Positions 1 to 64,000 of a stretch of DNA of 64,000 nt are shown here, piece after piece. The DNA is taken from contig JAHBVL010000001.1 of the NCBI GenBank assembly GCA_019637585.1, positions 620,001 through 684,000 of the forward strand, read 5' to 3'. Both the position numbers and the translations under genes were made by a program. The notes under the pieces were generated by a model. It was not told the DNA's origin, searched no databases, and worked only from the letters and a program-made list of their open reading frames with translations. How positions within the stretch are numbered: the stretch's first letter is position 1; each line of letters begins with the position of its first letter. The stretch comes from Thermomicrobiales bacterium. GTDB taxonomy: Bacteria > Chloroflexota > Chloroflexia > Thermomicrobiales > UBA6265.

Positions 1-1
1 C

Positions 2-631
2 GACAAAGTGCTCAACGGAGAAGGGTCGCTGACCGGTCCACTTCCCACCGGATTTGGCAACTGGTACATCCCGACCGACGAATTGCCCTACACCGTGGAC
101 AAGGATCGGGCCAAAGAGCTGCTGGCTGAAGCGGGATATCCGGACGGCTTTGACACCGTCATCCTGGGTCTCGACACGCCGCCCTACGATCAGGTCGGCG
201 TGGTCTACCAGGCCGAGCTTCAGTCCATCGGCATCAATGCCAAGCTCGAGCAGACAGAGTTCGGCGCCTGGCTGGAGAAAATCCACGCGTTCGACTACGA
301 CACGCATGTGAATGGCTATGGCTCGGTCGTTGACCCCGAGCATGTGCTCGGTCGCAGCTTCCGGTGCGGTTCAGACGGCAACTTCCCGGGTTTCTGCAAC
401 GAGGAGTACGACGAGCTTCTCCTTCAGATGCAGGCGGAATCGGATCTGGCTGCCCGCGAGCAGCTCACTCGCCAGATGCAGGACATCCTGCTCGAAGATG
501 CGCCATTCATCTGGTGGTGCACGGCGTTCGACTACTACGCAACGACCGACCAGATCACCGGATTCGAGCGGGCCATTCATCCCTACCCGCGAGAGGTGTT
601 CAAGCAGGTCAGCGTCGTCGAGGAGAGTTGA
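2..631 (+). CDS. ABC transporter substrate-binding protein, family 5 (C-terminal part)
   Basis: Only the last 209 residues are present; the reading frame is open to the left edge, so the true start lies outside the window. The visible part matches the C-terminal lobe of SBP_bac_5 (peptide/nickel/glycoside-binding) proteins: a stretch of the type KDRAKELLAEAGYPDGF, then a segment on competing ligand analogues, and the terminal ATTDQITGFE-type strand. It would bind a solute outside the membrane and hand it to the two permeases that follow. The gap to the first permease is 105 bases. No ATPase is seen downstream, so the ATP-binding subunits must lie upstream or be shared. The substrate cannot be read from sequence; the enzymes downstream suggest a sugar acid or glycoside rather than a peptide. 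Confidence 0.88.
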   Translation, partial: DKVLNGEGSLTGPLPTGFGNWYIPTDELPYTVDKDRAKELLAEAGYPDGFDTVILGLDTPPYDQVGVVYQAELQSIGINAKLEQTEFGAWLEKIHAFDYDTHVNGYGSVVDPEHVLGRSFRCGSDGNFPGFCNEEYDELLLQMQAESDLAAREQLTRQMQDILLEDAPFIWWCTAFDYYATTDQITGFERAIHPYPREVFKQVSVVEES

Positions 632-736
632 TCTCGTCCCGCGATCGCCTGACCGTATGGTGGGCATGGTTCGATCGGCGTCCGCACGCGCTGGCGTGCG
701 GACGCACTCCATGATCGTTCACCGGAGGCATTCCGC

Positions 737-1687
737 TTGTCGCAGTTCCTAGCGCGCCGTCTCCTCGCGATTGTGTTCATGCTGTTCGGCATGTCCGTGC
801 TGGTGTTTGGCGCCATGCGCTTGCTCCCCGGGGACATCGTGAACCTGATGGTGGGCATGCAAAGCTCGGCGTCAGCTGAGCAACGCGAAGCGATCGAAGG
901 GCAGTACGGGCTCGATCGACCGCTGGTTTTCCAGTACACGGACTGGATGGGCGGGGTAATTCGCGGCGATCTCGGCAAGTCGATGCGGTCGCAGGAACCA
1001 ATCAGCCACGAGATCCGCCGCAAACTCCCCGTCACTCTCGAACTGACGTTTCTCTCTCTCATCTTCGCCGTTGTCGTTGCCGTTCCCCTGGGCATCATTT
1101 CGGCGATCCGCCGGAACTCGCCTGTCGACCTGTTTGCCAGAATCCTGGGAGTGCTGGGGCTCGCCATACCGAATTTCTGGCTGGCCATCATGCTCCTCCT
1201 GATCGCGTCGCGTTATTTCCACTGGTTGCCGTCGCCTGTCTTCACACCATTCTTCGACGACCCGATCGAGAATCTTCAGCAGATGTGGATGCCCGCCATT
1301 GCCCTCGGTATGGTGATGATGGCCAATCTCATGCGCATGACCCGTTCGATCATGCTCGATGTCATGGGACAGGATTACATTCGGGTCGCCAGGGCGAAGG
1401 GGCTCTCGGAGTGGGGTGTTGTCGTCAAACATGCCATCAAGAACGCTGGCATTCCGGTCATCACCCTCATCGGTATGAACGCCGGCTACCTGCTGGGCGG
1501 CACGGTCATCATCGAGCAGATTTTCGGGCTGCCTGGAATCGGCTGGATGATCACCAACGCGATCTTCCAGCGTGACTACACCACGGTCCAGTCGGCCGTG
1601 CTGATCACCGGATTGCTTTTCGCGCTGGTCAATCTCTGCGTCGATGTGGCCTACGCACTGCTCGATCCCCGGATTCGGTTCGCATGA
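737..1687 (+). CDS. ABC transporter permease, DppB/OppB type
   Basis: A 316-residue inner-membrane subunit of a family-5 importer. The first helix spans about residues 8-28, the usual amphipathic segment with LPGD follows, and about six helices are expected. The EAA loop that contacts the ATPase is visible near residue 213 (DYIRVARAKGL). The start is TTG: GGAGG at 724-728 sits 8 bases upstream. The stop overlaps the next gene by four bases (ATGA), so the two permeases are probably translationally coupled. It pairs with the binding protein at the left edge. Confidence 0.93.
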   Translation: MSQFLARRLLAIVFMLFGMSVLVFGAMRLLPGDIVNLMVGMQSSASAEQREAIEGQYGLDRPLVFQYTDWMGGVIRGDLGKSMRSQEPISHEIRRKLPVTLELTFLSLIFAVVVAVPLGIISAIRRNSPVDLFARILGVLGLAIPNFWLAIMLLLIASRYFHWLPSPVFTPFFDDPIENLQQMWMPAIALGMVMMANLMRMTRSIMLDVMGQDYIRVARAKGLSEWGVVVKHAIKNAGIPVITLIGMNAGYLLGGTVIIEQIFGLPGIGWMITNAIFQRDYTTVQSAVLITGLLFALVNLCVDVAYALLDPRIRFA

Positions 1688-2607
1688 ACAGGCCGGCGAC
1701 CTCGTCTCCCGCGGAATCTCCAACGCTGGCCGACGCAAAACCCGACCTGGGTGCAGTCCGCCAGAAATCGACGTGGAGCAATCTCAAATACTTCGCCAGG
1801 CGCGACCTGATCAGCACGTCCGCCGCCATCCTGGTGGCATTGCTCGTGCTGGTGGCCATTTTCGGAAAATGGATTGCCCCCTATTCGGCGGGCGCTCAGG
1901 ACGCCATGCGCCTCCTCTCACCGGAACGGGCATATCCATTCGGCACGGACAACTACGGGCGCGACGTCTACAGCCGCGTCATTCTCGGGACACGGGTATC
2001 CCTGGTTGTCGGTCTGATCTGCGTGCCGATCGGATTGTTCGTTGGAGGGGGGCTCGGATTGCTGGCCGGTTTCATCGGCGGCAAGTTCGACATGGTCGTC
2101 ATGCGCCTGATGGACATCCTCTTTGGATTTCCCAGCCTCATCCTGGCGATTCTGATCGCCGCGGTGCTCGGCGCGAGTCTGACAAACGCCATGATCGCGA
2201 TCGGCATCGTGATCATCCCCATCTTCGCCAGAACAGCGAGGGGCCCCGTCCTGTCGGTGATGCAACGGGAGTACATCGAGTCGGCCCGTGTGGTGGGAGC
2301 ATCACGGCCGAGCCTGCTGTTTCGCCATATTCTGCCCAATGTCGCGACGCCGCTGATCATCCAGGCGACGCTCTCCTTTTCCGCGGCGATGCTCGATGAG
2401 GCTGCGCTCAGTTTTCTGGGTCTCGGAGCTCAACCACCGACTCCCTCCTGGGGCGCGATGCTGGGCGACGCGCGCGCCTATTTCGAGATTGCTCCCTGGA
2501 TGGCCATCTTCCCGGGTGTCGCCATTGCCCTGGCGGTGCTTTCCCTGAATCTCCTTGGCGACGGCCTGAGAGATTACTTCGATCCGCGGACGCGCAGTCG
2601 ACTTTGA
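1684..2607 (+). CDS. ABC transporter permease, DppC/OppC type
   Basis: A 307-residue second permease. It has a long hydrophilic N-terminus (about 40 residues), a first membrane helix near residues 43-65, the family motif YPFGTDNYGRDVYSRV near residues 80-95, and the EAA loop near residue 195 (REYIESARVVGA). It ends with the typical LGDGLRDYFDPR motif. Start ATG overlaps the stop of the partner permease. It forms the channel with that subunit. A 40-base gap with a good ribosome site leads into the oxidoreductase, so import and metabolism are probably one operon. Confidence 0.94.
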   Translation: MNRPATSSPAESPTLADAKPDLGAVRQKSTWSNLKYFARRDLISTSAAILVALLVLVAIFGKWIAPYSAGAQDAMRLLSPERAYPFGTDNYGRDVYSRVILGTRVSLVVGLICVPIGLFVGGGLGLLAGFIGGKFDMVVMRLMDILFGFPSLILAILIAAVLGASLTNAMIAIGIVIIPIFARTARGPVLSVMQREYIESARVVGASRPSLLFRHILPNVATPLIIQATLSFSAAMLDEAALSFLGLGAQPPTPSWGAMLGDARAYFEIAPWMAIFPGVAIALAVLSLNLLGDGLRDYFDPRTRSRL

Positions 2608-2647
2608 GTGGTGTGGTTACCTGAACGAACTTGGAGGAAACACGGGA

Positions 2648-3682
2648 ATGTCTACCTATCGCGTTGGTGTCATCGGCACGGGCCGAATCGCGAGCAGTAT
2701 TCAGGATGAGATGCTCAGCAAGCCATCATTCGTGATCTTGCCCCATTCGCATGCTGGCGCCTACTCGGCGATCCCTGAAACCACGATTGTCGCGGCCGCC
2801 GACACAAACGCCGAGCGATTGGCCGAGTTCGCGAACCGCTGGGATGTGGCCAACACCTATTCCGACTATCGGGAGATGTTGCAGGCCGAGGCGCTCGATA
2901 TCGTCAGCATCTGCACGCCGACACCGAGCCACGCCGAGATCGCCGAGGCGGTCGGAGCCAGCGGCGTCAAAGGCGTCTTCATGGAAAAGCCGGTGGCCCA
3001 GAGCCTCGGGCAAGTCGATCGAGTGATCGCGGCGTTCGAAGCGACTGGCGTCAAAACCGTCATCAACCACACCCGCACCTTCGATCCCTACTATCGGAGG
3101 ATCAAGGAGGTCATCGCCAGCGGCGTGATTGGGGACCTGCACGCGTTCATGGTTCACTGGCATGAAGGCTTTCTCTTCGGCAGCACTCATCTCTTCGATC
3201 TCCTGCGCTATCTCACCGATTCGGATGCAGACTGGGTTTTCGGGGACATCGTCGAAGGCGAGAGCCTGTTCGATCCGGGCGGAATCGGCACCATTCGATT
3301 CAAGAACGGCGTCGATGCGCTGATCAACGTCCGGCCCGGTCATGCCGCTCCTCTCGAAGTTGACATCGTAGGGACGACCGGACGCATCCGGATCGGCGGC
3401 AGTCTCTTCCCCGAGCTTTACAGCAAGGATGCGACGACGGGCGAGCTGGTGAAGCGGGGATTTCCCGGCGCGGTGTGGGGAGTCAGCGCCATGACCACAG
3501 CGGTACTCGAGCTGATCGCATCGATCGAAAGCGGCGCCAAGCCAGCATCCGACGTCTACGATGGGCGAGCGGCGGTTGAGCTGTCGGTGGCGTTCCATCT
3601 GTCGAGCAAAGCTCATGCGCCGGTGGCCCTGCCCATCACCGATACTGATTTTGAGATTCAGGATCCGTGGGGACGCAAATAG
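2648..3682 (+). CDS. Gfo/Idh/MocA family NAD(P)-dependent oxidoreductase
   Basis: A 344-residue cytoplasmic dehydrogenase. The Rossmann motif GVIGTGRIA lies at residues 7-15, the family EKP motif at 113-115 (lysine in catalysis), and an H-x2-D pair at H181/D184 in the C-terminal alpha/beta domain. Such enzymes oxidise or reduce sugars, inositols or related polyols. GGAGG upstream of the ATG supports the start. It lies between the importer and a GalD-like dehydratase, which suggests oxidation of an imported sugar before dehydration; the exact substrate is not known. Confidence 0.9.
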   Translation: MSTYRVGVIGTGRIASSIQDEMLSKPSFVILPHSHAGAYSAIPETTIVAAADTNAERLAEFANRWDVANTYSDYREMLQAEALDIVSICTPTPSHAEIAEAVGASGVKGVFMEKPVAQSLGQVDRVIAAFEATGVKTVINHTRTFDPYYRRIKEVIASGVIGDLHAFMVHWHEGFLFGSTHLFDLLRYLTDSDADWVFGDIVEGESLFDPGGIGTIRFKNGVDALINVRPGHAAPLEVDIVGTTGRIRIGGSLFPELYSKDATTGELVKRGFPGAVWGVSAMTTAVLELIASIESGAKPASDVYDGRAAVELSVAFHLSSKAHAPVALPITDTDFEIQDPWGRK

Positions 3683-3725
3683 GCAGCTTTCGTTCGACGA
3701 CCGAACCCGGGAGAGTCAGAACAGG

Positions 3726-4889
3726 ATGAAGATCACTGACATCGAAGCCATCCCCGTATCCGTTGGCGAGGGGTATGCCTACGCCGTGATCGTTGTCCTG
3801 ATCCGGACTGACGAGGGCTTGACCGGTATCGGCGAAGCAAGTCTGGGTGGGCGTGGCCGGGGTGTGCTAGGCATCATCGACCACGCTCGCGATCTCCTGA
3901 TCGGCCAGGATCCCTCCCGCATCGAGCATTGCTGGGCGGAAATCGTGCACGGCACGTTCTGGTCGACCGGTCAGGTGATCATGAGCGCGGTTGCCGGGAT
4001 CGACATTGCGCTCTGGGACCTGAAAGGCAAGCGACTCGGTGTGCCGGTCTACGATCTGCTGGGTGGCGCCACCCGCGAGAAGATACGGGTCTACCGGCAC
4101 CTTCGCCATGACAACACCGGTTCGGTCGATCGCGAGATCGGCCTGATGGTCGAGGATGCCCATTCCTGGGTGGAGCAGGGATTCACGGTTCTCAGATTCG
4201 ATCCGCTGGCGGCCAACACGGCGGCGCCCTGGAATCCGTCCGCGTCGATCATGGCGTCGGTTCGTGGTGCAGAAGCACTGCGCAAAGAGCTGGGCGACGA
4301 CATCGAGCTTCTCTTCGACGCGCACACCATGTTCAGCCCCATCGAGACCATCCAGCTGGCCAACCGGCTGGAACCCTACCGGCTCTTCTTCTACGAAGAT
4401 CCGATTCGGCCATTCAATGCGCAGTCGCTCCGCATGGTTCGGCAGAAAACGAATGCGCCGCTGGCCACCGGCGAGCAATTCAGTCACAAATGGGAGTTCC
4501 AGCCACTCATCGAGGAGGAACTGGTCGACTACCACCGCATCGACGTCGTCCATGCGGGCGGCATCACCGAAGCGAAGAAGATTCTCGGCGCGGCCGAGAT
4601 TCACGGGCAGAAGTCAGCACTGCACCACGCCAGCTCACCCATCAATGGCGCGACATGTCTGCATATCGACGCCGCTATCCCCAATTTCGGTATCCAGGAG
4701 TGGATGGAGCTTCCAGCGCTCTACGAACTCTTCCCCAACGCGCCCCGCGCCGAGGCAGGCTATGTCCAGGTGCCGACAGGACCAGGACTCGGGCTCGAGT
4801 TCGATGAAGCAGAGGCCCGTCGCCGCCCCTCCCGCGACGCCGAGCTGCCCCATCGGTACTGGCCGGACGGGTCGGTCGCTGATTACTAG
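3726..4889 (+). CDS. Enolase-superfamily sugar-acid dehydratase (GalD/ManD-like)
   Basis: A 387-residue mandelate-racemase-group enzyme. Metal ligands are visible as D198, E224 and E250 (LLFDAH, YEDP, TGE), and the D-x-H arrangement (H200) plus H300/H301 matches the acid/base histidines of galactonate/mannonate dehydratases. The expected reaction is Mg-dependent dehydration of an aldonic acid to a 2-keto-3-deoxy acid. The frame is open farther upstream into the previous gene, but the ATG at 3726 gives the family length and begins at the first strand. It follows the oxidoreductase by 43 bases. Which sugar acid is used cannot be decided here. Confidence 0.88.
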   Translation: MKITDIEAIPVSVGEGYAYAVIVVLIRTDEGLTGIGEASLGGRGRGVLGIIDHARDLLIGQDPSRIEHCWAEIVHGTFWSTGQVIMSAVAGIDIALWDLKGKRLGVPVYDLLGGATREKIRVYRHLRHDNTGSVDREIGLMVEDAHSWVEQGFTVLRFDPLAANTAAPWNPSASIMASVRGAEALRKELGDDIELLFDAHTMFSPIETIQLANRLEPYRLFFYEDPIRPFNAQSLRMVRQKTNAPLATGEQFSHKWEFQPLIEEELVDYHRIDVVHAGGITEAKKILGAAEIHGQKSALHHASSPINGATCLHIDAAIPNFGIQEWMELPALYELFPNAPRAEAGYVQVPTGPGLGLEFDEAEARRRPSRDAELPHRYWPDGSVADY

Positions 4890-4893
4890 ATCT

Positions 4894-4921
4894 AGGCGAA
4901 GAGGCGGGAAGGCGGGAAGGG
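4894..4921 (+). repeat. 8-bp tandem array (AGGCGGGA type)
   Basis: Three to four consecutive octads, AGGCGAAG then AGGCGGGA twice, begin four bases after the stop of the dehydratase gene. Similar octads recur near 16022 and at 22906-22937. Confidence 0.75.
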
Positions 4922-4987
4922 AAACACCTGGCCCCGTGCCGGCCATTCCCAACGGGTTGAAACCCGCCCCCGCGCCGGTTCCCGGAC

Positions 4988-5044
4988 GTAGCCTCCGGCC
5001 CTGTGCCGGCGAGAGACCACCGCCGGCACAGGGCCGGGTTCTAC
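4988..5044. repeat. Inverted pair of GTAG-headed REP palindromes
   Basis: The first copy (4988-5010) reads GTAG, three variable bases, then CCGGC-loop-GCCGG. The second copy (5021-5044) is in reverse orientation and ends in CTAC. The GTAG head is the hallmark of palindromes mobilised by RAYT transposases. The TAG stop of the adjacent RAYT gene is part of the GTAG of the second copy. Confidence 0.85.
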
Positions 5045-5532
5045 GCTTGGTTGATGAACTCTCCGGCGATGTACGGGTAGTTTTCCCACGTGTCTACGAG
5101 GCCAGCTCGGACAGGATTATTGAGGATGTATGCCACGAGTGCGTCGAAATCCTCGGCCTCGCGGATACCATGATCGTGGAAACTTTCCTGCCATAGCTTT
5201 CCAGTGACGCCATGCTTCCACGCAACCCGAGTCGTCACGGATTTGAGGTCTCGAACGACCTCGACCAGTCCTCTGTCGGTCACCTGAATGATGAGATGGC
5301 AATGGTCGGGCATCAGACAGCAGAGATGCAGTCTGGCACGATAAAAGTCGATTCGCGAGCGAAATGTGTCCAGAATCGCCTGAGCCAGATCGGCATTCTC
5401 GAAGACTCTGAGATTGCGATCCTGGATTCCGATTGTGACGTGCCAAGTGCTGCCATACGTGGCATAGGATGGCGCGGGCAGGCGGTGTCGCAATGGTTTC
5501 CGGCCGAGTGGATTCGTGTCGGACATGCGCAT
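5041..5532 (-). CDS. REP-associated tyrosine transposase (RAYT, Y1_Tnp/HUH family)
   Basis: A 163-residue transposase-like protein. The metal-binding HUH motif appears as PDHCHLII, and the C-terminal half carries the RAYT signature of the type WQESFHDHGIR followed by YILNNPVRAGLV. Such proteins nick single-stranded REP hairpins. The start is uncertain: ATG at 5532, ATG at 5526 or GTG at 5550 are in frame. The helix expected to hold the nucleophilic tyrosine (between VVRDLKS and KLWQES) has no tyrosine that I can see, so catalytic competence is unproven. It is flanked on both sides by inverted GTAG-headed palindromes, the usual layout of a domesticated RAYT locus. Confidence 0.88.
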   Translation of the reverse strand: MRMSDTNPLGRKPLRHRLPAPSYATYGSTWHVTIGIQDRNLRVFENADLAQAILDTFRSRIDFYRARLHLCCLMPDHCHLIIQVTDRGLVEVVRDLKSVTTRVAWKHGVTGKLWQESFHDHGIREAEDFDALVAYILNNPVRAGLVDTWENYPYIAGEFINQA

Positions 5533-5625
5533 TGGCCCGCCAGTGATCACGATGCCGGTATGGGCCGGATTCCTCTAAAGGATAGGGGATTAAGGGGCAT
5601 ACCGCCGGCACCGCGACGAGACACA

Positions 5626-5650
5626 CCGCCGGCACTGGGCCGGGGACTAC
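5626..5650 (-). repeat. GTAG-headed REP palindrome
   Basis: Reverse-oriented copy upstream of the transposase gene: GCCGG-loop-CCGGC followed by three bases and CTAC. Confidence 0.75.
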
Positions 5651-5698
5651 ATCGGGCTCTGTGCCGATCCATTTCCATTGGACGAGATCCAGGGTCGG

Positions 5699-5754
5699 CG
5701 TATCCCGTCGGGCGTATTCCATCGGGCACATCCCATCGGACGCATCCCGTCGTG
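5699..5754 (+). repeat. 14-bp tandem repeat, four units
   Basis: Four head-to-tail 14-bp units (5699, 5713, 5727, 5741), each a variant of CGTATCCCGTCGGG with two to four changes. They sit between REP copies in the region upstream of the RAYT gene. No reading frame is supported here. Confidence 0.85.
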
Positions 5755-5755
5755 T

Positions 5756-5841
5756 GTAGAACCCGGCCCCGTGCCGGTGGAGCGCCAGCACAGCCACGCA
5801 ATCAACGACGGAATCACGCCCGGCACAGGGCCGGGGGCTAC
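5756..5841. repeat. Inverted pair of GTAG-headed REP palindromes
   Basis: A forward copy at 5756-5780 and a reverse copy at 5817-5841 enclose about 36 bases. The CTAC that ends the second copy contains the stop codon of the nagA gene (TAG on the minus strand). Confidence 0.85.
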
Positions 5842-6989
5842 GGTGGGGGCGAGCTCCAGTACCGTGTGCCGCCGACGATGGTTTCCGTGACGTTCAGGTA
5901 GCTGTCGAGGAGGACCAGGTCGGCGCGCGCTCCTGGTTGCAGCTGACCGCGGTCGGTGATGCCCAACAGCGCGGCCGGGGTTTCTGTGGCCATCTGAATC
6001 GATTCGCCGGCGCCGCAGACTCCCCAGGTCACCATGTTCCGCACCGCGACGTCCATCGTCAGCAGGGATCCGGCCAGGGTGCCGTTTTCGAACTGGGCGG
6101 AGCGGCCATCGCATGTCACGAGCCGGTTGCCGATGGGGTAGTTGCCGGGCGGCATTCCGGCTCCCGACATCTGATCGGTGACCAGCACCATCCCGTCTGA
6201 GCCCTTCATCCGGTAGGCGAGTTCGACCGCGCCCGGATGGGCGTGCACACCATCGCTGATCATGCCGGCGGTGATGCGGTCGTCGACCAGGATCGCCCCG
6301 ACGGCTCCCGGCGCGCGATGATGCAGTCCGGACATGGTGCTGTAGAGATGCGTCGCCTTGGCGGCGCCGGCGTCGATCCCCTTGCGCAATTCCTCATAGG
6401 TGGCATTGGTATGCCCCAGACTGACCAGCTTGCCGGCTTCCCGGAGCAGGCGGATCCGGTCGATGCCGCCGGTTCGTTCCGGAGCGAGAGTCACCAGGCG
6501 CACCTCGTTGCTCGAGGCAAAGATCGAGATCAGGGAATCGGGAGCGCCACGAATGACATCGGGTGGGTGAGCGCCTGCTTTCTGCGGCGACAAAAACGGA
6601 CCTTCCAAATGAAAACCCAACGGTTCGGCGCCGCGCCAGCTGGTGGATGTCGCGTAGGCGCGTAACACACGCGGATAGTGCTCCGGCGGTGACGATATGA
6701 CCGTGGGCAACCAGCTCGTGACGCCTGTCTCCGGCAGCCGTTCGGCAATGAGCCGGAAGTGTTCCGGATGCTCGTCGATCTCCACCCCGAACGCGCCATT
6801 CACCTGCAGATCGATATACCCGGGCGCGGCGATGGCGGTGTCGATGATGTCGGGGGGAAGATCGCCCTCCCGTGGATCGTCGAGCACCGCCGCGATCCGC
6901 GCTCCCTCGACGACCACCGCGCCGGCGGAAAGCGTTCCACCCCGGGCAAGCTTCCCTCGAATGGCATAGCGTGTACCCTGTCGTTCCAT
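5838..6989 (-). CDS. nagA: N-acetylglucosamine-6-phosphate deacetylase
   Basis: A 383-residue amidohydrolase that removes acetate from GlcNAc-6-phosphate, the first committed step of amino-sugar and cell-wall recycling. Recognisable signatures: HLEGPFLSPQKAGAH with metal ligand E129, LGHTNATYEE (H193), ATHLYSTMSGLHHR (H214), DGVHAHPG (H249) and catalytic D272 in LVTDQMSGAG. The frame is open further upstream, but the ATG at 6989 gives the normal family length and begins just before the first beta strand. It is transcribed divergently from the flavoenzyme at 7048. Its stop codon lies inside a REP. No nagB or PTS gene is adjacent. Confidence 0.95.
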   Translation of the reverse strand: MERQGTRYAIRGKLARGGTLSAGAVVVEGARIAAVLDDPREGDLPPDIIDTAIAAPGYIDLQVNGAFGVEIDEHPEHFRLIAERLPETGVTSWLPTVISSPPEHYPRVLRAYATSTSWRGAEPLGFHLEGPFLSPQKAGAHPPDVIRGAPDSLISIFASSNEVRLVTLAPERTGGIDRIRLLREAGKLVSLGHTNATYEELRKGIDAGAAKATHLYSTMSGLHHRAPGAVGAILVDDRITAGMISDGVHAHPGAVELAYRMKGSDGMVLVTDQMSGAGMPPGNYPIGNRLVTCDGRSAQFENGTLAGSLLTMDVAVRNMVTWGVCGAGESIQMATETPAALLGITDRGQLQPGARADLVLLDSYLNVTETIVGGTRYWSSPPP

Positions 6990-7047
6990 GCTGGCATTGT
7001 ACGAGGTCGGGTCGTTGTTGCTTTCGGGAGGAGATGGAGAGCAGACC

Positions 7048-8253
7048 ATGAACAGCTGGAGCAACTGGGCAGGCAACGTGGTCGCGACACCGGCGACGAT
7101 CGCCGTTCCGGATTCACTCGATGCGTTGCGCCGCGCTGTCGCGACCGCGGCCGAAGCGGGCCACCGGCTGCGAGTCGCCGGGTCGGGGCACTCGTTCATG
7201 CCGATCTGCGCCACCGATGGCACGCTGATCGACCTGGAACGGTTGGCCGGGGTGGAATCGGTCGATCCGGACACGGGGGATGCCACAATCTGGGCAGGAA
7301 CCAAGATTCACGCGATCGGCGAGCCACTCTTCCGGGCTGGCCGGGCGCTGGCGAATCAGGGAGATATCGATCGCCAGGCGCTGGCGGGCGCGGTTTCGAC
7401 TGGAACGCATGGCACCGGTCGCGGATTTGGCAGCTTTGCCTCGATGGTGCGTTCGATGGAAATCGTGGGCCCGACCGGCGATCTCGTCACGATCGACGCG
7501 GGAGACGGGGACGATTTGCGAGCGGCATCGTTGAGCATTGGCATGCTCGGAGTGGTGTCGCGATTGCGCATTGCCACGATTCCCGCATTCAAACTGCATG
7601 AGCGGTCGACGCCGATGGAGTTCGATGCCTGTCAGGAGATCTATCCAGAGGTCGAATCGGCCAACCGCCATGCCGAGTTCTGGTGGATTCCGCCGCTCGA
7701 TATGTGTGTGCTCAAAACACTCACCCTCACCGATGAAGAACCGCGTGGCGGTGGGCCGGATCCGGAGTTTCCGCCGGGTACGATCGAGCGTTACATCAAA
7801 CCGGAAAAGATCGACTGGAGCTACATCGTCTATCCCACGGCCCGCAATCAGCGGTTCGTCGAGTGCGAGTACACGCTACCGCTCGAGGATGGTCCGGCCG
7901 CGATGCGAGCGATCCGGGAGATGATGCGAAGCGACTTTCCGAATGTGACATGGGCGGTCGAGTACCGGACTGTGCCGGGGGAAACTGCCATGCTCAGCCC
8001 GACCCTGCGTCAGGAGTGCGCCACCATCAGCGTCCATCATCCAGTCGATGAAGCGTGGGAATCGTTCATGATGGCCAGCGACGCGCTTTTCCGGTCGCTC
8101 GGCGGCCGGTCGCACTGGGGGAAGATGCACTGGCTCGGCCGGGAGGAGGTCGACGCGCTCTACCCCGAGGCCGAGGCATTCCGCACTTTCCGGCGCAGGT
8201 ACGATCCGGATGGCGTTTTCCTCAACGACCATCTGGAACCACTCTTCAGCTGA
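7048..8253 (+). CDS. FAD-linked aldonolactone/sugar oxidase (ALO/GULO family)
   Basis: A 401-residue flavoprotein of the VAO/PCMH class. The N-terminal FAD domain contains VAGSGHSFMPI, with H48 at the site that is covalently linked to FAD in gulonolactone and xylitol/alditol oxidases, and STGTHGTGRGFGS near residues 113-125. The C-terminal ALO domain ends with the family motif HWGKMHWL. It would oxidise a sugar lactone or alditol using oxygen. ATG at 7048 follows a purine-rich GGAGAG. It has no signal peptide. An alditol oxidase is the main alternative. Confidence 0.88.
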   Translation: MNSWSNWAGNVVATPATIAVPDSLDALRRAVATAAEAGHRLRVAGSGHSFMPICATDGTLIDLERLAGVESVDPDTGDATIWAGTKIHAIGEPLFRAGRALANQGDIDRQALAGAVSTGTHGTGRGFGSFASMVRSMEIVGPTGDLVTIDAGDGDDLRAASLSIGMLGVVSRLRIATIPAFKLHERSTPMEFDACQEIYPEVESANRHAEFWWIPPLDMCVLKTLTLTDEEPRGGGPDPEFPPGTIERYIKPEKIDWSYIVYPTARNQRFVECEYTLPLEDGPAAMRAIREMMRSDFPNVTWAVEYRTVPGETAMLSPTLRQECATISVHHPVDEAWESFMMASDALFRSLGGRSHWGKMHWLGREEVDALYPEAEAFRTFRRRYDPDGVFLNDHLEPLFS

Positions 8254-8411
8254 ATCGCCCTCGCGAGATGATGGTAGGTTGCCAATAACGTTGTCGTTTG
8301 CGAAAATGCCGGGGTGGCATAGAAACACCGAAGGCGCCGCCCAATCCGCGCAGCTCAGGTCTTCACGAACCGGATCACTCCGCGGTTGCCGTATCGACGA
8401 ATAGGCGATCC

Positions 8412-9176
8412 GTGACTGATCCAGCCGCCAACGAGGGACTGATCACGCCGGCAGACCCGTGGCCTCCTCCGGCCCCCGAATCAGCGATGCGCTCCGGAAA
8501 GCGACGTCCGCGTTCTCTTCTAATGGGTGCTAAGACGATCGCTGCTGTCGCGGCGGCGATCGTTGGGGGGGCCGCCTCGTTCTTTCTCGTATTGGGCGGA
8601 ATTTATCAGATCTTTCCCGGTTGGCTTCCGGCCCTTCCACCAGAGCGTCTTGGCGCCACACTGCTCGACGTCTCGTTGGAAGAAATCAATCCCAATGCAG
8701 ACGGCAAGTCATTCAAGATTTCGTACACGGTGGAATTCAGCGGGTTCGGCAATCGACACGCATATGGAACCTACGCTGTGTTCAGGCACTCGCTGAAAAC
8801 GGTCGGCGACACAACCTATCTCACGCAGTCTCGAGACCCGTGGTACATGACGGACGATGGTGAAGACCAACCCGCGTGGTCCAGAGATTTCGCCACGTTT
8901 GGATTCGAGGCGGACGAGAGTGACCGATTCAGCGGAGAGTTTCTGATCGAACGCGGCCCCGAAGGCTCGTGTGTTTTCGTTCGGGTTTACATATTCGATT
9001 CCAAACCTTACGATATCCGGACAGTTACCCCAGCGCATGACGGCAGTCCGGAGGCAATTGACTTCGATGTCGACGACCTGTTGAGCAACCACCGACTCGA
9101 TTACGCCGACTCCGCGCCATTCAACACCCACGAGCAGGTCCCCGCTTGCGAGGAGCTGGGAATCGCCACAATCTGA
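8412..9176 (+). CDS. Hypothetical membrane-anchored protein
   Basis: Unrecognised protein of about 254 residues. A proline-rich, basic N-terminus precedes one strong hydrophobic segment (KTIAAVAAAIVGGAASFFLV), then an extracytoplasmic domain of mixed strands rich in acidic and aromatic residues. Start uncertain: GTG at 8412, or ATG at 8487 or 8523, which would place the helix near the N-terminus as an anchor. One cysteine lies near the end (VPACEE) and one in GSCVFV, so one disulfide is possible. It is followed closely by two other exported proteins; the three may form a secretion-related unit. Confidence 0.7.
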   Translation: MTDPAANEGLITPADPWPPPAPESAMRSGKRRPRSLLMGAKTIAAVAAAIVGGAASFFLVLGGIYQIFPGWLPALPPERLGATLLDVSLEEINPNADGKSFKISYTVEFSGFGNRHAYGTYAVFRHSLKTVGDTTYLTQSRDPWYMTDDGEDQPAWSRDFATFGFEADESDRFSGEFLIERGPEGSCVFVRVYIFDSKPYDIRTVTPAHDGSPEAIDFDVDDLLSNHRLDYADSAPFNTHEQVPACEELGIATI

Positions 9177-9226
9177 GTGCGAAGAGCACCGGCGCTACAC
9201 CGGATGTGATGCAGGAGGCAGACCCA

Positions 9227-10165
9227 TTGAGCATCAGAGAAATGAGACGGACTCCACTCAGGGACATCCTGCTCTCGTGCCTCCTTGCGTCGCTGGCATC
9301 GCTGGGCGGCATAGGTTCAATGTCTGCCCAGCAGCCTCCCGGCGCCCAGCTGGCAACGCTTTGTCGCGAAGCTGCCGCCGCTGGTGGTACCGGGGCTCTC
9401 CATGCCGAAGTTCCCGAAGGTGTGCATTTCGTTGTTCTCGCTGACGCCTACATTGATGTCCATGACGCAGAGGTGGAGGTCCTCAATCTTCTGCAATGGG
9501 AACTCGGCCCCGATGAGGAGATCCTCAATCAGATGGCCGATTCCCCTCTCTTGCTGGTTGTGCCCGATACCGGTGTCCAGGTGTATGTGCAAGCCAAACT
9601 CCTTCCAGCGGAGGAACAGGGTGCAGTCAGCGTCGCAACGCACGGCCTCTATTCCGTTGCGAACACGACCGACGAACCGATCCCGGTTCTGAGTCTGCAG
9701 CTCGCTCCCAAGCCGTCTGGCCCATCGGTCAACCAAGGCAACCCAACCCCTGTTCTTGCTCATGAAGAAGATGCTGGCCCGGCTCCCGTCGACCTCCTGT
9801 ACTGGGAGGACGTCGACGGGCCTGGGGCCGGGGCAGTGCGGGGATTTGTCGGGTGTCTCGTTTGGGATGATCCGGATGCTGAAGTTGGTCCAGTACAGAT
9901 CGAAGGCACGCTGGGATTGCGGGTGCTGGAGGGGGCGCTCAAGGACAGCAAGCTCGAGGGGCCGCTGACGCCAGACTCCATGTGGAGCTGTCTCCCCCTG
10001 GAGCCAGGCTCGGTGCATAACCTGTCGGCCGGCGATGCACCGCCCATCGTCCTCGTGTTCGGATATCTGGAGAGCGGGACGGTTGTCTGGTCGCAGGCGG
10101 CGGGGAGCGAAACGAGTCTGAATGTGCTGACCGATTTCTTCCGATGCGCTGACGGGGAAGGATGA
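9227..10165 (+). CDS. Hypothetical secreted protein
   Basis: A 312-residue protein of unknown function. TTG at 9227 is preferred because AGGAGG (9213-9218) is 8 bases upstream; the frame extends further left without a ribosome site. The N-terminus has a basic run, a hydrophobic core (ILLSCLLASLASLGGIGSM) and an AQQ-type cleavage site, a clear Sec signal peptide. The mature part repeats phrases of the kind VHFVVLADAY and LVVPDTGVQVYV, suggestive of two beta-rich cupin-like halves. That fold is only a guess. It ends three bases before the protease gene, so the two are probably co-translated. Confidence 0.75.
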   Translation: MSIREMRRTPLRDILLSCLLASLASLGGIGSMSAQQPPGAQLATLCREAAAAGGTGALHAEVPEGVHFVVLADAYIDVHDAEVEVLNLLQWELGPDEEILNQMADSPLLLVVPDTGVQVYVQAKLLPAEEQGAVSVATHGLYSVANTTDEPIPVLSLQLAPKPSGPSVNQGNPTPVLAHEEDAGPAPVDLLYWEDVDGPGAGAVRGFVGCLVWDDPDAEVGPVQIEGTLGLRVLEGALKDSKLEGPLTPDSMWSCLPLEPGSVHNLSAGDAPPIVLVFGYLESGTVVWSQAAGSETSLNVLTDFFRCADGEG

Positions 10166-10168
10166 GCG

Positions 10169-11551
10169 ATGGAAACGCACAATCTCGCGCGGTCACGACT
10201 GTTCAGACTCTCGCTGCTGGCCGCCTTCCTCCTTCCATTTGGGCAACCAGCGGCGAGCTCGGCTCAGGTTCACCCTTTGATCGAAGAGCACGTTGCTCCC
10301 GCCACGGTGCAGGTGCGCGCGAGTATTCGCGTCACGATCGATGGGGAGGATGTCGTCGATCCCAAGGCTGCGCCACTGCGGCGCGGCACAGCGTTCTTCA
10401 TCAGCCCCGACGGGCTTCTTGCCACGGCATATCACGTCGTGGATCCCAACGACATCGGTGAGATTCTTGGCAAACGGAATGAGGATGCCGCCGCGGGACT
10501 TCAGTCAACCCGGCAGGAGCTGGACGGTTACGAGATCTACGCCGGCTGGAACGGCGCTCTGGAGCATGTGTACACGGCGAGTCTCATCCTCGCCGATCGA
10601 GATGCTGATGTGGCATTGCTCAGAATCGACAGATTTCCGGATGGCACGAAGGTCACGTCTCCGCCATACATACCCCATCTGTCAGTGAACGATCCGCCTG
10701 CCGTTCTCGGCGGGGAGAGACTCTTCGCGTTTGGATTTCCGGAGGAACTCGATCAGATTGAGCTCGTTGAGGCGACAGTTCGAAGCTACAACCCAGAGCG
10801 TAGCGAAATCAGGGCCGATGCCAGCACGCTGCCGGGAATGAGCGGTGGACCAGTGGTCAACGAGAATGGTGCGGTCGTGGCGCTGACTCGCAGGCTGCAG
10901 CTTGGCTCCGATGCGCCATCTCGCACTGGCGATGTTGGTCGCCTCGGAGTTGCCGTTTTCTCGACCGCCGATGTGGCCGGCCGGCTCCAGCAGGGCGAAG
11001 CGTGGAGCACTCCGCTCACACCTCCAAACCTAGGCCCAATCGACGGCAGCGCCCTACAAGATGCCCTGCTCAATCAAGCTGCCTATGATGTGACTTCCGG
11101 CAAGGGCGACTTCCACTTTGAAGCCGACCTCGTGAGCCCGCGTGTTACCGCCTCTATTGGCTCTCCATGGACCGCCGTCGTCATGAGAGCCAGTGGCCCA
11201 CCCAGCGCGAGCTCATTTGACGGATGGTCGGGATGTCTTGTCGGGATCACCAGCATGGGAGAAGGAGCCAACCTGCTCATGGTGATGACATTTGCTGGTG
11301 GCCCTACCAGAATCGAAGCCATCGACTTGATTTCGTACTTGCCCCTTTATGAGGGTGGTCGGATCCCCATCGCAGTTCGGTTCCAGAATGACGCCGTTTG
11401 GGTTGTTGTCAACAACCAGCCTTTCGGTCCTTTCGGATGTCCGGCGTGGGCCGGCGTCGGCAACATCATGCTTGTGCCGAACCACACGGGTCAGCCGGGA
11501 ATCGATCAGGAAGTGGAGTTCGAGAATCTTCGCATCTGGGAGCTTGACTGA
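10169..11551 (+). CDS. Secreted trypsin-like serine protease with C-terminal beta domain
   Basis: A 460-residue exported peptidase of the S1 (DegP/HtrA-like) fold. A Sec signal peptide covers about residues 1-32 and ends near SSAQ. The catalytic triad is visible as His in TAYHVVD, Asp in DADVALLRI and Ser in GMSGGPVVNE. No PDZ domain is seen; instead the last ~170 residues form a beta-rich domain ending in EVEFENLRIWELD, similar in style to laminin-G/concanavalin-like jelly rolls that bind sugars. It probably acts at the outer face of the membrane on misfolded or wall-bound proteins. It lies just behind two other exported proteins. Confidence 0.87.
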   Translation: METHNLARSRLFRLSLLAAFLLPFGQPAASSAQVHPLIEEHVAPATVQVRASIRVTIDGEDVVDPKAAPLRRGTAFFISPDGLLATAYHVVDPNDIGEILGKRNEDAAAGLQSTRQELDGYEIYAGWNGALEHVYTASLILADRDADVALLRIDRFPDGTKVTSPPYIPHLSVNDPPAVLGGERLFAFGFPEELDQIELVEATVRSYNPERSEIRADASTLPGMSGGPVVNENGAVVALTRRLQLGSDAPSRTGDVGRLGVAVFSTADVAGRLQQGEAWSTPLTPPNLGPIDGSALQDALLNQAAYDVTSGKGDFHFEADLVSPRVTASIGSPWTAVVMRASGPPSASSFDGWSGCLVGITSMGEGANLLMVMTFAGGPTRIEAIDLISYLPLYEGGRIPIAVRFQNDAVWVVVNNQPFGPFGCPAWAGVGNIMLVPNHTGQPGIDQEVEFENLRIWELD

Positions 11552-11602
11552 AACCAGAATCCTGGACCGAACCTCACGCGGCTGGTCTGCATCGGCCTTG
11601 GC

Positions 11603-12379
11603 CTATGGCAAATGCGCGCCGCCTGTGATGTCGATGTCCGCGCCGGTGAGGAACTCGGATGCGGGTGAGGCGAGATAGAGCACAACCCTGGCCACGTCGT
11701 CCGGGGTTTCGATGCGGCCGAGGGGAGTCTGTTTGACATATTCGTCGAAGATCTGCTCGCCGCTCAATCCTCGCAGCTCTGATTCCCATTCGATCTCTTC
11801 ACGCTGCATTTTTGTGGCGACGAACCCCGGGCAGACACAATTGACCCGGATGTTGTACGGCCCGAGCTCGAAGGCGCAACACTTGGTGAAGCCGATGCAG
11901 GCCCATTTCGACGCCGCATAGTGGGCCAGCAGTCCGGGACCCGTTTTGCCGGCCATCGACGCGGTATTGACGATGACGCCCCGTTTGCGCTCCATCATCG
12001 CCGGAATCACCGCGCGGGTGACGAGAAAGACACCTTTGGCGTTGACGTTGAAGTTGAAGTCCCACTCTTTTTCGGTCAGCGCCCAGACGTGATTCATCGT
12101 CGACACGCCGGCGTTGTTGACGAGGACATCGATCGGTCCCATGTCCGACTCGACGGCCGCCGCCACAGCCGCCGCCTGGTCAGCGGAGGTCACATCCAAC
12201 CGGTAGGCTCGCGCATCCGGCAAGGATGTGGCGACCGACTCGGCCGCTGTGAGATCGACGTCGGTCACCGCCACGCGAGCGCCTGCTCCCGCCAGATGGG
12301 TGGCAATCGACTGGCCAATGCCAGACCCAGCGCCGGTGACCAACGCCACCTGTCCTGCCAGGGAGAGTGTTGCTGTCAT
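11603..12379 (-). CDS. Short-chain dehydrogenase/reductase
   Basis: A 258-residue classical SDR. The cofactor motif TGAGSGIG is at residues 15-22, NNAG near 86-89, and the catalytic Y-x3-K is in YAASK. An aspartate after the second strand (TDVD) favours NAD over NADP. C-terminal LTGADIDITGG is typical of glucose/3-oxoacyl-type SDRs. It is convergent with the protease gene and divergent from the membrane protein at 12519. Substrate unknown. Confidence 0.92.
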   Translation of the reverse strand: MTATLSLAGQVALVTGAGSGIGQSIATHLAGAGARVAVTDVDLTAAESVATSLPDARAYRLDVTSADQAAAVAAAVESDMGPIDVLVNNAGVSTMNHVWALTEKEWDFNFNVNAKGVFLVTRAVIPAMMERKRGVIVNTASMAGKTGPGLLAHYAASKWACIGFTKCCAFELGPYNIRVNCVCPGFVATKMQREEIEWESELRGLSGEQIFDEYVKQTPLGRIETPDDVARVVLYLASPASEFLTGADIDITGGAHLP

Positions 12380-12518
12380 GGAATCATCCTTTCGCTCTGG
12401 AGGGCGTGGCCGGACGCGCGGGAGCGCCGGTGCAGCATTCCATTCTATTTGTCGATTGTCATTGCTATAGTCTTAGAGCGCAATCGCCTGCGTCCTGAAG
12501 CTGGAAGGGATCCATTCG

Positions 12519-14258
12519 TTGTCGAACCGGCGAACGAGAGAGAAACGTCCGCGCATCTCCACATCTCCCGCCGCTCCGGCGGCGGCAGGCGAGACCTCGC
12601 CGGAAGAATCCGTTGGCGACGATGCGGCATCGCCATCCGCCTGGCCGGACTGGCTGGCGCCGGTTGAGCCGGGCTGGATCCGGCTGCAGAGCGTGTTGCG
12701 CCAGGGAGACCGGTTGCTCGATCCGCTCCATTTGCCGGCGTTTCCGCCGCGAGCCGAGCGTCTTCTTGGCGCGAACGGTTTTCTCTGGTTGGTGTTCCTG
12801 ACCATTCTGCCGATCATCTATGTCGGGTTCGACATGACGGTGATGGTCAGCGGGTTTGGTCTGCCGAAAAACCTTTACCCCTGGGTCGACAATGACTACT
12901 GGTGGCACCTGGCCGCCGGCGACTACATCATCGACGAGCGGTCGATGCCGTCGCCCGATCCCTGGCTCTACACCTATGACGGCAAGTTCGTGGCGCACGA
13001 GTGGCTGGGGGAGGTTTTTCTCTCGGTCACCGACCGGCTGGGCGGATACCAGACGGGTATCGCGGCGACGGTCATCATCGCGGCGCTGGGATTCTATGCA
13101 CTGATCGCGGCGATGCACCGGTATGGTCTGAGCTACCGGGCGTGCACGTTGTTTACGCTGATCTGGATGGGTGTCTTCCTCCGGCCGGGGGTTTTCGCCG
13201 TCCGTCCTCAGATGTGGACCTTCAGCTTCTACGCGCTCCTCTTTCTCTTTCTGGCTCTGTATCAAACCGGTCGCTGGAAGCATCTGTGGGTGCTCGTTCC
13301 CTTTTTCCTGATCTGGTGGAATGTCCACCTTTCAGCGGTCATCGGTGTGCTGGCGTTTGGCGTCTTCGGTCTCGACCAGCTCATCCGGAGGAAACCGATC
13401 AAACACCTGATGATCGTTGGGGTGTTGAGTCTGGCCGGCATGGTGGTCAATCCGTTTGGCATCGACTACGTCGAACAGATACTGCGATTCGGGGGTCGCC
13501 CGGCGATCTGGAACGAACGCATTTTCGAATGGCTGCCGCCCGATTTTTCGCAGCGGCACAACGTCTGGTTCGCGCTGGCCCTTCCCCTTGTAGTTCCGGC
13601 GATCTGGCAAATCCTCAGAGGGAGGGTCTGGCCGGGCGCGATGGTGCTCTTCCTCTTTTATCAGGCCTGGACATCGGTCCGGTTCGTCTCCGTCGCCATC
13701 CTGTTTGCCATGATCTTTGTGGCCTGGCTGGTGTGGCAGCACCGCCAGGATAGCGAGCATGCCTGGGTTGCCGAGCCGCGTGCCGCTCGGCCGCCACTCT
13801 GGGGACTCGCCGTGCCGGCCGCCCTGGCGACGGCGTTGGTGCTCTTCGTGGCGACCACCTACGACTATTCCCAGTTTCGGGAGAATCCTGTGGCGTGGGG
13901 ATATCCGGTGGAAGCGGCATCGATCTATGAGGAGAACTTCGCCGACCGGCGATTGTTCAACACCTATGACTGGGGTGGCTATCTCGATTACCGGTTCCGG
14001 GGTGATCCGGAGATCTTCATCGATGGCCGGGCCGATACCTACCCGAATACCCTGACTGCCCAGTACTTTCACATGGTCGACGGCGACAACGGCTGGGATG
14101 TCATGATGAACCAGTGGAATGTCGACGTCATCATCGTCCGGCCCATCGATGGACTGGCGAGGGTGGCGATGTCGCATCCCGATTGGGAGCTGGTTTTCGA
14201 GGATGACTACAGCCTGATGTTTGTCCGCCGGGCGCTGGCCGAAAGCATCGAGTCGTAA
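12519..14258 (+). CDS. Polytopic membrane protein, GT-C-like
   Basis: A 579-residue protein with about ten hydrophobic segments between residues ~85 and ~455 and a C-terminal soluble domain. The first outer loop holds DNDYWWHLAAGDYI followed by HEWLGE; acidic and aromatic residues in that position are typical of GT-C lipid-linked glycosyltransferase-like proteins and of a widespread uncharacterised bacterial family. The N-terminal ~60 residues are proline/alanine-rich and disordered. TTG at 12519 has a GGAAGGGA site 9 bases upstream. A role in envelope polysaccharide is inferred only from the fold type. Confidence 0.75.
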   Translation: MSNRRTREKRPRISTSPAAPAAAGETSPEESVGDDAASPSAWPDWLAPVEPGWIRLQSVLRQGDRLLDPLHLPAFPPRAERLLGANGFLWLVFLTILPIIYVGFDMTVMVSGFGLPKNLYPWVDNDYWWHLAAGDYIIDERSMPSPDPWLYTYDGKFVAHEWLGEVFLSVTDRLGGYQTGIAATVIIAALGFYALIAAMHRYGLSYRACTLFTLIWMGVFLRPGVFAVRPQMWTFSFYALLFLFLALYQTGRWKHLWVLVPFFLIWWNVHLSAVIGVLAFGVFGLDQLIRRKPIKHLMIVGVLSLAGMVVNPFGIDYVEQILRFGGRPAIWNERIFEWLPPDFSQRHNVWFALALPLVVPAIWQILRGRVWPGAMVLFLFYQAWTSVRFVSVAILFAMIFVAWLVWQHRQDSEHAWVAEPRAARPPLWGLAVPAALATALVLFVATTYDYSQFRENPVAWGYPVEAASIYEENFADRRLFNTYDWGGYLDYRFRGDPEIFIDGRADTYPNTLTAQYFHMVDGDNGWDVMMNQWNVDVIIVRPIDGLARVAMSHPDWELVFEDDYSLMFVRRALAESIES

Positions 14259-14263
14259 CGGCG

Positions 14264-14285
14264 GGCCACAGGTGCCCGAACTATT
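14264..14285 (-). repeat. Type-2 REP-like palindrome (GGGC-acctgt-GGCCC)
   Basis: On the minus strand an ATAG-headed copy of the element that elsewhere (37013, 51644) is GTAG followed by TTC and the palindrome GGGCACCTGTGGCCC. It lies six bases after the membrane-protein gene. Confidence 0.65.
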
Positions 14286-14372
14286 GGTGCCCGGATTACT
14301 CCACGGGGCCCCAGAGGACACCTCGTTCGGGGGTTGGCGAAATCTGGGCTGCGCTGTCCGCGCGACCGCGAC

Positions 14373-14471
14373 GCCGTAAACGGCGCCGCTTACAGTGCGA
14401 TGCCCCTGCCGGGGCTGGCTCACGGGTCCGGAGGACCTTTGCACTGTGAGCCCGGTCCGTTCACGGCCGGG
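14373..14471. repeat. ~100-bp cruciform-like element, single copy
   Basis: It begins with GCCGTAAACGG and ends with a complementary arm and GGCCGGG. Inside are a 14-base stem, a CCCC/GGGG hairpin and a GGTCC-GGA-GGACC hairpin. Three related copies occur in tandem at 61868-62329. This is the only notable content of the 306-base gap between 14259 and 14564 apart from the palindrome at 14264. Confidence 0.85.
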
Positions 14472-14564
14472 CGGGTCTCACAGAACCGCAGACGATCCAG
14501 GCGCGCATCGCATGTGTAGCGAAAGGTCAGGTCTCGCACCTGTCAATGAAAAGTCCGGGCTGGA

Positions 14565-15980
14565 TCAGAGGTCCCCGAGACTTTCGAGTAACGCTCCCAG
14601 CACCGATCCAGCGGCGTCGAGAATTTCGGCGGCGTCGACGACTTCCAGGATGCCGCCGACGGCATCGATCGCTCCAGGCGCCGCATCGGCCATGCTGCCG
14701 AGAAAGCCGGTGACCGCGCCCGGATCGACGGAGGAGAGGATATCCGGCACCGCGCCGGCCACCTTTGCTGCTGCTTCGACGCTCTCACTCGCGTTTGGCG
14801 CGGCGTTGAGCAGTCCCATCACGAATTCGCTCGCTCCCTGCACCCCGCCTCCAGCCACATCGCTGGCCGAGGAAAGAGTGTCCATCGATGGGGCGCCGAT
14901 CGAAGGAATGGATGGAAGATCGAACGATCCGGGATTCAGATCGGAAAGATCGCCTGGACCGTGGCGCAGCACACTGGCGCCGAGATCAATCGCATCCCCC
15001 AACCCATCAGCGTCCGGTACCGAGGGATCGATGTCGGATACGCGGTCCCGCACCAGTGTCGCCCACTCGTTGACCGGCAGAACGCCGCTGAATCGGTTGA
15101 CGAAAACGGACGAGACGCCAAGCGCCAGCGCGTAGGGGAGGTAGCGTTCCATGGCCGCCAGTGCGGGAGCGGCGTCACCCATCCGGGCGATATCGGCCAG
15201 GTCGGTCTGGAAGGCTTTCCAGCGTGCGGCTTCGGTTGCGCCAGTTCTGGTTTTGGCCGGCATGTGCTTGCTCAGCACCTTGAGCGCCAGCCCCATTCCG
15301 ACCAGTGCGGCCGACGGGAAGATCGCTGTCCAATCAAACAGCGCGTACACAACACCGAAGAAGATCAGGCCCAGTGCAAGAACAATCGACCCGGCGCCAC
15401 TCCAGCGGCCGCGGGTTGCTTCAGGCGACTTGCGGAAATAGCCGCGTTCGACCAGGTCGGTATAGAGCGCTCGCCGGATCGTTTCGTAGGCAGTGGCGAC
15501 ATTCCTGGCGCGATCGGCGAGGATGATCTGGTCGCCCTGCTGGGGCGCTTCACCGAAGAGCGCCTGCAACATGGGGCGCTCGAACGCATGGGCAAGAGCC
15601 TGCGCATCCAGCAGCGTGACCTGGAAAGTGTCGTTCTGCTGCCCCGGAGCGGTGTGCGTGATCGAAACCACGCCACGGCGTTGCAGATCGAACAGCGTGG
15701 CCACCAGATCGTGATGGTCGACCCGCTCGTCGATCAGTGACCCAACCACCGCCGCGGGAAGATCACCAGGTGGTTTCCCACCCGCACCGGGAAGCCGTTC
15801 GGTATGTGGGTCGCGCCCCCGCAGATACCAGAGGCCCAGGAGAAGAACCGATCCGAAACTGACGATCGCCAGTCCGGCGACGAGCAGGAGGAGGCGGATA
15901 GCGTCACGAGTCTGGTCTGCGGACGCTGTGTCGATCTGGAGACTGGAGAGAATCGCGAAAGACGTGATGATGATGCGCAT
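14565..15980 (-). CDS. DUF2207-like membrane protein lacking the N-terminal domain
   Basis: A 471-residue protein. After a short hydrophobic N-terminus there is a membrane helix at about residues 28-50 (LLLLVAGLAIVSFGSVLLLG), then a region of the type PGDLPAAVVGSLIDERVDHHDLVATLFDLQRRG, characteristic of the cytoplasmic part of DUF2207 proteins, a second pair of helices near 200-235, and a low-complexity Ala/Ser/Gly/Asp C-terminus. Full DUF2207 proteins begin with a ~200-residue extracytoplasmic domain that is absent here. AAAGGGGA precedes the ATG. Function unknown. Confidence 0.72.
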   Translation of the reverse strand: MRIIITSFAILSSLQIDTASADQTRDAIRLLLLVAGLAIVSFGSVLLLGLWYLRGRDPHTERLPGAGGKPPGDLPAAVVGSLIDERVDHHDLVATLFDLQRRGVVSITHTAPGQQNDTFQVTLLDAQALAHAFERPMLQALFGEAPQQGDQIILADRARNVATAYETIRRALYTDLVERGYFRKSPEATRGRWSGAGSIVLALGLIFFGVVYALFDWTAIFPSAALVGMGLALKVLSKHMPAKTRTGATEAARWKAFQTDLADIARMGDAAPALAAMERYLPYALALGVSSVFVNRFSGVLPVNEWATLVRDRVSDIDPSVPDADGLGDAIDLGASVLRHGPGDLSDLNPGSFDLPSIPSIGAPSMDTLSSASDVAGGGVQGASEFVMGLLNAAPNASESVEAAAKVAGAVPDILSSVDPGAVTGFLGSMADAAPGAIDAVGGILEVVDAAEILDAAGSVLGALLESLGDL

Positions 15981-16021
15981 AGGGTCCCCTTTCCTCCTCC
16001 GTGGATTGTAGTGGTGACGGG

Positions 16022-16074
16022 AGGGCGGAAAGGCGACTATCGTTTCAATGCACTATGCACTATGCACTATGCAC
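16022..16074 (+). repeat. Short-period arrays: octads then heptads
   Basis: GGGCGGAA-AGGCGACT octad-like units at 16023-16038 are followed by three perfect CACTATG heptads at 16051-16071. The arrays fill the gap before the NERD-helicase start. Confidence 0.75.
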
Positions 16075-16088
16075 GAGGTCCACCGCCA

Positions 16089-17768
16089 ATGGCCAGAATC
16101 TATCCCGACCCACCGCTGACAGCATTCACCAGCGCGGCGGAGGAACGGCTCTATCACCTGTTCAAAACCGATCTGCCAGGCAGCTACACCGTTCTCCATT
16201 CGGTGCGGTGGTTGCAGCGCCGGGAGCGGTTCGACGAAGAGGGAGAAGCTGATTTCATTCTGCTGCATCCCAGCTACGGGGGATTGATTCTGGAAGTGAA
16301 GGGAGGGGGCATCCGGCGCGATCCCCTCACGTCGGTCTGGTATTCAAAGGACCGGCATGGCGACATCCACCCGATCAAGGACCCCTTTCAGCAGGCGGCG
16401 CGCTCTCGCCGTGGTTTGCTGGGGTATCTCAGTCATTCGAGTCTGGCGCCCCGGTTGCCCGATCTCTTCAAGTTCGCGGTCGCATTTCCGGATGTGACCA
16501 TCGGTCCGGACGATCTTGCTCCGGATGCGCCCCGCTCCCTGATTCTCGATGCCAACGATCTCATGTCGCTCGAGCGATCGCTGCTCAGGGCGTGGCGGCC
16601 ACCCCGCGATCCGCTGCTCGGCCCGGAAGGCGTGCGCGAGCTGGTCGGATTGCTCAGCCCGGCGGTCGAGCTGAGCCGGATGAATCTGAGCGCCGCTATC
16701 GCCGTCGAACGGGAGCAGCTGATCCGGTTGACCGACCAGCAGATGCGTCTGCTCGACCTCATTGCCAATCATCACCGGGTCGCGGTGCGTGGGGTCGCCG
16801 GGTCGGGAAAATCGCTGCTGGCGCTGGAAACGGCTCGCCGGCAGGCAGCATTGGGCAAACAGGTGCTCTTCACCTGTTTCAACCAGGCGCTCGCTGATTG
16901 GGCCAGAGTGTCGCTGGCGTCGCAGCTGGGCGACCGGATGAGCGTCGTCTATGTCGATAACTATCACGATCTGGCCGAGGACTTCGCCCGCCGGGCGGGT
17001 ATCCGATTGCCCGGTCAGCGGGAGATCGACGCGGCTTCCGGTCCGTACTACAACGAGGTGTTGCCGCAGTTTCTGAGCGACGCGCTGGCCACGGTCGATC
17101 AGCGATTCGATGCGATTGTTGTCGACGAAGCGCAGGACTTCGCCGATATCTGGTGGATCACCATCGAGTCTTTGCTCGCCGACCCTGAGGAAAGCGTCTT
17201 TTACCTGTTCTATGACCCGAGCCAGAGCGTCTACACCGGGCATTCGACGGCGGGGATGCCAATTCCCGAACCGCACTTCCAGCTCGACCAGAATTGCCGC
17301 AACACCCGGGCGATTCACGATCTGGCGTTTCGGTACAGCGGTTCGGCGGCATCGTCGAGATGTGAAGGACCAGAGGGGCGGAGGGTGGAGCTCGTGGCGA
17401 CCGAGCCGGGTAAGGAGCTCGATGGAGTGCGTCGGGCGATCCACACGTTGCTGCGCGACGAGGGCATCACGCTCGACCAGATTGTCGTGCTGACACCGAG
17501 GTCGTCCCACCGCTCCGTGCTGCAGGAGAATGCCCGAGTCGGCAATCTCACCCTTACGTGGAATGAGCGGGGCCCGAATCAGGTGAAAGTCACGTCGATC
17601 GCCCGGTTCAAGGGGCTGGAATCGGACGTAGTCATCCTGGCCGAGCTCGATCACGCATATCACGAAACGCGCGACGCGCTGCTTCACGTCGGTATCAGCC
17701 GGGCCAAGCACCATGCCGTCATCGTCGGGCAGCTTCCGGAACCCGGCGGTATCCGGCAACAGCGCTGA
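16089..17768 (+). CDS. NERD-domain nuclease fused to superfamily-I (UvrD-like) helicase
   Basis: A 559-residue cytoplasmic protein. The N-terminal NERD domain shows the restriction-endonuclease-like motif D55...E69-x-K71 (ADFILL, LEVKGG). The helicase part has Walker A GVAGSGKS with K241, Walker B VVDEAQDF with D346/E347, an LDQNCRNT motif III/IV region, and motifs V-VI FKGLESDVV and HVGISRAKHH. It is shorter than full UvrD because the 1B/2B inserts are small. The frame is open upstream, but the ATG at 16089 starts the domain. Such fusions act on DNA ends in repair or defence; no partner defence gene is adjacent, so the role remains open. Confidence 0.9.
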   Translation: MARIYPDPPLTAFTSAAEERLYHLFKTDLPGSYTVLHSVRWLQRRERFDEEGEADFILLHPSYGGLILEVKGGGIRRDPLTSVWYSKDRHGDIHPIKDPFQQAARSRRGLLGYLSHSSLAPRLPDLFKFAVAFPDVTIGPDDLAPDAPRSLILDANDLMSLERSLLRAWRPPRDPLLGPEGVRELVGLLSPAVELSRMNLSAAIAVEREQLIRLTDQQMRLLDLIANHHRVAVRGVAGSGKSLLALETARRQAALGKQVLFTCFNQALADWARVSLASQLGDRMSVVYVDNYHDLAEDFARRAGIRLPGQREIDAASGPYYNEVLPQFLSDALATVDQRFDAIVVDEAQDFADIWWITIESLLADPEESVFYLFYDPSQSVYTGHSTAGMPIPEPHFQLDQNCRNTRAIHDLAFRYSGSAASSRCEGPEGRRVELVATEPGKELDGVRRAIHTLLRDEGITLDQIVVLTPRSSHRSVLQENARVGNLTLTWNERGPNQVKVTSIARFKGLESDVVILAELDHAYHETRDALLHVGISRAKHHAVIVGQLPEPGGIRQQR

Positions 17769-17807
17769 CGTGCTGTACCATTGAAACAGGCGAAAGGAGG
17801 AGTTCCG

Positions 17808-18068
17808 GTGGGACTGATTTCCTGGATTATCTTCGGTGCAATTGCAGGATGGGTCGCTGCCAAGCTGGCTGGCACCTCCAACCAGCAAGGGCTGGTGGTC
17901 ACCACGGTGCTGGGCATCTTTGGCGCCATTGTCGGCGGTTTCCTCTGGGAATTCGTGCAGGATGACGACGTCCAGTTCGGCTGGGACATCGGTAGCTTCG
18001 TCATCGCCGTGCTGGGCGGCATTGTCGTATCGTGGGGTTTCGCCTATCTCACGCGAAATCGCGCCTGA
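17808..18068 (+). CDS. GlsB/YeaQ/YmgE-family small membrane protein
   Basis: An 86-residue protein with three glycine-rich membrane helices (residues ~3-20, 28-50, 60-80), typical of the transglycosylase-associated/stress-response membrane family. AAAGGAGGA at 17794-17802 places the start at GTG 17808, not at the in-frame TTG at 17781. A paralogue lies on the other strand at 22562-22819. Exact role unknown; homologues respond to envelope or general stress. Confidence 0.88.
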   Translation: MGLISWIIFGAIAGWVAAKLAGTSNQQGLVVTTVLGIFGAIVGGFLWEFVQDDDVQFGWDIGSFVIAVLGGIVVSWGFAYLTRNRA

Positions 18069-18212
18069 TCGCCAGCTGGCGCCACGCGCGCGCTTGAAGT
18101 GTCCGTGACCCCTCGCGTATGCTGGGCCGGTTGTGATCTGGGGTGCGAGCGCTCCCCACGGCCAATCCCCTCATCTGTGTGCCAAGCCGGGCATAACGTG
18201 TGAAGACTGCAA

Positions 18213-19172
18213 ATGCGATCGATTCTTCAGCGTGGTGACAAATTTCAACCTCTTCCCACGGACGATGATCGCCTCGACCAGCAGATTCCGGGCGATCTCT
18301 GGAAGAAGTGCCCCAAATGCTCTGAACTGATCTACACGCGCGAACTGGAAAACAATCTGCGCGTATGCCCCAAGTGCGGCAATCATTTTCGGCTGCGCGC
18401 CCGAGAGCGAATTGAGCAGTTGGTCGATCCGGGTTCGTTCGTGGAGTGGGATGCTGAGGTGCGCCCCGCCGATCCGCTCGAGTTCTCGGATCCGAGTGGC
18501 GCCTATTCCGACAAACTCCAGGCAACCCAGCGCAAGAGTGGCGAATACGAAGCGCTGATCACCGGCTTTGGCACGGTCGACGGCCGGTCCATCGTCGTGG
18601 CGGTTTCGGATTTCGATTTCCTCGGCGCCAGTATGGGTTCGGTTTTTGGCGAGAAGCTGACCCGGGCGATGGAACGGTGTGCCGAGGCCGGTACGCCGCT
18701 CATGTCGGTCAACGCGTCGGGCGGCGCACGGATGCACGAAGGACTCTTTTCCCTGATGCAGATGGCCAAAACGGTCGCGGCGTTTGCCCGGCTGGGTGAA
18801 GCGAGGGTGCCCCACATCTCACTCCTGGCCGACCCGTGTTACGGCGGCGTGACGGCGAGCTATGCCACGATTGCGGACGTGATCATCGCCGAACCGGGCA
18901 CGCTGGTTGGTTTTGCCGGCCCCCGGGTGATCGAACAGATCACCAAGCAAAAGCTGCCGGACGGGTTCCAAACGGCCGAGTTCCTGCTCGAGCATGGCAT
19001 GATCGACTTCATTGTGGAGCGGGGTGACCTGAAGCGGACCGTCGCGGAGCTGCTCGATCACTATGCGCGCGTCCATCAGGTCGATCGAGGCGAGAGCATT
19101 CCCTGGCAGCCGAATCTGGCCCGTTCCAACGGCGTGGCGCCAAAAGCTGCCAAACCGGGTAAGAAATCATGA
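18213..19172 (+). CDS. accD: Acetyl-CoA carboxylase carboxyltransferase subunit beta
   Basis: A 319-residue subunit that transfers the carboxyl group from biotin to acetyl-CoA, giving malonyl-CoA for fatty-acid synthesis. The N-terminal zinc ribbon is complete: C33, C36, C52 and C55 (CPKC twice). The crotonase-like core contains SVNASGGARMHEG and YGGVTASYA oxyanion motifs. Start ATG at 18213. The stop overlaps accA by four bases (ATGA), giving 1:1 translation of the two subunits. The biotin carboxylase and carrier genes are not in this window. Confidence 0.97.
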   Translation: MRSILQRGDKFQPLPTDDDRLDQQIPGDLWKKCPKCSELIYTRELENNLRVCPKCGNHFRLRARERIEQLVDPGSFVEWDAEVRPADPLEFSDPSGAYSDKLQATQRKSGEYEALITGFGTVDGRSIVVAVSDFDFLGASMGSVFGEKLTRAMERCAEAGTPLMSVNASGGARMHEGLFSLMQMAKTVAAFARLGEARVPHISLLADPCYGGVTASYATIADVIIAEPGTLVGFAGPRVIEQITKQKLPDGFQTAEFLLEHGMIDFIVERGDLKRTVAELLDHYARVHQVDRGESIPWQPNLARSNGVAPKAAKPGKKS

Positions 19173-20062
19173 GACGCGCGCTCAATCGCCGGTCTGAATC
19201 GACGGCCACACTCGAACCGGTCGAGTCTGTGGCGCTGACGCCCTGGGACCGGGTCAAGCTGGCCCGGCATCAGAGCCGGCCTCATTCGCTTGATTACATC
19301 AATGTGCTCTTCACCGGGTTTATCGAGCTGCATGGCGACCGCCTCTTTGGCGACGATCCGGCAATCGTCGGTGGGCTGGCCCGATTCGGCGACCGGACGA
19401 TCGTGGTCATCGGGCATCAGAAAGGTGGCGATACGCGGGAGAACATCCGGCGCAACTTCGGGATGGTTCGTCCCGAGGGGTATCGCAAAGCCGAGCGATT
19501 GATGCGTCATGCGGAGAAGTTCGGTATCCCGGTGGTCACTTTCATCGACACGCCGGGCGCTGAACCGGGTATCGGGTCGGAGGAGCGGGGCCAGGGCACC
19601 GCTATCGCCGAGAGTCTGCTGACGATGGCCGGTCTGAAAACGCCGATTGTGGCGGTGATCATCGGAGAGGGCGGCTCAGGAGGCGCGCTGGCGATCGGCA
19701 TGGCCGACAGAATGCTGATGCTGGAGAACGCCGTCTATGCGGTGGCGTCGCCGGAGGCCTGCGCGGCGATTCTCTGGAAAGATGCCGGCAAAGCGCCGCA
19801 GGCGGCCGAAACCATGCGCATTACCGCCGAGGATCTGCTCAGCTTCGGCATCGTCGACGAGGTCATCCCCGAGCTGGTTCCCGCACACGAGAACACGCAT
19901 GGCACGATCTCAGCCGTCGGCGATGCCGTTCAGCGCGCCCTCGACGAGCTGATGGAAGTCGTCGACCAGCCTTCGGGTCTCGACCGCCTCATGGAACAGC
20001 GCTACGAACGCTTCCGCCGGATCGGGGTGTGGAGCGAGGCGTTGCCGGTCGCGGCTGAGTAG
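19169..20062 (+). CDS. accA: Acetyl-CoA carboxylase carboxyltransferase subunit alpha
   Basis: A 297-residue partner of accD. Signature segments include RPHSLDYINVLFTGFIELHGDR, GHQKGGDTRENI, IDTPGAEPGIGSEERGQG and GEGGSGGALAIG, which build the active site with the beta subunit. The C-terminus is a little shorter than in Enterobacteria, as is usual outside Proteobacteria. It is translationally coupled to accD. The next gene (nucleotidyltransferase) starts nine bases after the stop but is functionally unrelated. Confidence 0.97.
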   Translation: MRRALNRRSESTATLEPVESVALTPWDRVKLARHQSRPHSLDYINVLFTGFIELHGDRLFGDDPAIVGGLARFGDRTIVVIGHQKGGDTRENIRRNFGMVRPEGYRKAERLMRHAEKFGIPVVTFIDTPGAEPGIGSEERGQGTAIAESLLTMAGLKTPIVAVIIGEGGSGGALAIGMADRMLMLENAVYAVASPEACAAILWKDAGKAPQAAETMRITAEDLLSFGIVDEVIPELVPAHENTHGTISAVGDAVQRALDELMEVVDQPSGLDRLMEQRYERFRRIGVWSEALPVAAE

Positions 20063-20071
20063 ACCGGAAGC

Positions 20072-20416
20072 GTGACTGCCATGCTGCACGTCGTACAACA
20101 CCACTGGAATGATATCGCCGGGATTTGTCGGCGATATGGAGTGCAACGGCTGGAGCTTTTCGGTTCCGCGAGTCTTGCACTCGATGATGCACCCGAACCC
20201 GCCGATATCGATTTCCTGGCCTTCTATGACGAGGGCTATGACTTCGGGCCCTGGATGACGCGAGTTCTTTCACTCGAGTCGGAGTTGAGCGACCTCCTGG
20301 GCTACCCGGTCGACATCGTCCTGGAAAAGGCGCTGGAGAACCGTTGGTTCCGTCGTGAAGCAGAGAAGACCCGGCAGGTTATCTACGATGCATCCAAAAT
20401 CACCGAAGTTGCTTGA
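20072..20416 (+). CDS. MNT-type minimal nucleotidyltransferase (antitoxin-like)
   Basis: A 114-residue protein with the minimal nucleotidyltransferase core: LELFGSASLALDD followed by ADIDFLAF, i.e. the GS...D-x-D metal site. Proteins of this family are usually the first gene of MNT-HEPN toxin-antitoxin pairs, in which the enzyme adds AMP to the HEPN RNase and silences it. GTG at 20072 or ATG at 20081 could start it. The expected HEPN gene begins in overlap at 20388 but seems to break off within about 16 codons, so this antitoxin may be an orphan. Confidence 0.85.
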   Translation: MTAMLHVVQHHWNDIAGICRRYGVQRLELFGSASLALDDAPEPADIDFLAFYDEGYDFGPWMTRVLSLESELSDLLGYPVDIVLEKALENRWFRREAEKTRQVIYDASKITEVA

Positions 20417-20435
20417 GGATGTTGTCGACACCGGG
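20388..20435 (+). pseudogene. Possible remnant of a HEPN-toxin gene
   Basis: An ATG inside the end of the MNT gene opens a frame reading MHPKSPKLLEDVVDTG, which resembles the start of HEPN/DUF86 proteins and the overlap expected for an MNT-HEPN pair. After this point the frame turns into low-similarity sequence and then into REP repeats. This is an inference from a very short match. Confidence 0.35.
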
Positions 20436-20525
20436 CTGAAGCATTCATCCCCGCCTTTGATTCGACCGACTGACTGCGTCGAGCGGCCGGGCAGACAATG
20501 CATCATCCTGGTTGAGGTTCGTTAT

Positions 20526-20776
20526 CGACCTGCGGTCGATCGCTCCGGCAGAGCGCCGGAGCCTACGTCCGCTGGGATCGGGTCGTCGATCGATCTAGGC
20601 TTCGCGTTGTCCACTGCGTCATATCCACAACGTTTGTAGCCTCCGGCGCTCTGCCGGAGGAATGGCCCGGAGGGCCATAAGCTCGTCGTCAGGGCCTGGG
20701 CGGACGAATGCGTCGTCGCCGTTGAGGCTCCTTATCGACCTTCGGTCGATCGCTCCGGCAGAGCGCCGGAGCCTAC
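20526..20776. repeat. Cluster of three GTAG-headed REPs with accessory palindromes
   Basis: Copies at 20542-20566 and 20752-20776 (reverse oriented, ending CTAC) are each preceded by a small palindrome CGACC-NNN-GGTCG; a forward copy lies at 20636-20660 (GTAG head). They occupy most of the 497-base gap between the MNT gene and the LLM gene; the rest holds the HEPN remnant and a heptad array. Confidence 0.85.
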
Positions 20777-20866
20777 GTCCGATGGGGTCGATTGCCTCGA
20801 CAGAACGCCGGGGCAATCGTCGGGCGCGTAGAGCCCGAAGGTCGCCCGTTGGCCGATATACACTTG

Positions 20867-20922
20867 TTTGCCCTTTGCCCTTTGCCCTTTGCCCTTTGCC
20901 CTTTGCCCTTTGCCTACTGCCT
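20867..20922 (+). repeat. 7-bp tandem array (TTTGCCC), eight units
   Basis: Six perfect TTTGCCC heptads (20867-20908), then TTTGCCT and ACTGCCT. On the minus strand this reads GGGCAAA and begins at the stop codon of the LLM gene, whose TAG lies inside the seventh and eighth units. Confidence 0.92.
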
Positions 20923-21909
20923 CAACAGCTCAATCACCCGCCCAAACTGCTCGACCCCCTGCGGATTTTCCGGATCGATCTGGATGTGGAGCTCGTCGAC
21001 ACCAAGATCGGCGTACTGCTTGATATAGGCCGCGATTTCGGCGTAGTCGCCGGTGAAGACCCCCGATCGGGCTCGTCGCTTGCGGACCGAAGTCATGCCG
21101 AAGTGGCCCTGCCAGCCAGGGAGGTTGACGGTGATGCCGTTCGAGCGATCGAGCGATTGGCGGTCGCGGTCGTTGCGATCGCATGCTTCATCGACCATCG
21201 CCTTGATGTCGGGGATCAATGCGGGATCGGCGACGGTTGGGCAGTTCCACATGTCGGCGTATTTGGCCACGAGGTCGAGCATCCGCCAGCCTTTTCGCTG
21301 CAAGCCCATGTCGTCGCCGAGCGGCGTACCCGCAATGGTGCCGATCATGATGGGAATGTCGCCGTTGGATGGCCCGCGTGGTCTGAGCTCGCAGTCACGC
21401 GCGGTGTAGAACTCTCCCTCGAAGTCGATATGCCCGTCGCGCAACAACCCATGGATGATCTGGATCGCTTCGTCGAAACGGCCAATGCGGTGATCGAAGG
21501 GGAAGCCGAACGCCCGGTATTCCGGTTCATGCCAGCCGGCTCCCAATGCCAGAATCAGACGACCGGCGCTGATCTCGTCGACGGTGTCGGCCATCTTGGC
21601 GATGAGTGCTGGATTACGCCAGCCGGTGCAGAGGACGTGTGAACCGACTTTGATCTTCGACGTCACCGCCAGCAGTGCGGTGACCACCGACCACGACTCC
21701 CAGATGCCATAGCGCTCGACGCCGGCGGGCTCGTGGATGAGATGGTCGGGAATCCACGCCGAATAGAAGCCCACATCCTCGGCCATCTGAACCATATCCT
21801 TCATGGTCTGCCAGGAGTGGGTGTAGTTGTCGGTGCGATCTTCGATGTCGGTCACGATCAGACCGAGGCGGGGTGTGGTCGTCATGGTCTCCAGATCCGT
21901 TGTTGTCAT
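20914..21909 (-). CDS. LLM-class (F420-dependent type) oxidoreductase
   Basis: A 331-residue luciferase-like TIM-barrel protein. Recognisable parts are GFYSAWIPDHL, TSKIKVGSHVLCTGWRNPALIAKMADTVDEISAGRLILALGAGWHEPEY and a C-terminal stretch on GVDELHIQ. These bind F420 or FMN; in this phylum F420 is likely. Start ATG at 21909, with a further in-frame ATG eight codons later. The gene end runs straight into the TTTGCCC heptad array. Substrate unknown. A second, distant LLM protein is at 47261. Confidence 0.9.
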   Translation of the reverse strand: MTTTDLETMTTTPRLGLIVTDIEDRTDNYTHSWQTMKDMVQMAEDVGFYSAWIPDHLIHEPAGVERYGIWESWSVVTALLAVTSKIKVGSHVLCTGWRNPALIAKMADTVDEISAGRLILALGAGWHEPEYRAFGFPFDHRIGRFDEAIQIIHGLLRDGHIDFEGEFYTARDCELRPRGPSNGDIPIMIGTIAGTPLGDDMGLQRKGWRMLDLVAKYADMWNCPTVADPALIPDIKAMVDEACDRNDRDRQSLDRSNGITVNLPGWQGHFGMTSVRKRRARSGVFTGDYAEIAAYIKQYADLGVDELHIQIDPENPQGVEQFGRVIELLRQ

Positions 21910-22127
21910 GGTCGATGCCAGTTGATGTCGTCATCGTAGCGCGAAAGCTGGTCTCCGGCGTGAGTGGGGTGGGCCGGGTCACAAACGGGTGGATTCGGTG
22001 GTCATGTGGACCGGTTCATGCACTATGATGATTCCTCCGATCAGAACCCGGGAAGAGGGGGTGGAGAAGCTGCCTCCCCGCATTCTCGAAAGGTCTCGAA
22101 CTGCGAGACGAGAAATGGAACGAGATC

Positions 22128-22499
22128 GTGAATGCATCTGACCGCGCCGCACATGATGTCGACGCCTACATCGCCAACTTTCCCTCCGACGTGCAGAGCC
22201 GGCTGGAGGAGATGAGGGCAGTCATCCGGGAGGTGGCCCCGGAAGCGGAAGAATCGATTTCGTATGGCATTCCGGCATACAAGCTCGCCAGGAAACCCCT
22301 CATCTATTTCGCCGGGTATGCCAAACATCTGGGTCTCTATCCCTTGCCGCCCGATCCCGATCAGGAGCTGGCCGATGCGATGGCGCCGTATGTCGCCGGC
22401 AAGGGGACATTGCGGTTTCCATTGGAGAAGCCCACGCCGCTCGACGTGGTTCGCCGGGTTGTGGCCGATCGCAAACGACATCTGCAACCAGACGCCTAG
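22128..22499 (+). CDS. DUF1801 (YdhG-like) protein
   Basis: A 123-residue small protein. The sequence IANFPSDVQSRLEEMRAVIREVAPEAEESISYGIPAYKL is the core of the DUF1801/YdhG family (similar in fold to the iron chaperone frataxin-like YdhG). GTG at 22128 is the chosen start. Function of the family is poorly known; a metal or stress role is inferred. It is convergent with the small membrane protein, with a hairpin between them. Confidence 0.85.
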   Translation: MNASDRAAHDVDAYIANFPSDVQSRLEEMRAVIREVAPEAEESISYGIPAYKLARKPLIYFAGYAKHLGLYPLPPDPDQELADAMAPYVAGKGTLRFPLEKPTPLDVVRRVVADRKRHLQPDA

Positions 22500-22506
22500 C
22501 ACGGCG

Positions 22507-22532
22507 CCGGGCGCCCACTTCTGAGCGCCCGG
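22507..22532. terminator. Hairpin between convergent genes
   Basis: CCGGGCGC (22507-22514) pairs with GCGCCCGG (22525-22532) across a 10-base loop, eight bases after the DUF1801 stop and before the end of the opposing gene. No clear T-run, so termination in either direction is likely but not certain. Confidence 0.6.
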
Positions 22533-22561
22533 TCGATATCAGATCAGCTTGAACGGCAACG

Positions 22562-22819
22562 CTACCGGCCCCGGGTCAGCGCAGCATACCCCCATGAAAC
22601 GATGACGCCGCCGATCAACGCGACGATCAGGCTCCCGATACTCCAGCTGAAGCTGAACGAGTCGTCGGCGATGGCGCTGTAGAGCGCTCCACCCACAATC
22701 GCACCGACAACCCCCAGCACGATGTTGGCGATCCACCCCTGGCTCTTGTCAGTCCCCAGAATGAGACTGGACAACCAGCCGACCAGCGCGCCAAACAGAA
22801 TCCACGACAGCAACCCCAT
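22562..22819 (-). CDS. GlsB/YeaQ/YmgE-family small membrane protein
   Basis: An 85-residue paralogue of the protein at 17808. Three glycine-rich helices with the family pattern GLLSWILFGALVGWLSS, VVGAIVGG and ALIGGVIVSWG. GGAGGGT lies 8 bases before the ATG. The two paralogues share layout but are on opposite strands and separated by 4.5 kb, so they are not a tandem duplication. Confidence 0.88.
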   Translation of the reverse strand: MGLLSWILFGALVGWLSSLILGTDKSQGWIANIVLGVVGAIVGGALYSAIADDSFSFSWSIGSLIVALIGGVIVSWGYAALTRGR

Positions 22820-22905
22820 TGTGATGACCCTCCAATGTGCTAAGCCCCATCCAAGTGGGACAGGTTTACCGGTTGGTCAATGCAAGGAGTGTACCAAGGG
22901 GACGG

Positions 22906-22937
22906 AGGCGGATAGGCGGAGAGGCGGAAAGGCGAGG
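22906..22937 (+). repeat. 8-bp tandem array (AGGCGGAN), four units
   Basis: AGGCGGAT, AGGCGGAG, AGGCGGAA and AGGCGAGG in direct succession, in the gap between the small membrane protein and the end of the iron permease gene. Same octad type as at 4894 and 16022. Confidence 0.85.
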
Positions 22938-22973
22938 GGGCGTAGTCGTCCGGCGCTGGGCTGGTGGTGGGTG

Positions 22974-25025
22974 TTACCGGGCTTTGTAGAGGAGCCAGAG
23001 GAAGTAGGGGGTGCCGATCAGGGCGGTGACCAATCCCGTGGGTATTTCTCTTGGAGCGAGGGCGGTTCGGCCGATCGTGTCGGCAACAATGACCAGGATC
23101 GCCCCGATCACTGCCGCGAACGGAATCAATGCCCGGTGTTTTCCAGGCAGCAACAACCGCGCGGCGTGCGGGCCGATCAGGCCGACAAATCCGATCGTGC
23201 CGCAGATGGCCACGGCCGCCGAGGCGAGCGCAACTGCGGTGCCAAGAATGAGGAGGCGCGCTCGCTCAAGCGGCATTCCCAGGGTGCGCGGCAGTTCCTC
23301 GCCGAGTGCCATCATGTCCAGCCATTTCGCGCAGATCCACGCCAGCGGCATGAGCACGACAAGCCAGGGCAGAAGGGTCAGGACGTGGCTCCAGGTGCGG
23401 GCATAGGTGCTGCCGGCCAACCAGGAAAGCGCCGTGGTCATATGCATTTCGGCGCGAACGATAAACATGGTGATGATCGAAGCACAGGCGGCGGATACAC
23501 CGACGCCAACCAGCGCCAAGCGGATAGGAGCGACGCCACCATTTGACCAGGACGCGAGGTAGACAATCGCAAATGCCAGTACACCGCCAAGAAATGCGGC
23601 AACCGGCAGCCAGGAGATCGGCACATTGGGGAAGGCGACCATGACCGCCAGGGCGCCGACGCCTGCCCCGCCCGACACGCCAGCCAAATCGGGTGATGCC
23701 AGAGGATTGCGCACGATTCCCTGAATCATCAAACCGCTGACCGATAGCGCCGCGCCCGCCATACCCGCCACCAGAACGCGCGGCAACCGGTGGTCGACCA
23801 CGAACACCCTGGTCAGGTCGTCGGACTGGCCGGTGGCGACATCCCAGAGTGTGGTCAGGCTGCGGAACTGGTCTCCCAGCGCCAGTCCGGCCACGACGAC
23901 GATGCCGAGAAGGGTGAGCGCTAGCAGCCAGACCGGCCAGGTACGGGAACTGGCGCTGGCTGCGCGTTCTGGCGACTCGGTTTGATGACTGCCGGCGGCC
24001 GTTCGGCGTGCCAGCCAGGTCAACCAGGGTGCTCCGGCCAATGCCGTGAAAACGCCGGCGGGGATTTCGTCCATCGGTCCGGCGACCCAGCGGCCGATGA
24101 CATCGGCCGAAACGACGATCACCGATCCCCACAATGCCGCCAGCGGCACGATCAGCGCATGGCGCCGGACGCCGGCCAGCCGCACCAGATGAGGCGCCAC
24201 CAAGCCGACGAACCCGATCATGCCGACGACGGTGACGGCCAGTGCGGCCAGCAGCACACCGGCGATGACCGTGATCGTGCGCGTCAGCCAGACATGCTGA
24301 CCGAGCGCGGTGGCGGTGTCGTCGCCAAGCCAGAGAATGTCGAGCTGCCGCCCCAGCAGGAAGGTGATGGCCAGTCCCAACATCAGGACCCATGGCCAGG
24401 CCGTGGAGATCTTGTCCCAGTTTCGTTGAATCAGCGCTCCCGAACCCCAGAAATTGATCCCGGTGACGGTGTACTCGTTGAAGATGATCAGGACGGTGGA
24501 AATGGCGCCGAGGGAGAGGGTTGTGGCCATCCCCGCCAGCGCCAGACGGGTGGGATTGGAACCGGAGCCAAGCAGGTAGACCAGCATGGCCGCCAGCAAC
24601 CCACCAGAAAAGGCGACGGGCGCCGAACCCCATGCCATCAACGATGGGGCGTAGATCGTTGCGGCGACGACAGCGAGAAAGGCCCCCGCATTGACGCCGA
24701 TGGTTGTTTCGGAGGCGAGCGGATTGCGCGTCGCCGCCTGCAGCATGACCCCTGCCATCCCCAGAGCGGCGCCGGCCAGGATTCCCGCAGCGGTGCGGGG
24801 CAGGAGCGCATAGCGAACGATGGTGTGTTGCAGTGAGCCATCCGGTGTGACGATCGCTTCCAGAATGCCCCGGATGCCCAGTTCGGGCGCTCCCTGCCGG
24901 ACGTGGATTGCCGAGACGACAAAGAGCGCCAGAAATCCGGCCAACGCCAGTACCCCGGCACGGCTCCAGGTCCGGGCGCGGGGTACTGGTGGGGCGACGA
25001 TATCGCTGGTGATGGCTGTAGCCAA
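22974..25025 (-). CDS. Fused FecCD-family ferric-siderophore permease (FhuB-like)
   Basis: A 683-residue membrane protein made of two homologous FecCD halves (about residues 1-340 and 350-683), each with roughly ten helices. Motifs recur in both halves: LVAGMAGAALSVSGLMIQGIVRNPLASPDLAG in the second and GILAGAALGMAGVMLQAATRNPLASETTIG in the first, plus GTIGFVGLIGPHAARL / GMIGFVGLVAPHLVRL. This matches the FhuB layout, where one chain replaces a homodimer. Start TTG at 25025 with AGGAG upstream. It lies 38 bases behind the binding-protein gene and works with it and the ATPase to import iron chelates. Confidence 0.93.
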   Translation of the reverse strand: MATAITSDIVAPPVPRARTWSRAGVLALAGFLALFVVSAIHVRQGAPELGIRGILEAIVTPDGSLQHTIVRYALLPRTAAGILAGAALGMAGVMLQAATRNPLASETTIGVNAGAFLAVVAATIYAPSLMAWGSAPVAFSGGLLAAMLVYLLGSGSNPTRLALAGMATTLSLGAISTVLIIFNEYTVTGINFWGSGALIQRNWDKISTAWPWVLMLGLAITFLLGRQLDILWLGDDTATALGQHVWLTRTITVIAGVLLAALAVTVVGMIGFVGLVAPHLVRLAGVRRHALIVPLAALWGSVIVVSADVIGRWVAGPMDEIPAGVFTALAGAPWLTWLARRTAAGSHQTESPERAASASSRTWPVWLLALTLLGIVVVAGLALGDQFRSLTTLWDVATGQSDDLTRVFVVDHRLPRVLVAGMAGAALSVSGLMIQGIVRNPLASPDLAGVSGGAGVGALAVMVAFPNVPISWLPVAAFLGGVLAFAIVYLASWSNGGVAPIRLALVGVGVSAACASIITMFIVRAEMHMTTALSWLAGSTYARTWSHVLTLLPWLVVLMPLAWICAKWLDMMALGEELPRTLGMPLERARLLILGTAVALASAAVAICGTIGFVGLIGPHAARLLLPGKHRALIPFAAVIGAILVIVADTIGRTALAPREIPTGLVTALIGTPYFLWLLYKAR

Positions 25026-25063
25026 GCGCTACTCGCTCCTGCGGAGTGACCGGTGAGGGTGGG

Positions 25064-26056
25064 TTATGCGTCGCCAGTCAGAGCGGCAACCACTTTGTCG
25101 ACCAGCAGGGTGACCGAGTGATGCGCGCCGAAGGTCCACGTATCGCCGCCCAGCGCGTAGGTCTGGCCGGCCTGAACGAATGGCAGGCTGGTCCAGATCG
25201 GGTCAGTGGCGAGCGCCTCTTCGAAAATGTTGTCGTCGTCCTGGACGACATAGAAGAAGTGGGAATCCTCTGGAACCTTGGCCAGCGCTTCGACGGCGAC
25301 GGTCTGGAATCCCCAGGGGTCGGACTCGATATCTCCTTCGCCGATCCAGCCATTGGTCAGACCAAGCGAGGTCAAGGTGTAGGCAAAGAGCGACCGGTCG
25401 TTGAAGAGCCGCATCGTCGGAACGGTTTCCGACGTGAATGCCTGAGCGACGACAAATGGCGCTCCAGCCAAACCCGCATCAGCGAGCGTGGTGGCCGCGG
25501 CGGCCAGATGCTCGGTGGTTGCCGCGATGACTTCCTCGGCCTCCGCTTCCCTGCCGAGTGCGACGGCGACGGTTCGGAGGGTGTCATCGATGTCGGCAAT
25601 CGGCGTTTCCCCTTCCGTTTTGGGGACGGTGTCGAGCAGGATGGTCGGGGCAATGGCGTTCAACTGGTCGAGAATGACTTCATCGCGATCGGTCATCCCG
25701 AGAATCAGGTCTGGTTCCGCGGCTCCGAGTGATTCCAGACTGGGTTCGTAGCGCAGGCCAACATCGCCAACCCCTTCTTCGAGTGGAACGGGCGGATTGA
25801 CCCAGGTGTTGAACCCTTCGACATCAGCAATGGCTACTGGTTGAACGCCGAGCAGGAGAACATGCTCGACCAGGTTCCACTCGATAGGCACAACGCGCTG
25901 TGCAGGTCCCGGCAGAGTGACGTCACCCATCGGTGTGGTGACGATGACCTCGCCGCTCTGCGCAGCAATGTTTGCTGCCGGGGATGCCAGCGCCAGGGCG
26001 GCTCCTCCCGTCAGCTTGGCGAAATCGCGACGCGTGAATGAACCCTTCAGAACCAT
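25064..26056 (-). CDS. Ferric-siderophore substrate-binding protein (FhuD/FecB family)
   Basis: A 330-residue exported binding protein. The N-terminus carries a twin-arginine signal (FTRRDFAKLTGGAALALAS). The mature part follows the class-III binding-protein fold: RVVPIEWNLVEHVLLLGVQPVAI, YEPSLESLGAAEPDLILGM, and a C-terminal VDKVVAAL helix. ATG at 26056 is preferred over TTG at 26086 because GGGGAG lies about 9 bases upstream and the Tat signal then starts normally. It binds ferric chelates outside the membrane. A perfect palindrome at 26144-26168 lies in its upstream region and probably controls it. Confidence 0.92.
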   Translation of the reverse strand: MVLKGSFTRRDFAKLTGGAALALASPAANIAAQSGEVIVTTPMGDVTLPGPAQRVVPIEWNLVEHVLLLGVQPVAIADVEGFNTWVNPPVPLEEGVGDVGLRYEPSLESLGAAEPDLILGMTDRDEVILDQLNAIAPTILLDTVPKTEGETPIADIDDTLRTVAVALGREAEAEEVIAATTEHLAAAATTLADAGLAGAPFVVAQAFTSETVPTMRLFNDRSLFAYTLTSLGLTNGWIGEGDIESDPWGFQTVAVEALAKVPEDSHFFYVVQDDDNIFEEALATDPIWTSLPFVQAGQTYALGGDTWTFGAHHSVTLLVDKVVAALTGDA

Positions 26057-26143
26057 GTCCGTTGTGCTCCCCGTGTGTTGTGCCAATCGGTGTCCGCTGG
26101 GATCGAAGGCGGAGCGATTCCGCGCTGCGATGTCCAGTGAACG

Positions 26144-26168
26144 AATTCTGACTAAATTAGTCAGAATT
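26144..26168. promoter_or_regulatory. 25-bp perfect palindrome, probable iron-responsive operator
   Basis: Two 12-base arms (AATTCTGACTAA and its complement) around one central base, in the 173-base gap between the iron ATPase gene and the binding-protein gene. The AT-rich arms stand out in GC-rich DNA. The core TGA-N9-TCA resembles operators of Rrf2/RirA-type iron regulators, but Fur or DtxR type proteins are also possible. Confidence 0.7.
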
Positions 26169-26229
26169 GCGCGGAATGTACCAGCGCGGCGCTCTTGCAG
26201 TCAACAGCGGTTCCGGCGAACCGGTTGCC

Positions 26230-27138
26230 TTACGCTCCGCCCGGTGTGGGAAGCACTTGGCGAGATGAGCCTTCAACGTTGTTCGATCTGTCGCGAAAAG
26301 AAGCGGACACGAGCGGACAGAAGGCATTCGGCAGGCACATCGGAACCTGCCCGAGGGGGTGAGGAATGACGGAGACGTCGATGCCGAACACCTGCCCAAT
26401 TGCGGCGGGTGTCATGACTTCCAGCGGCGAGCCCTGAACGGCGATCTCCCCATCTCGCAGCATGATGATGTGATCGCTGAAAGCGGCGGCCTGATTGAGA
26501 TCGTGCAGCACCCAGCCAACGGTGATGCCCCGTTCGGCGTTCAAGCGGCGCACGAGCGAAAGGACCTCCAGCTGGTAGCGCACATCGAGGAAGGTGGTCG
26601 GCTCGTCCAGGAGGAGCACGCCGGATTCCTGCGCCAGCGCCAGCGCGATCCAGGCACGTTGCCGCTCGCCACCCGAGAGGGTGTCGACGGTTCGGTCCCG
26701 CAAGTCATTCAGACCGGTGACATCGATCGCCCACTCTATAACGTCACGGTCTTTTCGGCTGGGGGAGCGGAGCAATCCCTGATGCGGATACCGGCCGTAC
26801 CCGACCAGATCGACGACGGTGATGCCATTGGGAATCGATGACGACTGGGGCAGCATGGCCAGTTGCCGGGCGACTTCCCGCGTCGATTGCTGATGAATAT
26901 CCTGCCCGTTCAGCAAGACAGCGCCATGCGCCGGTTTCATCAACCGGGCGATCGAGCGGAGCAGGGTGCTCTTGCCGCAACCATTCGGGCCGGCAATCGC
27001 GGTGATCGCCCCTTCGGTGATCGACACTGTGAGGTCGTTGACAATCGTTCGCTCGCCGTAGACCAGGCGAAGATCGCGCGTATCGATGGCGGCGTTCGGT
27101 GCGGTGAGCGTGCTTGCCACAGTCTGGTTGTTTCCCAC
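26230..27138 (-). CDS. Ferric-siderophore ABC transporter ATPase (FhuC/FepC type)
   Basis: A 302-residue ATP-binding subunit. Walker A is GPNGCGKST near residues 50-58, the Q loop is in MLPQSS, the signature is LSGGERQR, Walker B is GVLLLDEPTTFLD, and the switch His is in VLHDLNQA. The C-terminal ~40 residues (after IPHPLG) are longer than usual and Ser/Pro-rich. The start is not well defined: GTG at 27138 is in frame but has no clear ribosome site. It is upstream of the operator, so it may have its own promoter while serving the permease/binding pair downstream. Confidence 0.92.
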   Translation of the reverse strand: MGNNQTVASTLTAPNAAIDTRDLRLVYGERTIVNDLTVSITEGAITAIAGPNGCGKSTLLRSIARLMKPAHGAVLLNGQDIHQQSTREVARQLAMLPQSSSIPNGITVVDLVGYGRYPHQGLLRSPSRKDRDVIEWAIDVTGLNDLRDRTVDTLSGGERQRAWIALALAQESGVLLLDEPTTFLDVRYQLEVLSLVRRLNAERGITVGWVLHDLNQAAAFSDHIIMLRDGEIAVQGSPLEVMTPAAIGQVFGIDVSVIPHPLGQVPMCLPNAFCPLVSASFRDRSNNVEGSSRQVLPTPGGA

Positions 27139-27316
27139 ATGAGTGGCCCGGGGCCGAAATTCCGACCTGATGCGTCGGCTTTGCGAGCATATCTATTCGC
27201 CGATCTGACTGTCAACCCGGTTCTGGCGAGAAGGGATCGGGTCTGTTCGGATGTTGGCGTATGCTGTCGCAACAGAATTTTCTCCGGCGGCAGGACCTTC
27301 ATATGAGGAGCAGGGC

Positions 27317-28348
27317 ATGAGCGAGAAGCGAGCGAAAGCGGCGGTGGTCGGGGTGGGGTTGATCGGCGAGCAGCATGCCGACGCCTACGCCAACTACCAC
27401 CGATCCGATCTGGTGGTGGTCCACGATCTCAACGCCGAACGGGCCCAGGCTGTGGCCGACCGACTCGGGTGCAAGGCGACCACCAATCTCGCCGACATCG
27501 CCAATTCGGATGTCGAGGTCGTGTCGGTGGCGACTCCAGACCATCTGCACTACGAAGCCACGATGGCCATGCTCGAGGCGGGCAAGCATGTCTGCGTCGA
27601 GAAACCGCTGGCGACTATTACGAAGGAAGCCGAGGGCATGGTCCGGCTGGCCGCTGAGAAGGGCGTCAAGCTGACCGTGAATCTCGGCAACCGCTGGAAC
27701 GATGGCTTCAAGAGCATCCGCGACAGTGTGCAATCGGGTGAAGTGGGCGATCCCGTCTTCGGGTACTGCCGGTGCAGCGACACGATCTGGGTGCCGACAA
27801 CGATGCTCTCCTGGGCTGGCAAATCTGGCCCGCAGTGGTTCCTTTTTGCCCACACCATGGATCTCTTCCGCTGGTTTTTGGGGCAGGAGCCGAAATCGGT
27901 CTACGCCGTGGGCACGAAGCGCGTCCTGGCCGCGAAAGGGATCGATTGTTTCGACGCGATTCAGGCGGTTGTCCAGTTCGAGAAGACGTTTGTCACCTTC
28001 GAGACCTCATGGATTCTGCCTGAGGCGTGGCCGGCGATCGTCGAGTTCGAACTGACGGTGAACGGCGACAAGGGCCGGCTTGGGTTTGACGGCATTCGGG
28101 GCGGCTTCGAACTCTCCAGCGATATCGTCGGCAAGCATATGTTCGCCCGGCCGTCGCTGTGGAACTACTTCAAGCTCCCCGACTCCTGGTGGGGCGCTCC
28201 GCGCAATCTGGTCGACGTGGTCCTCGATGGCGGCGATCCGACCATCGACGCCGCGGATGGTGTCGCCGTGACGGCTATGATCGAAGCGACCGAGCGCTCG
28301 ATCGCGGAAGGGCGGCCCGTGCAGATTTCGGAGCTGATTTCCGCCTGA
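27317..28348 (+). CDS. Gfo/Idh/MocA family oxidoreductase
   Basis: A 343-residue NAD(P)-dependent dehydrogenase. Rossmann motif VVGVGLIGEQHA at residues 10-21, catalytic EKPLA near residue 96, and AHTMDLFRWFLG with the H-x2-D-x2-R pattern. It is only distantly similar to the protein at 2648. The ATG at 27317 with AGGAG upstream is preferred over the more upstream in-frame start. The VOC protein begins 16 bases later, so the two are probably one transcript. Substrate unknown, probably a sugar or inositol derivative. Confidence 0.9.
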   Translation: MSEKRAKAAVVGVGLIGEQHADAYANYHRSDLVVVHDLNAERAQAVADRLGCKATTNLADIANSDVEVVSVATPDHLHYEATMAMLEAGKHVCVEKPLATITKEAEGMVRLAAEKGVKLTVNLGNRWNDGFKSIRDSVQSGEVGDPVFGYCRCSDTIWVPTTMLSWAGKSGPQWFLFAHTMDLFRWFLGQEPKSVYAVGTKRVLAAKGIDCFDAIQAVVQFEKTFVTFETSWILPEAWPAIVEFELTVNGDKGRLGFDGIRGGFELSSDIVGKHMFARPSLWNYFKLPDSWWGAPRNLVDVVLDGGDPTIDAADGVAVTAMIEATERSIAEGRPVQISELISA

Positions 28349-28364
28349 CGGCAAGGGCACGATC

Positions 28365-28796
28365 ATGCGACCGCATATCTCGGTACTGACGATTGGCGTC
28401 GAAGATCTCGAACGGTCGCTGCTCTTCTACCGGGATGGTTTGGGGTTGCCGGCATCGGACATCCAGGGGGATGATCTGGAGTTTGGCGCGGTCGTCTTTA
28501 TCGAGTTGCAGAGCGGGTTAGCCCTGGCGCTCTGGCCCCGAACCAGCATTGCGCATGACAGCGGGATGCCGCTGAGCGGCGCCAGCCCGACCGACTTCAC
28601 CATCGGTCACAACGTCGGCTCGCCAAACGAGGTCGACGCGGTGATGTCTCAGGCAGAACGGGCGGGCGCTACCGTCGTCAAACAGCCCAAAGAGACTTTC
28701 TGGGGAGGGTACGCCGGGTATTTCCAGGATCTAGACGGTCACCTCTGGGAGATCGTCTGGAACCCGGACGGATTGCCTCCGGACGACGCAACATAG
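28365..28796 (+). CDS. VOC-family (glyoxalase-like) protein
   Basis: A 143-residue protein with two beta-alpha-beta3 modules of the vicinal-oxygen-chelate fold. The N-terminal segment ISVLTIGVEDLERSLLFYRDGLGL and the C-terminal GYAGYFQDLDGHLWEIVWNP are typical; the latter supplies a metal-ligand glutamate. Such proteins isomerise or cleave small metabolites, or bind them. Pairing with the oxidoreductase gene upstream suggests action on its product. The reaction cannot be deduced. Confidence 0.88.
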   Translation: MRPHISVLTIGVEDLERSLLFYRDGLGLPASDIQGDDLEFGAVVFIELQSGLALALWPRTSIAHDSGMPLSGASPTDFTIGHNVGSPNEVDAVMSQAERAGATVVKQPKETFWGGYAGYFQDLDGHLWEIVWNPDGLPPDDAT

Positions 28797-29024
28797 CGCC
28801 CTCCTCGTCCCCAGGGATGATGTTCGGAAGCCAGCATGGCCGACGCATTGGTGGCTTCGGACAATCGGCGCTGGTGATGCGAGGGGACTGGCACAGTGAC
28901 CTCCCCTGCGGGCCATTGGGGAGAGAAGATCGTCCCAGTGAGCGATTAAGCTTGGACTCTGCACAGTATCTGCGGGCACCCTTCGTCCCGGTTGCTCGTT
29001 GTGGCATAACACCGAAGGTTTTCG

Positions 29025-31406
29025 ATGGATACGGATGAGATCAAACGATCCGCGGCGACCTCTGCCAGTCAGCGCTTGCCGGGGCCGATCCATATGCCGT
29101 TGATTGGTCGAAGCAGGGATACGGACGCGCTTGTCGCTCTGCTGGTCAACGGACGGCACCCTGTCGTCACGCTGACAGGTCCCGGTGGGGTGGGCAAGAC
29201 GACGCTCGCCGTGGAAGTGGCGGAACAAGCTCGTTCGGTTCTCGGTAATCGCCTGATGCTCGCGCATCTGGCCTCGTTGCGTGAACCCGACCATCTCCTC
29301 TTCGAGCTTTCCCACCAGCTTGGATTGACCGAGCACCACGATGCCAGCGTGTTCGATCTGCTGGCCGGGTTTCTTGCGGCGACTGACACCTTGTTGCTGC
29401 TCGACAACATGGAACAGCTCGTCGATGCCAGTCCGGATATCGCCCGCCTGAGCGCGGCTGTGCCCGGTCTGCGTCTGCTGATCACCAGCCGGGAAGCGCT
29501 GAACATTCGTCACGAGCGGGTCTATCCCGTCGGCACGCTGCCGGTCGACGAGCGGGATGGGGGTGGACAGGCTCCAGCGGTTGAGCTCTTTCTGAGCTAT
29601 GCGGCCAGAGCGGGCGCTCACTACGCGCCGGGCGAGCAGGATGTCCGGGAGATCGAGACGATCTGCCGGAAACTGGACGGGTTGCCACTGGCCATCGAAC
29701 TCGCCGCATCCTGGACGCGAGTCATGTCGCCAGCGGCGATCGGCGCTCTGCTCGACCGGCAAGTCGGTTCGCTCCGGTCGCCGATGCGAGACATCCCCGA
29801 CCGTCACCGCACGTTGCAGGCGGCGATTTCCTGGAGCTATGACCTGCTGGATGCGGAGGAGCAGCGATTCTTCCGGGCTGTCTCTACCTTCAATGGTCCG
29901 TTCAGCAGCGACGCCGCAGCAGCAGTGTTCGGTGTGCCTGCTGGCTCCATCGATGTCCTTCACCAAATCGCGACGCTCATCAGCAAGAACATGCTGCGGT
30001 CGGTTCCGCATGCGGATGACACCGAGGAACGGTATGAGCTTCTGGAAACGATCCGGGCGTTCGGGCGCGAAGAAGCAGTGCGCCTCGGCGAGTCAAAGAC
30101 GTTCGGGGAACGGCATGCGCGCTATGAGCTCGATTTCCTCGAACGATCGGTGGAGAGATTGCTCAGCCCGGAGCGAATCGCCGCACTGGAGCATCTGGAC
30201 CGGGAGTACCCAAACATCCGGTCGGCATTGAGCTGGTTCATCGAAGAGGGGGATGCGCGGCATGCCCACCAGGTGCTGGCCATTATCTGGCGGTACTGGG
30301 AGCCCCGGGGGCTTCTCCACGAAGGGATGTCCTGGGCGGATGCGGTTCTGTCGATGCCGCAACAGGTCGATCCGGAAACGCGTGGCTGGGCTCTCTATGG
30401 CGCGGTGGTGATGCCATTGAGAACGGGCGAGTACGATCTGATGCTCCGCCTGGTGAATGAGTGCATGGAAGCATTCGAATCATCGGGAAATCAGCGTGGG
30501 TATGCGTTCGCGCTCAATGCCAGGGGCGTTTACGAACACGATCAGGGAGCGTACGACCGGGCCGCAGCCATCCACAGCCAGGCGCTCGACATCAGAAAAG
30601 CGCTCGACGAGCCCCAGCATCTGATCGAGACGTCGACGGTGAATCTGGCGTTTTCCCTTCTCAAAGCAGGCCGGCTCGATGAGGCGCAGGCGCTCTATCA
30701 GGAAGCGCTGGAGCTGGAGTCGGCGAAGGGAATCGTTCATGGCCTGGCCTACGCGTTGAATGGGCTTGGTCTGATTGCGGAAGAGCGAAACGACCTGGAC
30801 GGCGCGCGCGATTACCACGAACGGGCTATCGAACATCGGAAAGGTGACGATGGCGGCGCATTGGCGGTCTCGCTGATCAATCTGGCCAGAGTTCTGGGCA
30901 AACAGGACAACGATCGAGCGTCGCTGCAGCGCTATTGTGCAGCGCTGGATCTCTGCAAAAGCCGCGGTGAAACCCCCGGCGTACTTGAAGTGCTCGAAGG
31001 CATCGCCGAGCTCCTGGCCAGGCGGGGTGATTCCCAGAACGCGGGCAGACTGGTTGCCACCGTGCGAACAGAGGGGGAGCGGTTCTCGTTTCCGCGCGGG
31101 TCCATTCCTGGGCTGGATGAGAACCTGCCGCCGATGACGATCGATGAAGCGGTTGGGTTGGTGCGAGAGCTCGAGCTTGCTCCTTCCATTGTTACCGAAT
31201 CGCCGGTCCAGAATCATGGGTTGACAGCTAGAGAACGGGAGATTCTTCACCTGATCTGCGCCGGCAAAACCGATCAGGAGATCGCCGACGAGCTCTTCAT
31301 TGCCAGGTCGACCGCAAGCCGCCACGTGGCCAATATTTTCCAGAAGGCCGGCGTCAATTCCCGGACGGCCGCCGCTGCGTGGGCACTGCAGCACGGCTTG
31401 GGTTGA
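29025..31406 (+). CDS. STAND-type ATPase LuxR-family transcriptional regulator
   Basis: A 793-residue regulator. Residues ~25-330 form an NB-ARC/STAND NTPase with Walker A GPGGVGKTT (52-60), Walker B TLLLLDNME and an LDGLPLAIELAA motif. Residues ~330-700 are TPR-like helical repeats that sense a ligand or partner. The last ~65 residues are a LuxR/FixJ-type HTH (LTAREREILHLICAGKTDQEIADELFI). Ligand-driven ATP exchange would allow dimerisation and DNA binding. The target is unknown; the next gene in the same direction, 286 bases on, is the SpaA-sortase protein, a natural candidate. Start ATG at 29025. Confidence 0.93.
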   Translation: MDTDEIKRSAATSASQRLPGPIHMPLIGRSRDTDALVALLVNGRHPVVTLTGPGGVGKTTLAVEVAEQARSVLGNRLMLAHLASLREPDHLLFELSHQLGLTEHHDASVFDLLAGFLAATDTLLLLDNMEQLVDASPDIARLSAAVPGLRLLITSREALNIRHERVYPVGTLPVDERDGGGQAPAVELFLSYAARAGAHYAPGEQDVREIETICRKLDGLPLAIELAASWTRVMSPAAIGALLDRQVGSLRSPMRDIPDRHRTLQAAISWSYDLLDAEEQRFFRAVSTFNGPFSSDAAAAVFGVPAGSIDVLHQIATLISKNMLRSVPHADDTEERYELLETIRAFGREEAVRLGESKTFGERHARYELDFLERSVERLLSPERIAALEHLDREYPNIRSALSWFIEEGDARHAHQVLAIIWRYWEPRGLLHEGMSWADAVLSMPQQVDPETRGWALYGAVVMPLRTGEYDLMLRLVNECMEAFESSGNQRGYAFALNARGVYEHDQGAYDRAAAIHSQALDIRKALDEPQHLIETSTVNLAFSLLKAGRLDEAQALYQEALELESAKGIVHGLAYALNGLGLIAEERNDLDGARDYHERAIEHRKGDDGGALAVSLINLARVLGKQDNDRASLQRYCAALDLCKSRGETPGVLEVLEGIAELLARRGDSQNAGRLVATVRTEGERFSFPRGSIPGLDENLPPMTIDEAVGLVRELELAPSIVTESPVQNHGLTAREREILHLICAGKTDQEIADELFIARSTASRHVANIFQKAGVNSRTAAAAWALQHGLG

Positions 31407-31692
31407 TCGACGCTCCCGAGGCAATCATCACCGCATTCCGGCCAAAGGGAAGAGGGGGAGTTTCTCTGCTGGGTCCCGGCGTCGCCGTTGATCCCGGCGG
31501 CGGCTATGTAGCCACTATGTAGATGTGCATGCCAGTGATTTGCATAGTCCTGCGGATGTTCCCTGACTCGATTCAGGAGAGGATGACATGGCGCCCGAAT
31601 CGAAACGGGCACGGCAGGCGAAAGGGGGAGGAGAAGATCAACGAAGCGTTGTTTGATGCACTGGTAATGGATTCACGTTAAGAGGGGAACAC
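31407..31692. other. Leader region upstream of the SpaA-sortase gene
   Basis: A 286-base gap. It contains a direct repeat CTATGTAG-cca-CTATGTAG (about 31505-31523), a short open frame with a strong ribosome site, and AAAGGGGGAGGAGAA. I see no factor-independent terminator behind the regulator gene. Confidence 0.5.
31588..31656 (+). CDS. Possible 22-residue leader peptide
   Basis: ATG at 31588 has a near-perfect AGGAGAGG (31575-31582) five bases upstream. The frame encodes 22 mostly basic and polar residues (MAPESKRARQAK...) and stops 36 bases before the SpaA-sortase start. It may be a translated leader that affects the next gene, or a chance match in purine-rich DNA. Confidence 0.3.
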   Translation: MAPESKRARQAKGGGEDQRSVV

Positions 31693-34467
31693 TTGAGTAT
31701 GAAGATCATACGCCGGAGCCGCAGCGCGGCTCCCTTGATGCATATCCTGGTTCTTGGGGCCATCTTCCTGGCGATAACGGCAAATCTGGCCCCAGTTGCC
31801 GGCGGCGACGTTCGTGCCGAATCGACCGCCGATGCGCTGACCGAAGCCGTTTCCGAAACACTGACTGAGGGCGAACCAGAAATCGCCGCGACCACCGGGC
31901 TGGACATTCAGGCCACGGGCGGACCGGCTTACGTGACGGTCCACACCTACCTCTGCGATGGCAGTGGGGATTGGGCCGGTCAGTCCTACACGACGCTGCG
32001 GGACAGCTGCGCGTCGGTGCAGGATGTCGCGTTCACGTTGACCAGTACCGCGCCGGATGGCGCAGTCACCCTCGATGAAACCGCCGTGTCCGATGGCGAT
32101 GGCCTCGCATTCTGGTCTGTCGACGCTCCGAGCATGGCAACGATCGCCGAGCTATTGCCTCCTGGATATGGCGACCCGATGGTCTTTTGCGGTTTGGCCA
32201 CCGGTATGAACCTCTCCCAGACGGGTTCGGCGGGCGGCATTGTCTCTCTCGCGCTGGCGTTCGATGAGCAGTACTACTGCGACTGGTTCAACGTCATGGG
32301 CACTGGAGCCGCAGGGGAGGGCGAGGATGAAGGCGAAGAACGATCGGTGTCGATCCTCAAGCTGATCTGCCTCCCGGAGAGCGGGCAACAGACCCTCCTG
32401 ACGAACGCTCAATCCGGTACCTCCAACCTGGGTCCACGCCAGGGGGATCCCAATGATCCGTCAGGCGACATGCTCTGTACCGAGTTCGAAACCGAAATCG
32501 GATCCGGGTTCACCTTCGACGCAACAGTCGACGGTCAGCCGCTCGAGTCGAAAACGACCGACGACACCGGCTACGCGGGCTGGACTGGCATGCCAGAGGG
32601 AGAGATGGTCATCAGCGAACAGATTCCGGATGGCTATGGCACCCCCTATTTCTATTGCCATGGCGGGCGGGCGCCGATTGTCAATGGATTCACCAATTCA
32701 GCAACTCTGCCGATCATCGGGAAGACCCGGATCGAATGCGTGGTGGTGAATGTTCCGGAAACGGAGGGTGGTTACGCCGACGTCGTGATCTACAAGTGGG
32801 TCTGCGAAACCTACCCGGATCCCGTAGTCGTCAAGATCCCGTCCGAGCTCGAAAGCGAAGGCTGCTTCCTCGTGGAAGGCGTCGATTTCGACATCACCTA
32901 CGGCGAACCGGACGAAATGGTGACGGGCACCACCGACGGTACAGGAACGGTCGAGTGGGGCGGTATCGCGGCCGGAGACATCGCCATCGAGGAGCGGGTG
33001 CCGCCCGGGTACGGTGAGCCGGTCATCTATTGCGAGAGCGAACTGCCGACGGGATCGGGGCAGTCTCCGGAGCACGATCCGGTCTATGGCGCTGCGCTGA
33101 CGGCCATGCTCTCCGACGGCGAGGTGCTGGTCTGCCACTGGATCAATGTGCCGAGCGACGATGCTTCCATCATCATCTACAAGTACACCTGTCCGGACGG
33201 GTATGACCTCTGGGCGGATGGCGCAGATCCGGTTTACGAATGCGCCGAACTGACCGATGGTGTCGAGTTCACCATTCGCGGTGATGCGATCGATGAAATC
33301 TCGGTGACGGGATCGGCCGGGACTGGCGCGGTCGCCTGGAACGATCTGGCACCGGGTGGATACGCCATCGAGGAAACGCCGCCGCCCGGCAATGCCAGCG
33401 CGTTCGTGCTCTCCTGCGAGGGCGGAACCGTGCCAATGATCCAGAATGTGCCGCTCTCCACTGGCTACGATCTGTGGATCGAAGCGATGCCGGGCGATCA
33501 CATCGTTTGCTACTGGTACAACGTTCCCGAGCCCGACTGGGGCTCCGTGACGGTGATCAAATACGCCTGCGCGACCGAGCACTTTGTCAATTCTCACGAC
33601 TGCCAGATCTATGAAGACGGTGTGCAATTCCAGCTCTTCCACTGGACCGGTTCGCAGGCAAGCGTGACCGGGTCGGGCGTCACCAACAGCGCCGGGGTCG
33701 TGACCTTCGGTGGGCTCGAGGCAGGGTGGTATGAGCTGGATGAGATCGGGGCTGAATGGTGTTACGCGGAAGCCAGCCGCTCGACCAGCGAGGGATATCT
33801 CGACGTTCTGGCAGGGAAGAAAACGACGGTCTGGGTCTACAACTGCGGTGTCGACATTCCAAAGAAGCCAGTGGTCACATACCCGAACACCGGGGTGGGG
33901 CCGAGCGCAGCAGTGGTGATGCCCTCGGCAGCACCGGTAAGTGAACAGGGAGCGCATCTGGCGCTCCCGCACAACCGGATCGCCGGGATTCTGGACAGCC
34001 GCATCGCGCTCAGCATGGCCGGTGGATCGCGACCGGCGGCGATTTCCATCGACTCGATCGGGCTCTCAGCGGAAATCGAAGTGCTGGAGATCGTCGATGG
34101 CGCGTTCCAGGAACCCACCTCTGCGGACAGGGTCGCCTGGTACAAGGAAACCGGCCGCCCGGGGATGGTGGGAAACATGATCCTCGCCGGTCATCTCAAC
34201 TACTGGGGTGATCCGGAAGGGGTCTTCTTCGCGCTCGATCAGGTGCAGGAGGGCGAGCTTGTCGAGATCGTCGATCCTCTGGGAGGCACTCATCAGTACA
34301 AAGTGACGGCGGTCGAACTCCTCGATGCGACGAGCGATACGCTGCAAGCGATTGCCGCGGACAGCGATGCATCGACCCTGACGCTGATCACCTGTGGCGG
34401 TCAATGGGACGGAGGGTCTCAGACCTATCTGCAGCGAACGGTCGTGAAAGCTGAGCTTGTCAGGTAG
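31693..34467 (+). CDS. Secreted SpaA-like multidomain protein fused to a C-terminal sortase
   Basis: A 924-residue exported protein. TTG at 31693 or ATG at 31699 can start it. A signal sequence spans about residues 10-45. Five SpaA/prealbumin-like domains follow (about 79-195, 218-355, 362-487, 492-612, 617-718). Each begins with a strand ending in Cys (IYKWVC, IYKYTC, VIKYAC), has a second Cys before the next strand, a GYxEPxxP-type turn, and most end C-x-W-x-NVP. Then comes YPNTG at 730-734, resembling a sorting motif. Residues ~755-924 are a sortase domain with catalytic H834 (AGHLNYWG), C901 (LITC) and R915. It is probably a class E/F type enzyme acting outside the membrane. No hydrophobic anchor follows YPNTG. 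Confidence 0.88.
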   Translation: MSMKIIRRSRSAAPLMHILVLGAIFLAITANLAPVAGGDVRAESTADALTEAVSETLTEGEPEIAATTGLDIQATGGPAYVTVHTYLCDGSGDWAGQSYTTLRDSCASVQDVAFTLTSTAPDGAVTLDETAVSDGDGLAFWSVDAPSMATIAELLPPGYGDPMVFCGLATGMNLSQTGSAGGIVSLALAFDEQYYCDWFNVMGTGAAGEGEDEGEERSVSILKLICLPESGQQTLLTNAQSGTSNLGPRQGDPNDPSGDMLCTEFETEIGSGFTFDATVDGQPLESKTTDDTGYAGWTGMPEGEMVISEQIPDGYGTPYFYCHGGRAPIVNGFTNSATLPIIGKTRIECVVVNVPETEGGYADVVIYKWVCETYPDPVVVKIPSELESEGCFLVEGVDFDITYGEPDEMVTGTTDGTGTVEWGGIAAGDIAIEERVPPGYGEPVIYCESELPTGSGQSPEHDPVYGAALTAMLSDGEVLVCHWINVPSDDASIIIYKYTCPDGYDLWADGADPVYECAELTDGVEFTIRGDAIDEISVTGSAGTGAVAWNDLAPGGYAIEETPPPGNASAFVLSCEGGTVPMIQNVPLSTGYDLWIEAMPGDHIVCYWYNVPEPDWGSVTVIKYACATEHFVNSHDCQIYEDGVQFQLFHWTGSQASVTGSGVTNSAGVVTFGGLEAGWYELDEIGAEWCYAEASRSTSEGYLDVLAGKKTTVWVYNCGVDIPKKPVVTYPNTGVGPSAAVVMPSAAPVSEQGAHLALPHNRIAGILDSRIALSMAGGSRPAAISIDSIGLSAEIEVLEIVDGAFQEPTSADRVAWYKETGRPGMVGNMILAGHLNYWGDPEGVFFALDQVQEGELVEIVDPLGGTHQYKVTAVELLDATSDTLQAIAADSDASTLTLITCGGQWDGGSQTYLQRTVVKAELVR

Positions 34468-34487
34468 ACGGTCACTCTGACGAAACG

Positions 34488-34519
34488 CGAGAGCCGGAGC
34501 GATATCGTTCCGGCTCTCG
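34488..34519 (+). terminator. Strong hairpin after the sortase gene
   Basis: Two 16-base arms (34488-34503 and 34504-34519) with one G-T pair, 20 bases after the stop. The 3' side is not T-rich, so it may terminate transcription or protect the mRNA end. Confidence 0.65.
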
Positions 34520-34592
34520 TGTTCGCGTCAAGATCAAGATAGTTGCGCGAGGATGGATTTCTTGCAGTGTATTTTGGCTGACTGCCGCATGG

Positions 34593-35234
34593 CTATGAGC
34601 AGTCGCCGGTCTTTGTCGCAGCTTCGATATCGGGAACAGGGAGATTCTCCTGTGAATTTGCCGCCCGGAACAGGATCTGCCCGTCGTCATCGATGATCAG
34701 CACGCCGCACTTTGTGATTTGTTCGTCACCCTCTTCCACCGCCATCAACCGGTTGCCTTCTGTGATCGGAGCAGGATCGGCCAGCACGGCAGTCTTGATC
34801 GCCCAGCTCGCGGACAAGACCGCGAGGACGATCGCAAGTATCGAAAGCCCCAGCGCCACTTGTTTCCAGGTGGTCTGACTTGAGAAGTGAGACCTAATCT
34901 TGGTGGTTTCAGCTTCGGCGAGCAACTCCACGCTCGGAGGCTCATTCCACACTCCGTTGGCGACTGTTGCGATGGCTGTTCCGAGGATGGCAAACAGCAG
35001 GGCCGCCAGGCCGGTGTCCACGACAGTCTTCTGGTCGTCGTGAGAGAGAGACGTGATCGAACCGGCGTCAAAGGAGAGCCCGAGAACCGATGTGATTCCG
35101 AGAATCCCGGTAATCGCACCCGCCCATGCCGCCAAGGCCTTCAGTGTTGAACTTGTCTGCTCTCGGGCGGCAATACCGGTGCTGAACTGCAACTGGGCCC
35201 GTCCAATTTGGGCTTCGGTCGGTTCGTGTGCCAT
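34593..35234 (-). CDS. Hypothetical membrane protein
   Basis: Unrecognised 213-residue protein. A hydrophilic N-terminus (QLQFSTGIAAREQTSSTLK) precedes helices near residues 33-55 and 70-95, a soluble loop (SVELLAEAETTKIRSHF), another helix near 125-148, and a C-terminal acidic domain with KCGVLIIDDDGQILF. The order suggests a sensor or scaffold in the membrane, but no family was recognised. It lies between, and opposite in strand to, the two sortase-related genes. Confidence 0.7.
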   Translation of the reverse strand: MAHEPTEAQIGRAQLQFSTGIAAREQTSSTLKALAAWAGAITGILGITSVLGLSFDAGSITSLSHDDQKTVVDTGLAALLFAILGTAIATVANGVWNEPPSVELLAEAETTKIRSHFSSQTTWKQVALGLSILAIVLAVLSASWAIKTAVLADPAPITEGNRLMAVEEGDEQITKCGVLIIDDDGQILFRAANSQENLPVPDIEAATKTGDCS

Positions 35235-35541
35235 TTGTGGATCCTTTCGGCTAGAACGGGCAGTTCGACAGTTTGGTTTTGACTACCGTAGTGGGAGCAC
35301 TGTCATGATGCTGTGCTCTGCGACACACTCCGGCGGCATATCTATTCCCCACCCTTGAAGTGGGATGCAGTGACTCGGGTCTTCCGGCAGAGCGCCGGAG
35401 CCTACGTCTTTGGCACAGCAGCCGGTGGTCAGAACGATCCCGTCCCATCCGTGATAGAGTGACTTCGGTTTACAGACTCATCTTGATACTTGCGCAGTGC
35501 CCGGATTGCTTCGACATTCCTTGGTGGGAGGGCTCTGGTTC
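35235..35541. other. Intergenic region with one REP
   Basis: A 307-base gap. A reverse-oriented GTAG-headed REP lies at 35382-35404 (GCCGG arms, ending CTAC). The rest holds no gene that I can support; GGGAGGG at 35526-35532 is the ribosome site of the next gene. Confidence 0.65.
35382..35404 (-). repeat. GTAG-headed REP palindrome
   Basis: TTCCGGC-AGAGC-GCCGGAG followed by CCTAC; same sub-type as the copies at 20542 and 20752. Confidence 0.8.
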
Positions 35542-36975
35542 ATGGATGGCAATCGATTCGACAACGCCATTCGCGCGCTTGGCGGTGGACTGAGCCGGCG
35601 TCAGGTCATTCGGGCGTTGCTGGGTGGCGGCGCCGGCGCAGTTGCTGGTGGGCTGGCGATCTCTCGTGAAGCGCGGGCACAGGCTGGTCCTGGCGAGTCA
35701 TGCACTGTCGACACCGACTGCGCTGTTTCGACGCTCGGTCCATGCTGCGGGGCGGTTTGCGAGCAAGGAATCTGCCGGCAATTCTCCGACGACGCCAAGT
35801 GCAGCGGCGAGGGCGAATGCTTTTCCTGCAATGGCAACAATGGAACGTGCGAGTACTCCTGCGGTTCCGATGAGATCTGCTGCGACGGTCGGTGCGTCGA
35901 AACCGAGTGCTGCACGGATATCGATTGCCAGGAAGGGTTCATCTCTCTCGGGTGCTTCAACTCCATCTGCATTGCTGGTTCGTGCGAAACCGTCATCGAC
36001 AACGGGAAATGCACGGGAGAGAAGTGTTGCTGTGTCGACGACGGAACGTGTTCCGCTGAGTGTTGTGGGAGCTGCAGAGGCGCGGGAGAATCGTGCGGCA
36101 ATCCCCTTATCGCGGACGAGAGCCAGCAGCTGGAGTGCTGCGATGGACTGGTCTGTTGTGGAGATGGCGACGATCGAGTCTGCGGTCAATGCTGTGGCGA
36201 TGAGGATTGCGGCTACTCGCCTTGCGCGCGCGTCACATGCAACGCGGAGACCCATGTCTGCGGCGCCGTTTCCCTTTGCCCGCCGGTGGCGCCGGGAACC
36301 TATCAGTGCTGCGCGGTTGGTCCAGGAGAGGACTATTGTTACGGTACCGCCGCGATCGCCGAGTTCGACTGTTGCTCAGATGAAGATTGCTGGGACCAGG
36401 TGGCGCCACAGTCGTGTCAGTTCGGCTACTGCCGGAACGGACTTTGTGAGATCGAGCTGGACGATTCCGTCTGCCCCGATGGCCAATGTTGTTGTGACAA
36501 TGGCTCCTGCCATGAAAACTGCTGCGAACCGTCATCGTGTGAGGATGACCACGATTGCCGCAAGGGGTCGATCTGCTGCGCCGGAAATTGCCGGGAGATC
36601 GAGTGCTGCATCGACGATGTCCTGACCGGCGGCAACCCGAACGACCGCTGCCCCGGCAAGTGCACCTGTTTCGAGGGGTTGTGCGTCGATAAGCACCAGA
36701 ACCACTGCGATGTTTGTCACTCGGACAAGGAATGCGGCAAGGGCGAATGTTGTTGCAAGGATGGCAGCTGCTCGCACAAATGTTGTGGTTGGTCGGGTAG
36801 ACCGAGCAAGACGACGTCGCCGCCGGTGCAGATCGACACGTTGCCGAATACGGGGTCAGGCCCCGGTCAGGTCAGCACGCCCTTGATTGCCGGCGCGGCG
36901 CTCGCAGCCGGCGCCGCGGCTTTGCTGGCCGCGCAGCAGATGCGTGAGGACGAGTCTCAGGAGCGCGGTGCGTAG
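35542..36975 (+). CDS. Tat-exported, cysteine-rich LPNTG wall-anchored protein
   Basis: A 477-residue protein, start ATG 35542 with GGGAGGG 9 bases upstream. Residues ~17-47 are a twin-arginine signal (LSRRQVIRALLGGGAGAVAGG). The mature part has about 77 cysteines by my count in ~380 residues, with CC and CCC clusters; a motif CCC-x2/3-G-(S/T)-C-x3-CC occurs three times. The C-terminus has LPNTGSGPG, a ~20-residue hydrophobic helix and a short charged tail, a classical sortase sorting signal. It resembles knottin-like disulfide-rich domains. The Tat route may allow cofactor loading or folding before export. The sortase fusion 1.1 kb upstream is the likely anchoring enzyme. Confidence 0.87.
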   Translation: MDGNRFDNAIRALGGGLSRRQVIRALLGGGAGAVAGGLAISREARAQAGPGESCTVDTDCAVSTLGPCCGAVCEQGICRQFSDDAKCSGEGECFSCNGNNGTCEYSCGSDEICCDGRCVETECCTDIDCQEGFISLGCFNSICIAGSCETVIDNGKCTGEKCCCVDDGTCSAECCGSCRGAGESCGNPLIADESQQLECCDGLVCCGDGDDRVCGQCCGDEDCGYSPCARVTCNAETHVCGAVSLCPPVAPGTYQCCAVGPGEDYCYGTAAIAEFDCCSDEDCWDQVAPQSCQFGYCRNGLCEIELDDSVCPDGQCCCDNGSCHENCCEPSSCEDDHDCRKGSICCAGNCREIECCIDDVLTGGNPNDRCPGKCTCFEGLCVDKHQNHCDVCHSDKECGKGECCCKDGSCSHKCCGWSGRPSKTTSPPVQIDTLPNTGSGPGQVSTPLIAGAALAAGAAALLAAQQMREDESQERGA

Positions 36976-37012
36976 GTCCGTCGCACCCGGAGCAACGATC
37001 CGGAGCAGAATG

Positions 37013-37036
37013 TAGTTCGGGCACCTGTGGCCCGGC
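37013..37036 (+). repeat. Type-2 GTAG-headed palindrome
   Basis: GTAGTTC followed by GGGC-acctgt-GGCCC. The same sequence occurs at 51644-51666, and variants occur at 14264 and 56146. Confidence 0.75.
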
Positions 37037-37046
37037 ACTCAGCAGT

Positions 37047-37155
37047 CGGATGCTACCGCACCCTCTCTCGACCGGAGGGCGTCCCTCACCCCCGACCCCT
37101 CTCCCGACCGCGGGACGTCCCTCACCCCCGACCCCTCTCCCGACCGCGGGAGAGG
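37047..37155 (+). repeat. 36-bp palindromic repeat units
   Basis: Two exact 36-base units start at 37083 and 37119, with a degenerate one before. Each contains CTCTCCCG-ACCG-CGGGAGAG or GGGACGTCCC palindromes. There are no unique spacers. Related blocks lie at 38068 and 41376. Confidence 0.85.
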
Positions 37156-37166
37156 GGAGTTGGTCT

Positions 37167-37201
37167 TTTGCCCTTTGCCCTTTGCCTTTTGCCCGTTGCC
37201 C
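37167..37201 (+). repeat. 7-bp tandem array (TTTGCCC), five units
   Basis: TTTGCCC twice, then TTTGCCT, TTTGCCC and GTTGCCC. On the minus strand the array begins three bases after the stop of the SDR gene. Confidence 0.88.
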
Positions 37202-37203
37202 CA

Positions 37204-37989
37204 TCACCTCGTCACCCCACGCGTCGTCAGCGTCAATCCGCCGTCGATGGTGAGAACCTGGCCGGTGACCCAGCGGGCTTCGTCGCTGGCGAGATAGACC
37301 GCGCCCCAGGCGATGTCCCAGGCGGTTCCTTCGTTTTGCAGGAGCGCAGACCGGCGACGTCCTTCACGGAGCTCGGGGGTGACGAACGGCTCGACCATCG
37401 GGGTCCAGACCAGCCCGGGCGCAATCGCGTTGACCCGGATCGACTGTTCCGCCAGCTGACTGGCGAGCGAGATGGTGAGTCCCACGATGGCGGCTTTGGT
37501 CGTTTGATAGGCGGTCGCGACGCCATAGGCGCGCATGGCGGCAACTGACGAGACGTTGACGATTGCGCCACCGCCTGCAGTTTCGAAATGGGGGATCGCG
37601 GCTTGCGACGTGAAGAGCATGCTCGTCACATTGACGGAGAACATCCTGTTCCAGTCGGCTTCGGTGACGTCGCGGACGCCCTCCGGCATCACGATGCCGA
37701 CATTGTTGTGCAGGATGTCGAGCTGTCCGAAGTGTTCGACGGCAAATGCGGTCATCGCGTCGCAGGAGGACTTGTCAGCGACGTCGGCCTGACAGGCGAT
37801 CGCGTCGCCGTACTCGCGACGAATCTGCGCGGCGGTTTCCTCCGCCCGGTCGAGGCTGAGATCGACACAGACGACTTTCGCCCCTTCCCGGGCGAAGGTG
37901 ATCGCCGCGGCTTTGCCATTGCCGACACCGGAGCCTTGCGATCCGGCGCCGGTGACGATGGCGACTTTGTGGAGGAGGCGTCCTGACAT
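37204..37989 (-). CDS. Short-chain dehydrogenase/reductase
   Basis: A 261-residue SDR. The cofactor loop is TGAGSQGSGVGNG, longer than the classical TGxxxGxG; NNVG replaces NNAG; the catalytic pair is in YQTTK. VDLSL after the second strand suggests NAD use. The C-terminal half has NAIAPGLVWTPM and VTGQVLTIDGG. The ATG at 37989 is the first sensible start; the upstream part of the frame is repeat DNA. Its substrate is unknown. Both flanks carry short-period repeats. Confidence 0.9.
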   Translation of the reverse strand: MSGRLLHKVAIVTGAGSQGSGVGNGKAAAITFAREGAKVVCVDLSLDRAEETAAQIRREYGDAIACQADVADKSSCDAMTAFAVEHFGQLDILHNNVGIVMPEGVRDVTEADWNRMFSVNVTSMLFTSQAAIPHFETAGGGAIVNVSSVAAMRAYGVATAYQTTKAAIVGLTISLASQLAEQSIRVNAIAPGLVWTPMVEPFVTPELREGRRRSALLQNEGTAWDIAWGAVYLASDEARWVTGQVLTIDGGLTLTTRGVTR

Positions 37990-37995
37990 GGGTGT

Positions 37996-38034
37996 GGTCC
38001 GAGGTTCGAGGTCCGTAGTCCGTAGTCCGAAGTT
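37996..38034 (+). repeat. 8-bp array (GTCCGTAG type)
   Basis: Consecutive octads of the type GGTCCGAG, GTTCGAG, GTCCGTA, GTCCGTA and GTCCGAA directly upstream of the SDR start. Related arrays lie at 48161, 51625, 56104 and 61765. Confidence 0.75.
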
Positions 38035-38067
38035 TGTGGGGGCATTGTACGGAAGTCGGACGAATTT

Positions 38068-38208
38068 CCTCACCCCCAGCCCCTCTCCCGACCGCGGGAC
38101 GTCCCTCACCCCCGACCCCTCTCCCGACCGCGGGAGAGGGGGGCCAGCTACCATCGCCGTTTGCCCTTTGCCCTTTGCCCTTTGCCCTTTGCCCTTTGCC
38201 TATTGCCC
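38068..38208 (+). repeat. 36-bp palindromic units followed by TTTGCCC heptads
   Basis: Two 36-base units (38068-38143) as at 37047, then five perfect TTTGCCC heptads plus TTTGCCT and ATTGCCC (38160-38208). On the minus strand the heptads follow the stop of the release-factor-like gene by 16 bases. Confidence 0.88.
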
Positions 38209-38224
38209 AGCGTTTAGCGCCCGC

Positions 38225-39487
38225 CTAAATCGCGAACCTCAGCATCGCCGCCACGCCTCCCAGGTCGTCCAGTGGCTGGACGGTTTCCTTGCGGGGGGCT
38301 GTCTGGCCGGTGGCGGGGATGTCTGCGGTGGCGTCGACACCGAGGGTGCCTTTGACGATTTCGATCTGCGATCCGCTTTGCACGGCCTGGCGGATCATCT
38401 CCTCCTCGAGGGGAACGGCCAGCAGGTTGGCGATGTCGCCGCCGGCGGGATGCTCGGCAGGTGGGTCGCCAATACCGAAAAGCTGCATCTCCGGGTCGAT
38501 CCAGCCCGGTTGGCTATAGACGCGGGTCATGATCAAGCGATGAACCTGACCGTTGCGCAGGGCGTTCAGGACGTCGACTGTCCCAGCCACGGCGTTGCCG
38601 GTGGACAGCGCATTCAACACTTCTTCGACCTGCGCTGCTTCGCGTCTGCGCTCGAAATCAACTGCGAGAGGCCGTGCTTTCGCCAGCACTTCGTCGAACG
38701 GCGCATCGATATCGATGCGGATCGAGCCGATTACCTTGTCTGTCACCGACTGATGGAACGCAGCGAGGAGTGCTGGCTCCATCACCTCGGACGCCGCGAG
38801 GACGAGACGGCGGCATCCCGTCTCCTCCAGGGCTTTCTGGGTTTCAGCGGCAATGGCTTTGGCGAACGCCTGCACGCGCTCGTCGGCCCGGGCTTTGTAG
38901 CGGCGCTGACTGAGTCCGCCACTCTTCTGTCGCCGGGGGTAGAGGGATCCCCGCACGGTTACCGTTTCCGAAACGACATCCTCGGTGACAAAGGAGAGGA
39001 TCGCCGTGTCCTGGTCGGATTGCAGCAGCGCGTGCAAGGGGTAGTCCTCGACCATCTGAGCGAGCCGCTTGAGCATCGGAATCGGTCCGGCGGTCACCGA
39101 GGTTTCCACCGGCACGCCGAGGGGCTCCACATGCAGAACACCCTGCGCACTGTTGCCGACGGCAAAGATGCCCCGGGTTGCGGAATCGATATCCTCCTGG
39201 ATCGCTTTTGTGATGCCTTCGACATCGGCGGTCAGGCTTTCCAGTGCCGCGGAGCGTTTTTCCTGGTCGGCAATGATCGCATCGGCGGCATCACGGGCCA
39301 GCACTTGAGCCTGTCGCTGGAAGGGGGCGCTGCCGTCCGGTTGCCAGTCGAGCAGCGCCGTCAGATAGGGTGTGCCGTTCGACGGAGGAAGCGCGGCGAG
39401 ACGTCGCAGTGTCATGTCGAGATCGGATAACACAGCGTGCTCGTGAGTCGCTTCGACAATGCTCTGAACCGGGTCTGTTGCGGCCAT
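38225..39487 (-). CDS. Bacterial archaeo-eukaryotic release-factor-like protein (baeRF family)
   Basis: A 420-residue soluble protein. The N-terminal part (LSDLDMTLRRLAAL, LTALLDWQPDGS, RDAADAIIADQEKRSAALESLTADVEGI) and the central VEDYPLHALLQSDQDTAILSF strand follow the N- and Pelota/eRF1-type domains of baeRF/Vms1-like proteins; the C-terminal domain (EVLNALSTGNAVAGTVDVLNALRNGQVHRLIM) matches the L7Ae-like end. Such proteins may hydrolyse stalled peptidyl-tRNA. I do not see a GGQ motif; some family members use other residues. ATG 39487 has AGAGGAG six bases upstream. Confidence 0.8.
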   Translation of the reverse strand: MAATDPVQSIVEATHEHAVLSDLDMTLRRLAALPPSNGTPYLTALLDWQPDGSAPFQRQAQVLARDAADAIIADQEKRSAALESLTADVEGITKAIQEDIDSATRGIFAVGNSAQGVLHVEPLGVPVETSVTAGPIPMLKRLAQMVEDYPLHALLQSDQDTAILSFVTEDVVSETVTVRGSLYPRRQKSGGLSQRRYKARADERVQAFAKAIAAETQKALEETGCRRLVLAASEVMEPALLAAFHQSVTDKVIGSIRIDIDAPFDEVLAKARPLAVDFERRREAAQVEEVLNALSTGNAVAGTVDVLNALRNGQVHRLIMTRVYSQPGWIDPEMQLFGIGDPPAEHPAGGDIANLLAVPLEEEMIRQAVQSGSQIEIVKGTLGVDATADIPATGQTAPRKETVQPLDDLGGVAAMLRFAI

Positions 39488-39648
39488 ACCATACTCCTCT
39501 AGGTTCGACCCGGCCATCGCAGCCGGATCCAGGGTAACTCTACGAGAGTTTGCGCAACACCAGCGTTGCAGCCCCCGGGTTCCACGTGCCAGTTGCTATG
39601 CAATACTGCCGAGTCGAGACGATTCGAACGGATTGAAGGAGAAAGCCG

Positions 39649-41346
39649 GTGTCGGTCCAACGCCCATCCACGGTCCAAGTGCTCAACGACGTGCCAGTGC
39701 CGATGCGGGACGGCGTCAGTCTGTCCGCCGACGTCTACCTGCCGGCGACGACGCAGGGACCGTTCCCGGTCATTCTCTGGCGGACGCCGTATGACAACAA
39801 TGTCCTCATGGATCACGGGTTCTGGTGGGCGCAGCATGGCTACGCACTGGTATCCCAGGATGTCCGTGGCCGGTATGACTCCGGCGGTGATTGGGTTCCC
39901 TGGGAGAGCGAAACCGAAGACGGCTACGACACGCTGGAGTGGATCGGCCAGCAGGCGTGGTGCGACGGCAACATCGGTATGGCCGGCGCGTCCTATTCCG
40001 GCCAGGTGCAGTGGCAGGCCGGCTACACGGGACATCCGTTGCTCAAGGCGATCGTTCCCAGGGTGATGGGGAACAACCTCTGGGACAGCCCGCACTACCA
40101 GGGTGGGGCGTTCGGGTTGGGCGTCAATGCCGTCTGGGGGTGGCGGACAATGGCCCGCACCATGCAGCGGATCGATCACATCGATTGGCCGGCCGCGCTG
40201 CGAACCCTGCCGCTCCGGGATATGGACACCGTTTCAGGGAAACGGCATCCCGCGTTTTCCACCTGGCTGGACAATGAGGAGTATGGCGAGTACTGGCATA
40301 CCGCTGCCGTGGACGAGCACTTCGACGGATACACGATGCCGATTCTGCAAGTCTGCGGTTGGTACGACCTCTATGCCGGCGGGATGATGGCCAACTTTGT
40401 CGGATTGCGTGAGCGGGCGGGCACCGAGCTGGCCCGGCAGAACCAGTTCATGATCATGGGACCGTGGACTCACTCCCAGGCGGGAAGCACCCCTCCCGGC
40501 ACGACTGACGCCGGCGAACGGGATTTCGGCGCCCAGTCGTTGCTCGATACCCGATCCATCGAGCTGGACTGGTTCGACCACTGGCTGAAGGGGGTCGACA
40601 ACGATATAGAAAAGGAAGCGCCACTCAAAATCTTCGTCATGGGCGCCGATTACTGGCGAGAAGAGCAGGAGTGGCCGCTGGCCCGGACCGTCTGGACGCC
40701 CTACTACCTGCGATCGTCGGGCAACGCGAACACGCTGCATGGCGATGGCTGGCTCAGCACAGCGCCTGCCGACATCGAGACCCCGGACGAATACGATTAC
40801 GACCCAGACAATCCCTGCCCGACCAAAGGGGGCTGCAACTGCTGCAACCCGGAGGTCGTGCCCTGGGGTGTCTACGATCAGCGTGACGTCGAGATGCGCC
40901 CTGACGTGCTGGTCTACACCACACCGCCGCTGGAGCAGGACGTCGAGGTGACCGGACCGGTCATCGCCCACATCTTCGCGGCGACCGATGGACTGGATAC
41001 CGACTTCACGGCCAAGCTGGTCGACGTCTATCCGGATGGCAAAGCCTGGAATCTCTGCGACGGTATCGTGCGGGGCAAGTTCCGAAATGGCCGGGAGGCG
41101 TCGTCGCTGCTCACTCCGGGCGAGGTCTACGAATTCGTCATCGACCTCTGGGTCACGTCGAATGTGTTCAAGAAGGGTCACAGCATCCGGGTCGAGATCA
41201 GCAGCAGCAATTTCCCCCGCTTCGATCGCAACCTCAACACCGGCAACCCGATCGCCGACGACGCCTCACCCCGAATCGCGCATCAGACCGTGTTTCATGA
41301 TGCGGAGTATGCGTCGCATATCTTGTTGCCTGTGATTCCGAACTAG
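39649..41346 (+). CDS. CocE/NonD-family alpha/beta hydrolase (X-Pro dipeptidyl-peptidase type)
   Basis: A 565-residue hydrolase. The start is GTG 39649 with GAAGGAGA seven bases upstream. The N-terminal alpha/beta domain has VPMRDGVSLSADVYLP, SQDVRGRYDSGG and the nucleophile elbow GASYSG; the C-terminal half has the jelly-roll domain (ISSSNFPRFDRNLNTG) of S15/CocE enzymes. It would cleave esters or amides such as acyl-amino-acid derivatives. A cluster GGCNCCNP adds three cysteines near residue 400, which may form a disulfide. No signal peptide is seen, so it is probably cytoplasmic. Confidence 0.92.
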   Translation: MSVQRPSTVQVLNDVPVPMRDGVSLSADVYLPATTQGPFPVILWRTPYDNNVLMDHGFWWAQHGYALVSQDVRGRYDSGGDWVPWESETEDGYDTLEWIGQQAWCDGNIGMAGASYSGQVQWQAGYTGHPLLKAIVPRVMGNNLWDSPHYQGGAFGLGVNAVWGWRTMARTMQRIDHIDWPAALRTLPLRDMDTVSGKRHPAFSTWLDNEEYGEYWHTAAVDEHFDGYTMPILQVCGWYDLYAGGMMANFVGLRERAGTELARQNQFMIMGPWTHSQAGSTPPGTTDAGERDFGAQSLLDTRSIELDWFDHWLKGVDNDIEKEAPLKIFVMGADYWREEQEWPLARTVWTPYYLRSSGNANTLHGDGWLSTAPADIETPDEYDYDPDNPCPTKGGCNCCNPEVVPWGVYDQRDVEMRPDVLVYTTPPLEQDVEVTGPVIAHIFAATDGLDTDFTAKLVDVYPDGKAWNLCDGIVRGKFRNGREASSLLTPGEVYEFVIDLWVTSNVFKKGHSIRVEISSSNFPRFDRNLNTGNPIADDASPRIAHQTVFHDAEYASHILLPVIPN

Positions 41347-41375
41347 GGAGATGGGACATAGGAAATGGGAAATAG

Positions 41376-41480
41376 TCCCCCCTCTCCCGCGGTCGGGAGA
41401 GGGGCCGGGGGTGAGGGACGTCCCGCGGTCGGGAGAGGGGCCGGGGGTGAGGGACGTCCCGCGGTCGGGAGAGGGCGCGG
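41376..41480 (-). repeat. 36-bp palindromic repeat units (reverse orientation)
   Basis: Two full 36-base units and a partial third, reverse complement of those at 37047 and 38068. Arms CTCTCCCG/CGGGAGAG and GGGACGTCCC are conserved. Confidence 0.85.
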
Positions 41481-41596
41481 CGTAAGGGCAGATTCGATCA
41501 CGAACACAAAGGCCGGTGACCCGCACCAACCCCAATCCCCTGACCCCTTGCCCCTCTGCGGAGGGGTAAGGGGAACGATCGTGGTCAAGCGGGACT

Positions 41597-41626
41597 CCTC
41601 CTTCCCCTTCGCAAAGGGGAAGGAGG
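41597..41626. terminator. Perfect 13-bp hairpin
   Basis: CCTCCTTCCCCTT pairs with AAGGGGAAGGAGG over a 4-base loop in the intergenic repeat block. It may act as a terminator or as another palindromic repeat. Confidence 0.5.
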
Positions 41627-41774
41627 CTGGGAGGAAGGGATTAGTCCGGGGCGACGATGCTTCGAACCCCGGAAGCTTGCACCATACCTACTCTCCTCTT
41701 CTCCTGTCCGGATCGTGATACCGTGGAAAGGACTCGCGGCAAGACCGTGTGAAACGCGAAGAGAGGGGTGCGAC

Positions 41775-42269
41775 ATGGCGACCAGCCTCAGTCCGCGGAA
41801 CCTGGGACCCGACGACGGAGAATTCCGATGGGCGATGGACGGATCGCTCAGCAGGTTCGTGGCGCCAGCAGAGACGACTGGTGGGGCGTACGCGATTGTC
41901 GAGGACCATGTTGGCGGCGGCGAAGGGATTCCCTTTCACCGTCACCCAGGCGACAACGAGTCGTTCTACATCCTGGAAGGGGAAGTCACCTTTCACGTCG
42001 AAGACAAAGCTCCGTTTGCGGCGGTGGCCGGTTCGCACGTCTTTATTCCAGGCGAGGTCTCGCCCGCGTTTCAGGTTACGTCTGAAACTGCCCGCTACCT
42101 GATCGTCACCACACCGCGTCACGAGCAGTTTTACCGGGCTATCAGCCGCCCCGCGGTATCTCGCGAGTTACCGCCGGCGGAGCCAATGGACATGGAGGCG
42201 GTGGAAGCCGCGTGCCAGGCATGGGGTGTGGAGATTCTCGGACCACCACCGGGCGCGTTCTCTGAATGA
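41775..42269 (+). CDS. Cupin-domain protein
   Basis: A 164-residue single-cupin protein. Motif 1 is GIPFHRHPGDNESFYILEGEVTF, with the two His and Glu metal ligands; motif 2 is GSHVFIPGEVSPAFQ, in which the usual His of PxGxxH is replaced, so metal binding may be altered. ATG at 41775 follows GAGAGGGGTG; the frame extends further upstream without support. Such proteins are small-molecule binders or dioxygenases. No obvious partner is adjacent. Confidence 0.88.
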   Translation: MATSLSPRNLGPDDGEFRWAMDGSLSRFVAPAETTGGAYAIVEDHVGGGEGIPFHRHPGDNESFYILEGEVTFHVEDKAPFAAVAGSHVFIPGEVSPAFQVTSETARYLIVTTPRHEQFYRAISRPAVSRELPPAEPMDMEAVEAACQAWGVEILGPPPGAFSE

Positions 42270-42367
42270 GCGTGCGAGAGCTGTTCTCGCCGCCTCACCG
42301 TTGATTGTCGTTGTCTCTCCTGGCCGGCGATCTTCGAACGGTCGTGCGAACGAAGAAGGAGTACCCA

Positions 42368-42751
42368 ATGGCAGATGATTGGACATGTGGTAAGGGACTA
42401 GCGGCGCACGCGAGCGTTCCGGCGGCGATCGGCCAGGTCCTCTCGACGATGGCTACATTGTTCGACCGCCATACACTCGCGCTCGACCCTGCCCAACCTG
42501 AAGGGCGAGCGGAGTACGCTGCCTACGCCAGTCTCGCCGCCCAGCATCGGATGATCGCTGCGGCGCTGGCTAGCCTCAGCGCCGAGATGGCTGGCTATGA
42601 AACGCTTCCGATGGCCGAACACAACATGGACGTCATGATGTCAGGCAATCTCGACGCCGCCTTTCGAGGAGTGGTCGACGCCGAGCGGGAGCTCCTCGCT
42701 GCTCTGCAGTCGACGGTTGATGAGCACGGGGCCATGTTGACCGCGGAGTAG
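42368..42751 (+). CDS. Hypothetical small helical protein
   Basis: An unrecognised 127-residue protein; ATG 42368 follows AAGGAG at the right distance. Predicted all-helical with His, Asp and Glu spaced along the helices (FDRHTLALD, AAQHRMIAAAL, MAEHNMDVMM), reminiscent of four-helix-bundle or DinB-like proteins, but no family is certain. It lies upstream of the ECF sigma gene on the same strand with a gap of about 140 bases. Confidence 0.7.
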   Translation: MADDWTCGKGLAAHASVPAAIGQVLSTMATLFDRHTLALDPAQPEGRAEYAAYASLAAQHRMIAAALASLSAEMAGYETLPMAEHNMDVMMSGNLDAAFRGVVDAERELLAALQSTVDEHGAMLTAE

Positions 42752-42892
42752 ATCACCCGCCCACCGTGGTCGCGTCAATGACCGTTCGAATCCCGCACCC
42801 GAATCCTGTTGCCGGTGAACTCCGTCTTAGTGGGTGGAGGTCAGCGGCACCGAATGGTTGGCGAAGGGCGAGTTCTCCATTTGAATAGACAG

Positions 42893-43450
42893 ATGCCGGA
42901 CGAGGCGAACGATGAGCAGCGGCAGATCGACGCTGCCCGGCGCGATCCGAATGCGTTCGCGCCGCTCTATTCCGCCTACTTCGACCCGATCTACCGCTAC
43001 TGCTATCTGCGGTTGCGACATCGCGAGTCCGCCGCCGACGCCGCAAGCCAGACCTTTCTGAAGGCGTTCACGGGGATCGGCGGGTTCAGATCCGGGTCGT
43101 TCAAGAGCTGGCTCTATGCGATTGCCAGGAATGTCACATCCGACATCCTGCGCGCGTCGCGGCCGCAGTTCGATCTGTCGCACGCCGAGCTGATCGCAGA
43201 CAACGCTCCCTCCCCGGAAGAGCAGGCGCTTCACGCCGACGATCGAGATCGGCTCTGGCAGGCCCTTTCCCTCCTGACCGCTGAACAGCGCGAAGTGATG
43301 GAGCTCCGTCTGGCAGGTTTGACCGGCGCCGAAATTGCCGAGGTCACCCGCCGCAATGTGGCAGCGACCAAGAGCCTGCAGTTCCGGGCGCTCGCCAGAC
43401 TCCGCACGATTCTCGAAACGCCGATGTTCACCGATGGAGAAGCCGTATGA
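42893..43450 (+). CDS. ECF-type RNA polymerase sigma factor
   Basis: A 185-residue group-4 sigma factor. Region 2 is YSAYFDPIYRYCYLRLRHRESAADAASQTFLKAF followed by FKSWLYAIARNVTSD, and region 4 is LLTAEQREVMELRLAGLTGAEIAEVTRRNVAATKSLQFRALARL, with the -35-binding helix. The start is uncertain (ATG 42893, TTG 42881 or ATG 42854). Its stop overlaps the next gene (ATGA), which encodes a membrane protein likely to hold it inactive at the membrane. Confidence 0.9.
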   Translation: MPDEANDEQRQIDAARRDPNAFAPLYSAYFDPIYRYCYLRLRHRESAADAASQTFLKAFTGIGGFRSGSFKSWLYAIARNVTSDILRASRPQFDLSHAELIADNAPSPEEQALHADDRDRLWQALSLLTAEQREVMELRLAGLTGAEIAEVTRRNVAATKSLQFRALARLRTILETPMFTDGEAV

Positions 43451-44868
43451 CCTTCTTCCGACGCGAGGCCGACCGCCTCAACACCTACCTCGATGATCAG
43501 CTGGCAGGACAATCGATCGATCCGGACGATCTCGATTCCTCCCTGGTCGATACCTGGACCTGGGCGAAGACGGCTATGGCGCAGATGCCGTCCGATCCCG
43601 ACGCGAAATCAGATACCTGGAGAGCACTCATGCAAGCACACGCAGTGGCGGCGCCGCTTCCCGCCGCTTCTCTGAACCCGCCGGTGCGCCGGCTCGACGA
43701 CCTCGCGAAGCCGCACTGGAGTCACCGGGCGATGGCCATGGTGGGTGCGGCGGCGCTCGTGATTGGATTGGTGGCCGGAATCGCCGGTTTCGACCGGTTC
43801 GGCGGAGGCGGAGCGCCGAACGAGCCCACCTCGATTCCCGCGGCGTCCTTCTTCCTGCCGGGTACGCCGGAAGCCACCGGTTGCGACGTTCGTCGCCGGG
43901 AACCGGGCGCCATCGAGCAGATCGTGCAGACACCACCGTCGCAGATGCCCTACTTCCCGCGCCTGAACCCAGATCCCGTCTCCCAACCCATTCTCGAATC
44001 GGGACTGGGAGACAACTCGGTCGACGGCACAGCGCTATGGATGAATTCGTCACCCGACGATAGTGCGCAAGCCGGCATTCAGCAGATGCTCGATACCCTC
44101 TACGACTGCCGGGCGTTCGCGATCGGTTCAGATGGCCGTACCGATATGGAGGGGCCGTTTTTCTCCCTGTTCAGCGACGACTACTTCCGGCGCGAGCTCA
44201 ATGGCTATGTGGCTGCCGGACAGGAGGTGCAGCTCGGCGCTTTCTGGATGCCGGCGACCCGGCCCGTGGCTGTCGAGACTCGCAAGTTGATGGATGGCGA
44301 GCGGTACCTTGTGGTGCTGGACGAGACGATCGGCCTGGGTGGCGACAGCCGGGTGCTGTCTGTCGTTCCCGGTGAGGATGGCAGCTGGTACATCGACGAA
44401 GTCGGCCGCATGACCGATCCGCAGATCGACGCCGAAGGCACGCCGATCGCCTCCCTAGATTTCAGCGATGTAACGCCGGTTCCGGCTGTGGAACGCTTCC
44501 CGCACGAGCTGACGATGGCGATTGCCGATCTCACCGTCGCCAACCAGTTCGGGCTGGTGTGTGACTTCCAGGACGGCACGCCGGTTCCCTGCACAGACGC
44601 TGGTCTTTGGCGGATAGGTCCTTGGGCGCCGAACGAGCTGCCCGCCAGTATCCCGTTCACCGTGACGTTCGTGAACACGAGCGATGTGGCGACACACATT
44701 GTCTCTCCCGCGTTGAGTATCGATGTCGAGCTTCCCGCTGGTGAGCGGGTGGAACTCGAGGTCAACGCGGAACCGGGTTCGTATGAGATTCTCTTCGCCC
44801 AGGGCGATTCGACGTCGACCTGGACCTTCCAATTCGAACCAGAAGACGGCCGGTTCTCCATGGGTTAG
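43447..44868 (+). CDS. Single-pass membrane protein, probable anti-sigma partner
   Basis: A 473-residue protein. The cytoplasmic N-terminus (1-~95; RREADRLNTYLDDQLAG) resembles the beginning of anti-sigma domains, but no HxxxCxxC zinc motif is present. One membrane helix covers about 98-118 (AMVGAAALVIGLVAGIAGF), and the remaining ~350 residues are an extracytoplasmic beta-rich domain with two cysteine pairs. Translational coupling with the ECF factor supports regulation of it. A cupredoxin-like C-terminal part (FTVTFVNTSDVATHIVSP, LEVNAEPGSYEILFAQ) is possible. Confidence 0.8.
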   Translation: MTFFRREADRLNTYLDDQLAGQSIDPDDLDSSLVDTWTWAKTAMAQMPSDPDAKSDTWRALMQAHAVAAPLPAASLNPPVRRLDDLAKPHWSHRAMAMVGAAALVIGLVAGIAGFDRFGGGGAPNEPTSIPAASFFLPGTPEATGCDVRRREPGAIEQIVQTPPSQMPYFPRLNPDPVSQPILESGLGDNSVDGTALWMNSSPDDSAQAGIQQMLDTLYDCRAFAIGSDGRTDMEGPFFSLFSDDYFRRELNGYVAAGQEVQLGAFWMPATRPVAVETRKLMDGERYLVVLDETIGLGGDSRVLSVVPGEDGSWYIDEVGRMTDPQIDAEGTPIASLDFSDVTPVPAVERFPHELTMAIADLTVANQFGLVCDFQDGTPVPCTDAGLWRIGPWAPNELPASIPFTVTFVNTSDVATHIVSPALSIDVELPAGERVELEVNAEPGSYEILFAQGDSTSTWTFQFEPEDGRFSMG

Positions 44869-44895
44869 CCAGCACGCTTCATGACCCCTGCTGCG

Positions 44896-44929
44896 CAACG
44901 CGCCGAGCGAACATCCGCTCGGCGCGTTG
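44896..44929. terminator. Perfect 14-bp hairpin between convergent genes
   Basis: CAACGCGCCGAGCG (44896-44909) pairs exactly with 44916-44929 across AACATC. It lies 27 bases after the membrane-protein stop and 14 bases from the opposite gene, so a bidirectional terminator is likely. Confidence 0.75.
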
Positions 44930-44942
44930 CCGTCTGCGCGGT

Positions 44943-45746
44943 TCAGGAGGGCGGTACGGTTCCTCGCACCGCCCAGACTCGCGCACTGAGCGGGATGGAG
45001 CCATCGGAGTCAAACGGCAGGGTGCGCCGCAGTGCGGCGGCCAGCTCATCTCGATCCCCAGGGGAAAGTGTTTTGAGATAGGCCGGCGCTGGACCGGTGC
45101 CGCCGTCGAAGGGTCCCCAATAGTCGTCGAAGCTGGCGAAGCGGGTCTCGATCTCGATGGATGTCACCAGTACATCAACCAGTCCAGCGCGGGTGAAGAG
45201 GTCGTGCAGGGGATCTGGTGCGCAGAGCGGGTTGCGGTGCGCTTCGTCGACCTTCAGCTCAGGATCGACGGCGCGTGCCGCGTGCCAGAAAGCCCGGATC
45301 ATCTCCATTCCCTGGACATAATCCCAGACATATGATGCGACGACACCACCCGGCCGGGTGACGCGACTCATCTCGGCGATCGCCAGCGCCGGATCGGGGA
45401 TGAAGTTGAGACAAAGCCCCGAGACGGCACAGTCGATGCTGGCGGGCGCCAGTGGCAACGCTCGCGCATCACCGATGTGGAAGGTCGCTCTTGGGTCAGT
45501 GATCGTCGAACGAGCCGCGGCAATGAACGGTTCAGAAGGATCGACCCCAGTCACCGCAACGGGGTTGGTTCGTTCCAGAATCGTGGCGCTCAACGCCCCC
45601 GTACCGCACCCGAGATCGAGCCACGACTGTCCATCGGCGGGATCGAGCCAGGTGAGAAAGTGAGCGGCGATCCTTCTGCTCCACCGGCCCATGTACCGTT
45701 CATACGCATCGGCATTGTGCCACCGGCTGTCGATCTGGTCGGTCAT
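44943..45746 (-). CDS. Class-I SAM-dependent methyltransferase
   Basis: A 267-residue enzyme with the Rossmann-like motif I LDLGCGTG near residue 44, motif II VTGVDPSEPFI and the post-II HIGDARALPLAPASIDCAVSGLCLNFI, followed by the RVTRPGG turn. The C-terminal region (VDVLVTSIEIETRFASFDDYW) resembles the UbiE/CcoQ-type family. ATG at 45746 with a GGGAGT upstream. The substrate is unknown; the gene stands alone. Confidence 0.9.
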   Translation of the reverse strand: MTDQIDSRWHNADAYERYMGRWSRRIAAHFLTWLDPADGQSWLDLGCGTGALSATILERTNPVAVTGVDPSEPFIAAARSTITDPRATFHIGDARALPLAPASIDCAVSGLCLNFIPDPALAIAEMSRVTRPGGVVASYVWDYVQGMEMIRAFWHAARAVDPELKVDEAHRNPLCAPDPLHDLFTRAGLVDVLVTSIEIETRFASFDDYWGPFDGGTGPAPAYLKTLSPGDRDELAAALRRTLPFDSDGSIPLSARVWAVRGTVPPS

Positions 45747-45990
45747 GACGCACACTCCCGGGAACGGTCCGCTGGTCGAGAAGAAGCGAAATCTGTTGGA
45801 CGCGTTCCCCGATCATCCTGCCACATCCGGGGGGTGAAATGGTCGATGGGTGAGCGAGGGCATGGCGCTTGCCGACGGCCCTTTGCGTTTTCCCCGTCGA
45901 TTTTTCTGTATCCTCCCGCCACAGGGATGTCGTCGCTGTCAGCGCCTCCGGCTCCTGCCTGGGGGAAATCGGGAAGGTACACAGGGGATC

Positions 45991-46965
45991 ATGCAGCAAC
46001 GGGTCGTGATTACATACGCCAAATATGGCGACACGTCGGTGGAGTCGTCCATTCTCGAGGAGGCGGGGTTCGAGGTCGTTCTGGCCAGCGAGTATGCGGA
46101 AGCCGATCGCCCGGCGCTCTGGCAGTCCGCGGACGCGCTGATGGTGGGGATCGATGTCTGGGACAGGGAGACGATCGGCACGCTCGGCTCCTGCAAGGTG
46201 ATCTGCAGAGTCGGCACCGGTGTGGATGCGATCGATATCCCGGCGGCCGAGGATCATGGCATCTGGGTGACGAACGTACCCGACTACTCGATCGACGAAG
46301 TCTCCTCCCACGCTATCGCGTTGATGATGGCGCAGGCTCGCTATCTCTTCCCACACCGCAATCTGGGTCGCTCGGGCAACTGGCGTTACCGGGCCGAAAC
46401 ACCGATCCGCAGATTGTCCGATCAGACACTCGGCGTCATCGGACTTGGTCGCATCGGCAAAGCATCCGCCCGCAAGGGGAGGGGACTCGGTTTGCGAGTC
46501 ATTGCCTACGATCCCTACATTCCGGACAGCGACTTCGACTCCGTCGGCGCGGAAAAGGTCGATTTCGATACGCTCATGCGCGAGTCGGATTACATCACCC
46601 TGCATGTGCCGCTCTACGACGGTACTCGCAAGCTGATCGATGCCCGGGCGCTGAGCCTGATGAAACCAACCGCTTTTCTCGTAAACACCGCCCGCGGCGA
46701 AGTCGTCGATGTGCCGGCGCTGGTCGAAGCGGTCAAGAATGGCGTGCTGGCGGGAGCCGCGCTCGATGTGCTGCCGGTCGAGCCGCCCGATCCGGACGAT
46801 CCCGTTCTTCATGACGACCGAATCATCGTCACCCCGCACATCGGCTGGGCTTCCGAGGAAGCTGGGCACGATTCACGCGTGCGGGCGTCGGAGGATATCC
46901 GGCGGGTGCTGAGCGGCGAACGGCCGAAATATCCGCTGAACGAGCCGAAGGTGCGGGTATGGTGA
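45991..46965 (+). CDS. D-isomer 2-hydroxyacid dehydrogenase (SerA/CtBP-like)
   Basis: A 324-residue NAD-dependent dehydrogenase. The cofactor domain has LGVIGLGRIGKASA; catalytic residues appear as Arg in NTARGEVV and His in VTPHIGWASEEA, with a Glu in between. No ACT or regulatory domain is present, so this is more like C-terminal-binding-protein-type or a phosphonate/phosphoglycerate dehydrogenase than full SerA. The ATG at 45991 is used; the frame is open upstream. Substrate not determined. Confidence 0.9.
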   Translation: MQQRVVITYAKYGDTSVESSILEEAGFEVVLASEYAEADRPALWQSADALMVGIDVWDRETIGTLGSCKVICRVGTGVDAIDIPAAEDHGIWVTNVPDYSIDEVSSHAIALMMAQARYLFPHRNLGRSGNWRYRAETPIRRLSDQTLGVIGLGRIGKASARKGRGLGLRVIAYDPYIPDSDFDSVGAEKVDFDTLMRESDYITLHVPLYDGTRKLIDARALSLMKPTAFLVNTARGEVVDVPALVEAVKNGVLAGAALDVLPVEPPDPDDPVLHDDRIIVTPHIGWASEEAGHDSRVRASEDIRRVLSGERPKYPLNEPKVRVW

Positions 46966-47025
46966 TGGCGAGGGGCGTGCCGATTCGGTGAAATGTTTGT
47001 GCGGACACACGCTTTTCACATTTCG

Positions 47026-47127
47026 TCATCCTGAACGAAGTGAAGGAGCTCTCCGTCGTTTTCTGCCACGACCGTCGTTTCCCTGGAGACTGCTGCGGCA
47101 GGGGATCCTTCGCTCCGCTCAGGATGA
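47026..47127. repeat. Imperfect 22-bp inverted repeat
   Basis: TCATCCTGAACGAAGTGAAGGA (22 bases, 47026-47047) is mirrored at 47106-47127 with three mismatches. This is the form of a repeat seen between genes in many bacteria. It fills most of the 295-base gap before the LLM gene. A fragment with ATGACGGCGCTTTTTC recurs near 53308. Confidence 0.7.
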
Positions 47128-47260
47128 CGGCGCTTTTTCATGCCGCGTTGGTGCTGCCGGTCGGCATGTTGGCTCAGGATGGCGGCGTGCCGGTACGGGC
47201 CGCGGCATGTGGAGTGCGTGGATGGATGACACTCCCGCGAGTTTGAAAAGGGGATGAGCC

Positions 47261-48145
47261 ATGGAATTCGGCGTGATGATCTCGCCTGTCCCGCGAGCGG
47301 GAACGCTCCAGGAGATGCAGGCGGCCAATGAGCGCATTCTGGCAGCGGCCAGCCGCAACGGCTGGGGGCTCTGGTTTGTCGATCACCTCCAATCCGGCGA
47401 GATGCCCTATCTCGAGGGTTGGACCCACATGGTGCACAGCTCCGCCCGTTTTCCCGAGCTGACCATCGGCAACATCGTGCTTTGCCAGAACTACCGCAAT
47501 CCCGGGTTGGTGGCCAACATGGCGGCGACCCTCCAGTTTCTCTCCGGTGGCAAGCTGATCTTCGGGATCGGGGCCGGTTGGAAGGAAGACGAGTATCTGG
47601 CCTACAACTACGACTTTCCCCGCCCCGGCGTTCGTCTCGATCAGCTCGAAGAAGCGCTGCAGGTGATCACCGCACTCTGGAGTGGCGAGCGGGTGACCGT
47701 GGAAGGCGAGCACTATCGGGTGACCGACGCGATCGCGCTGCCGGCGCCCGATCCGGTGCCCCCGATCATGATTGGCGGCAATGGCAACCGGACGGTCGGT
47801 ATCGCCGCCCGCTATGCCGATTGGTGGAACTCCGATCTGGTGACCCCGGCGGTTGTTCGCGAGAAAGTGGCGCTCCTCAAGGACAAGTCGGTCGCAGCCG
47901 GCAGAGCGCCCGATGCGGTTCGGGTGACCTCCTTCAACATGCTCAGCATGTCACGCGACCCAGACAAGGTCGTGCGGCAGGGTTCGCGCCCCGAAATCCA
48001 CGTCGTCGCCGGCACCCCCGACGAGGTCCGCGACCAGATCGCCGAGTATCGGGACGCAGGCGTCACCTACATGCAGATCAACTTCATGGATTTCCCGAGC
48101 GGCGAGACGTTGGAGTTGTTCGAGGAGATTGCGAAGGATTTGTAA
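47261..48145 (+). CDS. LLM-class (F420-dependent type) oxidoreductase
   Basis: A 294-residue luciferase-like protein. Signature parts: LWFVDHLQSGEMPYLEGWTH, LTIGNIVLCQNYRNPGLVANMAATLQFLSGGKLIFGIGAGWKEDEY, and IMIGGNGNRTVGIAARYADWWN, followed by the C-terminal TPDEVRDQIAEYRDAGVTYMQI. It is different in detail from the protein at 20914 (no simple duplicate). GGGGAT lies upstream of the ATG. Cofactor F420 is more likely than FMN; substrate unknown. Confidence 0.92.
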   Translation: MEFGVMISPVPRAGTLQEMQAANERILAAASRNGWGLWFVDHLQSGEMPYLEGWTHMVHSSARFPELTIGNIVLCQNYRNPGLVANMAATLQFLSGGKLIFGIGAGWKEDEYLAYNYDFPRPGVRLDQLEEALQVITALWSGERVTVEGEHYRVTDAIALPAPDPVPPIMIGGNGNRTVGIAARYADWWNSDLVTPAVVREKVALLKDKSVAAGRAPDAVRVTSFNMLSMSRDPDKVVRQGSRPEIHVVAGTPDEVRDQIAEYRDAGVTYMQINFMDFPSGETLELFEEIAKDL

Positions 48146-48160
48146 GCCGCAGGGAGCCGG

Positions 48161-48396
48161 GGAGTCCGGGGTCCGAAGCGTGGAGCCCGAAGCCCAGGGT
48201 GGAACGATGCTACGGCGGATGATGCGAACGTAGACCCCGGCGCTCTGCCGGGGCGATCGACCGCAGGTCGATGAAGATCGCAACGCCAATGTTCGACGAC
48301 CGGCACAGGGCCGGGTTCTACATCGGGATGCGATCGATCGCAGGCGTTGCAGCCACACCAAGGCGGACGATCGCCTCTACCCTTTGCCTATTGCCT
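48161..48396. repeat. Octads, two REPs and heptads
   Basis: GGAGTCCGG-type octads at 48161-48196 follow the LLM gene. A forward REP at 48230-48254 is joined to a CGACC/GGTCG palindrome (to 48270), a reverse REP lies at 48299-48321, and TTTGCCT-ATTGCCT heptads at 48383-48396 cover the stop of the hydrolase gene. Confidence 0.8.
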
Positions 48397-49216
48397 ACGA
48401 AAGAAACCTCACCACCTGCCCGACCGCTTCTTCCGGGCGCTCGAACAGCACGCCGTGACCGCAGCCTTTCAGGATGTAGAGCTCGGAACCGGCGATGCCC
48501 TCGTGGATGACGCGAGCGCCGGCGCCGTCTGGGCCGCAATCGAGGGGTGTCAACCAGTCTTCATCGCCATGGAGGACGAGGGTCGGGGCGGTGATCTGAC
48601 CGAGGACATCCCGCACGTCGGTTTCGATCATGGCGTCGCAGGCGCCGCTGAACACCTCGAGCGAGGTGTTGCGCAGAATCGACTCCTGCATCCACGACAG
48701 CGAATGCAGATTGCCGCTGGTGACCATCTCATCCAGATAGGCGCGGCTGAAGGCGTGGGTCAGAAGCATCAACGCCAGCTCTTCCGAACCGAGACCGAAT
48801 GTCTGCGCCACCCGTTTCCACAGCTCGAAGTTGGTGCGGGCCAGCCAGTCGCACTTGGCGACGGCGCCGTTGAACACGAGCTTGTCCACCTTTTCCGGAT
48901 ATTTCGCGGCAAAGAGAACAGCGATGAATCCCCCCATGGATCCGCCATGCACGTGCAGCTTGTCGTAGCCGAGGGCATCGATCAGCGCGGCCATGTCGTC
49001 GACCCAGACATCCATCCCGTATTTCTGGTCGGGCCGGTCGCTCTGTCCGTAACCCCGGTGGTCGAAGTCGATCACGGTGAAGTTGTCGGTGAGCAACGGG
49101 GTAATCAACCCATACCCCTCATGCCCGTTGACCGCTCCCCCGATCTGGATGACCGGCGGGCCGCTGCCATTGATCTCGTAGTAGATCTTCGCGCCGTTGA
49201 CCTCTGCGTGCGGCAT
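48395..49216 (-). CDS. Alpha/beta hydrolase
   Basis: A 273-residue hydrolase with a complete triad: Ser in GGSMGG near residue 93, Asp in HGDEDWLTP and His in GCGHGVLFERP. The oxyanion region is GGAVNGHEGYG and DHRGYGQSDRPDQ follows the third strand. It resembles 3-oxoadipate enol-lactonase-type enzymes. Its start lies five bases after the stop of the SDR gene, so it belongs to the same transcript as that gene and the binding-protein gene before it. TAG stop lies in GTAGGC at the repeat. Confidence 0.92.
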   Translation of the reverse strand: MPHAEVNGAKIYYEINGSGPPVIQIGGAVNGHEGYGLITPLLTDNFTVIDFDHRGYGQSDRPDQKYGMDVWVDDMAALIDALGYDKLHVHGGSMGGFIAVLFAAKYPEKVDKLVFNGAVAKCDWLARTNFELWKRVAQTFGLGSEELALMLLTHAFSRAYLDEMVTSGNLHSLSWMQESILRNTSLEVFSGACDAMIETDVRDVLGQITAPTLVLHGDEDWLTPLDCGPDGAGARVIHEGIAGSELYILKGCGHGVLFERPEEAVGQVVRFLS

Positions 49217-49221
49217 TTCTG

Positions 49222-50016
49222 CTAATCCTCCGGAACGTTGTATACGTACGCGGTGACGCCACCGCAGACCATCAGATTCTGACCCGTGACGTACGACGCC
49301 TCATCGGACGCGAGATAGACGAACGCGTTGGCGATATCGTCGGCCGCGGCCAGACGGTTCATCGGCACAATCGGGAACTTCTTGCGGAATTCCTCCATCG
49401 TCTCTTCGCCCACGAGCTGCACCGACCGTGGCGTATCGGCCGGTCCGGGTCCAACGCCGTTGACCCGGATGTTGTGTTTGGCCAGCTCGACGGCCATCAC
49501 CTTGATCAACCCGGCGATGCCGGCTTTGGCCGCCACGTAGGAGGCGAACTGGGCGCCTGCGCCCTGGGCGTTGATCGAGGTCGTGTAGAGAATCGATCCG
49601 CCGCCCGACTTGACCATGGCTTGTGCCGCCCGCCGCCCCAGGAAAAAGGACGCATTGAGCTGGACATTCATGTCCGAGAACCAGAAGTCGTCGGTGAACT
49701 CGAGGAATGGCTGCGGACCATGAAAGGGCGCCGCGTTGCTGACCAGGATGTCCAGCTTGTTGTCGACCCAGGCCAGGGTGTCGTCCATCAGCTTTTCGCA
49801 GTTTTCTTTGGTACCCACGTCGCACTGCAGCGCCAGCGCTTCGGCGCCCAATGCCTCGACCTCGGCTTTCACCTTCTCAGCCGATTCGAGCTTGATATCC
49901 GCCAGCACGATTTTGCTGGCGCCCTCCTCGACGAAGCGGCGGGCGGTTGCCCGGCCGAATCCGCTGCCACCGCCAGTAATCAGCGCGGTTTTGCCTGCCA
50001 GTCTCGGTCCTGCCAT
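49222..50016 (-). CDS. Short-chain dehydrogenase/reductase
   Basis: A 264-residue SDR. Cofactor motif TGGGSGFGRA, NAAP in place of NNAG (VSNAAPF), catalytic YVAAK, and C-terminal VTGQNLMVCGG. ADIKLES after strand 2 suggests NAD. ATG 50016 has AAAGGA eight bases upstream. It sits between an ABC binding-protein gene (gap 22) and a hydrolase gene (gap 5), all on the minus strand, indicating one operon for uptake and conversion of an unknown solute. Confidence 0.92.
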   Translation of the reverse strand: MAGPRLAGKTALITGGGSGFGRATARRFVEEGASKIVLADIKLESAEKVKAEVEALGAEALALQCDVGTKENCEKLMDDTLAWVDNKLDILVSNAAPFHGPQPFLEFTDDFWFSDMNVQLNASFFLGRRAAQAMVKSGGGSILYTTSINAQGAGAQFASYVAAKAGIAGLIKVMAVELAKHNIRVNGVGPGPADTPRSVQLVGEETMEEFRKKFPIVPMNRLAAADDIANAFVYLASDEASYVTGQNLMVCGGVTAYVYNVPED

Positions 50017-50038
50017 CAACACGGTCCTTTCGATTGCA

Positions 50039-51538
50039 TTACGGTTCGATCGTAACTCTCTGATAGAAGGGATAGAGGATCGCCTGCGCCGGGTCCCATC
50101 CATGTACACCGACCCGGTGGACGTAGACGTCCTGGGGAACGAGGAGCGGAATGTAGGGAAGCTGGTCGGCGCAAATGAGCTGGATGCTGGTTGCTGCGGT
50201 CTGCAGATCGTCGTCTGTTTCCGATCGGAGCCAGCGGCGATAGGCATCGTCCAGCTCGGGAATCGATGCATGCTGCCAGTTCGGGCGTGGCGAGCCCCAG
50301 GAGGCGGTGAAGCCGATGGCGGCGTCGACCGGATCCTGCCAGAGCCACTTATTGATGAAGCTGGCAGGTCCGGCCAGCACCGTCTCGTAGAAACCCTTGA
50401 AGCTGAGCACCGGTTTCAGCTCGAGCAGAACGCCGACGGCCCGGAGTTGATCGCGCAGTCCTTCGGCGATCCGTTTGTGAATGGTGTCATCCTGGATGAC
50501 GCACTCGAAGGCCAGACGCACCCCATCTTTGATGCGGATGCCATCGTCGCCGAGTGTCCAACCAGCCTCGTCGAGCGTCGCGGCCGCTCCTGCCGGATCG
50601 CAGCGCCGTCCCTTCTCGACCACCGGGTCGTAGAACTCGCCGTCCGGAGAAATGGGACCCCAGGTCCCTTTGCCATAGCCGAGCACCGCTTTCTGGACGA
50701 GTGCGTCCCGGTCGATGGCCGAGGCGATCGCCCTGCGAACGCGGACGTCGTCGAAACCGAGGTCGGTGCGATCCCAGTTCAGACCGAGATAGGCGTTCGA
50801 CGCCTGGCTGAACCGGACGACGCGAAAGCGATCGTCGGCTTCGAGTCTGGCGACATCTTCGTAGTCGGGACCATGGATGCAATCGAGCTCGCCCCGTTCC
50901 AGCGCGGCGACCCGTTCCGCCGGTTCGAGCAGCTTGGTCCATTCGATCCTGTCGACGAGAGCGCCCGGTCCAGGCGAAGCGCCGAGAAACCCGGCCAGCG
51001 AAGCCGGATAGCCGGACCAGCGCTCGGCCACGACTTTGTCGTCGCTATGGTTGACCATCCTGAACGGACCGGTGCCGTCGGCAAAGGTGTAGCCCGAACC
51101 GTCCGGATCGGCCGCCCGCCGCGCTTCGTTGTAGATCGCGGTGTGCGTTCCCCAGAGGAGCGATGGGAGGCGGATGTGGGGATGGTGAAGGGTGAAAACG
51201 AGGGTTTGTGGATCGGCGGCAGAAACCTTGTCGACCGCGTCCCAGTACCAGAGCTGACGACCGCCATGAAATCCCCAGCGCAACCCTTCCAGCGCTCGCA
51301 GAATGGCGGGCGCGTCGCATGGATCGCCGGAGTGGAACCGTAGCCCCTCCCGGATGTGAAAGCGCCAGGTCAGTTTATCTTCGGAGATATCCCAGCGATC
51401 GGCCAGCGCCGGATGGGCTTTGCCATCCGGCCCTTTGACCACCACCGTTTCGTAAATGGCCACACTCGGCGGATCGATATGATCGCCGTGTGGATCGAGC
51501 CGGCTGAAGGGATAGTCGAAGCCTTCGTGGAGGATCAC
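50039..51538 (-). CDS. ABC substrate-binding-protein-like (SBP_bac_5) protein without signal peptide
   Basis: About 499 residues from GTG 51538 (TTG 51571 is also in frame, inside repeat DNA). The family-5 fold is clear: ALADRWDISEDKLTWRFHIREGLRFHSGDP, DGTGPFRMVNHSDD, FDDVRVRRAIASAIDRDAL, and IPLLVPQDVYVHR near the end. Unlike the other two binding proteins in the window there is no Tat or Sec signal and no lipobox; the mature domain begins within a few residues of the start. It may be truncated at the 5' end by repeat DNA or act inside the cell. Linked to an SDR and a hydrolase gene. Confidence 0.82.
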   Translation of the reverse strand: MILHEGFDYPFSRLDPHGDHIDPPSVAIYETVVVKGPDGKAHPALADRWDISEDKLTWRFHIREGLRFHSGDPCDAPAILRALEGLRWGFHGGRQLWYWDAVDKVSAADPQTLVFTLHHPHIRLPSLLWGTHTAIYNEARRAADPDGSGYTFADGTGPFRMVNHSDDKVVAERWSGYPASLAGFLGASPGPGALVDRIEWTKLLEPAERVAALERGELDCIHGPDYEDVARLEADDRFRVVRFSQASNAYLGLNWDRTDLGFDDVRVRRAIASAIDRDALVQKAVLGYGKGTWGPISPDGEFYDPVVEKGRRCDPAGAAATLDEAGWTLGDDGIRIKDGVRLAFECVIQDDTIHKRIAEGLRDQLRAVGVLLELKPVLSFKGFYETVLAGPASFINKWLWQDPVDAAIGFTASWGSPRPNWQHASIPELDDAYRRWLRSETDDDLQTAATSIQLICADQLPYIPLLVPQDVYVHRVGVHGWDPAQAILYPFYQRVTIEP

Positions 51539-51551
51539 GAGCGGGGCCCCT

Positions 51552-51828
51552 GGGCAATGGGCAAAAGGCAAAAGGCTAAAGTCGTTCGGTGACGGTCGTT
51601 GTTCATTTGCCAGTCCTCATGCAAGAGTCCGAAGTCCGTGGTCCGTAGTTCGGGCACCTGTGGCCCGTCTCGTAGCTTATTGACCTGCGGTCGATCGCTC
51701 CGGCACGGGGCCGGGGCCTACGTCCACATGGGCCGTGGTTCGCAGACCGTAGCGTGACGGTCGAGCTACCAGTCACCTGGTACGTCCAGTGCCCGTCGCT
51801 ATTGCCCTTTGCCCTTTCCCCATTGCCC
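51552..51828. repeat. Repeat block bracketed by inverted heptad arrays
   Basis: Heptads GGGCAAT-GGGCAAA-AGGCAAA (51552-51572) face ATTGCCC-TTTGCCC-TTTCCCC-ATTGCCC (51801-51828). Between them lie GTCCGTA octads (51625-51650), a type-2 GTAG palindrome (51644-51666) and a REP with its CGACC-type companion (51681-51721). No gene is supported in this 297-base gap. Confidence 0.82.
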
Positions 51829-51835
51829 AACACCG

Positions 51836-52327
51836 CTACTTATACCGATTGTGCCAATCGACGCCGGACCAGGTAACGAAGTTGTCCGGGACGACTTTGA
51901 AGAGCCAGCGATTGTTCCCCAGTTTGGGAACGAGATAGTCGGGGCCGTGCTCGCCCAGGTAGCGAATCGACATCCGCTGCGCGATCGGCACCCAGGCGCC
52001 GCCCACGTTCGGTTCCTCGACCAGCTCCACTCGTCCCTGAATGAACACCTTGCGGAGTGGCGAGACATCCTCGTCGATACTGAGTGCGACTTTCGGGTTG
52101 TCGAGGATCATCTTTGCCCACTTGCTCTTCTCGCGGGCGATGATCCAGAAGATGCCTTCCTCCGGTTCCCATTCGAACCAGATCGGCACGAGGTAGGGGT
52201 ATCCGTTGGCATCGAGCGTCGCCAGGCGCGCCAAAACGCCCTCGTTCAGAAAACCCGTGACTTCGTCCGGGTCCATGCCGCCGATCTTGCCGCGCCAGTC
52301 GATCTTTGCGTTTTCCTGCTCGGTCAT
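51836..52327 (-). CDS. Pyridoxamine 5'-phosphate oxidase-like (PPOX) protein
   Basis: A 163-residue split-barrel flavin/F420-binding protein. The sequence VLARLATLDANGYPYLVPIWFEW is the family core, followed by KSKWAKMILDNPKVALSIDED and VFIQGRVELVEE. Members of this group reduce or bind with FMN or F420; F420-dependent deazaflavin reductases are the nearest alternative. ATG at 52327. It lies 67 bases downstream of the MBL gene and may be in the same transcript. Confidence 0.88.
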   Translation of the reverse strand: MTEQENAKIDWRGKIGGMDPDEVTGFLNEGVLARLATLDANGYPYLVPIWFEWEPEEGIFWIIAREKSKWAKMILDNPKVALSIDEDVSPLRKVFIQGRVELVEEPNVGGAWVPIAQRMSIRYLGEHGPDYLVPKLGNNRWLFKVVPDNFVTWSGVDWHNRYK

Positions 52328-52394
52328 TTCCGTTCTCCTGCATATTCGTCAACGCAACCGGTTCTGCGAGACGATAGCAGGATTCTCCCTTCAG

Positions 52395-53144
52395 CTACAC
52401 GAGGTTCTTCGGTACGCCGAGTGCATCGAAGACCGCTTTCGCGGCCATGATGTGGCGTTTGCCGTCTTCGAGCGAGATGCCCAGATGGCCGGGCAGGTGA
52501 GCGTCGAATTCGATCTCGGCCAGTTTGTTCACGCTCTGGGCGTAATCCTGAATCGAGCAATCGTGCGTGTTCTGCAGAAAGACCGTTCCCCCGAAGAAGA
52601 TGACATCCCCCTGCAGTAGATAGACCCGCTCGCCCCCTTCCACCAGGAACGAGACGTGCCCGGCAGCGTGCCCAGGGGTCTCGATGACGCGCAGGCTGAG
52701 TGACCCGACCGCGAACGTTGCGTCCTCAGTCAAGTCTCCGGCGCACGGAGCCGGTCTGAGCACATAGTCTTCCGGGAAGTAGCCGGCCCGCTTGGCTTCC
52801 GGCAGGCTGACCTGCTTTTCGTCGCCGGCTTCCAGCGTTCGGGCGGTGAGAGGCGATCCGTGAAGTTCGCAACCCAGGAGGTCGCGCATCTCGGCGGCCC
52901 CGCCCATGTGGTCGGTGTGGTAGTGGGTGAGGAAAAGGCGGGAGATGCGGGAGGGGTCGTAGCCGTCCCGTTCGATTTCCGCGAGGATGCGTTGCGGGTC
53001 GCCGGCCACGCCGCCGATGCCTGCGTCGACCAGGAGGAGATCGTCTCCGCCGTCGACCAGATAGACATGTGAGTCGCCGGGGGAGGTGAGTCCGAAACCG
53101 AACCTTCCGCCGCCGACCAGGCAAACATCTCGAGTCAATCGCAT
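52395..53144 (-). CDS. Metallo-beta-lactamase-fold hydrolase
   Basis: A 249-residue MBL protein. The zinc motif HYHTDHMGG is at about residues 73-81; further ligands appear as His in TPGHAAGH, Asp in LLQGDVIF and His in LPGHLG. The pattern suits lactonases, glyoxalase II-like thioesterases or other hydrolases; the long insert after the HxHxDH motif is typical of the lactonase group. The ATG at 53144 is used. It is divergent from the GntR gene. Confidence 0.9.
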   Translation of the reverse strand: MRLTRDVCLVGGGRFGFGLTSPGDSHVYLVDGGDDLLLVDAGIGGVAGDPQRILAEIERDGYDPSRISRLFLTHYHTDHMGGAAEMRDLLGCELHGSPLTARTLEAGDEKQVSLPEAKRAGYFPEDYVLRPAPCAGDLTEDATFAVGSLSLRVIETPGHAAGHVSFLVEGGERVYLLQGDVIFFGGTVFLQNTHDCSIQDYAQSVNKLAEIEFDAHLPGHLGISLEDGKRHIMAAKAVFDALGVPKNLV

Positions 53145-53353
53145 GGGCGCGCTCCGTTTATCATCGAGACCGATCCTTCCACCAATGTGCGCTGCGGCGG
53201 ACTGCGGTGGTGCATGATGGATTTTGCCGCTCCGCCAATCATGACGTGAATGATATAATATAAATCTCGGTGATGCTGATCCCTGTGCCGCTCTGGCGAA
53301 TCCGGAATGACGGCGCTTTTTCCTGCTAAGCTTCGCCGCTGGAGCCGAAGACT

Positions 53354-54034
53354 GTGCCGACGAGCAACAACAACGATCTGATCAGTTCGGTCGAGCTGGT
53401 CTACCAACGAACGAGGCAGGACATCGTCACCGGCGAGCTTGCTCCCGGAGTGCCGCTCCGCCTGCAGGAGCTTGCTGCCCGCAATGGCGTCAGCATGATT
53501 CCGGTCCGGGAGGCGCTCCGGTTGCTGGAAGCCGAGGGATTTGTCGACATCCTCCAGAACAAGGGAGCCCGAGTGGCGCCCTTCTCCAAAGAGGACATGC
53601 TCGATGTCTACCGGACCCGACTGGTGCTCGAAACAGAAGCGCTGCGTCTGGCAGTGCCCAATACCACCCCTCAGCTCATCGGCGCTGCCCGCAAGATCAA
53701 CGAAAAGCTGGGCCGCCAGAAGGCAAAAAAGGGGGTTGTGCTGACCGACGATCACCGCAGCTTTCACCTGATGCTTTATGAGCCCTCGGGGTCGCGCTGG
53801 TTGATGCGACTCATTTCCAGCGTTTGGGACCACAGCGACCGGTATCGCCGCCAGGTCGAAGGGCGGGTCACGAAGCGGGAGGTCGTCGACGAGCACGAAC
53901 GGATTCTCTCGGCCATGGAGGTGGGAGACGCCGATGGCGCCGCCGAGGCCCTGCGAGATCACCTCCTCAGCTCGATGGCGATCATGTCGCTCGACTTCGA
54001 TGAGATGGTGGAGAAAACCGCGAATTCAGGCTGA
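53354..54034 (+). CDS. GntR-family regulator, FCD (FadR/VanR) type
   Basis: A 226-residue repressor-like protein. The N-terminal winged HTH has TRQDIVTGELAPGVPLRLQELAARNGVSMIPVREALRLLEAEGFV; the C-terminal helical FCD domain has DVYRTRLVLETEALRLAV, DDHRSFHLMLYEPSGS and EHERILSAMEVGDADGAAEALRDHL, whose Asp and His residues bind metal and an organic acid. GTG 53354 is the chosen start. Placed just before the oligopeptide-type ABC operon, it probably controls it. AT-rich GATATAATATAA at 53252-53263 and GTATAATTTATAAC upstream of the transporter gene may include its targets. Confidence 0.9.
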   Translation: MPTSNNNDLISSVELVYQRTRQDIVTGELAPGVPLRLQELAARNGVSMIPVREALRLLEAEGFVDILQNKGARVAPFSKEDMLDVYRTRLVLETEALRLAVPNTTPQLIGAARKINEKLGRQKAKKGVVLTDDHRSFHLMLYEPSGSRWLMRLISSVWDHSDRYRRQVEGRVTKREVVDEHERILSAMEVGDADGAAEALRDHLLSSMAIMSLDFDEMVEKTANSG

Positions 54035-54064
54035 TGGAGCGTAAGAATGCAACAGCCGGCGGAG

Positions 54065-54091
54065 TTGTATTTTTCATCCTTCCCGTATAAT
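54065..54091 (+). promoter_or_regulatory. Probable sigma-70-type promoter of the ABC operon
   Basis: TTGTAT (54065-54070) and TATAAT (54086-54091) are 15 bases apart. The -10 is embedded in the near-palindrome GTATAATTTATAAC, a possible operator for the adjacent GntR protein. The island of A/T stands out from its GC-rich surroundings. Confidence 0.6.
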
Positions 54092-54185
54092 TTATAACAA
54101 GTCCGCTTCAAAGCGATTCGGATGTGAGGTTCTTGGCAGTGTGGCCGGCGGGTGTCTGGCCAGCATGGACAGAGAGGAGTCTCCG

Positions 54186-55865
54186 GTGAAGAGTGACGTG
54201 CGGAATGAGGGAGCGCTATCTGCGCTCGTCGAGGACTTTGCCGCTTCGCGGGTCAGCAGGCGACAGTTCATTGGCCGCGCGGCGGCAATGGGCATCGGCG
54301 CGTCGGCGGCAGCGGGTCTTCTCGCAACTGCGACTCCGCAACTGACAGCAGCGCAGGACGAAGAGCCACAGCCAGGTGGCCGCTTCACCTGGGGTTACGA
54401 CCGCGATGTGAACAAACTCGATCCGGTGGCCAGTGGTTGGGCCGACCCAGGTTATGCGGCGATCTATGAGTTCACGATGGTTCGCCATCCGGAGACCGGT
54501 CTGCCGGTCGCGGCTCTGGCAGAGTCGTGGGAAGTGTCCGAGGATGGCCTGGAGTGGCGCCTGAAAATTCGTGACGGTATTACGTTCCAGTCCGGCGAAC
54601 CGCTGACCGCGGAGATCGTCGCGGCGAACTTCAATGTCTTCCGCGATCCGGAGCAGGGCCAGAACGCCATCTTCTGGGCGACCGTGACCGACGTCACCGC
54701 CGATGGCAGTGAAGTGGTCGTCACCACCAGTTCGCCGTTCGCCGCATTTCCGGAGACGCTGGCGACTGAGTACTCGATGCCCTTCAACCCGGCATTGCGC
54801 GAAGAACTTGGCGATCAGTTCGGAGCGTCGGGAGCCGATGGTACAGGACCGTTCACTTTGACCAACTTCGCGCCCGGCCAGGAGCTGCTCCTGACGAAGT
54901 GGGCCGACTATCACGGCTCGAATGTTGAGTTCCTCCAGAACAAAGGCCCGGCCCATGTGGATGAGGTGCGATTCGTTCCGATTCTGGAAGCCGGCAATCG
55001 GGCGATCGAGATCGAGTCGGGCAATGTCGATGTGATCACGAATCCTGGCGGTCAGGATGTCGAGCGCCTTGCCGCTAATCCGGACCTGGTGGTGGTCGAG
55101 TTCCCGCAACCGGCCAATGTGATCCTGTCGCTGAATCACAAGGACACGAGCCTCGGATTCGACGACATTCGCGTCCGTCAGGCGATTTCGCACGCCATCG
55201 ACCGCGAAGGCATTGCCCAGGCAGTCTATTTTGGCCACGCAACACCAACGCAGGGGCCGATTGCGTCCAACTGGAAGTGGTATGAGCCGGGTGTTGAGGC
55301 GTTCAATGCCTTCGATCCGGAGCTTTCAAAGTCGCTGCTCGACGAAGCCGGCTGGGCAGAAGGATCAGATGGCGTCAGGGAGAAGGACGGCGTCAAGCTG
55401 GCGTGGACGAACGTGAACTACGCCAACCAACCGTTCAATCAGCCGATCATGGAGATCATCTCCGAGAACCTGCGGGAAATCGGTGCAGAGATGTCGAACG
55501 AGAATCTCGAACTCGCTGCCTTTGGAGAAGCTCGCTCGGCGGAACCAGCATCCTGGAGTCAGGAATGGCTCTGGTCATCACCGATGGACGTGTTGATCAT
55601 CTTCGGGCGTGTTCTGCCGAATGCCGAATACAACGGCGTCACGCCGGAGCTCGAGCAGGCGTTCAACGATTGGCAGACCGCCGCCACGGAGGAAGAGTTG
55701 ATCGATGCGGCCAGCCGGGCGCAGCTCGAATGGGCAGAGCAATTGACCAAGATCCCGGTCGTCACCGCAAACGGGGTATGGGTCAACCGGACATCCGTCC
55801 ATGGCTTCACGCCCAATCAGCACATGCTCTATCCGCTCCTCAACGACGTGTGGGTCGAGCAGTAG
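54186..55865 (+). CDS. Oligopeptide-type ABC transporter substrate-binding protein
   Basis: A 559-residue exported binding protein of the SBP_bac_5 family. GTG 54186 is chosen because GAGGAG (54174-54179) is 6 bases upstream; an in-frame ATG lies at 54165. The Tat signal is VSRRQFIGRAAAMGIGASAAAGLLA. The mature part shows LAESWEVSEDGLEWRLKIRDG, GADGTGPFTLTNF, GFDDIRVRQAISHAIDREGI and HGFTPNQHMLYPL. It starts a five-gene transporter unit with permeases and ATPases. Substrate unknown; the GntR and EthD genes suggest a catabolic compound rather than a peptide. Confidence 0.94.
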   Translation: MKSDVRNEGALSALVEDFAASRVSRRQFIGRAAAMGIGASAAAGLLATATPQLTAAQDEEPQPGGRFTWGYDRDVNKLDPVASGWADPGYAAIYEFTMVRHPETGLPVAALAESWEVSEDGLEWRLKIRDGITFQSGEPLTAEIVAANFNVFRDPEQGQNAIFWATVTDVTADGSEVVVTTSSPFAAFPETLATEYSMPFNPALREELGDQFGASGADGTGPFTLTNFAPGQELLLTKWADYHGSNVEFLQNKGPAHVDEVRFVPILEAGNRAIEIESGNVDVITNPGGQDVERLAANPDLVVVEFPQPANVILSLNHKDTSLGFDDIRVRQAISHAIDREGIAQAVYFGHATPTQGPIASNWKWYEPGVEAFNAFDPELSKSLLDEAGWAEGSDGVREKDGVKLAWTNVNYANQPFNQPIMEIISENLREIGAEMSNENLELAAFGEARSAEPASWSQEWLWSSPMDVLIIFGRVLPNAEYNGVTPELEQAFNDWQTAATEEELIDAASRAQLEWAEQLTKIPVVTANGVWVNRTSVHGFTPNQHMLYPLLNDVWVEQ

Positions 55866-55881
55866 GCCTCGATCGAACTGA

Positions 55882-55909
55882 CCCGGCAGTCAGGCTGGTG
55901 ACTGCCGGG
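55882..55909 (+). terminator. Perfect 11-bp hairpin after the binding-protein gene
   Basis: CCCGGCAGTCA (55882-55892) pairs with TGACTGCCGGG (55899-55909). It lies 16 bases after the stop and before the permeases. No T-run follows, so partial termination or mRNA stabilisation giving more binding protein than permease is the likely effect. Confidence 0.65.
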
Positions 55910-55938
55910 CGTTCTCCATCCGACGCGAGCGGTACAAC

Positions 55939-56208
55939 GTAGCCGCCGGCCCTGTGCCGGCGGTTGTCACGGAAGCGTCGGTGGAGCCGGTTATCGGGCT
56001 TCGCCCGATCGCTCCAGCACAGGGCCGGAGCCTACGAGGGGAAGCGGTCGACCGACGCTACGCGGAGCCGGATGCGCCGCTTGCCGCTCTGCGGATACGA
56101 TTCACGCACTTCGGACTTCGGACCACGGACTACGGACCACAACGCAGGGGCACAGGTCCCCGAACTACCGATTTCGGACTACGACCCACGGACTACGATC
56201 GCCGAACT
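55939..56208. repeat. REPs and octad array before the permease genes
   Basis: A forward REP at 55939-55963; a reverse REP with a CGGGC/GCCCG companion palindrome at 55995-56035; octads of the type GGACTTCG-GACCACGG-ACTACGGA at 56104-56208, interrupted by a type-2 palindrome variant near 56146-56168. They make up most of the 345-base gap from 55866 to 56210. Confidence 0.82.
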
Positions 56209-56210
56209 CT

Positions 56211-57140
56211 ATGGCTCGAACAATTGCCTATCGCGGTTTCTATGCGGTCCTGCTGCTCGTCGCATCATCCTTCATCGTCTTCTACGGGATGCGGCTGGCG
56301 CCCGGCGATGTCGCCGATGTCATCGCCAGTCATCCCACTGGCCAGCTGACAGTCGAACGCGTCCGGGAAGACCTCGGGCTGAACAATCCACTGCTCGTGC
56401 AGTACGCCCACTACATGGGCGATCTTCTGACTGGCGATCTGGGTATCTCGCTGATCACCGGCGAACCGATCGCTGAAATTCTCCGCACCTCATCGATCTA
56501 CACGCTGAAGCTGGCGGCCCTGGCTGCGTTGCTCAGCATCGGTCTGGCGATTCCACTCGGCATACTGGCGGCGGCAAAACGCAATTCCCTCTTCGATCAG
56601 GCCACCATGCTGGTGGCGGTGATCGGTATGGGCATTCCCAACTTCTTCCTGGCCGTTTTGCTGATTCAGCTCTTCACCGTTCGCCTCGGCTGGTTGCCGG
56701 TGGCGGGTTACGAAACACCGAAGCACATCATCATGCCGGCCCTCGTGCTGGCGGCCGAAGCGCTGGCCATCAACCTCCGGGTGGTGCGTTCGTCCGCGCT
56801 GGAGGAGTTGAGCCGCGACTACGTTCGCACGCTCAAAGCGAAAGGCATGACCAACTCCCGCATTCTCTGGGTTCACGTCCTGCGGAACTCGCTTCCCCCG
56901 GTCATCGCCCTGGCCGGGATCATGATGCGGACCCTCCTTGGCTACACACTCATCGTCGAGACGATTTTCCGCTGGCCCGGTTTGGGCTACCAATTGGTCA
57001 ATGCGGTGCTGAAACGCGACTACACGCTGGCCCAGACGCTGGCCATTCTGTTGACGGCGGCGGTGATTCTGTTCAACACGATCGCCGATTTGCTCCAGCA
57101 GTGGGCTGATCCGCGCACGAGGGGAGGATCGGGGCACTGA
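56211..57140 (+). CDS. ABC transporter permease, DppB/OppB type
   Basis: A 309-residue permease. First helix ~10-30 (GFYAVLLLVASSFIVFYGM), LAPGD follows, and the EAA loop is SRDYVRTLKAKGMTNSRILWVHVLRN near residue 203. The ATG at 56211 directly follows the octad repeat array, so no typical ribosome site is visible; translation may depend on another in-frame start or on weak initiation. The stop overlaps the next start by one base (TGATG). Partner of the binding protein at 54186. Confidence 0.92.
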   Translation: MARTIAYRGFYAVLLLVASSFIVFYGMRLAPGDVADVIASHPTGQLTVERVREDLGLNNPLLVQYAHYMGDLLTGDLGISLITGEPIAEILRTSSIYTLKLAALAALLSIGLAIPLGILAAAKRNSLFDQATMLVAVIGMGIPNFFLAVLLIQLFTVRLGWLPVAGYETPKHIIMPALVLAAEALAINLRVVRSSALEELSRDYVRTLKAKGMTNSRILWVHVLRNSLPPVIALAGIMMRTLLGYTLIVETIFRWPGLGYQLVNAVLKRDYTLAQTLAILLTAAVILFNTIADLLQQWADPRTRGGSGH

Positions 57141-58069
57141 TGTCTGCCGGTGACCTGGCCACGATCAACCCGCAGCTTCCCCCGGAAGCAACGGTGACCA
57201 CCGCGCCCTCTCGCACCTGGGGCGACCGGCTGGCCCCCTTCCTGGCGAACAAGCTGGCGGTGATCGGCGCCATCCTGACGTCGTTCTTCCTGATCGTTGC
57301 CTGCATCGGCGCGGCGATCATGTATGTGCCGGGCTGGAACGATCTCTATATCGACCAGCGGCTGCGGGAAACGCTGCTACGGCCCCTTTCGCCCGGTTTT
57401 CCGCTGGGGACCGATCAATTCGGGCGGGACATGATGTGGCGGATCGCCGCCGGTACCGCCGTGTCGCTTTTCACCGGCGTGGCGGTGACGGTCATCTCCA
57501 TGTTCTTTGGCATGATCCTGGGGGCGATCGCCGGCTACAAGGGTGGCATCATCGATCGCCTGATATCGGCCATCATCGACCTGGTCTGGGGTTTCCCGGT
57601 GATTCTGGTCGCTGTGATCCTGGTCGGTATGTTGAAGCCGGGGTTGACCGCGGTCATTCTGGCGGTCAGCCTGGTCAACTGGGCGGGATTCGCGCGGATC
57701 GTGCGCGCCCAGGTCATCTCATTGAAGGAGCGGGCATTCGTCGAAGCGGCGAGAGCGCTCGGAGTGCCCTCCTGGAAGATCATTCTCCGGCACCTGATCC
57801 CGAACATGCTCGGCACGTCGCTGGTGATGGCGTCCTACTACATCGCCGTCACGGTGATCGCCGAAGCGGGACTCGCCTTCATCGGGCTGGGAGCGCAGCC
57901 TCCGACCCCGAGTCTCGGTCAGATGATCTCGGAGGGTCGCAACTTCCTCTATGCCAATCCCTGGGTGGCGATCTTGCCGGGTGCGACGATCGCCCTGATT
58001 GTGCTGGGGCTGAATACGCTTGGCGATGGGTTGCGGGACATCTTCGATCCGCATCTGAGGCGGTGGTGA
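57140..58069 (+). CDS. ABC transporter permease, DppC/OppC type
   Basis: A 309-residue second permease. Hydrophilic N-terminus to residue ~35, then a helix (LAVIGAILTSFFLIVACIGAAI), the motif FPLGTDQFGRDMMWRIAAG, the EAA loop ERAFVEAARALGVPSWKIILRHLIPN, and the terminal LGDGLRDIFDPHLR. Coupled to the previous gene by TGATG. It forms the heterodimeric channel that pairs with the two ATPases 0.4 kb downstream. Confidence 0.94.
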   Translation: MSAGDLATINPQLPPEATVTTAPSRTWGDRLAPFLANKLAVIGAILTSFFLIVACIGAAIMYVPGWNDLYIDQRLRETLLRPLSPGFPLGTDQFGRDMMWRIAAGTAVSLFTGVAVTVISMFFGMILGAIAGYKGGIIDRLISAIIDLVWGFPVILVAVILVGMLKPGLTAVILAVSLVNWAGFARIVRAQVISLKERAFVEAARALGVPSWKIILRHLIPNMLGTSLVMASYYIAVTVIAEAGLAFIGLGAQPPTPSLGQMISEGRNFLYANPWVAILPGATIALIVLGLNTLGDGLRDIFDPHLRRW

Positions 58070-58460
58070 TGAAGATGACAGGGCCTGCCCGGGACCTATG
58101 GTTGAAACCAAAGGCTCAGACGCCTGATCGGTGTGCAATGAACCGTGTGCTATCCGATGCCACGTTGTGGGATGGATTGGCTCTTCATTGCGATGGCCCG
58201 GCGTCAAGACCACCGCGGTCCGATCGAAGGTCTCGTAGCGGCGGTGACTCGTCCCCGCCGGTGGCGGAGTGGAGCGCCGGAGGCGCGGAGCGGAGCCACA
58301 ATGGCCGTCACCGGGCGGTGTTCGTTGATGGAGACGGCCGGTGGCGAGGGGGTTCTGGCCCTTCGGGCCATCGGCGACCACAAGGGATCGCCGCTACGGG
58401 GCGACGGCGACCACAAGGAACGGCCGACACGTGCTTGTTCTGGATTGTGGCGGTGACGTC
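58070..58460. other. Intergenic region inside the ABC operon
   Basis: A 391-base gap between permease and ATPase genes. It holds a 34-base direct repeat: GGCGACCACAAGG at 58372-58384 and 58406-58418, each next to GCGACGG/CGCCGC inverted bases, and a CGCCGGTGGCGG inverted stretch near 58250-58275. No gene or clear terminator is supported, so transcription may read through. Confidence 0.55.
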
Positions 58461-59450
58461 ATGACTGCCTCTGGTGCGGCGCCATTGCTCGAGGTGCGCG
58501 ACCTGGTCACGTCGATCAAGGGGCGCAAGCAGGATTTGCACGCCGTCGATCATGTGTCGTTCGATGTGGGGAAGGGCGAGATTTTCGGGGTTGTTGGCGA
58601 GAGCGGTTGTGGAAAGTCGATGACGGCGCTTTCGATCCTGCGGCTCATTCCGGCCAACGCTGCGATCACGAATGGCAGTATCCAGTTCAGCGGTACAGAT
58701 CTGACCCGATTGAGCAATGGAGAAATGCGGAAGATTCGCGGCAACCGGATCTCCATGGTCTTCCAGGAGCCGATGACCGCGCTCGACCCCTCATTCACCG
58801 TCGGCACCCAGATCACCGAGGTCATTCACGCCCATTCCAAAGTGTCGAAGGACGAAGCGCGCGAACGGGCTGCGCGGATGCTCGACCGGCTGGGCATCAC
58901 GAATGCGGCGTCGCGACTGGATAGCTATCCTCACCAGTTCTCCGGCGGTATGCGGCAGCGGGTCATGATGGCGCTGGCGCTGGTCATGAATCCTGAGCTG
59001 CTCATCGCCGACGAACCGACCACCGCGCTCGATGTGACGATTCAGGCGCAGATTCTCGATCTCATCGCCGAGCTGCGCCGGGATATGGGGTTGAGCGTGC
59101 TGCTGATCACCCACAATCTCGGCGTCGTCCACGAAGTCGCCGACCGGGTGGCGGTGATGTATGCCGGGGAGATCGTGGAGATCGGACCGGTGCAGCAGAT
59201 TTTCTCCAACCCGCAGCATCCCTATACACAGGGATTGTTGCGCAGCATGCCCTACCTGACCGAACGTCAGGACCGTCTCTATGTGATTCCGGGCCGTGTA
59301 CCCGAGCTGCGAGCGATGCCCACTGGGTGCCGGTTCGCCGCCCGGTGCCGCAACCGGATCGATATTTGTACGCAACAGCACCCGCTGCTCGAGGAAAACG
59401 AGCCGCGGCATGCATTGCGCTGCTTCAACCCGATGCCCTATGTCGACTGA
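58461..59450 (+). CDS. Oligopeptide/dipeptide ABC transporter ATPase (DppD/OppD type)
   Basis: A 329-residue ATP-binding subunit. Walker A GESGCGKS (K52), Q-loop VFQEP, signature FSGGMRQR, Walker [13 protein letters not shown] and switch His in ITHNLG. It has the C-terminal family extension with the cysteine motif [24 protein letters not shown], which in OppD/DppD binds a cluster or zinc. ATG at 58461 is used; the frame runs further upstream into repeat DNA. Its stop overlaps the next gene by 11 bases. Confidence 0.94.
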
Positions 59451-60390
59451 ACCTCTGCTGACCGTTGCCAATCTCTCCAAGCGCTTTCCCGTGGCCACCG
59501 ACTTTTTCGGCCGCCCGTCTACCTTCGTCTCGGCCGTCGATGATGTCGGTCTGCAGGTGGAGCGGGGCGAAACGCTGGCGCTGGTGGGTGAATCGGGATC
59601 GGGGAAATCGACGCTGGCTCGCCTGATTCTGCGGCTGATCGAACCAACAGCCGGATCGGTTCGGTTCGATGGACTGGACGTGCTGAATTCCGGCAAGAGT
59701 CAAATGCTGGAATTCCGCCGCAAAGCCCAGATCATCTTTCAGGATCCGTTCGAGTCACTTGATCCCCGGATGAAGGGTGAGGTCATCGTGGCCGAGGGGA
59801 TGTCCCAGGTGGGACGGTCGAAAGCGGAGCGCAAGGAGCGGGTGGCCGAACTGCTCGATCTCGTGCAACTCCCCGCCGATGCCGCGCAGCGCTTTCCCCA
59901 TGAGTTCTCCGGTGGTCAGCGTCAACGACTCAGCATCGCCCGGGCTCTGGCTGTCGACCCGATCTTCGTGGTGGCGGATGAACCCGTCAGCGCGCTCGAC
60001 GTGTCGATGCAAAGCCAGATTCTCAACCTGATGCGCGACCTGCAGGACCGGCTGGGGCTGACCTATCTTTTCATCAGCCATGACATGAGCGTTATCCGGC
60101 ATATGGCCGACCGGGTGGCGGTGATGTACCTGGGGCGGATGGTGGAGATCGGTCCGGCGGCCGAAGTCTTCTCCAATCCCATCCATCCGTATACGCAGGC
60201 GCTCCTGTCGGCGGTCCCCTCGCTCATCGTTGGCGGAGAGCCGCCGGCGATGCTTGGCTACGAGGCGGCTCGAGAAGCGATCGGTGAGTGTTCCAGCGAC
60301 CGGGGATTGCAACCCGTTGCCGGGCAGCCAAATCATCTGGTCGCCTGTTTCGGTCAGGACGCCTGGACGCGTCATCGCGGACAGCAGTGA
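59440..60390 (+). CDS. Oligopeptide/dipeptide ABC transporter ATPase (DppF/OppF type)
   Basis: A 316-residue second ATPase. Walker [10 protein letters not shown] (K57), Q-loop [12 protein letters not shown], signature [15 protein letters not shown], Walker [12 protein letters not shown] and switch His in FISHDMSV. The C-terminal GCxFxxRC-type motif that the partner keeps is degenerate here ([12 protein letters not shown]...VACF), with only scattered cysteines. ATG 59440 lies inside the end of the DppD gene. The following hydrolase-like gene overlaps its stop (TGATG). Confidence 0.92.
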
Positions 60391-61049
60391 TGGATGTTCG
60401 TGCGCAGGCTTTAGAGATTCCGGCGCCGAATGAGGTTGTGCTCCGTGGGCAGCGGTGGGGAGAGGGGCCTGACTGGATCATCCTCCTCCATCAAGCTGGC
60501 GAAAGCCGGGATCTCGACGACTGGCGTCCGCTCCTCCCGGCGATCATGGCTCCTGAGCGAACGTTGCTGACCGTCGATCTGCGCGGTCATGGTGCGTCCG
60601 GCGGCGAGTGGGACGCCGCGGTGCTGGGAGAGGATATCGCCGCACTCCTGACCTTTGCTCAAATCCAGGGGGCGGCGTGGGTGGCGCTGGCCGGGGCCGG
60701 CGAAACAGCGACGCAGCTTCTGGCATTCGCTTCCAGCAATCACATCGATGCATTGGTGCTCCTGACGCCGGTTTTTCAGCCCGGCCAGGCGCATGCGTTG
60801 CGAGGGCAGGGAGAAGCGAAACTCTTCGCCGTTGGGAGCTGGGTGAAGAGCTTGAATCTCGATGTCCGGGAAGCGCGGAATCGCTCGATCGGCTGGTCGA
60901 TGCTGGTGTCGATGCCTACCGAGGACCAGGGCGCCGAGCTTCTGGCCGGACCGTACAGCAGTCAGCTTGTGGAACGAATCGTTTCCTTCCTGGCCGAGCA
61001 GCGAATGCTGGCGAAGCACGCACTGCCTCGCCGGGAGAGCACAGTCTGA
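60390..61049 (+). CDS. Alpha/beta-hydrolase-fold protein lacking the nucleophile serine
   Basis: A 219-residue protein, coupled to the ATPase gene by TGATG. The first strands match lipase/esterase-like hydrolases: WIILLHQAGESRDLDDWRPLLPAI and LLTVDLRGHGASGGEWD. At the nucleophile elbow the sequence is ALAGAGETATQ instead of G-x-S-x-G, so the serine is replaced (about G104). A C-terminal catalytic His is not obvious either. It may be a binding or accessory protein for the imported compound, or a decayed enzyme. Confidence 0.8.
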   Translation: MDVRAQALEIPAPNEVVLRGQRWGEGPDWIILLHQAGESRDLDDWRPLLPAIMAPERTLLTVDLRGHGASGGEWDAAVLGEDIAALLTFAQIQGAAWVALAGAGETATQLLAFASSNHIDALVLLTPVFQPGQAHALRGQGEAKLFAVGSWVKSLNLDVREARNRSIGWSMLVSMPTEDQGAELLAGPYSSQLVERIVSFLAEQRMLAKHALPRRESTV

Positions 61050-61099
61050 CCGGGAACGAATGAATCGCGCGTGCACTGTTCGAAATGGGAGTTGACGTC

Positions 61100-61765
61100 A
61101 TGATCAAATTGATGGGAACCGCCTACAAGCGAGACGACTTCACGACCGAAGAGTTTTTCCAGTACTGGATCGATGTGCATGCGCCGATTTCGCGGCAGGT
61201 GCCCGGTTTGCGCGGCTACGTGGTCAACGAAGTCGTCCGGCGCCTGATGGGCGAGATGGTGACAGAGGCGTTCGTCGAGCAATGGTATGACGACGAAGCG
61301 GCGTTTGACGCCACGCAGGGCACGCCGGAGCTGGCGGCGGCGTGGGAGGACGTCGGGAAGTACGCTCGCACCGACGGCACGTTCTGGTTGCTGAAGGAGC
61401 ATGTGATCATCCCGCCGCCAACCGAACCCGGCTATGTGAAAACGATGGGCACGGCCTACAAGCGGGAGGACTTCACCACTGAGGAGTTCTTCGCCTACTG
61501 GATGGATGTGCACGCCCCGATTTCGTCGAAGGCGCCCGGTCTGAAGGGCTATGTCGTCAACGAAGTGGTCCGCAGATTGCAGGGCGAGCTGGTGTCGGAG
61601 GCATTCGTCCAGCAGTGGTACGCCACGCAGGCAGATTTCGAAGCGTCACGTGATACGCCGGAGGTCAAAGCCGCCTGGGCCGATGTGGCGAACTACGCCC
61701 GAACCGATGGCACCTTCTGGCAGGTGAAAGAGCACGTGATCATTCCGCGGCCGGCGATGGCGTAG
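61100..61765 (+). CDS. Protein with two tandem EthD domains
   Basis: About 221 residues; ATG 61100 is preferred, with GGGAG (61087-61091) eight bases upstream, over ATG at 61085. Two nearly equal EthD (dimeric ferredoxin-like) domains occupy residues ~1-110 and ~111-221; both contain MGTAYKR-(D/E)-DFTTEEFF-x-YW-x-DVHAPIS, VPGL/APGL, GYVVNEVVRRL and YARTDGTFW. In other bacteria EthD proteins assist ether degradation or act on aromatic or polyketide compounds. Here the domains are fused, likely forming an intrachain dimer. Last gene of the transporter operon. The TAG stop is in a GTAG repeat. Confidence 0.9.
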   Translation: MIKLMGTAYKRDDFTTEEFFQYWIDVHAPISRQVPGLRGYVVNEVVRRLMGEMVTEAFVEQWYDDEAAFDATQGTPELAAAWEDVGKYARTDGTFWLLKEHVIIPPPTEPGYVKTMGTAYKREDFTTEEFFAYWMDVHAPISSKAPGLKGYVVNEVVRRLQGELVSEAFVQQWYATQADFEASRDTPEVKAAWADVANYARTDGTFWQVKEHVIIPRPAMA

Positions 61766-61840
61766 TCCGTAGTTCGAGGTCCGAAGTCCGACATCCGAAG
61801 TCCGTAGTCCGGTTTGCTCTGGCAGAGCGCCGGAGGCTGC
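61765..61840 (+). repeat. Octad array and degenerate REP
   Basis: GTAGTCCG-type octads run from the stop codon to 61812. A degenerate REP (GGCAGAGCGCC core, no CTAC end) follows at 61816-61840. Confidence 0.75.
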
Positions 61841-61867
61841 GTTTGGGTGGAACTGCGACGCCGCAAC

Positions 61868-62329
61868 GCCGTAAACGGCTTCGCTCACAGTGCGATGCCC
61901 CTGACGGGGCTGAGCTTCTGGTCCGGAGGACCTTCGCACCGTGAGCCCGGCCCGTTCACGGCCGGGTGGATCTCGCGGACACTCTATTCGCCTGGGATCG
62001 GCAGATGACAGGAAACGTGGACAGTGCTGTCAAGGCGACGCTGCAACGCCGTAAACGCGGCTTCGCTCACAGTGCGATGCCCCTGACGGGGCCGGGTTTT
62101 TGGTCCGGAGGACCATTGCGCCGTGAGCCCGGCCCGTTTACGGCCGGGTGGATCTCGCGGACACTCCATTCGTCTGGGATCGGCAGATGGCAGGAAACGT
62201 GGACAGTGCTGTCCGGGCGACGCTGCAACGCCGTAAACGGCTTCGCTCACAGTGCAATGCCCCTTAAGGGGGCCGGGTTTTTGGTCCGGAGGACCATTGC
62301 ACCGTGAGCCCGGCCCGTTTACGGCCGAG
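61868..62329. repeat. Three tandem ~100-bp cruciform-like elements
   Basis: Cores at 61868-61966, 62048-62148 and 62230-62329, spaced 180 and 182 bases apart by ~80-base related spacers. Each has GCCGTAAACG at the left and its complement at the right, a 14-base inner stem (for copy three 62246-62259 with 62295-62308), and two small hairpins (CCCC/GGGG and GGTCC-GGA-GGACC). Stem bases change on both sides between copies. A fourth copy is at 14373. These fill most of the 679-base gap 61766-62444. Confidence 0.88.
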
Positions 62330-62386
62330 TGGATCTCGCGGAACCGCAGATGACCCAGGCGTCTATCGTAAAGGGGGACAACAACG

Positions 62387-62414
62387 AATCGGGGGAGTAG
62401 ATACTCCCCCGATT
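62387..62414 (-). terminator. Strong hairpin after the LPNTG repeat-protein gene
   Basis: AATCGGGGGAGTA (62387-62399) pairs with TACTCCCCCGATT (62402-62414), 13 perfect pairs. On the minus strand it lies 30 bases after the stop at 62445, with a T-containing stretch (CGTTGTTGT) behind it. On the plus strand it also closes the repeat block. Confidence 0.75.
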
Positions 62415-62444
62415 TGTCTTAGCTTTGCGAATGTCGTGTGATGC

Positions 62445-64000
62445 CTAGTGCATCCATCGCCGCCGGGTCGTCGCCGCACCCAGACCGAACAGCACCATCG
62501 ACCCGGCTAGTAGGAAGAGCGCGTTGCCATTCGACGTGGTTCCCGTTCCGGTGTTTGGCAGCGTGTTCACCTCCACACCACCGGGCTTCTGTGGCTTGTG
62601 CGGTTTGTGTGGCTTCTTGGTGACGTAGTTCCAGACGGTGATCTCCGTCATTTCATTTTCGTTCACCCAGAAATCCTCAGTCGCGCCGGTATCGACTTCG
62701 ACGATGGTGTGCGGACCCGTGACGTCATTCGTTACCGGCAGGGTGATCCATGCCACTCCGTCCTTGCCTGTGCGGAACGGAATAACAGACTCGTCATCAC
62801 CATAGACCCAGATTTCGAAGTCTGCCTTGCCGAGCCGGCAGTCGTGAGCATGACCGCCACCCTCGCCTCCGGCAGGCGAAATCGGGTAGTCGACCTCGAT
62901 AACGGTCCCCCGTTCCTTGGCCAGGCAGTAGTACTTGGTGACTTCCACCTGTCCGGAGATATAGACATAGTTAGTCACGTAGAGATACGACATCTGGGCC
63001 GCGACGATCGTGAATCCGTAGACCGTGCTGTCGCCAATTTCCTGGATGGTGTAGTCGCCAACGGGAAGGTCCGTCAGGTAAAGGTAGCCGCCTTCGGTCG
63101 TCGAGTAGGTGCCGATGACGGAGCCATTGTGCGAGATGGTGAAACTGGCCGGGCCCACGAAGCAGTTGGCATCATAGGAAAACTCGGACGAATAGTGGAC
63201 ACGCGCATCGTCCGGATTGGCAACGCGGCAGAAGCGCTTCACGAGCGTGAAATCGCCAGTCACCTGCCTGAACAGCACCGACCAGTCACCGGTGCCAGTG
63301 CCGATTGGATCGGTCAGGTTGCCATTCTGGAAGTGGAACACACTGTCGCCAGTCAGCACGAAGTTGGTTGGCGGGCTGACCAGCTGGATACGAATCGACT
63401 GGTTCGGAACAGTGAGCACCACGCTGCCGCCGCTGGTTCCGACATTGGTCAGACCCGGGAAAACCGACGCGTCGATCGCGTTGCCGGCGCTATCCAGGAT
63501 GGTGTAGACGGCGCCATCCATCGCCACATTGGAGCCGGTCGTCGCGTCGAAGCTGCGCAGTGTGAACTGCCGCGACTCGCGCGCAAAGAGCACTGACCAA
63601 TCCGACGCGCTGGTCGCCGAGGTCATGCTGTTGGTCTGGAAGTGGAAAACGCTGTCCCCGGTGAGCGTGAAGTAGGTTGGGGAACTGACGAGCTGAATGC
63701 GAATGGGCGCATCCGGGACGGTCAGCACTGTGCTGCCGCCGGTCGTGGTGACGTTCGTCAACCCAGGGAAATTCGTGGGATCGATGGCGTTCCCGTTCGC
63801 ATCCAGGATGTTGTAGACGGCGCCATCCATTGGCACGTTCGGCGACGTCGTCGCATTGAATGTGCGGAGGGTGAACTGTCGAGTTGGGATCGGCTCGAAG
63901 ACAACCGACCAGCTCGCACCGGTGATATTTGACAGTGTGTTGTTGTTCTGGAAATGGAACACACTATCGCCGGAGAGCTGATGCGCCGCTGGAGGACTGA
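62445..64000 (-). CDS. LPNTG wall-anchored repeat protein with SpaA-like domains (5' end outside window)
   Basis: The frame is open through the right edge, so the N-terminus is missing; 517 residues are visible. Near-identical ~103-residue repeats, each with LTGDSVFHFQ and MDGAVYNILD-type segments, follow each other (repeat starts 309 and 312 bases apart). Then come two Cys-containing SpaA-like domains: VKRFC...NCFVGPASFTI with LPVGDYTIQEIG, and TKYYC...HDCRLGKADFEIWV. The C-terminus has LPNTGTGTT, a hydrophobic helix (ALFLLAGSMVLFGLGAA) and RRRW, a sortase sorting signal. It is a likely adhesin or surface-layer component; only the fused sortase at 31693 is visible as an anchoring enzyme. Confidence 0.85.
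   Translation of the reverse strand, partial: SPPAAHQLSGDSVFHFQNNNTLSNITGASWSVVFEPIPTRQFTLRTFNATTSPNVPMDGAVYNILDANGNAIDPTNFPGLTNVTTTGGSTVLTVPDAPIRIQLVSSPTYFTLTGDSVFHFQTNSMTSATSASDWSVLFARESRQFTLRSFDATTGSNVAMDGAVYTILDSAGNAIDASVFPGLTNVGTSGGSVVLTVPNQSIRIQLVSPPTNFVLTGDSVFHFQNGNLTDPIGTGTGDWSVLFRQVTGDFTLVKRFCRVANPDDARVHYSSEFSYDANCFVGPASFTISHNGSVIGTYSTTEGGYLYLTDLPVGDYTIQEIGDSTVYGFTIVAAQMSYLYVTNYVYISGQVEVTKYYCLAKERGTVIEVDYPISPAGGEGGGHAHDCRLGKADFEIWVYGDDESVIPFRTGKDGVAWITLPVTNDVTGPHTIVEVDTGATEDFWVNENEMTEITVWNYVTKKPHKPHKPQKPGGVEVNTLPNTGTGTTSNGNALFLLAGSMVLFGLGAATTRRRWMH

Follow-up and report, generated by a model that had tools for sequence, protein, structure and literature searches.

Within the window, by which we mean the whole 64,000-nucleotide stretch of Thermomicrobiales DNA that was analyzed, one gene encodes a protein in which five SpaA-like domains, a YPNTG pentapeptide resembling a sorting motif, and a sortase domain follow one another in a single chain. 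That this single-chain architecture is real we regard as almost certain, and there is, in our judgment, about an even chance that the protein is a natural fusion of a SpaA/CnaB surface protein to a class-F-like sortase that would work as one self-processing unit. A sortase and its substrate are normally separate gene products, and specificity is guessed from gene neighborhoods; fusions such as this one point directly to the likely substrate of a sortase.

The gene forms one 924-amino acid reading frame with zero internal stops (Table 1). A sequence-only reading of this DNA had described the same one-chain combination, and the uninterrupted frame together with matches to the SpaA and Sortase families in Pfam bears it out. 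By hydropathy, the sole transmembrane-like or strongly hydrophobic segment lies at the N terminus. The hydrophobic anchor that the same reading had found missing after YPNTG is indeed absent, and a search of the other reading frames of the linker revealed no hidden anchor.

Table 1. Positions of the window gene and its parts, and records of related and comparable fusions. Positions in the first ten rows that give them are those of the window.
Feature	Record	Genome	Positions	Strand	Basis or remark
Whole fusion gene, 924 aa	window	G000	31693..34467	+	TTG start; alternative ATG two codons on, 31699
N-terminal signal	window	G000	31741..31818	+	Hydropathy; hydrophobic core, residues 18-36
Possible signal cleavage after VRA, residue 42	window	G000			Suggested by the sequence, not tool-predicted
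SpaA-like domain 1, ~78-206	window	G000	31924..32310	+	Leave-one-out HMM, 2.1e-9
SpaA-like domain 2, ~217-356	window	G000	32341..32760	+	Pfam SpaA_4; candidate isopeptide residues K223/E309/N353
SpaA-like domain 3, ~361-487	window	G000	32773..33153	+	Leave-one-out HMM; candidate K368/E433 or E434/N485
SpaA-like domain 4, ~491-615	window	G000	33163..33537	+	Leave-one-out HMM; candidate K497/E560 or E561/N610
SpaA-like domain 5, ~617-724	window	G000	33541..33864	+	Pfam 643-691, alignment, predicted beta domain; candidate K623/E684/N717; bears the motif
YPNTG sorting-motif-like pentapeptide, 730-734	window	G000	33880..33894	+	Kept in 10/10 fusions
Linker, ~47 residues (735-781)	window	G000	33895..34035	+	Disordered, without hydrophobic segment
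Sortase domain (782-924), H834, C901, R915	window	G000	34036..34464	+	Class F is nearest named class
Homologous fusions	window, L053	G000
Homologous fusion	L036/L164	G035
Homologous fusion	L037/L161	G039
Homologous fusion	L038	G048
Homologous fusion	L039	G052
Homologous fusion	L040	G057
Homologous fusion	L165/L240	G059
Homologous fusion	L076/L242	G047
Homologous fusion	L137/L241	G060			Sortase split by frame change
DUF11 repeats-LPNTS-TM-Arg-TM-sortase	L261		1465-4887	+	One frame
DUF11 repeats-LPNTS-TM-Arg-TM-sortase	L262		922-5670	+	One frame
DUF11 repeats, degenerate motif, TM-Arg-TM-sortase, one frame	L263		37-3156	-
Seven CarboxypepD_reg repeats-LPNTG-LPNTG-soluble linker-sortase	L260		2-3637	+
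DUF4012 stalk-sortase	L264		2934-5540	-	No PxTG motif; Chloroflexota
Stalk-sortase	L265		3186-5633	+	No PxTG motif; Chloroflexota
DUF4012 stalk-sortase	L266		2992-5763	+	No PxTG motif; Chloroflexota

The C-terminal domain matches the Pfam Sortase family (PF04203) at residues 784-923 with an E-value of 6e-20 and a score of 71.7 bits against a cut-off of 26.6. The catalytic residues H834 (in AGHLN), C901 (in TLITCGG), and R915 (in QRTVV) stand at the positions given in the sequence-only reading, and their columns are invariant across eight aligned fusion sortases. Among named sortase classes, class F (NCBIfam NF033748) scores best, at 85 bits (E-value 4e-24), a value below the curated cut-off of 166. 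The predicted fold agrees with the sequence that this domain is a sortase: its model superimposes on SrtA of L. rhamnosus (7cfj) with a VIA Z of 16.6 and an rmsd of 1.9 over 127 residues, and also matches structures of SrtE, SrtC, and SrtF. The domain is a putative transpeptidase.

The upstream part of the chain scores above the cut-offs of two SpaA-type families (PF17802, 56.5 bits; PF24514, 44.9 bits), with Pfam SpaA (PF17802) matching three stretches, the best at 643-691, and SpaA_4 matching 272-354. Domains 1 to 4 support one another, as judged by leave-one-out HMMs with values of 2e-9 to 8e-18 against shuffles. Domain 5 is unsupported by this measure (5e-4, with 1 of 200 shuffles scoring better), and the full count of five claimed earlier is upheld by the best Pfam SpaA stretch, by alignment with seven homologous domains, and by a confidently predicted beta domain, all three in domain 5. 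Each SpaA-like domain contains four cysteines. Lys, Glu, and Asn positions are expected for isopeptide bonds of the CnaB type; these positions line up in domains 2 to 5, and in domain 1, Thr85 replaces the lysine. Lys-Asn bonds with a catalytic Glu are candidates in domains 2 to 5.

The YPNTG pentapeptide, which carries Y where LPxTG has L, lies exactly where it had first been placed, at residues 730-734. It is kept in all 10 homologous fusions described below: Y, P, T, G, and the proline that follows are identical in every one and the N in 9. The linker surrounding it is hardly conserved among the same proteins, which argues that the motif is not there by chance. When held against the features of an LPxTG sorting signal, the window protein and a second fusion from its genome have the xPxTG motif, and the hydrophobic segment and basic tail are absent from both. 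An AlphaFold2 model of residues 619-924, built from 61 sequences, has a mean pLDDT of 84; values mostly exceed 90 in domain 5 and the sortase and mostly fall below 50 in YPNTG and the linker. Whether YPNTG could reach C901 had been put forward as a question for structure prediction: the tether is disordered, and the model has no feature holding the motif away from C901, although it does not itself show binding.

Our searches covered the order, the class, and 84,980 species at one genome per species, and they identified ten distinct fusions of this kind in nine genomes, all belonging to one Thermomicrobiales family. A look for SpaA-sortase fusions in related genomes had been proposed, and the ten include a second one in the window genome itself (L053, G000:C28), a 1749-amino acid protein in which SpaA repeats and KYPNTGVGP precede a sortase; in all, this genome has five sortase genes, comprising the two fusions and three stand-alone enzymes. 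Some of the fusion records, L076 among them, end at a contig edge. Across the family, 29 members match the last SpaA domain, and most of these carry unfused SpaA proteins only. The second SpaA protein of G047 (L242, 2082-5697, minus strand) ends in YPNTGVPPGARDDNRFQP followed by a stop codon; no anchor and no sortase follow its motif.

The fusion genome records originate from several independent projects. A frameshift or an assembly error joining two genes, raised at the outset as a possible refutation, was rejected on the strength of intact long frames in independent assemblies across the nine genomes and of reading-frame checks. We consider a frameshift, a chimeric assembly, or a decaying gene very improbable: a frame change does split the sortase of one relative (L241 in G060), but two of the intact long frames lie in the window genome, the catalytic residues are intact, and GC3 is even throughout the window frame (0.60-0.81).

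The relatives also suggest how the fusion came about. In 8 of the 10, a hydrophobic stretch and an Arg cluster come after YPNTG and complete the sorting signal, and a second signal of the Tat or Sec type then precedes the sortase; both fusions of the window genome are without this membrane hairpin and run from SpaA through YPNTG and linker directly to sortase. The second signals are of the twin-arginine type in L161 (SRRQFL), L165 (SRRRFL), L040 (TRRRML), L137 (SRRTFL), and L038 (SRRRFA), with the arginines of the sorting-signal tail doubling as the twin arginines in L165, L040, L161, and L137; in L039 and L164, the second segment is Sec-like. A sorting signal followed by a second signal peptide ahead of the sortase points to two fused genes, one for a substrate and one for a sortase; most simply, the substrate gene would have become joined in frame to a sortase gene lying downstream of it. 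The sequence-only reading had been right about the combination in one chain and about the sortase, but it had not seen this origin. Unfused genes of the same family, in L079, L083, and L243, have an LPxTG-TM gene ~80-210 bases before the sortase frame, and their sortases sit on another branch than the fusion sortases. In L243 (4165-5127, plus strand), and also in L079 and L083, a bacterial SH3 domain follows the sortase (Pfam SH3_3 in L243).

From these comparisons, the window copy appears to have lost its membrane hairpin. Set by eye against the hairpin-bearing L040, L053 aligns with it before the gap (YPNTGVGP...) and after it (...TPDAS...C....CIRGAIP), the pattern that in-frame loss of a hairpin should leave. 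A single clade of the window copy and L053 is not rejected (AU p 0.31), compatible with one or two losses. In a 56-row tree, the fusion sortases form one group with support of 99/99, with the unfused L080 inside it, and the window sortase has a long branch.

Fusions of other kinds occur elsewhere in the phylum. Long frames around such sortases were sought in 400 Chloroflexota genomes, so that the fusion counts are lower bounds, and at least two further types emerged, one with DUF11 and one with CarboxypepD_reg repeats. Within the latter, L260 has two LPNTG copies 16 residues apart and no hydrophobic hairpin, in a frame that runs off the contig start; by its sequence it has the hairpin-less layout of the window protein, and its origin is independent. 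A single origin of all sortase-substrate fusions in the phylum was rejected (one-clade AU p = 1.6e-45), and substrate-sortase gene fusion arose at least three times in Chloroflexota. A separate frame in a Saccharibacteria MAG (L234, 5014-6432, plus strand) joins EamA transporter domains to a sortase.

If the protein processes itself, which was among the possibilities first listed and is our leading mechanism, the N-terminal signal would export the whole chain, and C901 would then attack YPNTG between Thr and Gly, either within its own chain or in a neighboring copy, leaving the SpaA half bound as an acyl-enzyme. An amino group, on an envelope component or on a Lys in another SpaA chain, would next receive the SpaA half, and the sortase half would come away with an N-terminal Gly. 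Relatives that retain the hairpin would carry out this chemistry at the membrane; there, Sec would export the SpaA part, and the internal Tat or Sec signal would direct export of the sortase part. We tentatively suggest, as a possible extension, a single-use ligase, in which each molecule would cut itself, weld its SpaA part to either the envelope or a further SpaA chain, and then shed its enzyme; such an arrangement would have had at least three separate origins in Chloroflexota. It weighs against self-processing that a hairpin-less chain would have no obvious means of retention at the surface if its signal peptide is cleaved.

The main rival account, less likely than self-processing but still live, corresponds to the tethered sortase first proposed; it would have the N-terminal signal serve as a membrane anchor and the five SpaA domains as a rigid stalk carrying the sortase outward, where it would act on other LPxTG proteins, YPNTG being a relic of an ancestral sorting signal. 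Motif-free fusions do occur, both DUF4012-sortase (L264-L266) and CarboxypepD_reg-sortase (L213/L268), and such stalk-sortase proteins (L264-L266, L268) imply that fusion alone does not require self-processing. This account is also consistent with the separate, fully anchored LPNTG and LPATG proteins that the window genome encodes, two of them within the window, and with the absence of the hairpin from both fusions of that genome. Yet YPNTG and its flanking proline are kept in both of these hairpin-less copies, where the rest of the linker has diverged, and the independent L260 keeps two intact LPNTG copies without a hairpin. The survival of the motif as the linker changed moderately favors its continued use.

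The motif could also be used in trans, whereby a stand-alone sortase, of which the window genome has three, would cut YPNTG, attach the SpaA part, and free the fused sortase as a separate enzyme. This we consider improbable: with no hydrophobic segment to retain it, the substrate would not linger at the membrane until a second sortase arrived, and the nearest sortase is always the fused one.

Joining of the enzyme to other LPNTG proteins had also been raised at first, and proteins of that kind are encoded near the gene and elsewhere in the genome. Downstream on the same strand (35497-36975) lies a Cys-rich protein with a Tat-like N terminus and a tail of LPNTG, hydrophobic segment, and charged residues, a candidate sortase substrate, and near the window end (62445-63962, minus strand) is a SpaA-domain protein with a complete LPNTG anchor. 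Elsewhere in the genome, a 3729-residue frame contains more than 30 SpaA repeats (L256, G000:C15:11999-21934). The stand-alone sortases L002/L054 and L004/L055, and ~39 others of the family, share a near-invariant box, G[ED]xP[ST]xG..xRPGP, often with MPTTG or VPSTG, ~25 residues before the sortase domain and just after the signal peptide. This box resembles a sorting motif, one within the enzyme itself, and may serve as a pseudo-substrate or as a site of self-cleavage; in the AlphaFold2 model of one stand-alone sortase, the segment with the xPxTG-like box has low confidence (~63-70). We found no relatives of one stand-alone sortase from the window genome on viral contigs.

Surface assembly in this phylum has hardly been studied, and the fusions bear on an F-like sortase class whose role is described as unknown. 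Living lineages with separate genes, with fused genes and a hairpin, and with fused genes and no hairpin suggest a route by which an enzyme may absorb its substrate. If self-processing is true, the protein would be a natural counterpart of engineered self-cleaving sortase tags, with YPNTG-type specificity; if the single-use ligase reading is true, surface assembly would need no separate sortase. A search of the open-licence literature found no paper on natural fusions of a sortase to its substrate, or on the sortases of Thermomicrobia, which is weak evidence of novelty.

Among known systems, class F sortases (NF033748), for which the physiological role is described as unknown (PMC13251363), resemble the window domain in class score and His-Cys-Arg residues; the window domain differs from them in being the C-terminal part of a 924-amino acid protein instead of a stand-alone enzyme. 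With SpaA/CnaB pilins bearing LPxTG signals, the protein shares repeated prealbumin-like domains (Pfam SpaA, SpaA_4), the Lys/Glu/Asn positions in 4 of its 5 domains, and a pentapeptide after the last domain, but a sortase follows the motif in place of a hydrophobic segment and basic tail. As for a pilin motif lysine, neither a YPK nor a V.V.PK string occurs anywhere in the window protein. It is established that some membrane proteins use Sec for one part and Tat for another (PMC5449189), and several of the hairpin-bearing relatives appear to be like them in having an internal twin-arginine signal after Sec-inserted segments, a topology that we infer for these relatives; the window protein differs in having no internal signal. 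In the Streptomyces Rieske protein, the twin arginines must be preceded by a loop some eight residues long (PMC5449189), whereas in L040, L137, L161, and L165 the arginines come almost directly after the hydrophobic stretch. Because several fusions thus seem to be without a loop of the Rieske type, the export route of the relatives is uncertain. A parallel to the proposed reaction lies in engineered proteins that, like the window protein, hold a sortase and an LPxTG motif in one chain and that work by self-cleavage (BISOP, PMC2901362; surface display, PMC10726597). One-chain sortase-LPETG proteins of this kind cleave themselves, 20 to 40 percent already during synthesis (PMC2901362), in the order sortase-LPETG-target, as against substrate-YPNTG-sortase in the window protein.

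Follow-up and report, generated by a model that had tools for sequence, protein, structure and literature searches.

Interest in isopeptide-bonded immunoglobulin-like domains comes from their role as mechanically locked shafts and from the tag/catcher tools derived from them. An open reading frame (ORF) of a Thermomicrobiales bacterium (UBA6265; assembly GCA_019637585.1) encodes five SpaA-like modules with regularly placed cysteines, and so raises the question of what the cysteines do: do they replace the isopeptide bond, are they added to it, or do they serve another role? The ORF lies in a 64,000-nucleotide stretch of contig JAHBVL010000001.1 (positions 620,001 to 684,000, forward strand), here called the window. 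A first-pass annotation, made from the sequence alone, had described positions 31920-33860 as SpaA-like modules that might be stapled by disulfides. The interval covers the repeats of a single ORF, and that description missed a sortase domain located beyond it. The features, in window coordinates, with the cysteines of each module in the order C1 to C4 and the residues at the isopeptide triad positions (Lys in strand A, Glu in strand E, Asn/Asp in strand G), are as follows.

31693..34467, + strand: whole ORF, 924 aa; start is TTG at 31693 or ATG at 31699
31924..32298, + strand: module M1, aa 78-202; Cys 88, 106, 166 and 196; triad T-E-N (Lys lost)
32338..32760, + strand: module M2, aa 216-356; Cys 226, 262, 322 and 349; triad K-E-N, read by eye
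32773..33153, + strand: module M3, aa 361-487; Cys 371, 391, 447 and 481; triad K-E-N
33160..33531, + strand: module M4, aa 490-613; Cys 500, 517, 575 and 606; triad K-E-N
33538..33855, + strand: module M5, terminal type, aa 616-721; Cys 626, 637, 690 and 718; triad K-E-N; Pfam SpaA
33880..33894, + strand: YPNTG, sorting-signal-like motif, aa 730-734
34042..34461, + strand: sortase domain, class F-like, aa 784-923; His834, Cys901 and Arg915
62610..63251 (approximate), - strand: last two modules of the LPNTG protein at the right edge; C1 and C2 only, without C3 and C4

The ORF thus begins with a signal-like hydrophobic N-terminus that is followed by the five modules, YPNTG and the sortase, and the 21 cysteines of the protein are four in each module plus Cys901, the catalytic cysteine of the sortase domain. 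We consider it likely that the modules are SpaA_4-like stalk domains, each with two disulfides, which in M2 to M5 are laid over an intact triad, and that the whole is a surface stalk that bears its own sortase.

The SpaA-like fold proposed earlier is supported by Pfam, by AF2 and by CnaB structural neighbours. The AF2 model of M3, built from a 100-row alignment, has a pLDDT of 91.7 and a pTM of 0.85, and its best structural neighbours (Foldseek, VIA-align) are CnaB pilins and adhesins with Z up to 10.7, including SpaD, SpaA, SdrD and the Mobiluncus adhesin, in which a disulfide and an isopeptide occur together. The modules are therewith predicted to have the prealbumin/CnaB beta-sandwich fold of the Pfam Transthyretin clan. 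The whole protein scores over the cut-off for both Pfam SpaA and SpaA_4, and the SpaA_4 match to M2 falls within the module, but M3 alone scores 16.6 bits against Pfam SpaA (PF17802), under the cut-off of 23.1. Among 100 modules, 37 match SpaA and 20 match SpaA_4 at an E-value of 0.01, and, among the matches listed for the four-cysteine profile against solved sequences, the common core alone is covered. By these measures, the module sequence family is divergent.

In the five modules, C1 had been placed at the end of the first strand and C2 before the second, and both the cysteine counts and the AF2 strands agree: in M3, C1 follows strand A and C2 precedes strand B. A second cysteine pair, claimed originally for most of the modules, is present in all five. 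A C-x-W-x-NVP end, described as typical, is literal in M3 and M4 and nearly so in M1 (CDWFNVM) and M2 (CVVVNVP), but the end of M5 differs (VYNC); there, C4 comes after the Asn, with C3 at Glu+6 and C4 at Asn+1. An iterated HMM search over the window, 40 additional regions and further loci yielded 196 different modules, 191 of which remained after an 80% identity filter. C1, C2 and C3 align in all 196 and C4 in 163, with the C4 of the other 33 located a few residues later. As the set had been seeded with cysteine-bearing modules, the cysteines were masked in the model, which was itself built from the same modules. With this masked HMM, 196 of the 200 modules in a first set have exactly four cysteines; two of the 200 have three, one of these being M2, clipped by the domain border. 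When all loci are considered, and only the 208 modules that cover the columns needed for the cysteine layout are counted, 205 have two cysteines ahead of strand B and two beyond the Glu, with the middle free of cysteine. The three exceptions are a module with one extra cysteine (L057), one with C1 and C2 only (L112) and one without cysteines that belongs to another family (L144). The control, the same masked model applied to 51 weakly matching loci outside the family, gave 205 modules, 174 of them lacking cysteine. For an alignment, 100 modules were drawn from the 147 canonical ones that share less than 70% identity (out of 163 canonical); their identity to M3 is 21-34%, and the four cysteines are the only columns without variation. 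The four-cysteine layout, as aligned, therefore exceeds chance, and within the family the cysteines appear almost never to be lost while the triad comes and goes. The expectation that the cysteines would be conserved in orthologues holds in this module alignment, where they occur as fixed pairs.

The modules fall into two types. In the canonical type, C3 is located at Glu+9 to Glu+18 (at +13 in 118 of 163) and C4 precedes the Asn in 163 of 163, whereas in the terminal type C3 is at Glu+6 in 32 of 33 and C4 follows the Asn. Since the terminal modules group as a single clade on a quick tree (SH-aLRT 93), the shift of C3 and C4 in this type represents a single event.

Modules that retain only one of the two pairs bear directly on which cysteines are joined. 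C1-C2-only modules were detected as 10 orthologous modules in 10 genomes, in proteins that reach ~2300 aa on contigs of sufficient length, and these ten probably descend from one loss event. Further cases are the module in L112 and, in the right-edge protein, to which the pattern had been said to extend, the two final modules; C1 and C2 are indeed kept there, but C3 and C4 are lacking. The regular expression for these modules demanded C1 and so is blind to modules without it. The expression for the reciprocal C3-C4-only modules demanded C3 and C4, and such modules are present in other Chloroflexota with C3 at Glu+12 to Glu+15 and C4 at Asn-4. Of its 22 matches, 15 have a recognizable Lys strand and no cysteine between the Lys and the Glu, two of which are double readings, leaving 13 distinct C3-C4-only modules. 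Among the other seven, four have no recognizable Lys strand and no cysteine there, one is noise, one has the Lys misplaced in the preceding module and one has two cysteines. Three C3-C4-only modules were tested against Pfam and all are SpaA_4, at 4e-15 to 9e-17. The paired, reciprocal loss, together with the joint shift of C3 and C4 in the terminal type, argues by covariation for C1-C2 bridges in the A-B loop and C3-C4 bridges between strands F and G. In model numbering, the relevant cysteines lie within the strands in M3 (Cys 87 and 121; F 84-90, G 118-125) and M4 (Cys 85 and 116; F 77-86, G 113-122) and flank them in M5 (Cys 200 and 228; F 201-204, G 220-227), and the predicted positions of C3 and C4 in all three modules fit one antiparallel F-G register.

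Four cysteines are a common number for zinc sites, and a module with four of them could in principle hold a metal ion and have no disulfides. With the two pairs lost separately and in a protein that is presumably secreted, we judge such a site exceedingly improbable. Its geometry would also be awkward: the canonical C1 is beyond the Lys end of strand A, C4 is in strand G, four residues ahead of the Asn, and, if these two strands are parallel as they are in CnaB, the domain would hold C1 and C4 at its two far ends. It is also very unlikely that the cysteines form links between molecules, in fibres or with partners, or take part in redox chemistry and do not staple the domain. The predicted surface location would suit such roles, and the protein encoded at 35497-36975 in the window is likewise rich in cysteine with an LPNTG end; however, the two-plus-two arrangement is fixed in nearly every full module and is lost in pairs, and the available text on FimP describes an intradomain precedent, C53-C74, at the place of C1-C2. 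A reading as thioester domains was dropped because the cysteines come in pairs. Two intradomain disulfides in each module remain the preferred reading.

Whether the isopeptide triad is absent had been named as a check on the disulfide-stapled reading. For the 924-aa protein an absent triad is rejected: the triad is intact in M2 to M5, and only M1 departs from it, with Thr in place of Lys. Among the 191 modules, the triad is complete in 115, absent in 56 and mixed in 20. As Lys never occurs without Asn/Asp (0 of 117 modules), the pattern is the signature of a working bond. When the states complete and none are placed on a quick tree, with the 20 mixed rows excluded, at least 12 changes are needed. 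As read from these alignments, the triad in the family is all-or-nothing while the four cysteines stay.

The modules without a triad are concentrated in sister proteins. Seven orthologous LPxTG proteins (L058, L059, L060, L061, L062, L065 and L066), each ending in LPxTG and a hydrophobic stretch, contribute 43 of the 57 triad-free modules in the full set of 196, and each of these modules has four cysteines. The terminal module of all seven has Glu/Gln/Gln instead of Lys/Glu/Asn, and a separate ORF with a sortase domain is present in the same region in 7 of 7 cases. In genomes such as G003, a triad-free protein of this kind (L058 there) occurs alongside a fused protein (L052) whose modules are nearly all triad-positive. 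Disulfide-only modules are therefore predicted to exist in the lineage, in the sister proteins and not in the 924-aa protein. That disulfides have replaced the isopeptide bond, leaving the modules held by sulphur bridges alone, could describe these sister proteins and the 56 modules without any triad residue, but for the modules of the 924-aa protein it is unlikely, as M2 to M5 keep Lys, Glu and Asn, and 115 of 191 modules combine the full triad with four cysteines. A further reading, held tentatively as a little short of an even chance, is that the staple common to the family is the two invariant disulfides, that the isopeptide, the hallmark of the fold elsewhere, is here a dispensable extra whose triad has repeatedly disappeared (or appeared) as a whole without change to the cysteines, and that part of the family is self-sorting. 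If so, the family offers naturally occurring stalks graded from triply stapled ones to those with disulfides alone, and self-sorting would mean that the stalk, its signal and its sortase are one chain that cuts itself.

That the cysteine pattern may be a lineage feature, as suggested at the outset, agrees with its distribution: the four-cysteine profile matches all 32 genomes of this Thermomicrobiales family and none of the 29 from the other families of the order. In the class, 64 of 158 genomes match, none of them from the order's other families. In a phylum sample of 400 genomes, a further 56 genomes match, at E-values no better than 3e-9 and, among the matches listed, over part of the profile. 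The named fused relatives in the public collection are metagenome-assembled genomes (MAGs) of Chloroflexota/Thermomicrobiales, including UBA6265, and the earlier guess of Chloroflexota was correct. The four-cysteine module, so defined by profile, is a trait of a single lineage, this Thermomicrobiales family. Two further large proteins with SpaA matches are encoded elsewhere in the same genome. A 3729-aa protein (L039:1264-12450:+, contig G000:C15) has SpaA modules with cysteines at other positions (GACF, VCDN); all 29 modules examined have exactly two, near strands B and C, most also with the triad, a second and different staple geometry. A 3808-aa protein (L042:3128-14551:-, G000:C2) has 64 cysteines in spaced pairs.

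The sortase domain matches PF04203 at 6e-20 (71.7 bits, cut-off 26.6). Its best sortase class is class F (NF033748) at 4e-24, and with 85 bits, under the curated cut-off of 166, it is classed by profile as class F-like and not as class F proper. The same order of modules, terminal module, motif and sortase is found in 8 complete ORFs from 7 family genomes; this genome contributes two of the eight, and 2 of its 5 sortases are such fusions. Two further ORFs (G001 L179 and G029 L017), at a contig edge or with a broken frame, were left out. His834, Cys901 and Arg915 are invariant in 8 of 8 fused proteins, and the sorting motif, an LPXTG variant, is YPNTG in seven and YPDTG in one. In six of the eight (L010, L050, L051, L052, L053 and L055), a hydrophobic stretch and an Arg cluster are recognizable by eye between motif and sortase; no hydrophobic segment follows YPNTG in the 924-aa protein, nor in L045. 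The YPNTG linker is modelled by AF2 with low confidence (residues 236-286 under 50) and is probably disordered, consistent with a flexible tether. In L052 and L055, an SRRxFL run, which we take to be a Tat-like motif, lies between YPNTG and the sortase; the arrangement looks like an in-frame join of a substrate gene to a gene for a Tat- or TM-led sortase.

Elsewhere in the Chloroflexota, the sortase was found behind DUF11, CarboxypepD_reg/SpaA, DUF4012 or DUF4397 domains in 6 of 7 long ORFs tested (L166, L167, L168, L169, L170, L171 and L175), so the joining of sortases to surface proteins extends more widely across the phylum. LPNTG is present ahead of the sortase in L166 and L169. A near search of plasmids for the stalk-sortase protein gave no match, and in a plasmid protein search the sortase part alone was matched, among the 10 matches listed of 19 records. 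The protein encoded downstream of the stalk ORF on the same strand (35497-36975, +), with a Tat-like SRRQV start and a hydrophobic tail after its LPNTG, may be a substrate of the fused sortase; a Pfam search with it returned no match.

Taken together, the proposed arrangement is that C1-C2 would close the A-B loop beside the isopeptide Lys and C3-C4 would bridge the antiparallel strands F and G. With these disulfides on top of an intact triad in M2 to M5, most modules should be triply cross-linked. Both kinds of bond presumably form, and the chain would then be a secreted, oxidatively folded, stiff and protease-resistant stalk. The sortase most likely cleaves YPNTG, in its own or a neighbouring molecule, and would attach the stalk to the cell surface; that it acts on its own chain is likewise presumed. 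For oxidative folding, this genome encodes a pair of DsbA-like CPxC proteins, of which one has a membrane anchor recognized by eye. Neither a DsbB nor a VKOR homologue was found in this genome, and VKOR is present in 15 of the 32 family genomes. With two invariant disulfides, with or without the triad, on one fold and sometimes within one genome, the contribution of each cross-link becomes testable, and a sortase located behind its presumed own substrate is a second, testable oddity.

Descriptions of a SpaA-sortase fusion, or of a sortase fused to its own substrate, were not found in the open-licence PMC literature, and the available text of related papers yielded no invariant two-disulfide module, no all-or-nothing triad with fixed cysteines and no stalk-sortase fusion. 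Relative to class F sortases, the domain shares the catalytic His, Cys and Arg but is here the C-terminal domain of a presumed own substrate. Disulfides in such domains are themselves established, and the premise that known SpaA/CnaB domains are poor in cysteine was too strong, as available accounts document them in FimP, in Corynebacterium diphtheriae SpaA and in SpaA_2, SpaA_3 and SpaA_4 domains. A 2025 survey, in its available text, reports disulfides beside isopeptides as prevalent in the last three and in 42.7% of Chloroflexota isopeptide domains (PMC12617251). SpaA_4 (PF24514), SpaA_2 and SpaA_3 resemble the present modules in fold, triad and frequent disulfides; the SpaA_4-type modules compared are without C1-C2, whereas the present module has a longer A-B loop and a second pair.

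The giant adhesin of Mobiluncus mulieris is described as combining ester, isopeptide and disulfide bonds (PMC10619420). Like the stalk, it has tandem Ig-like domains, with an isopeptide and a disulfide in one domain (5u6f and 5u5o, Z 8.7 and 8.5), but its disulfide is at strands 2 and 5, it has ester bonds in addition, and a sortase is not mentioned in the available text. In C. diphtheriae SpaA, tandem Ig-like modules similarly contain isopeptides and a CnaB disulfide, which, in the available account, is limited to the C-domain (PMC3485203). The closest parallel in cysteine position is the Actinomyces oris shaft pilin FimP, where, as far as that account extends, Cys53-Cys74 spans the beta1-beta2 loop with Cys53 next to an isopeptide-type Lys, and the C-domain has a second disulfide, with isopeptide and disulfide in one domain (PMC3485203). 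FimP and the modules have in common the CnaB fold and a disulfide at the place of C1-C2. By the same account, FimP has one disulfide per domain in two of its three domains and is a pilin with LPXTG and a TM segment but no fused sortase, whereas the modules described here have two pairs each, with C1 at Lys+3, in a 924-aa protein to which the sortase is fused.
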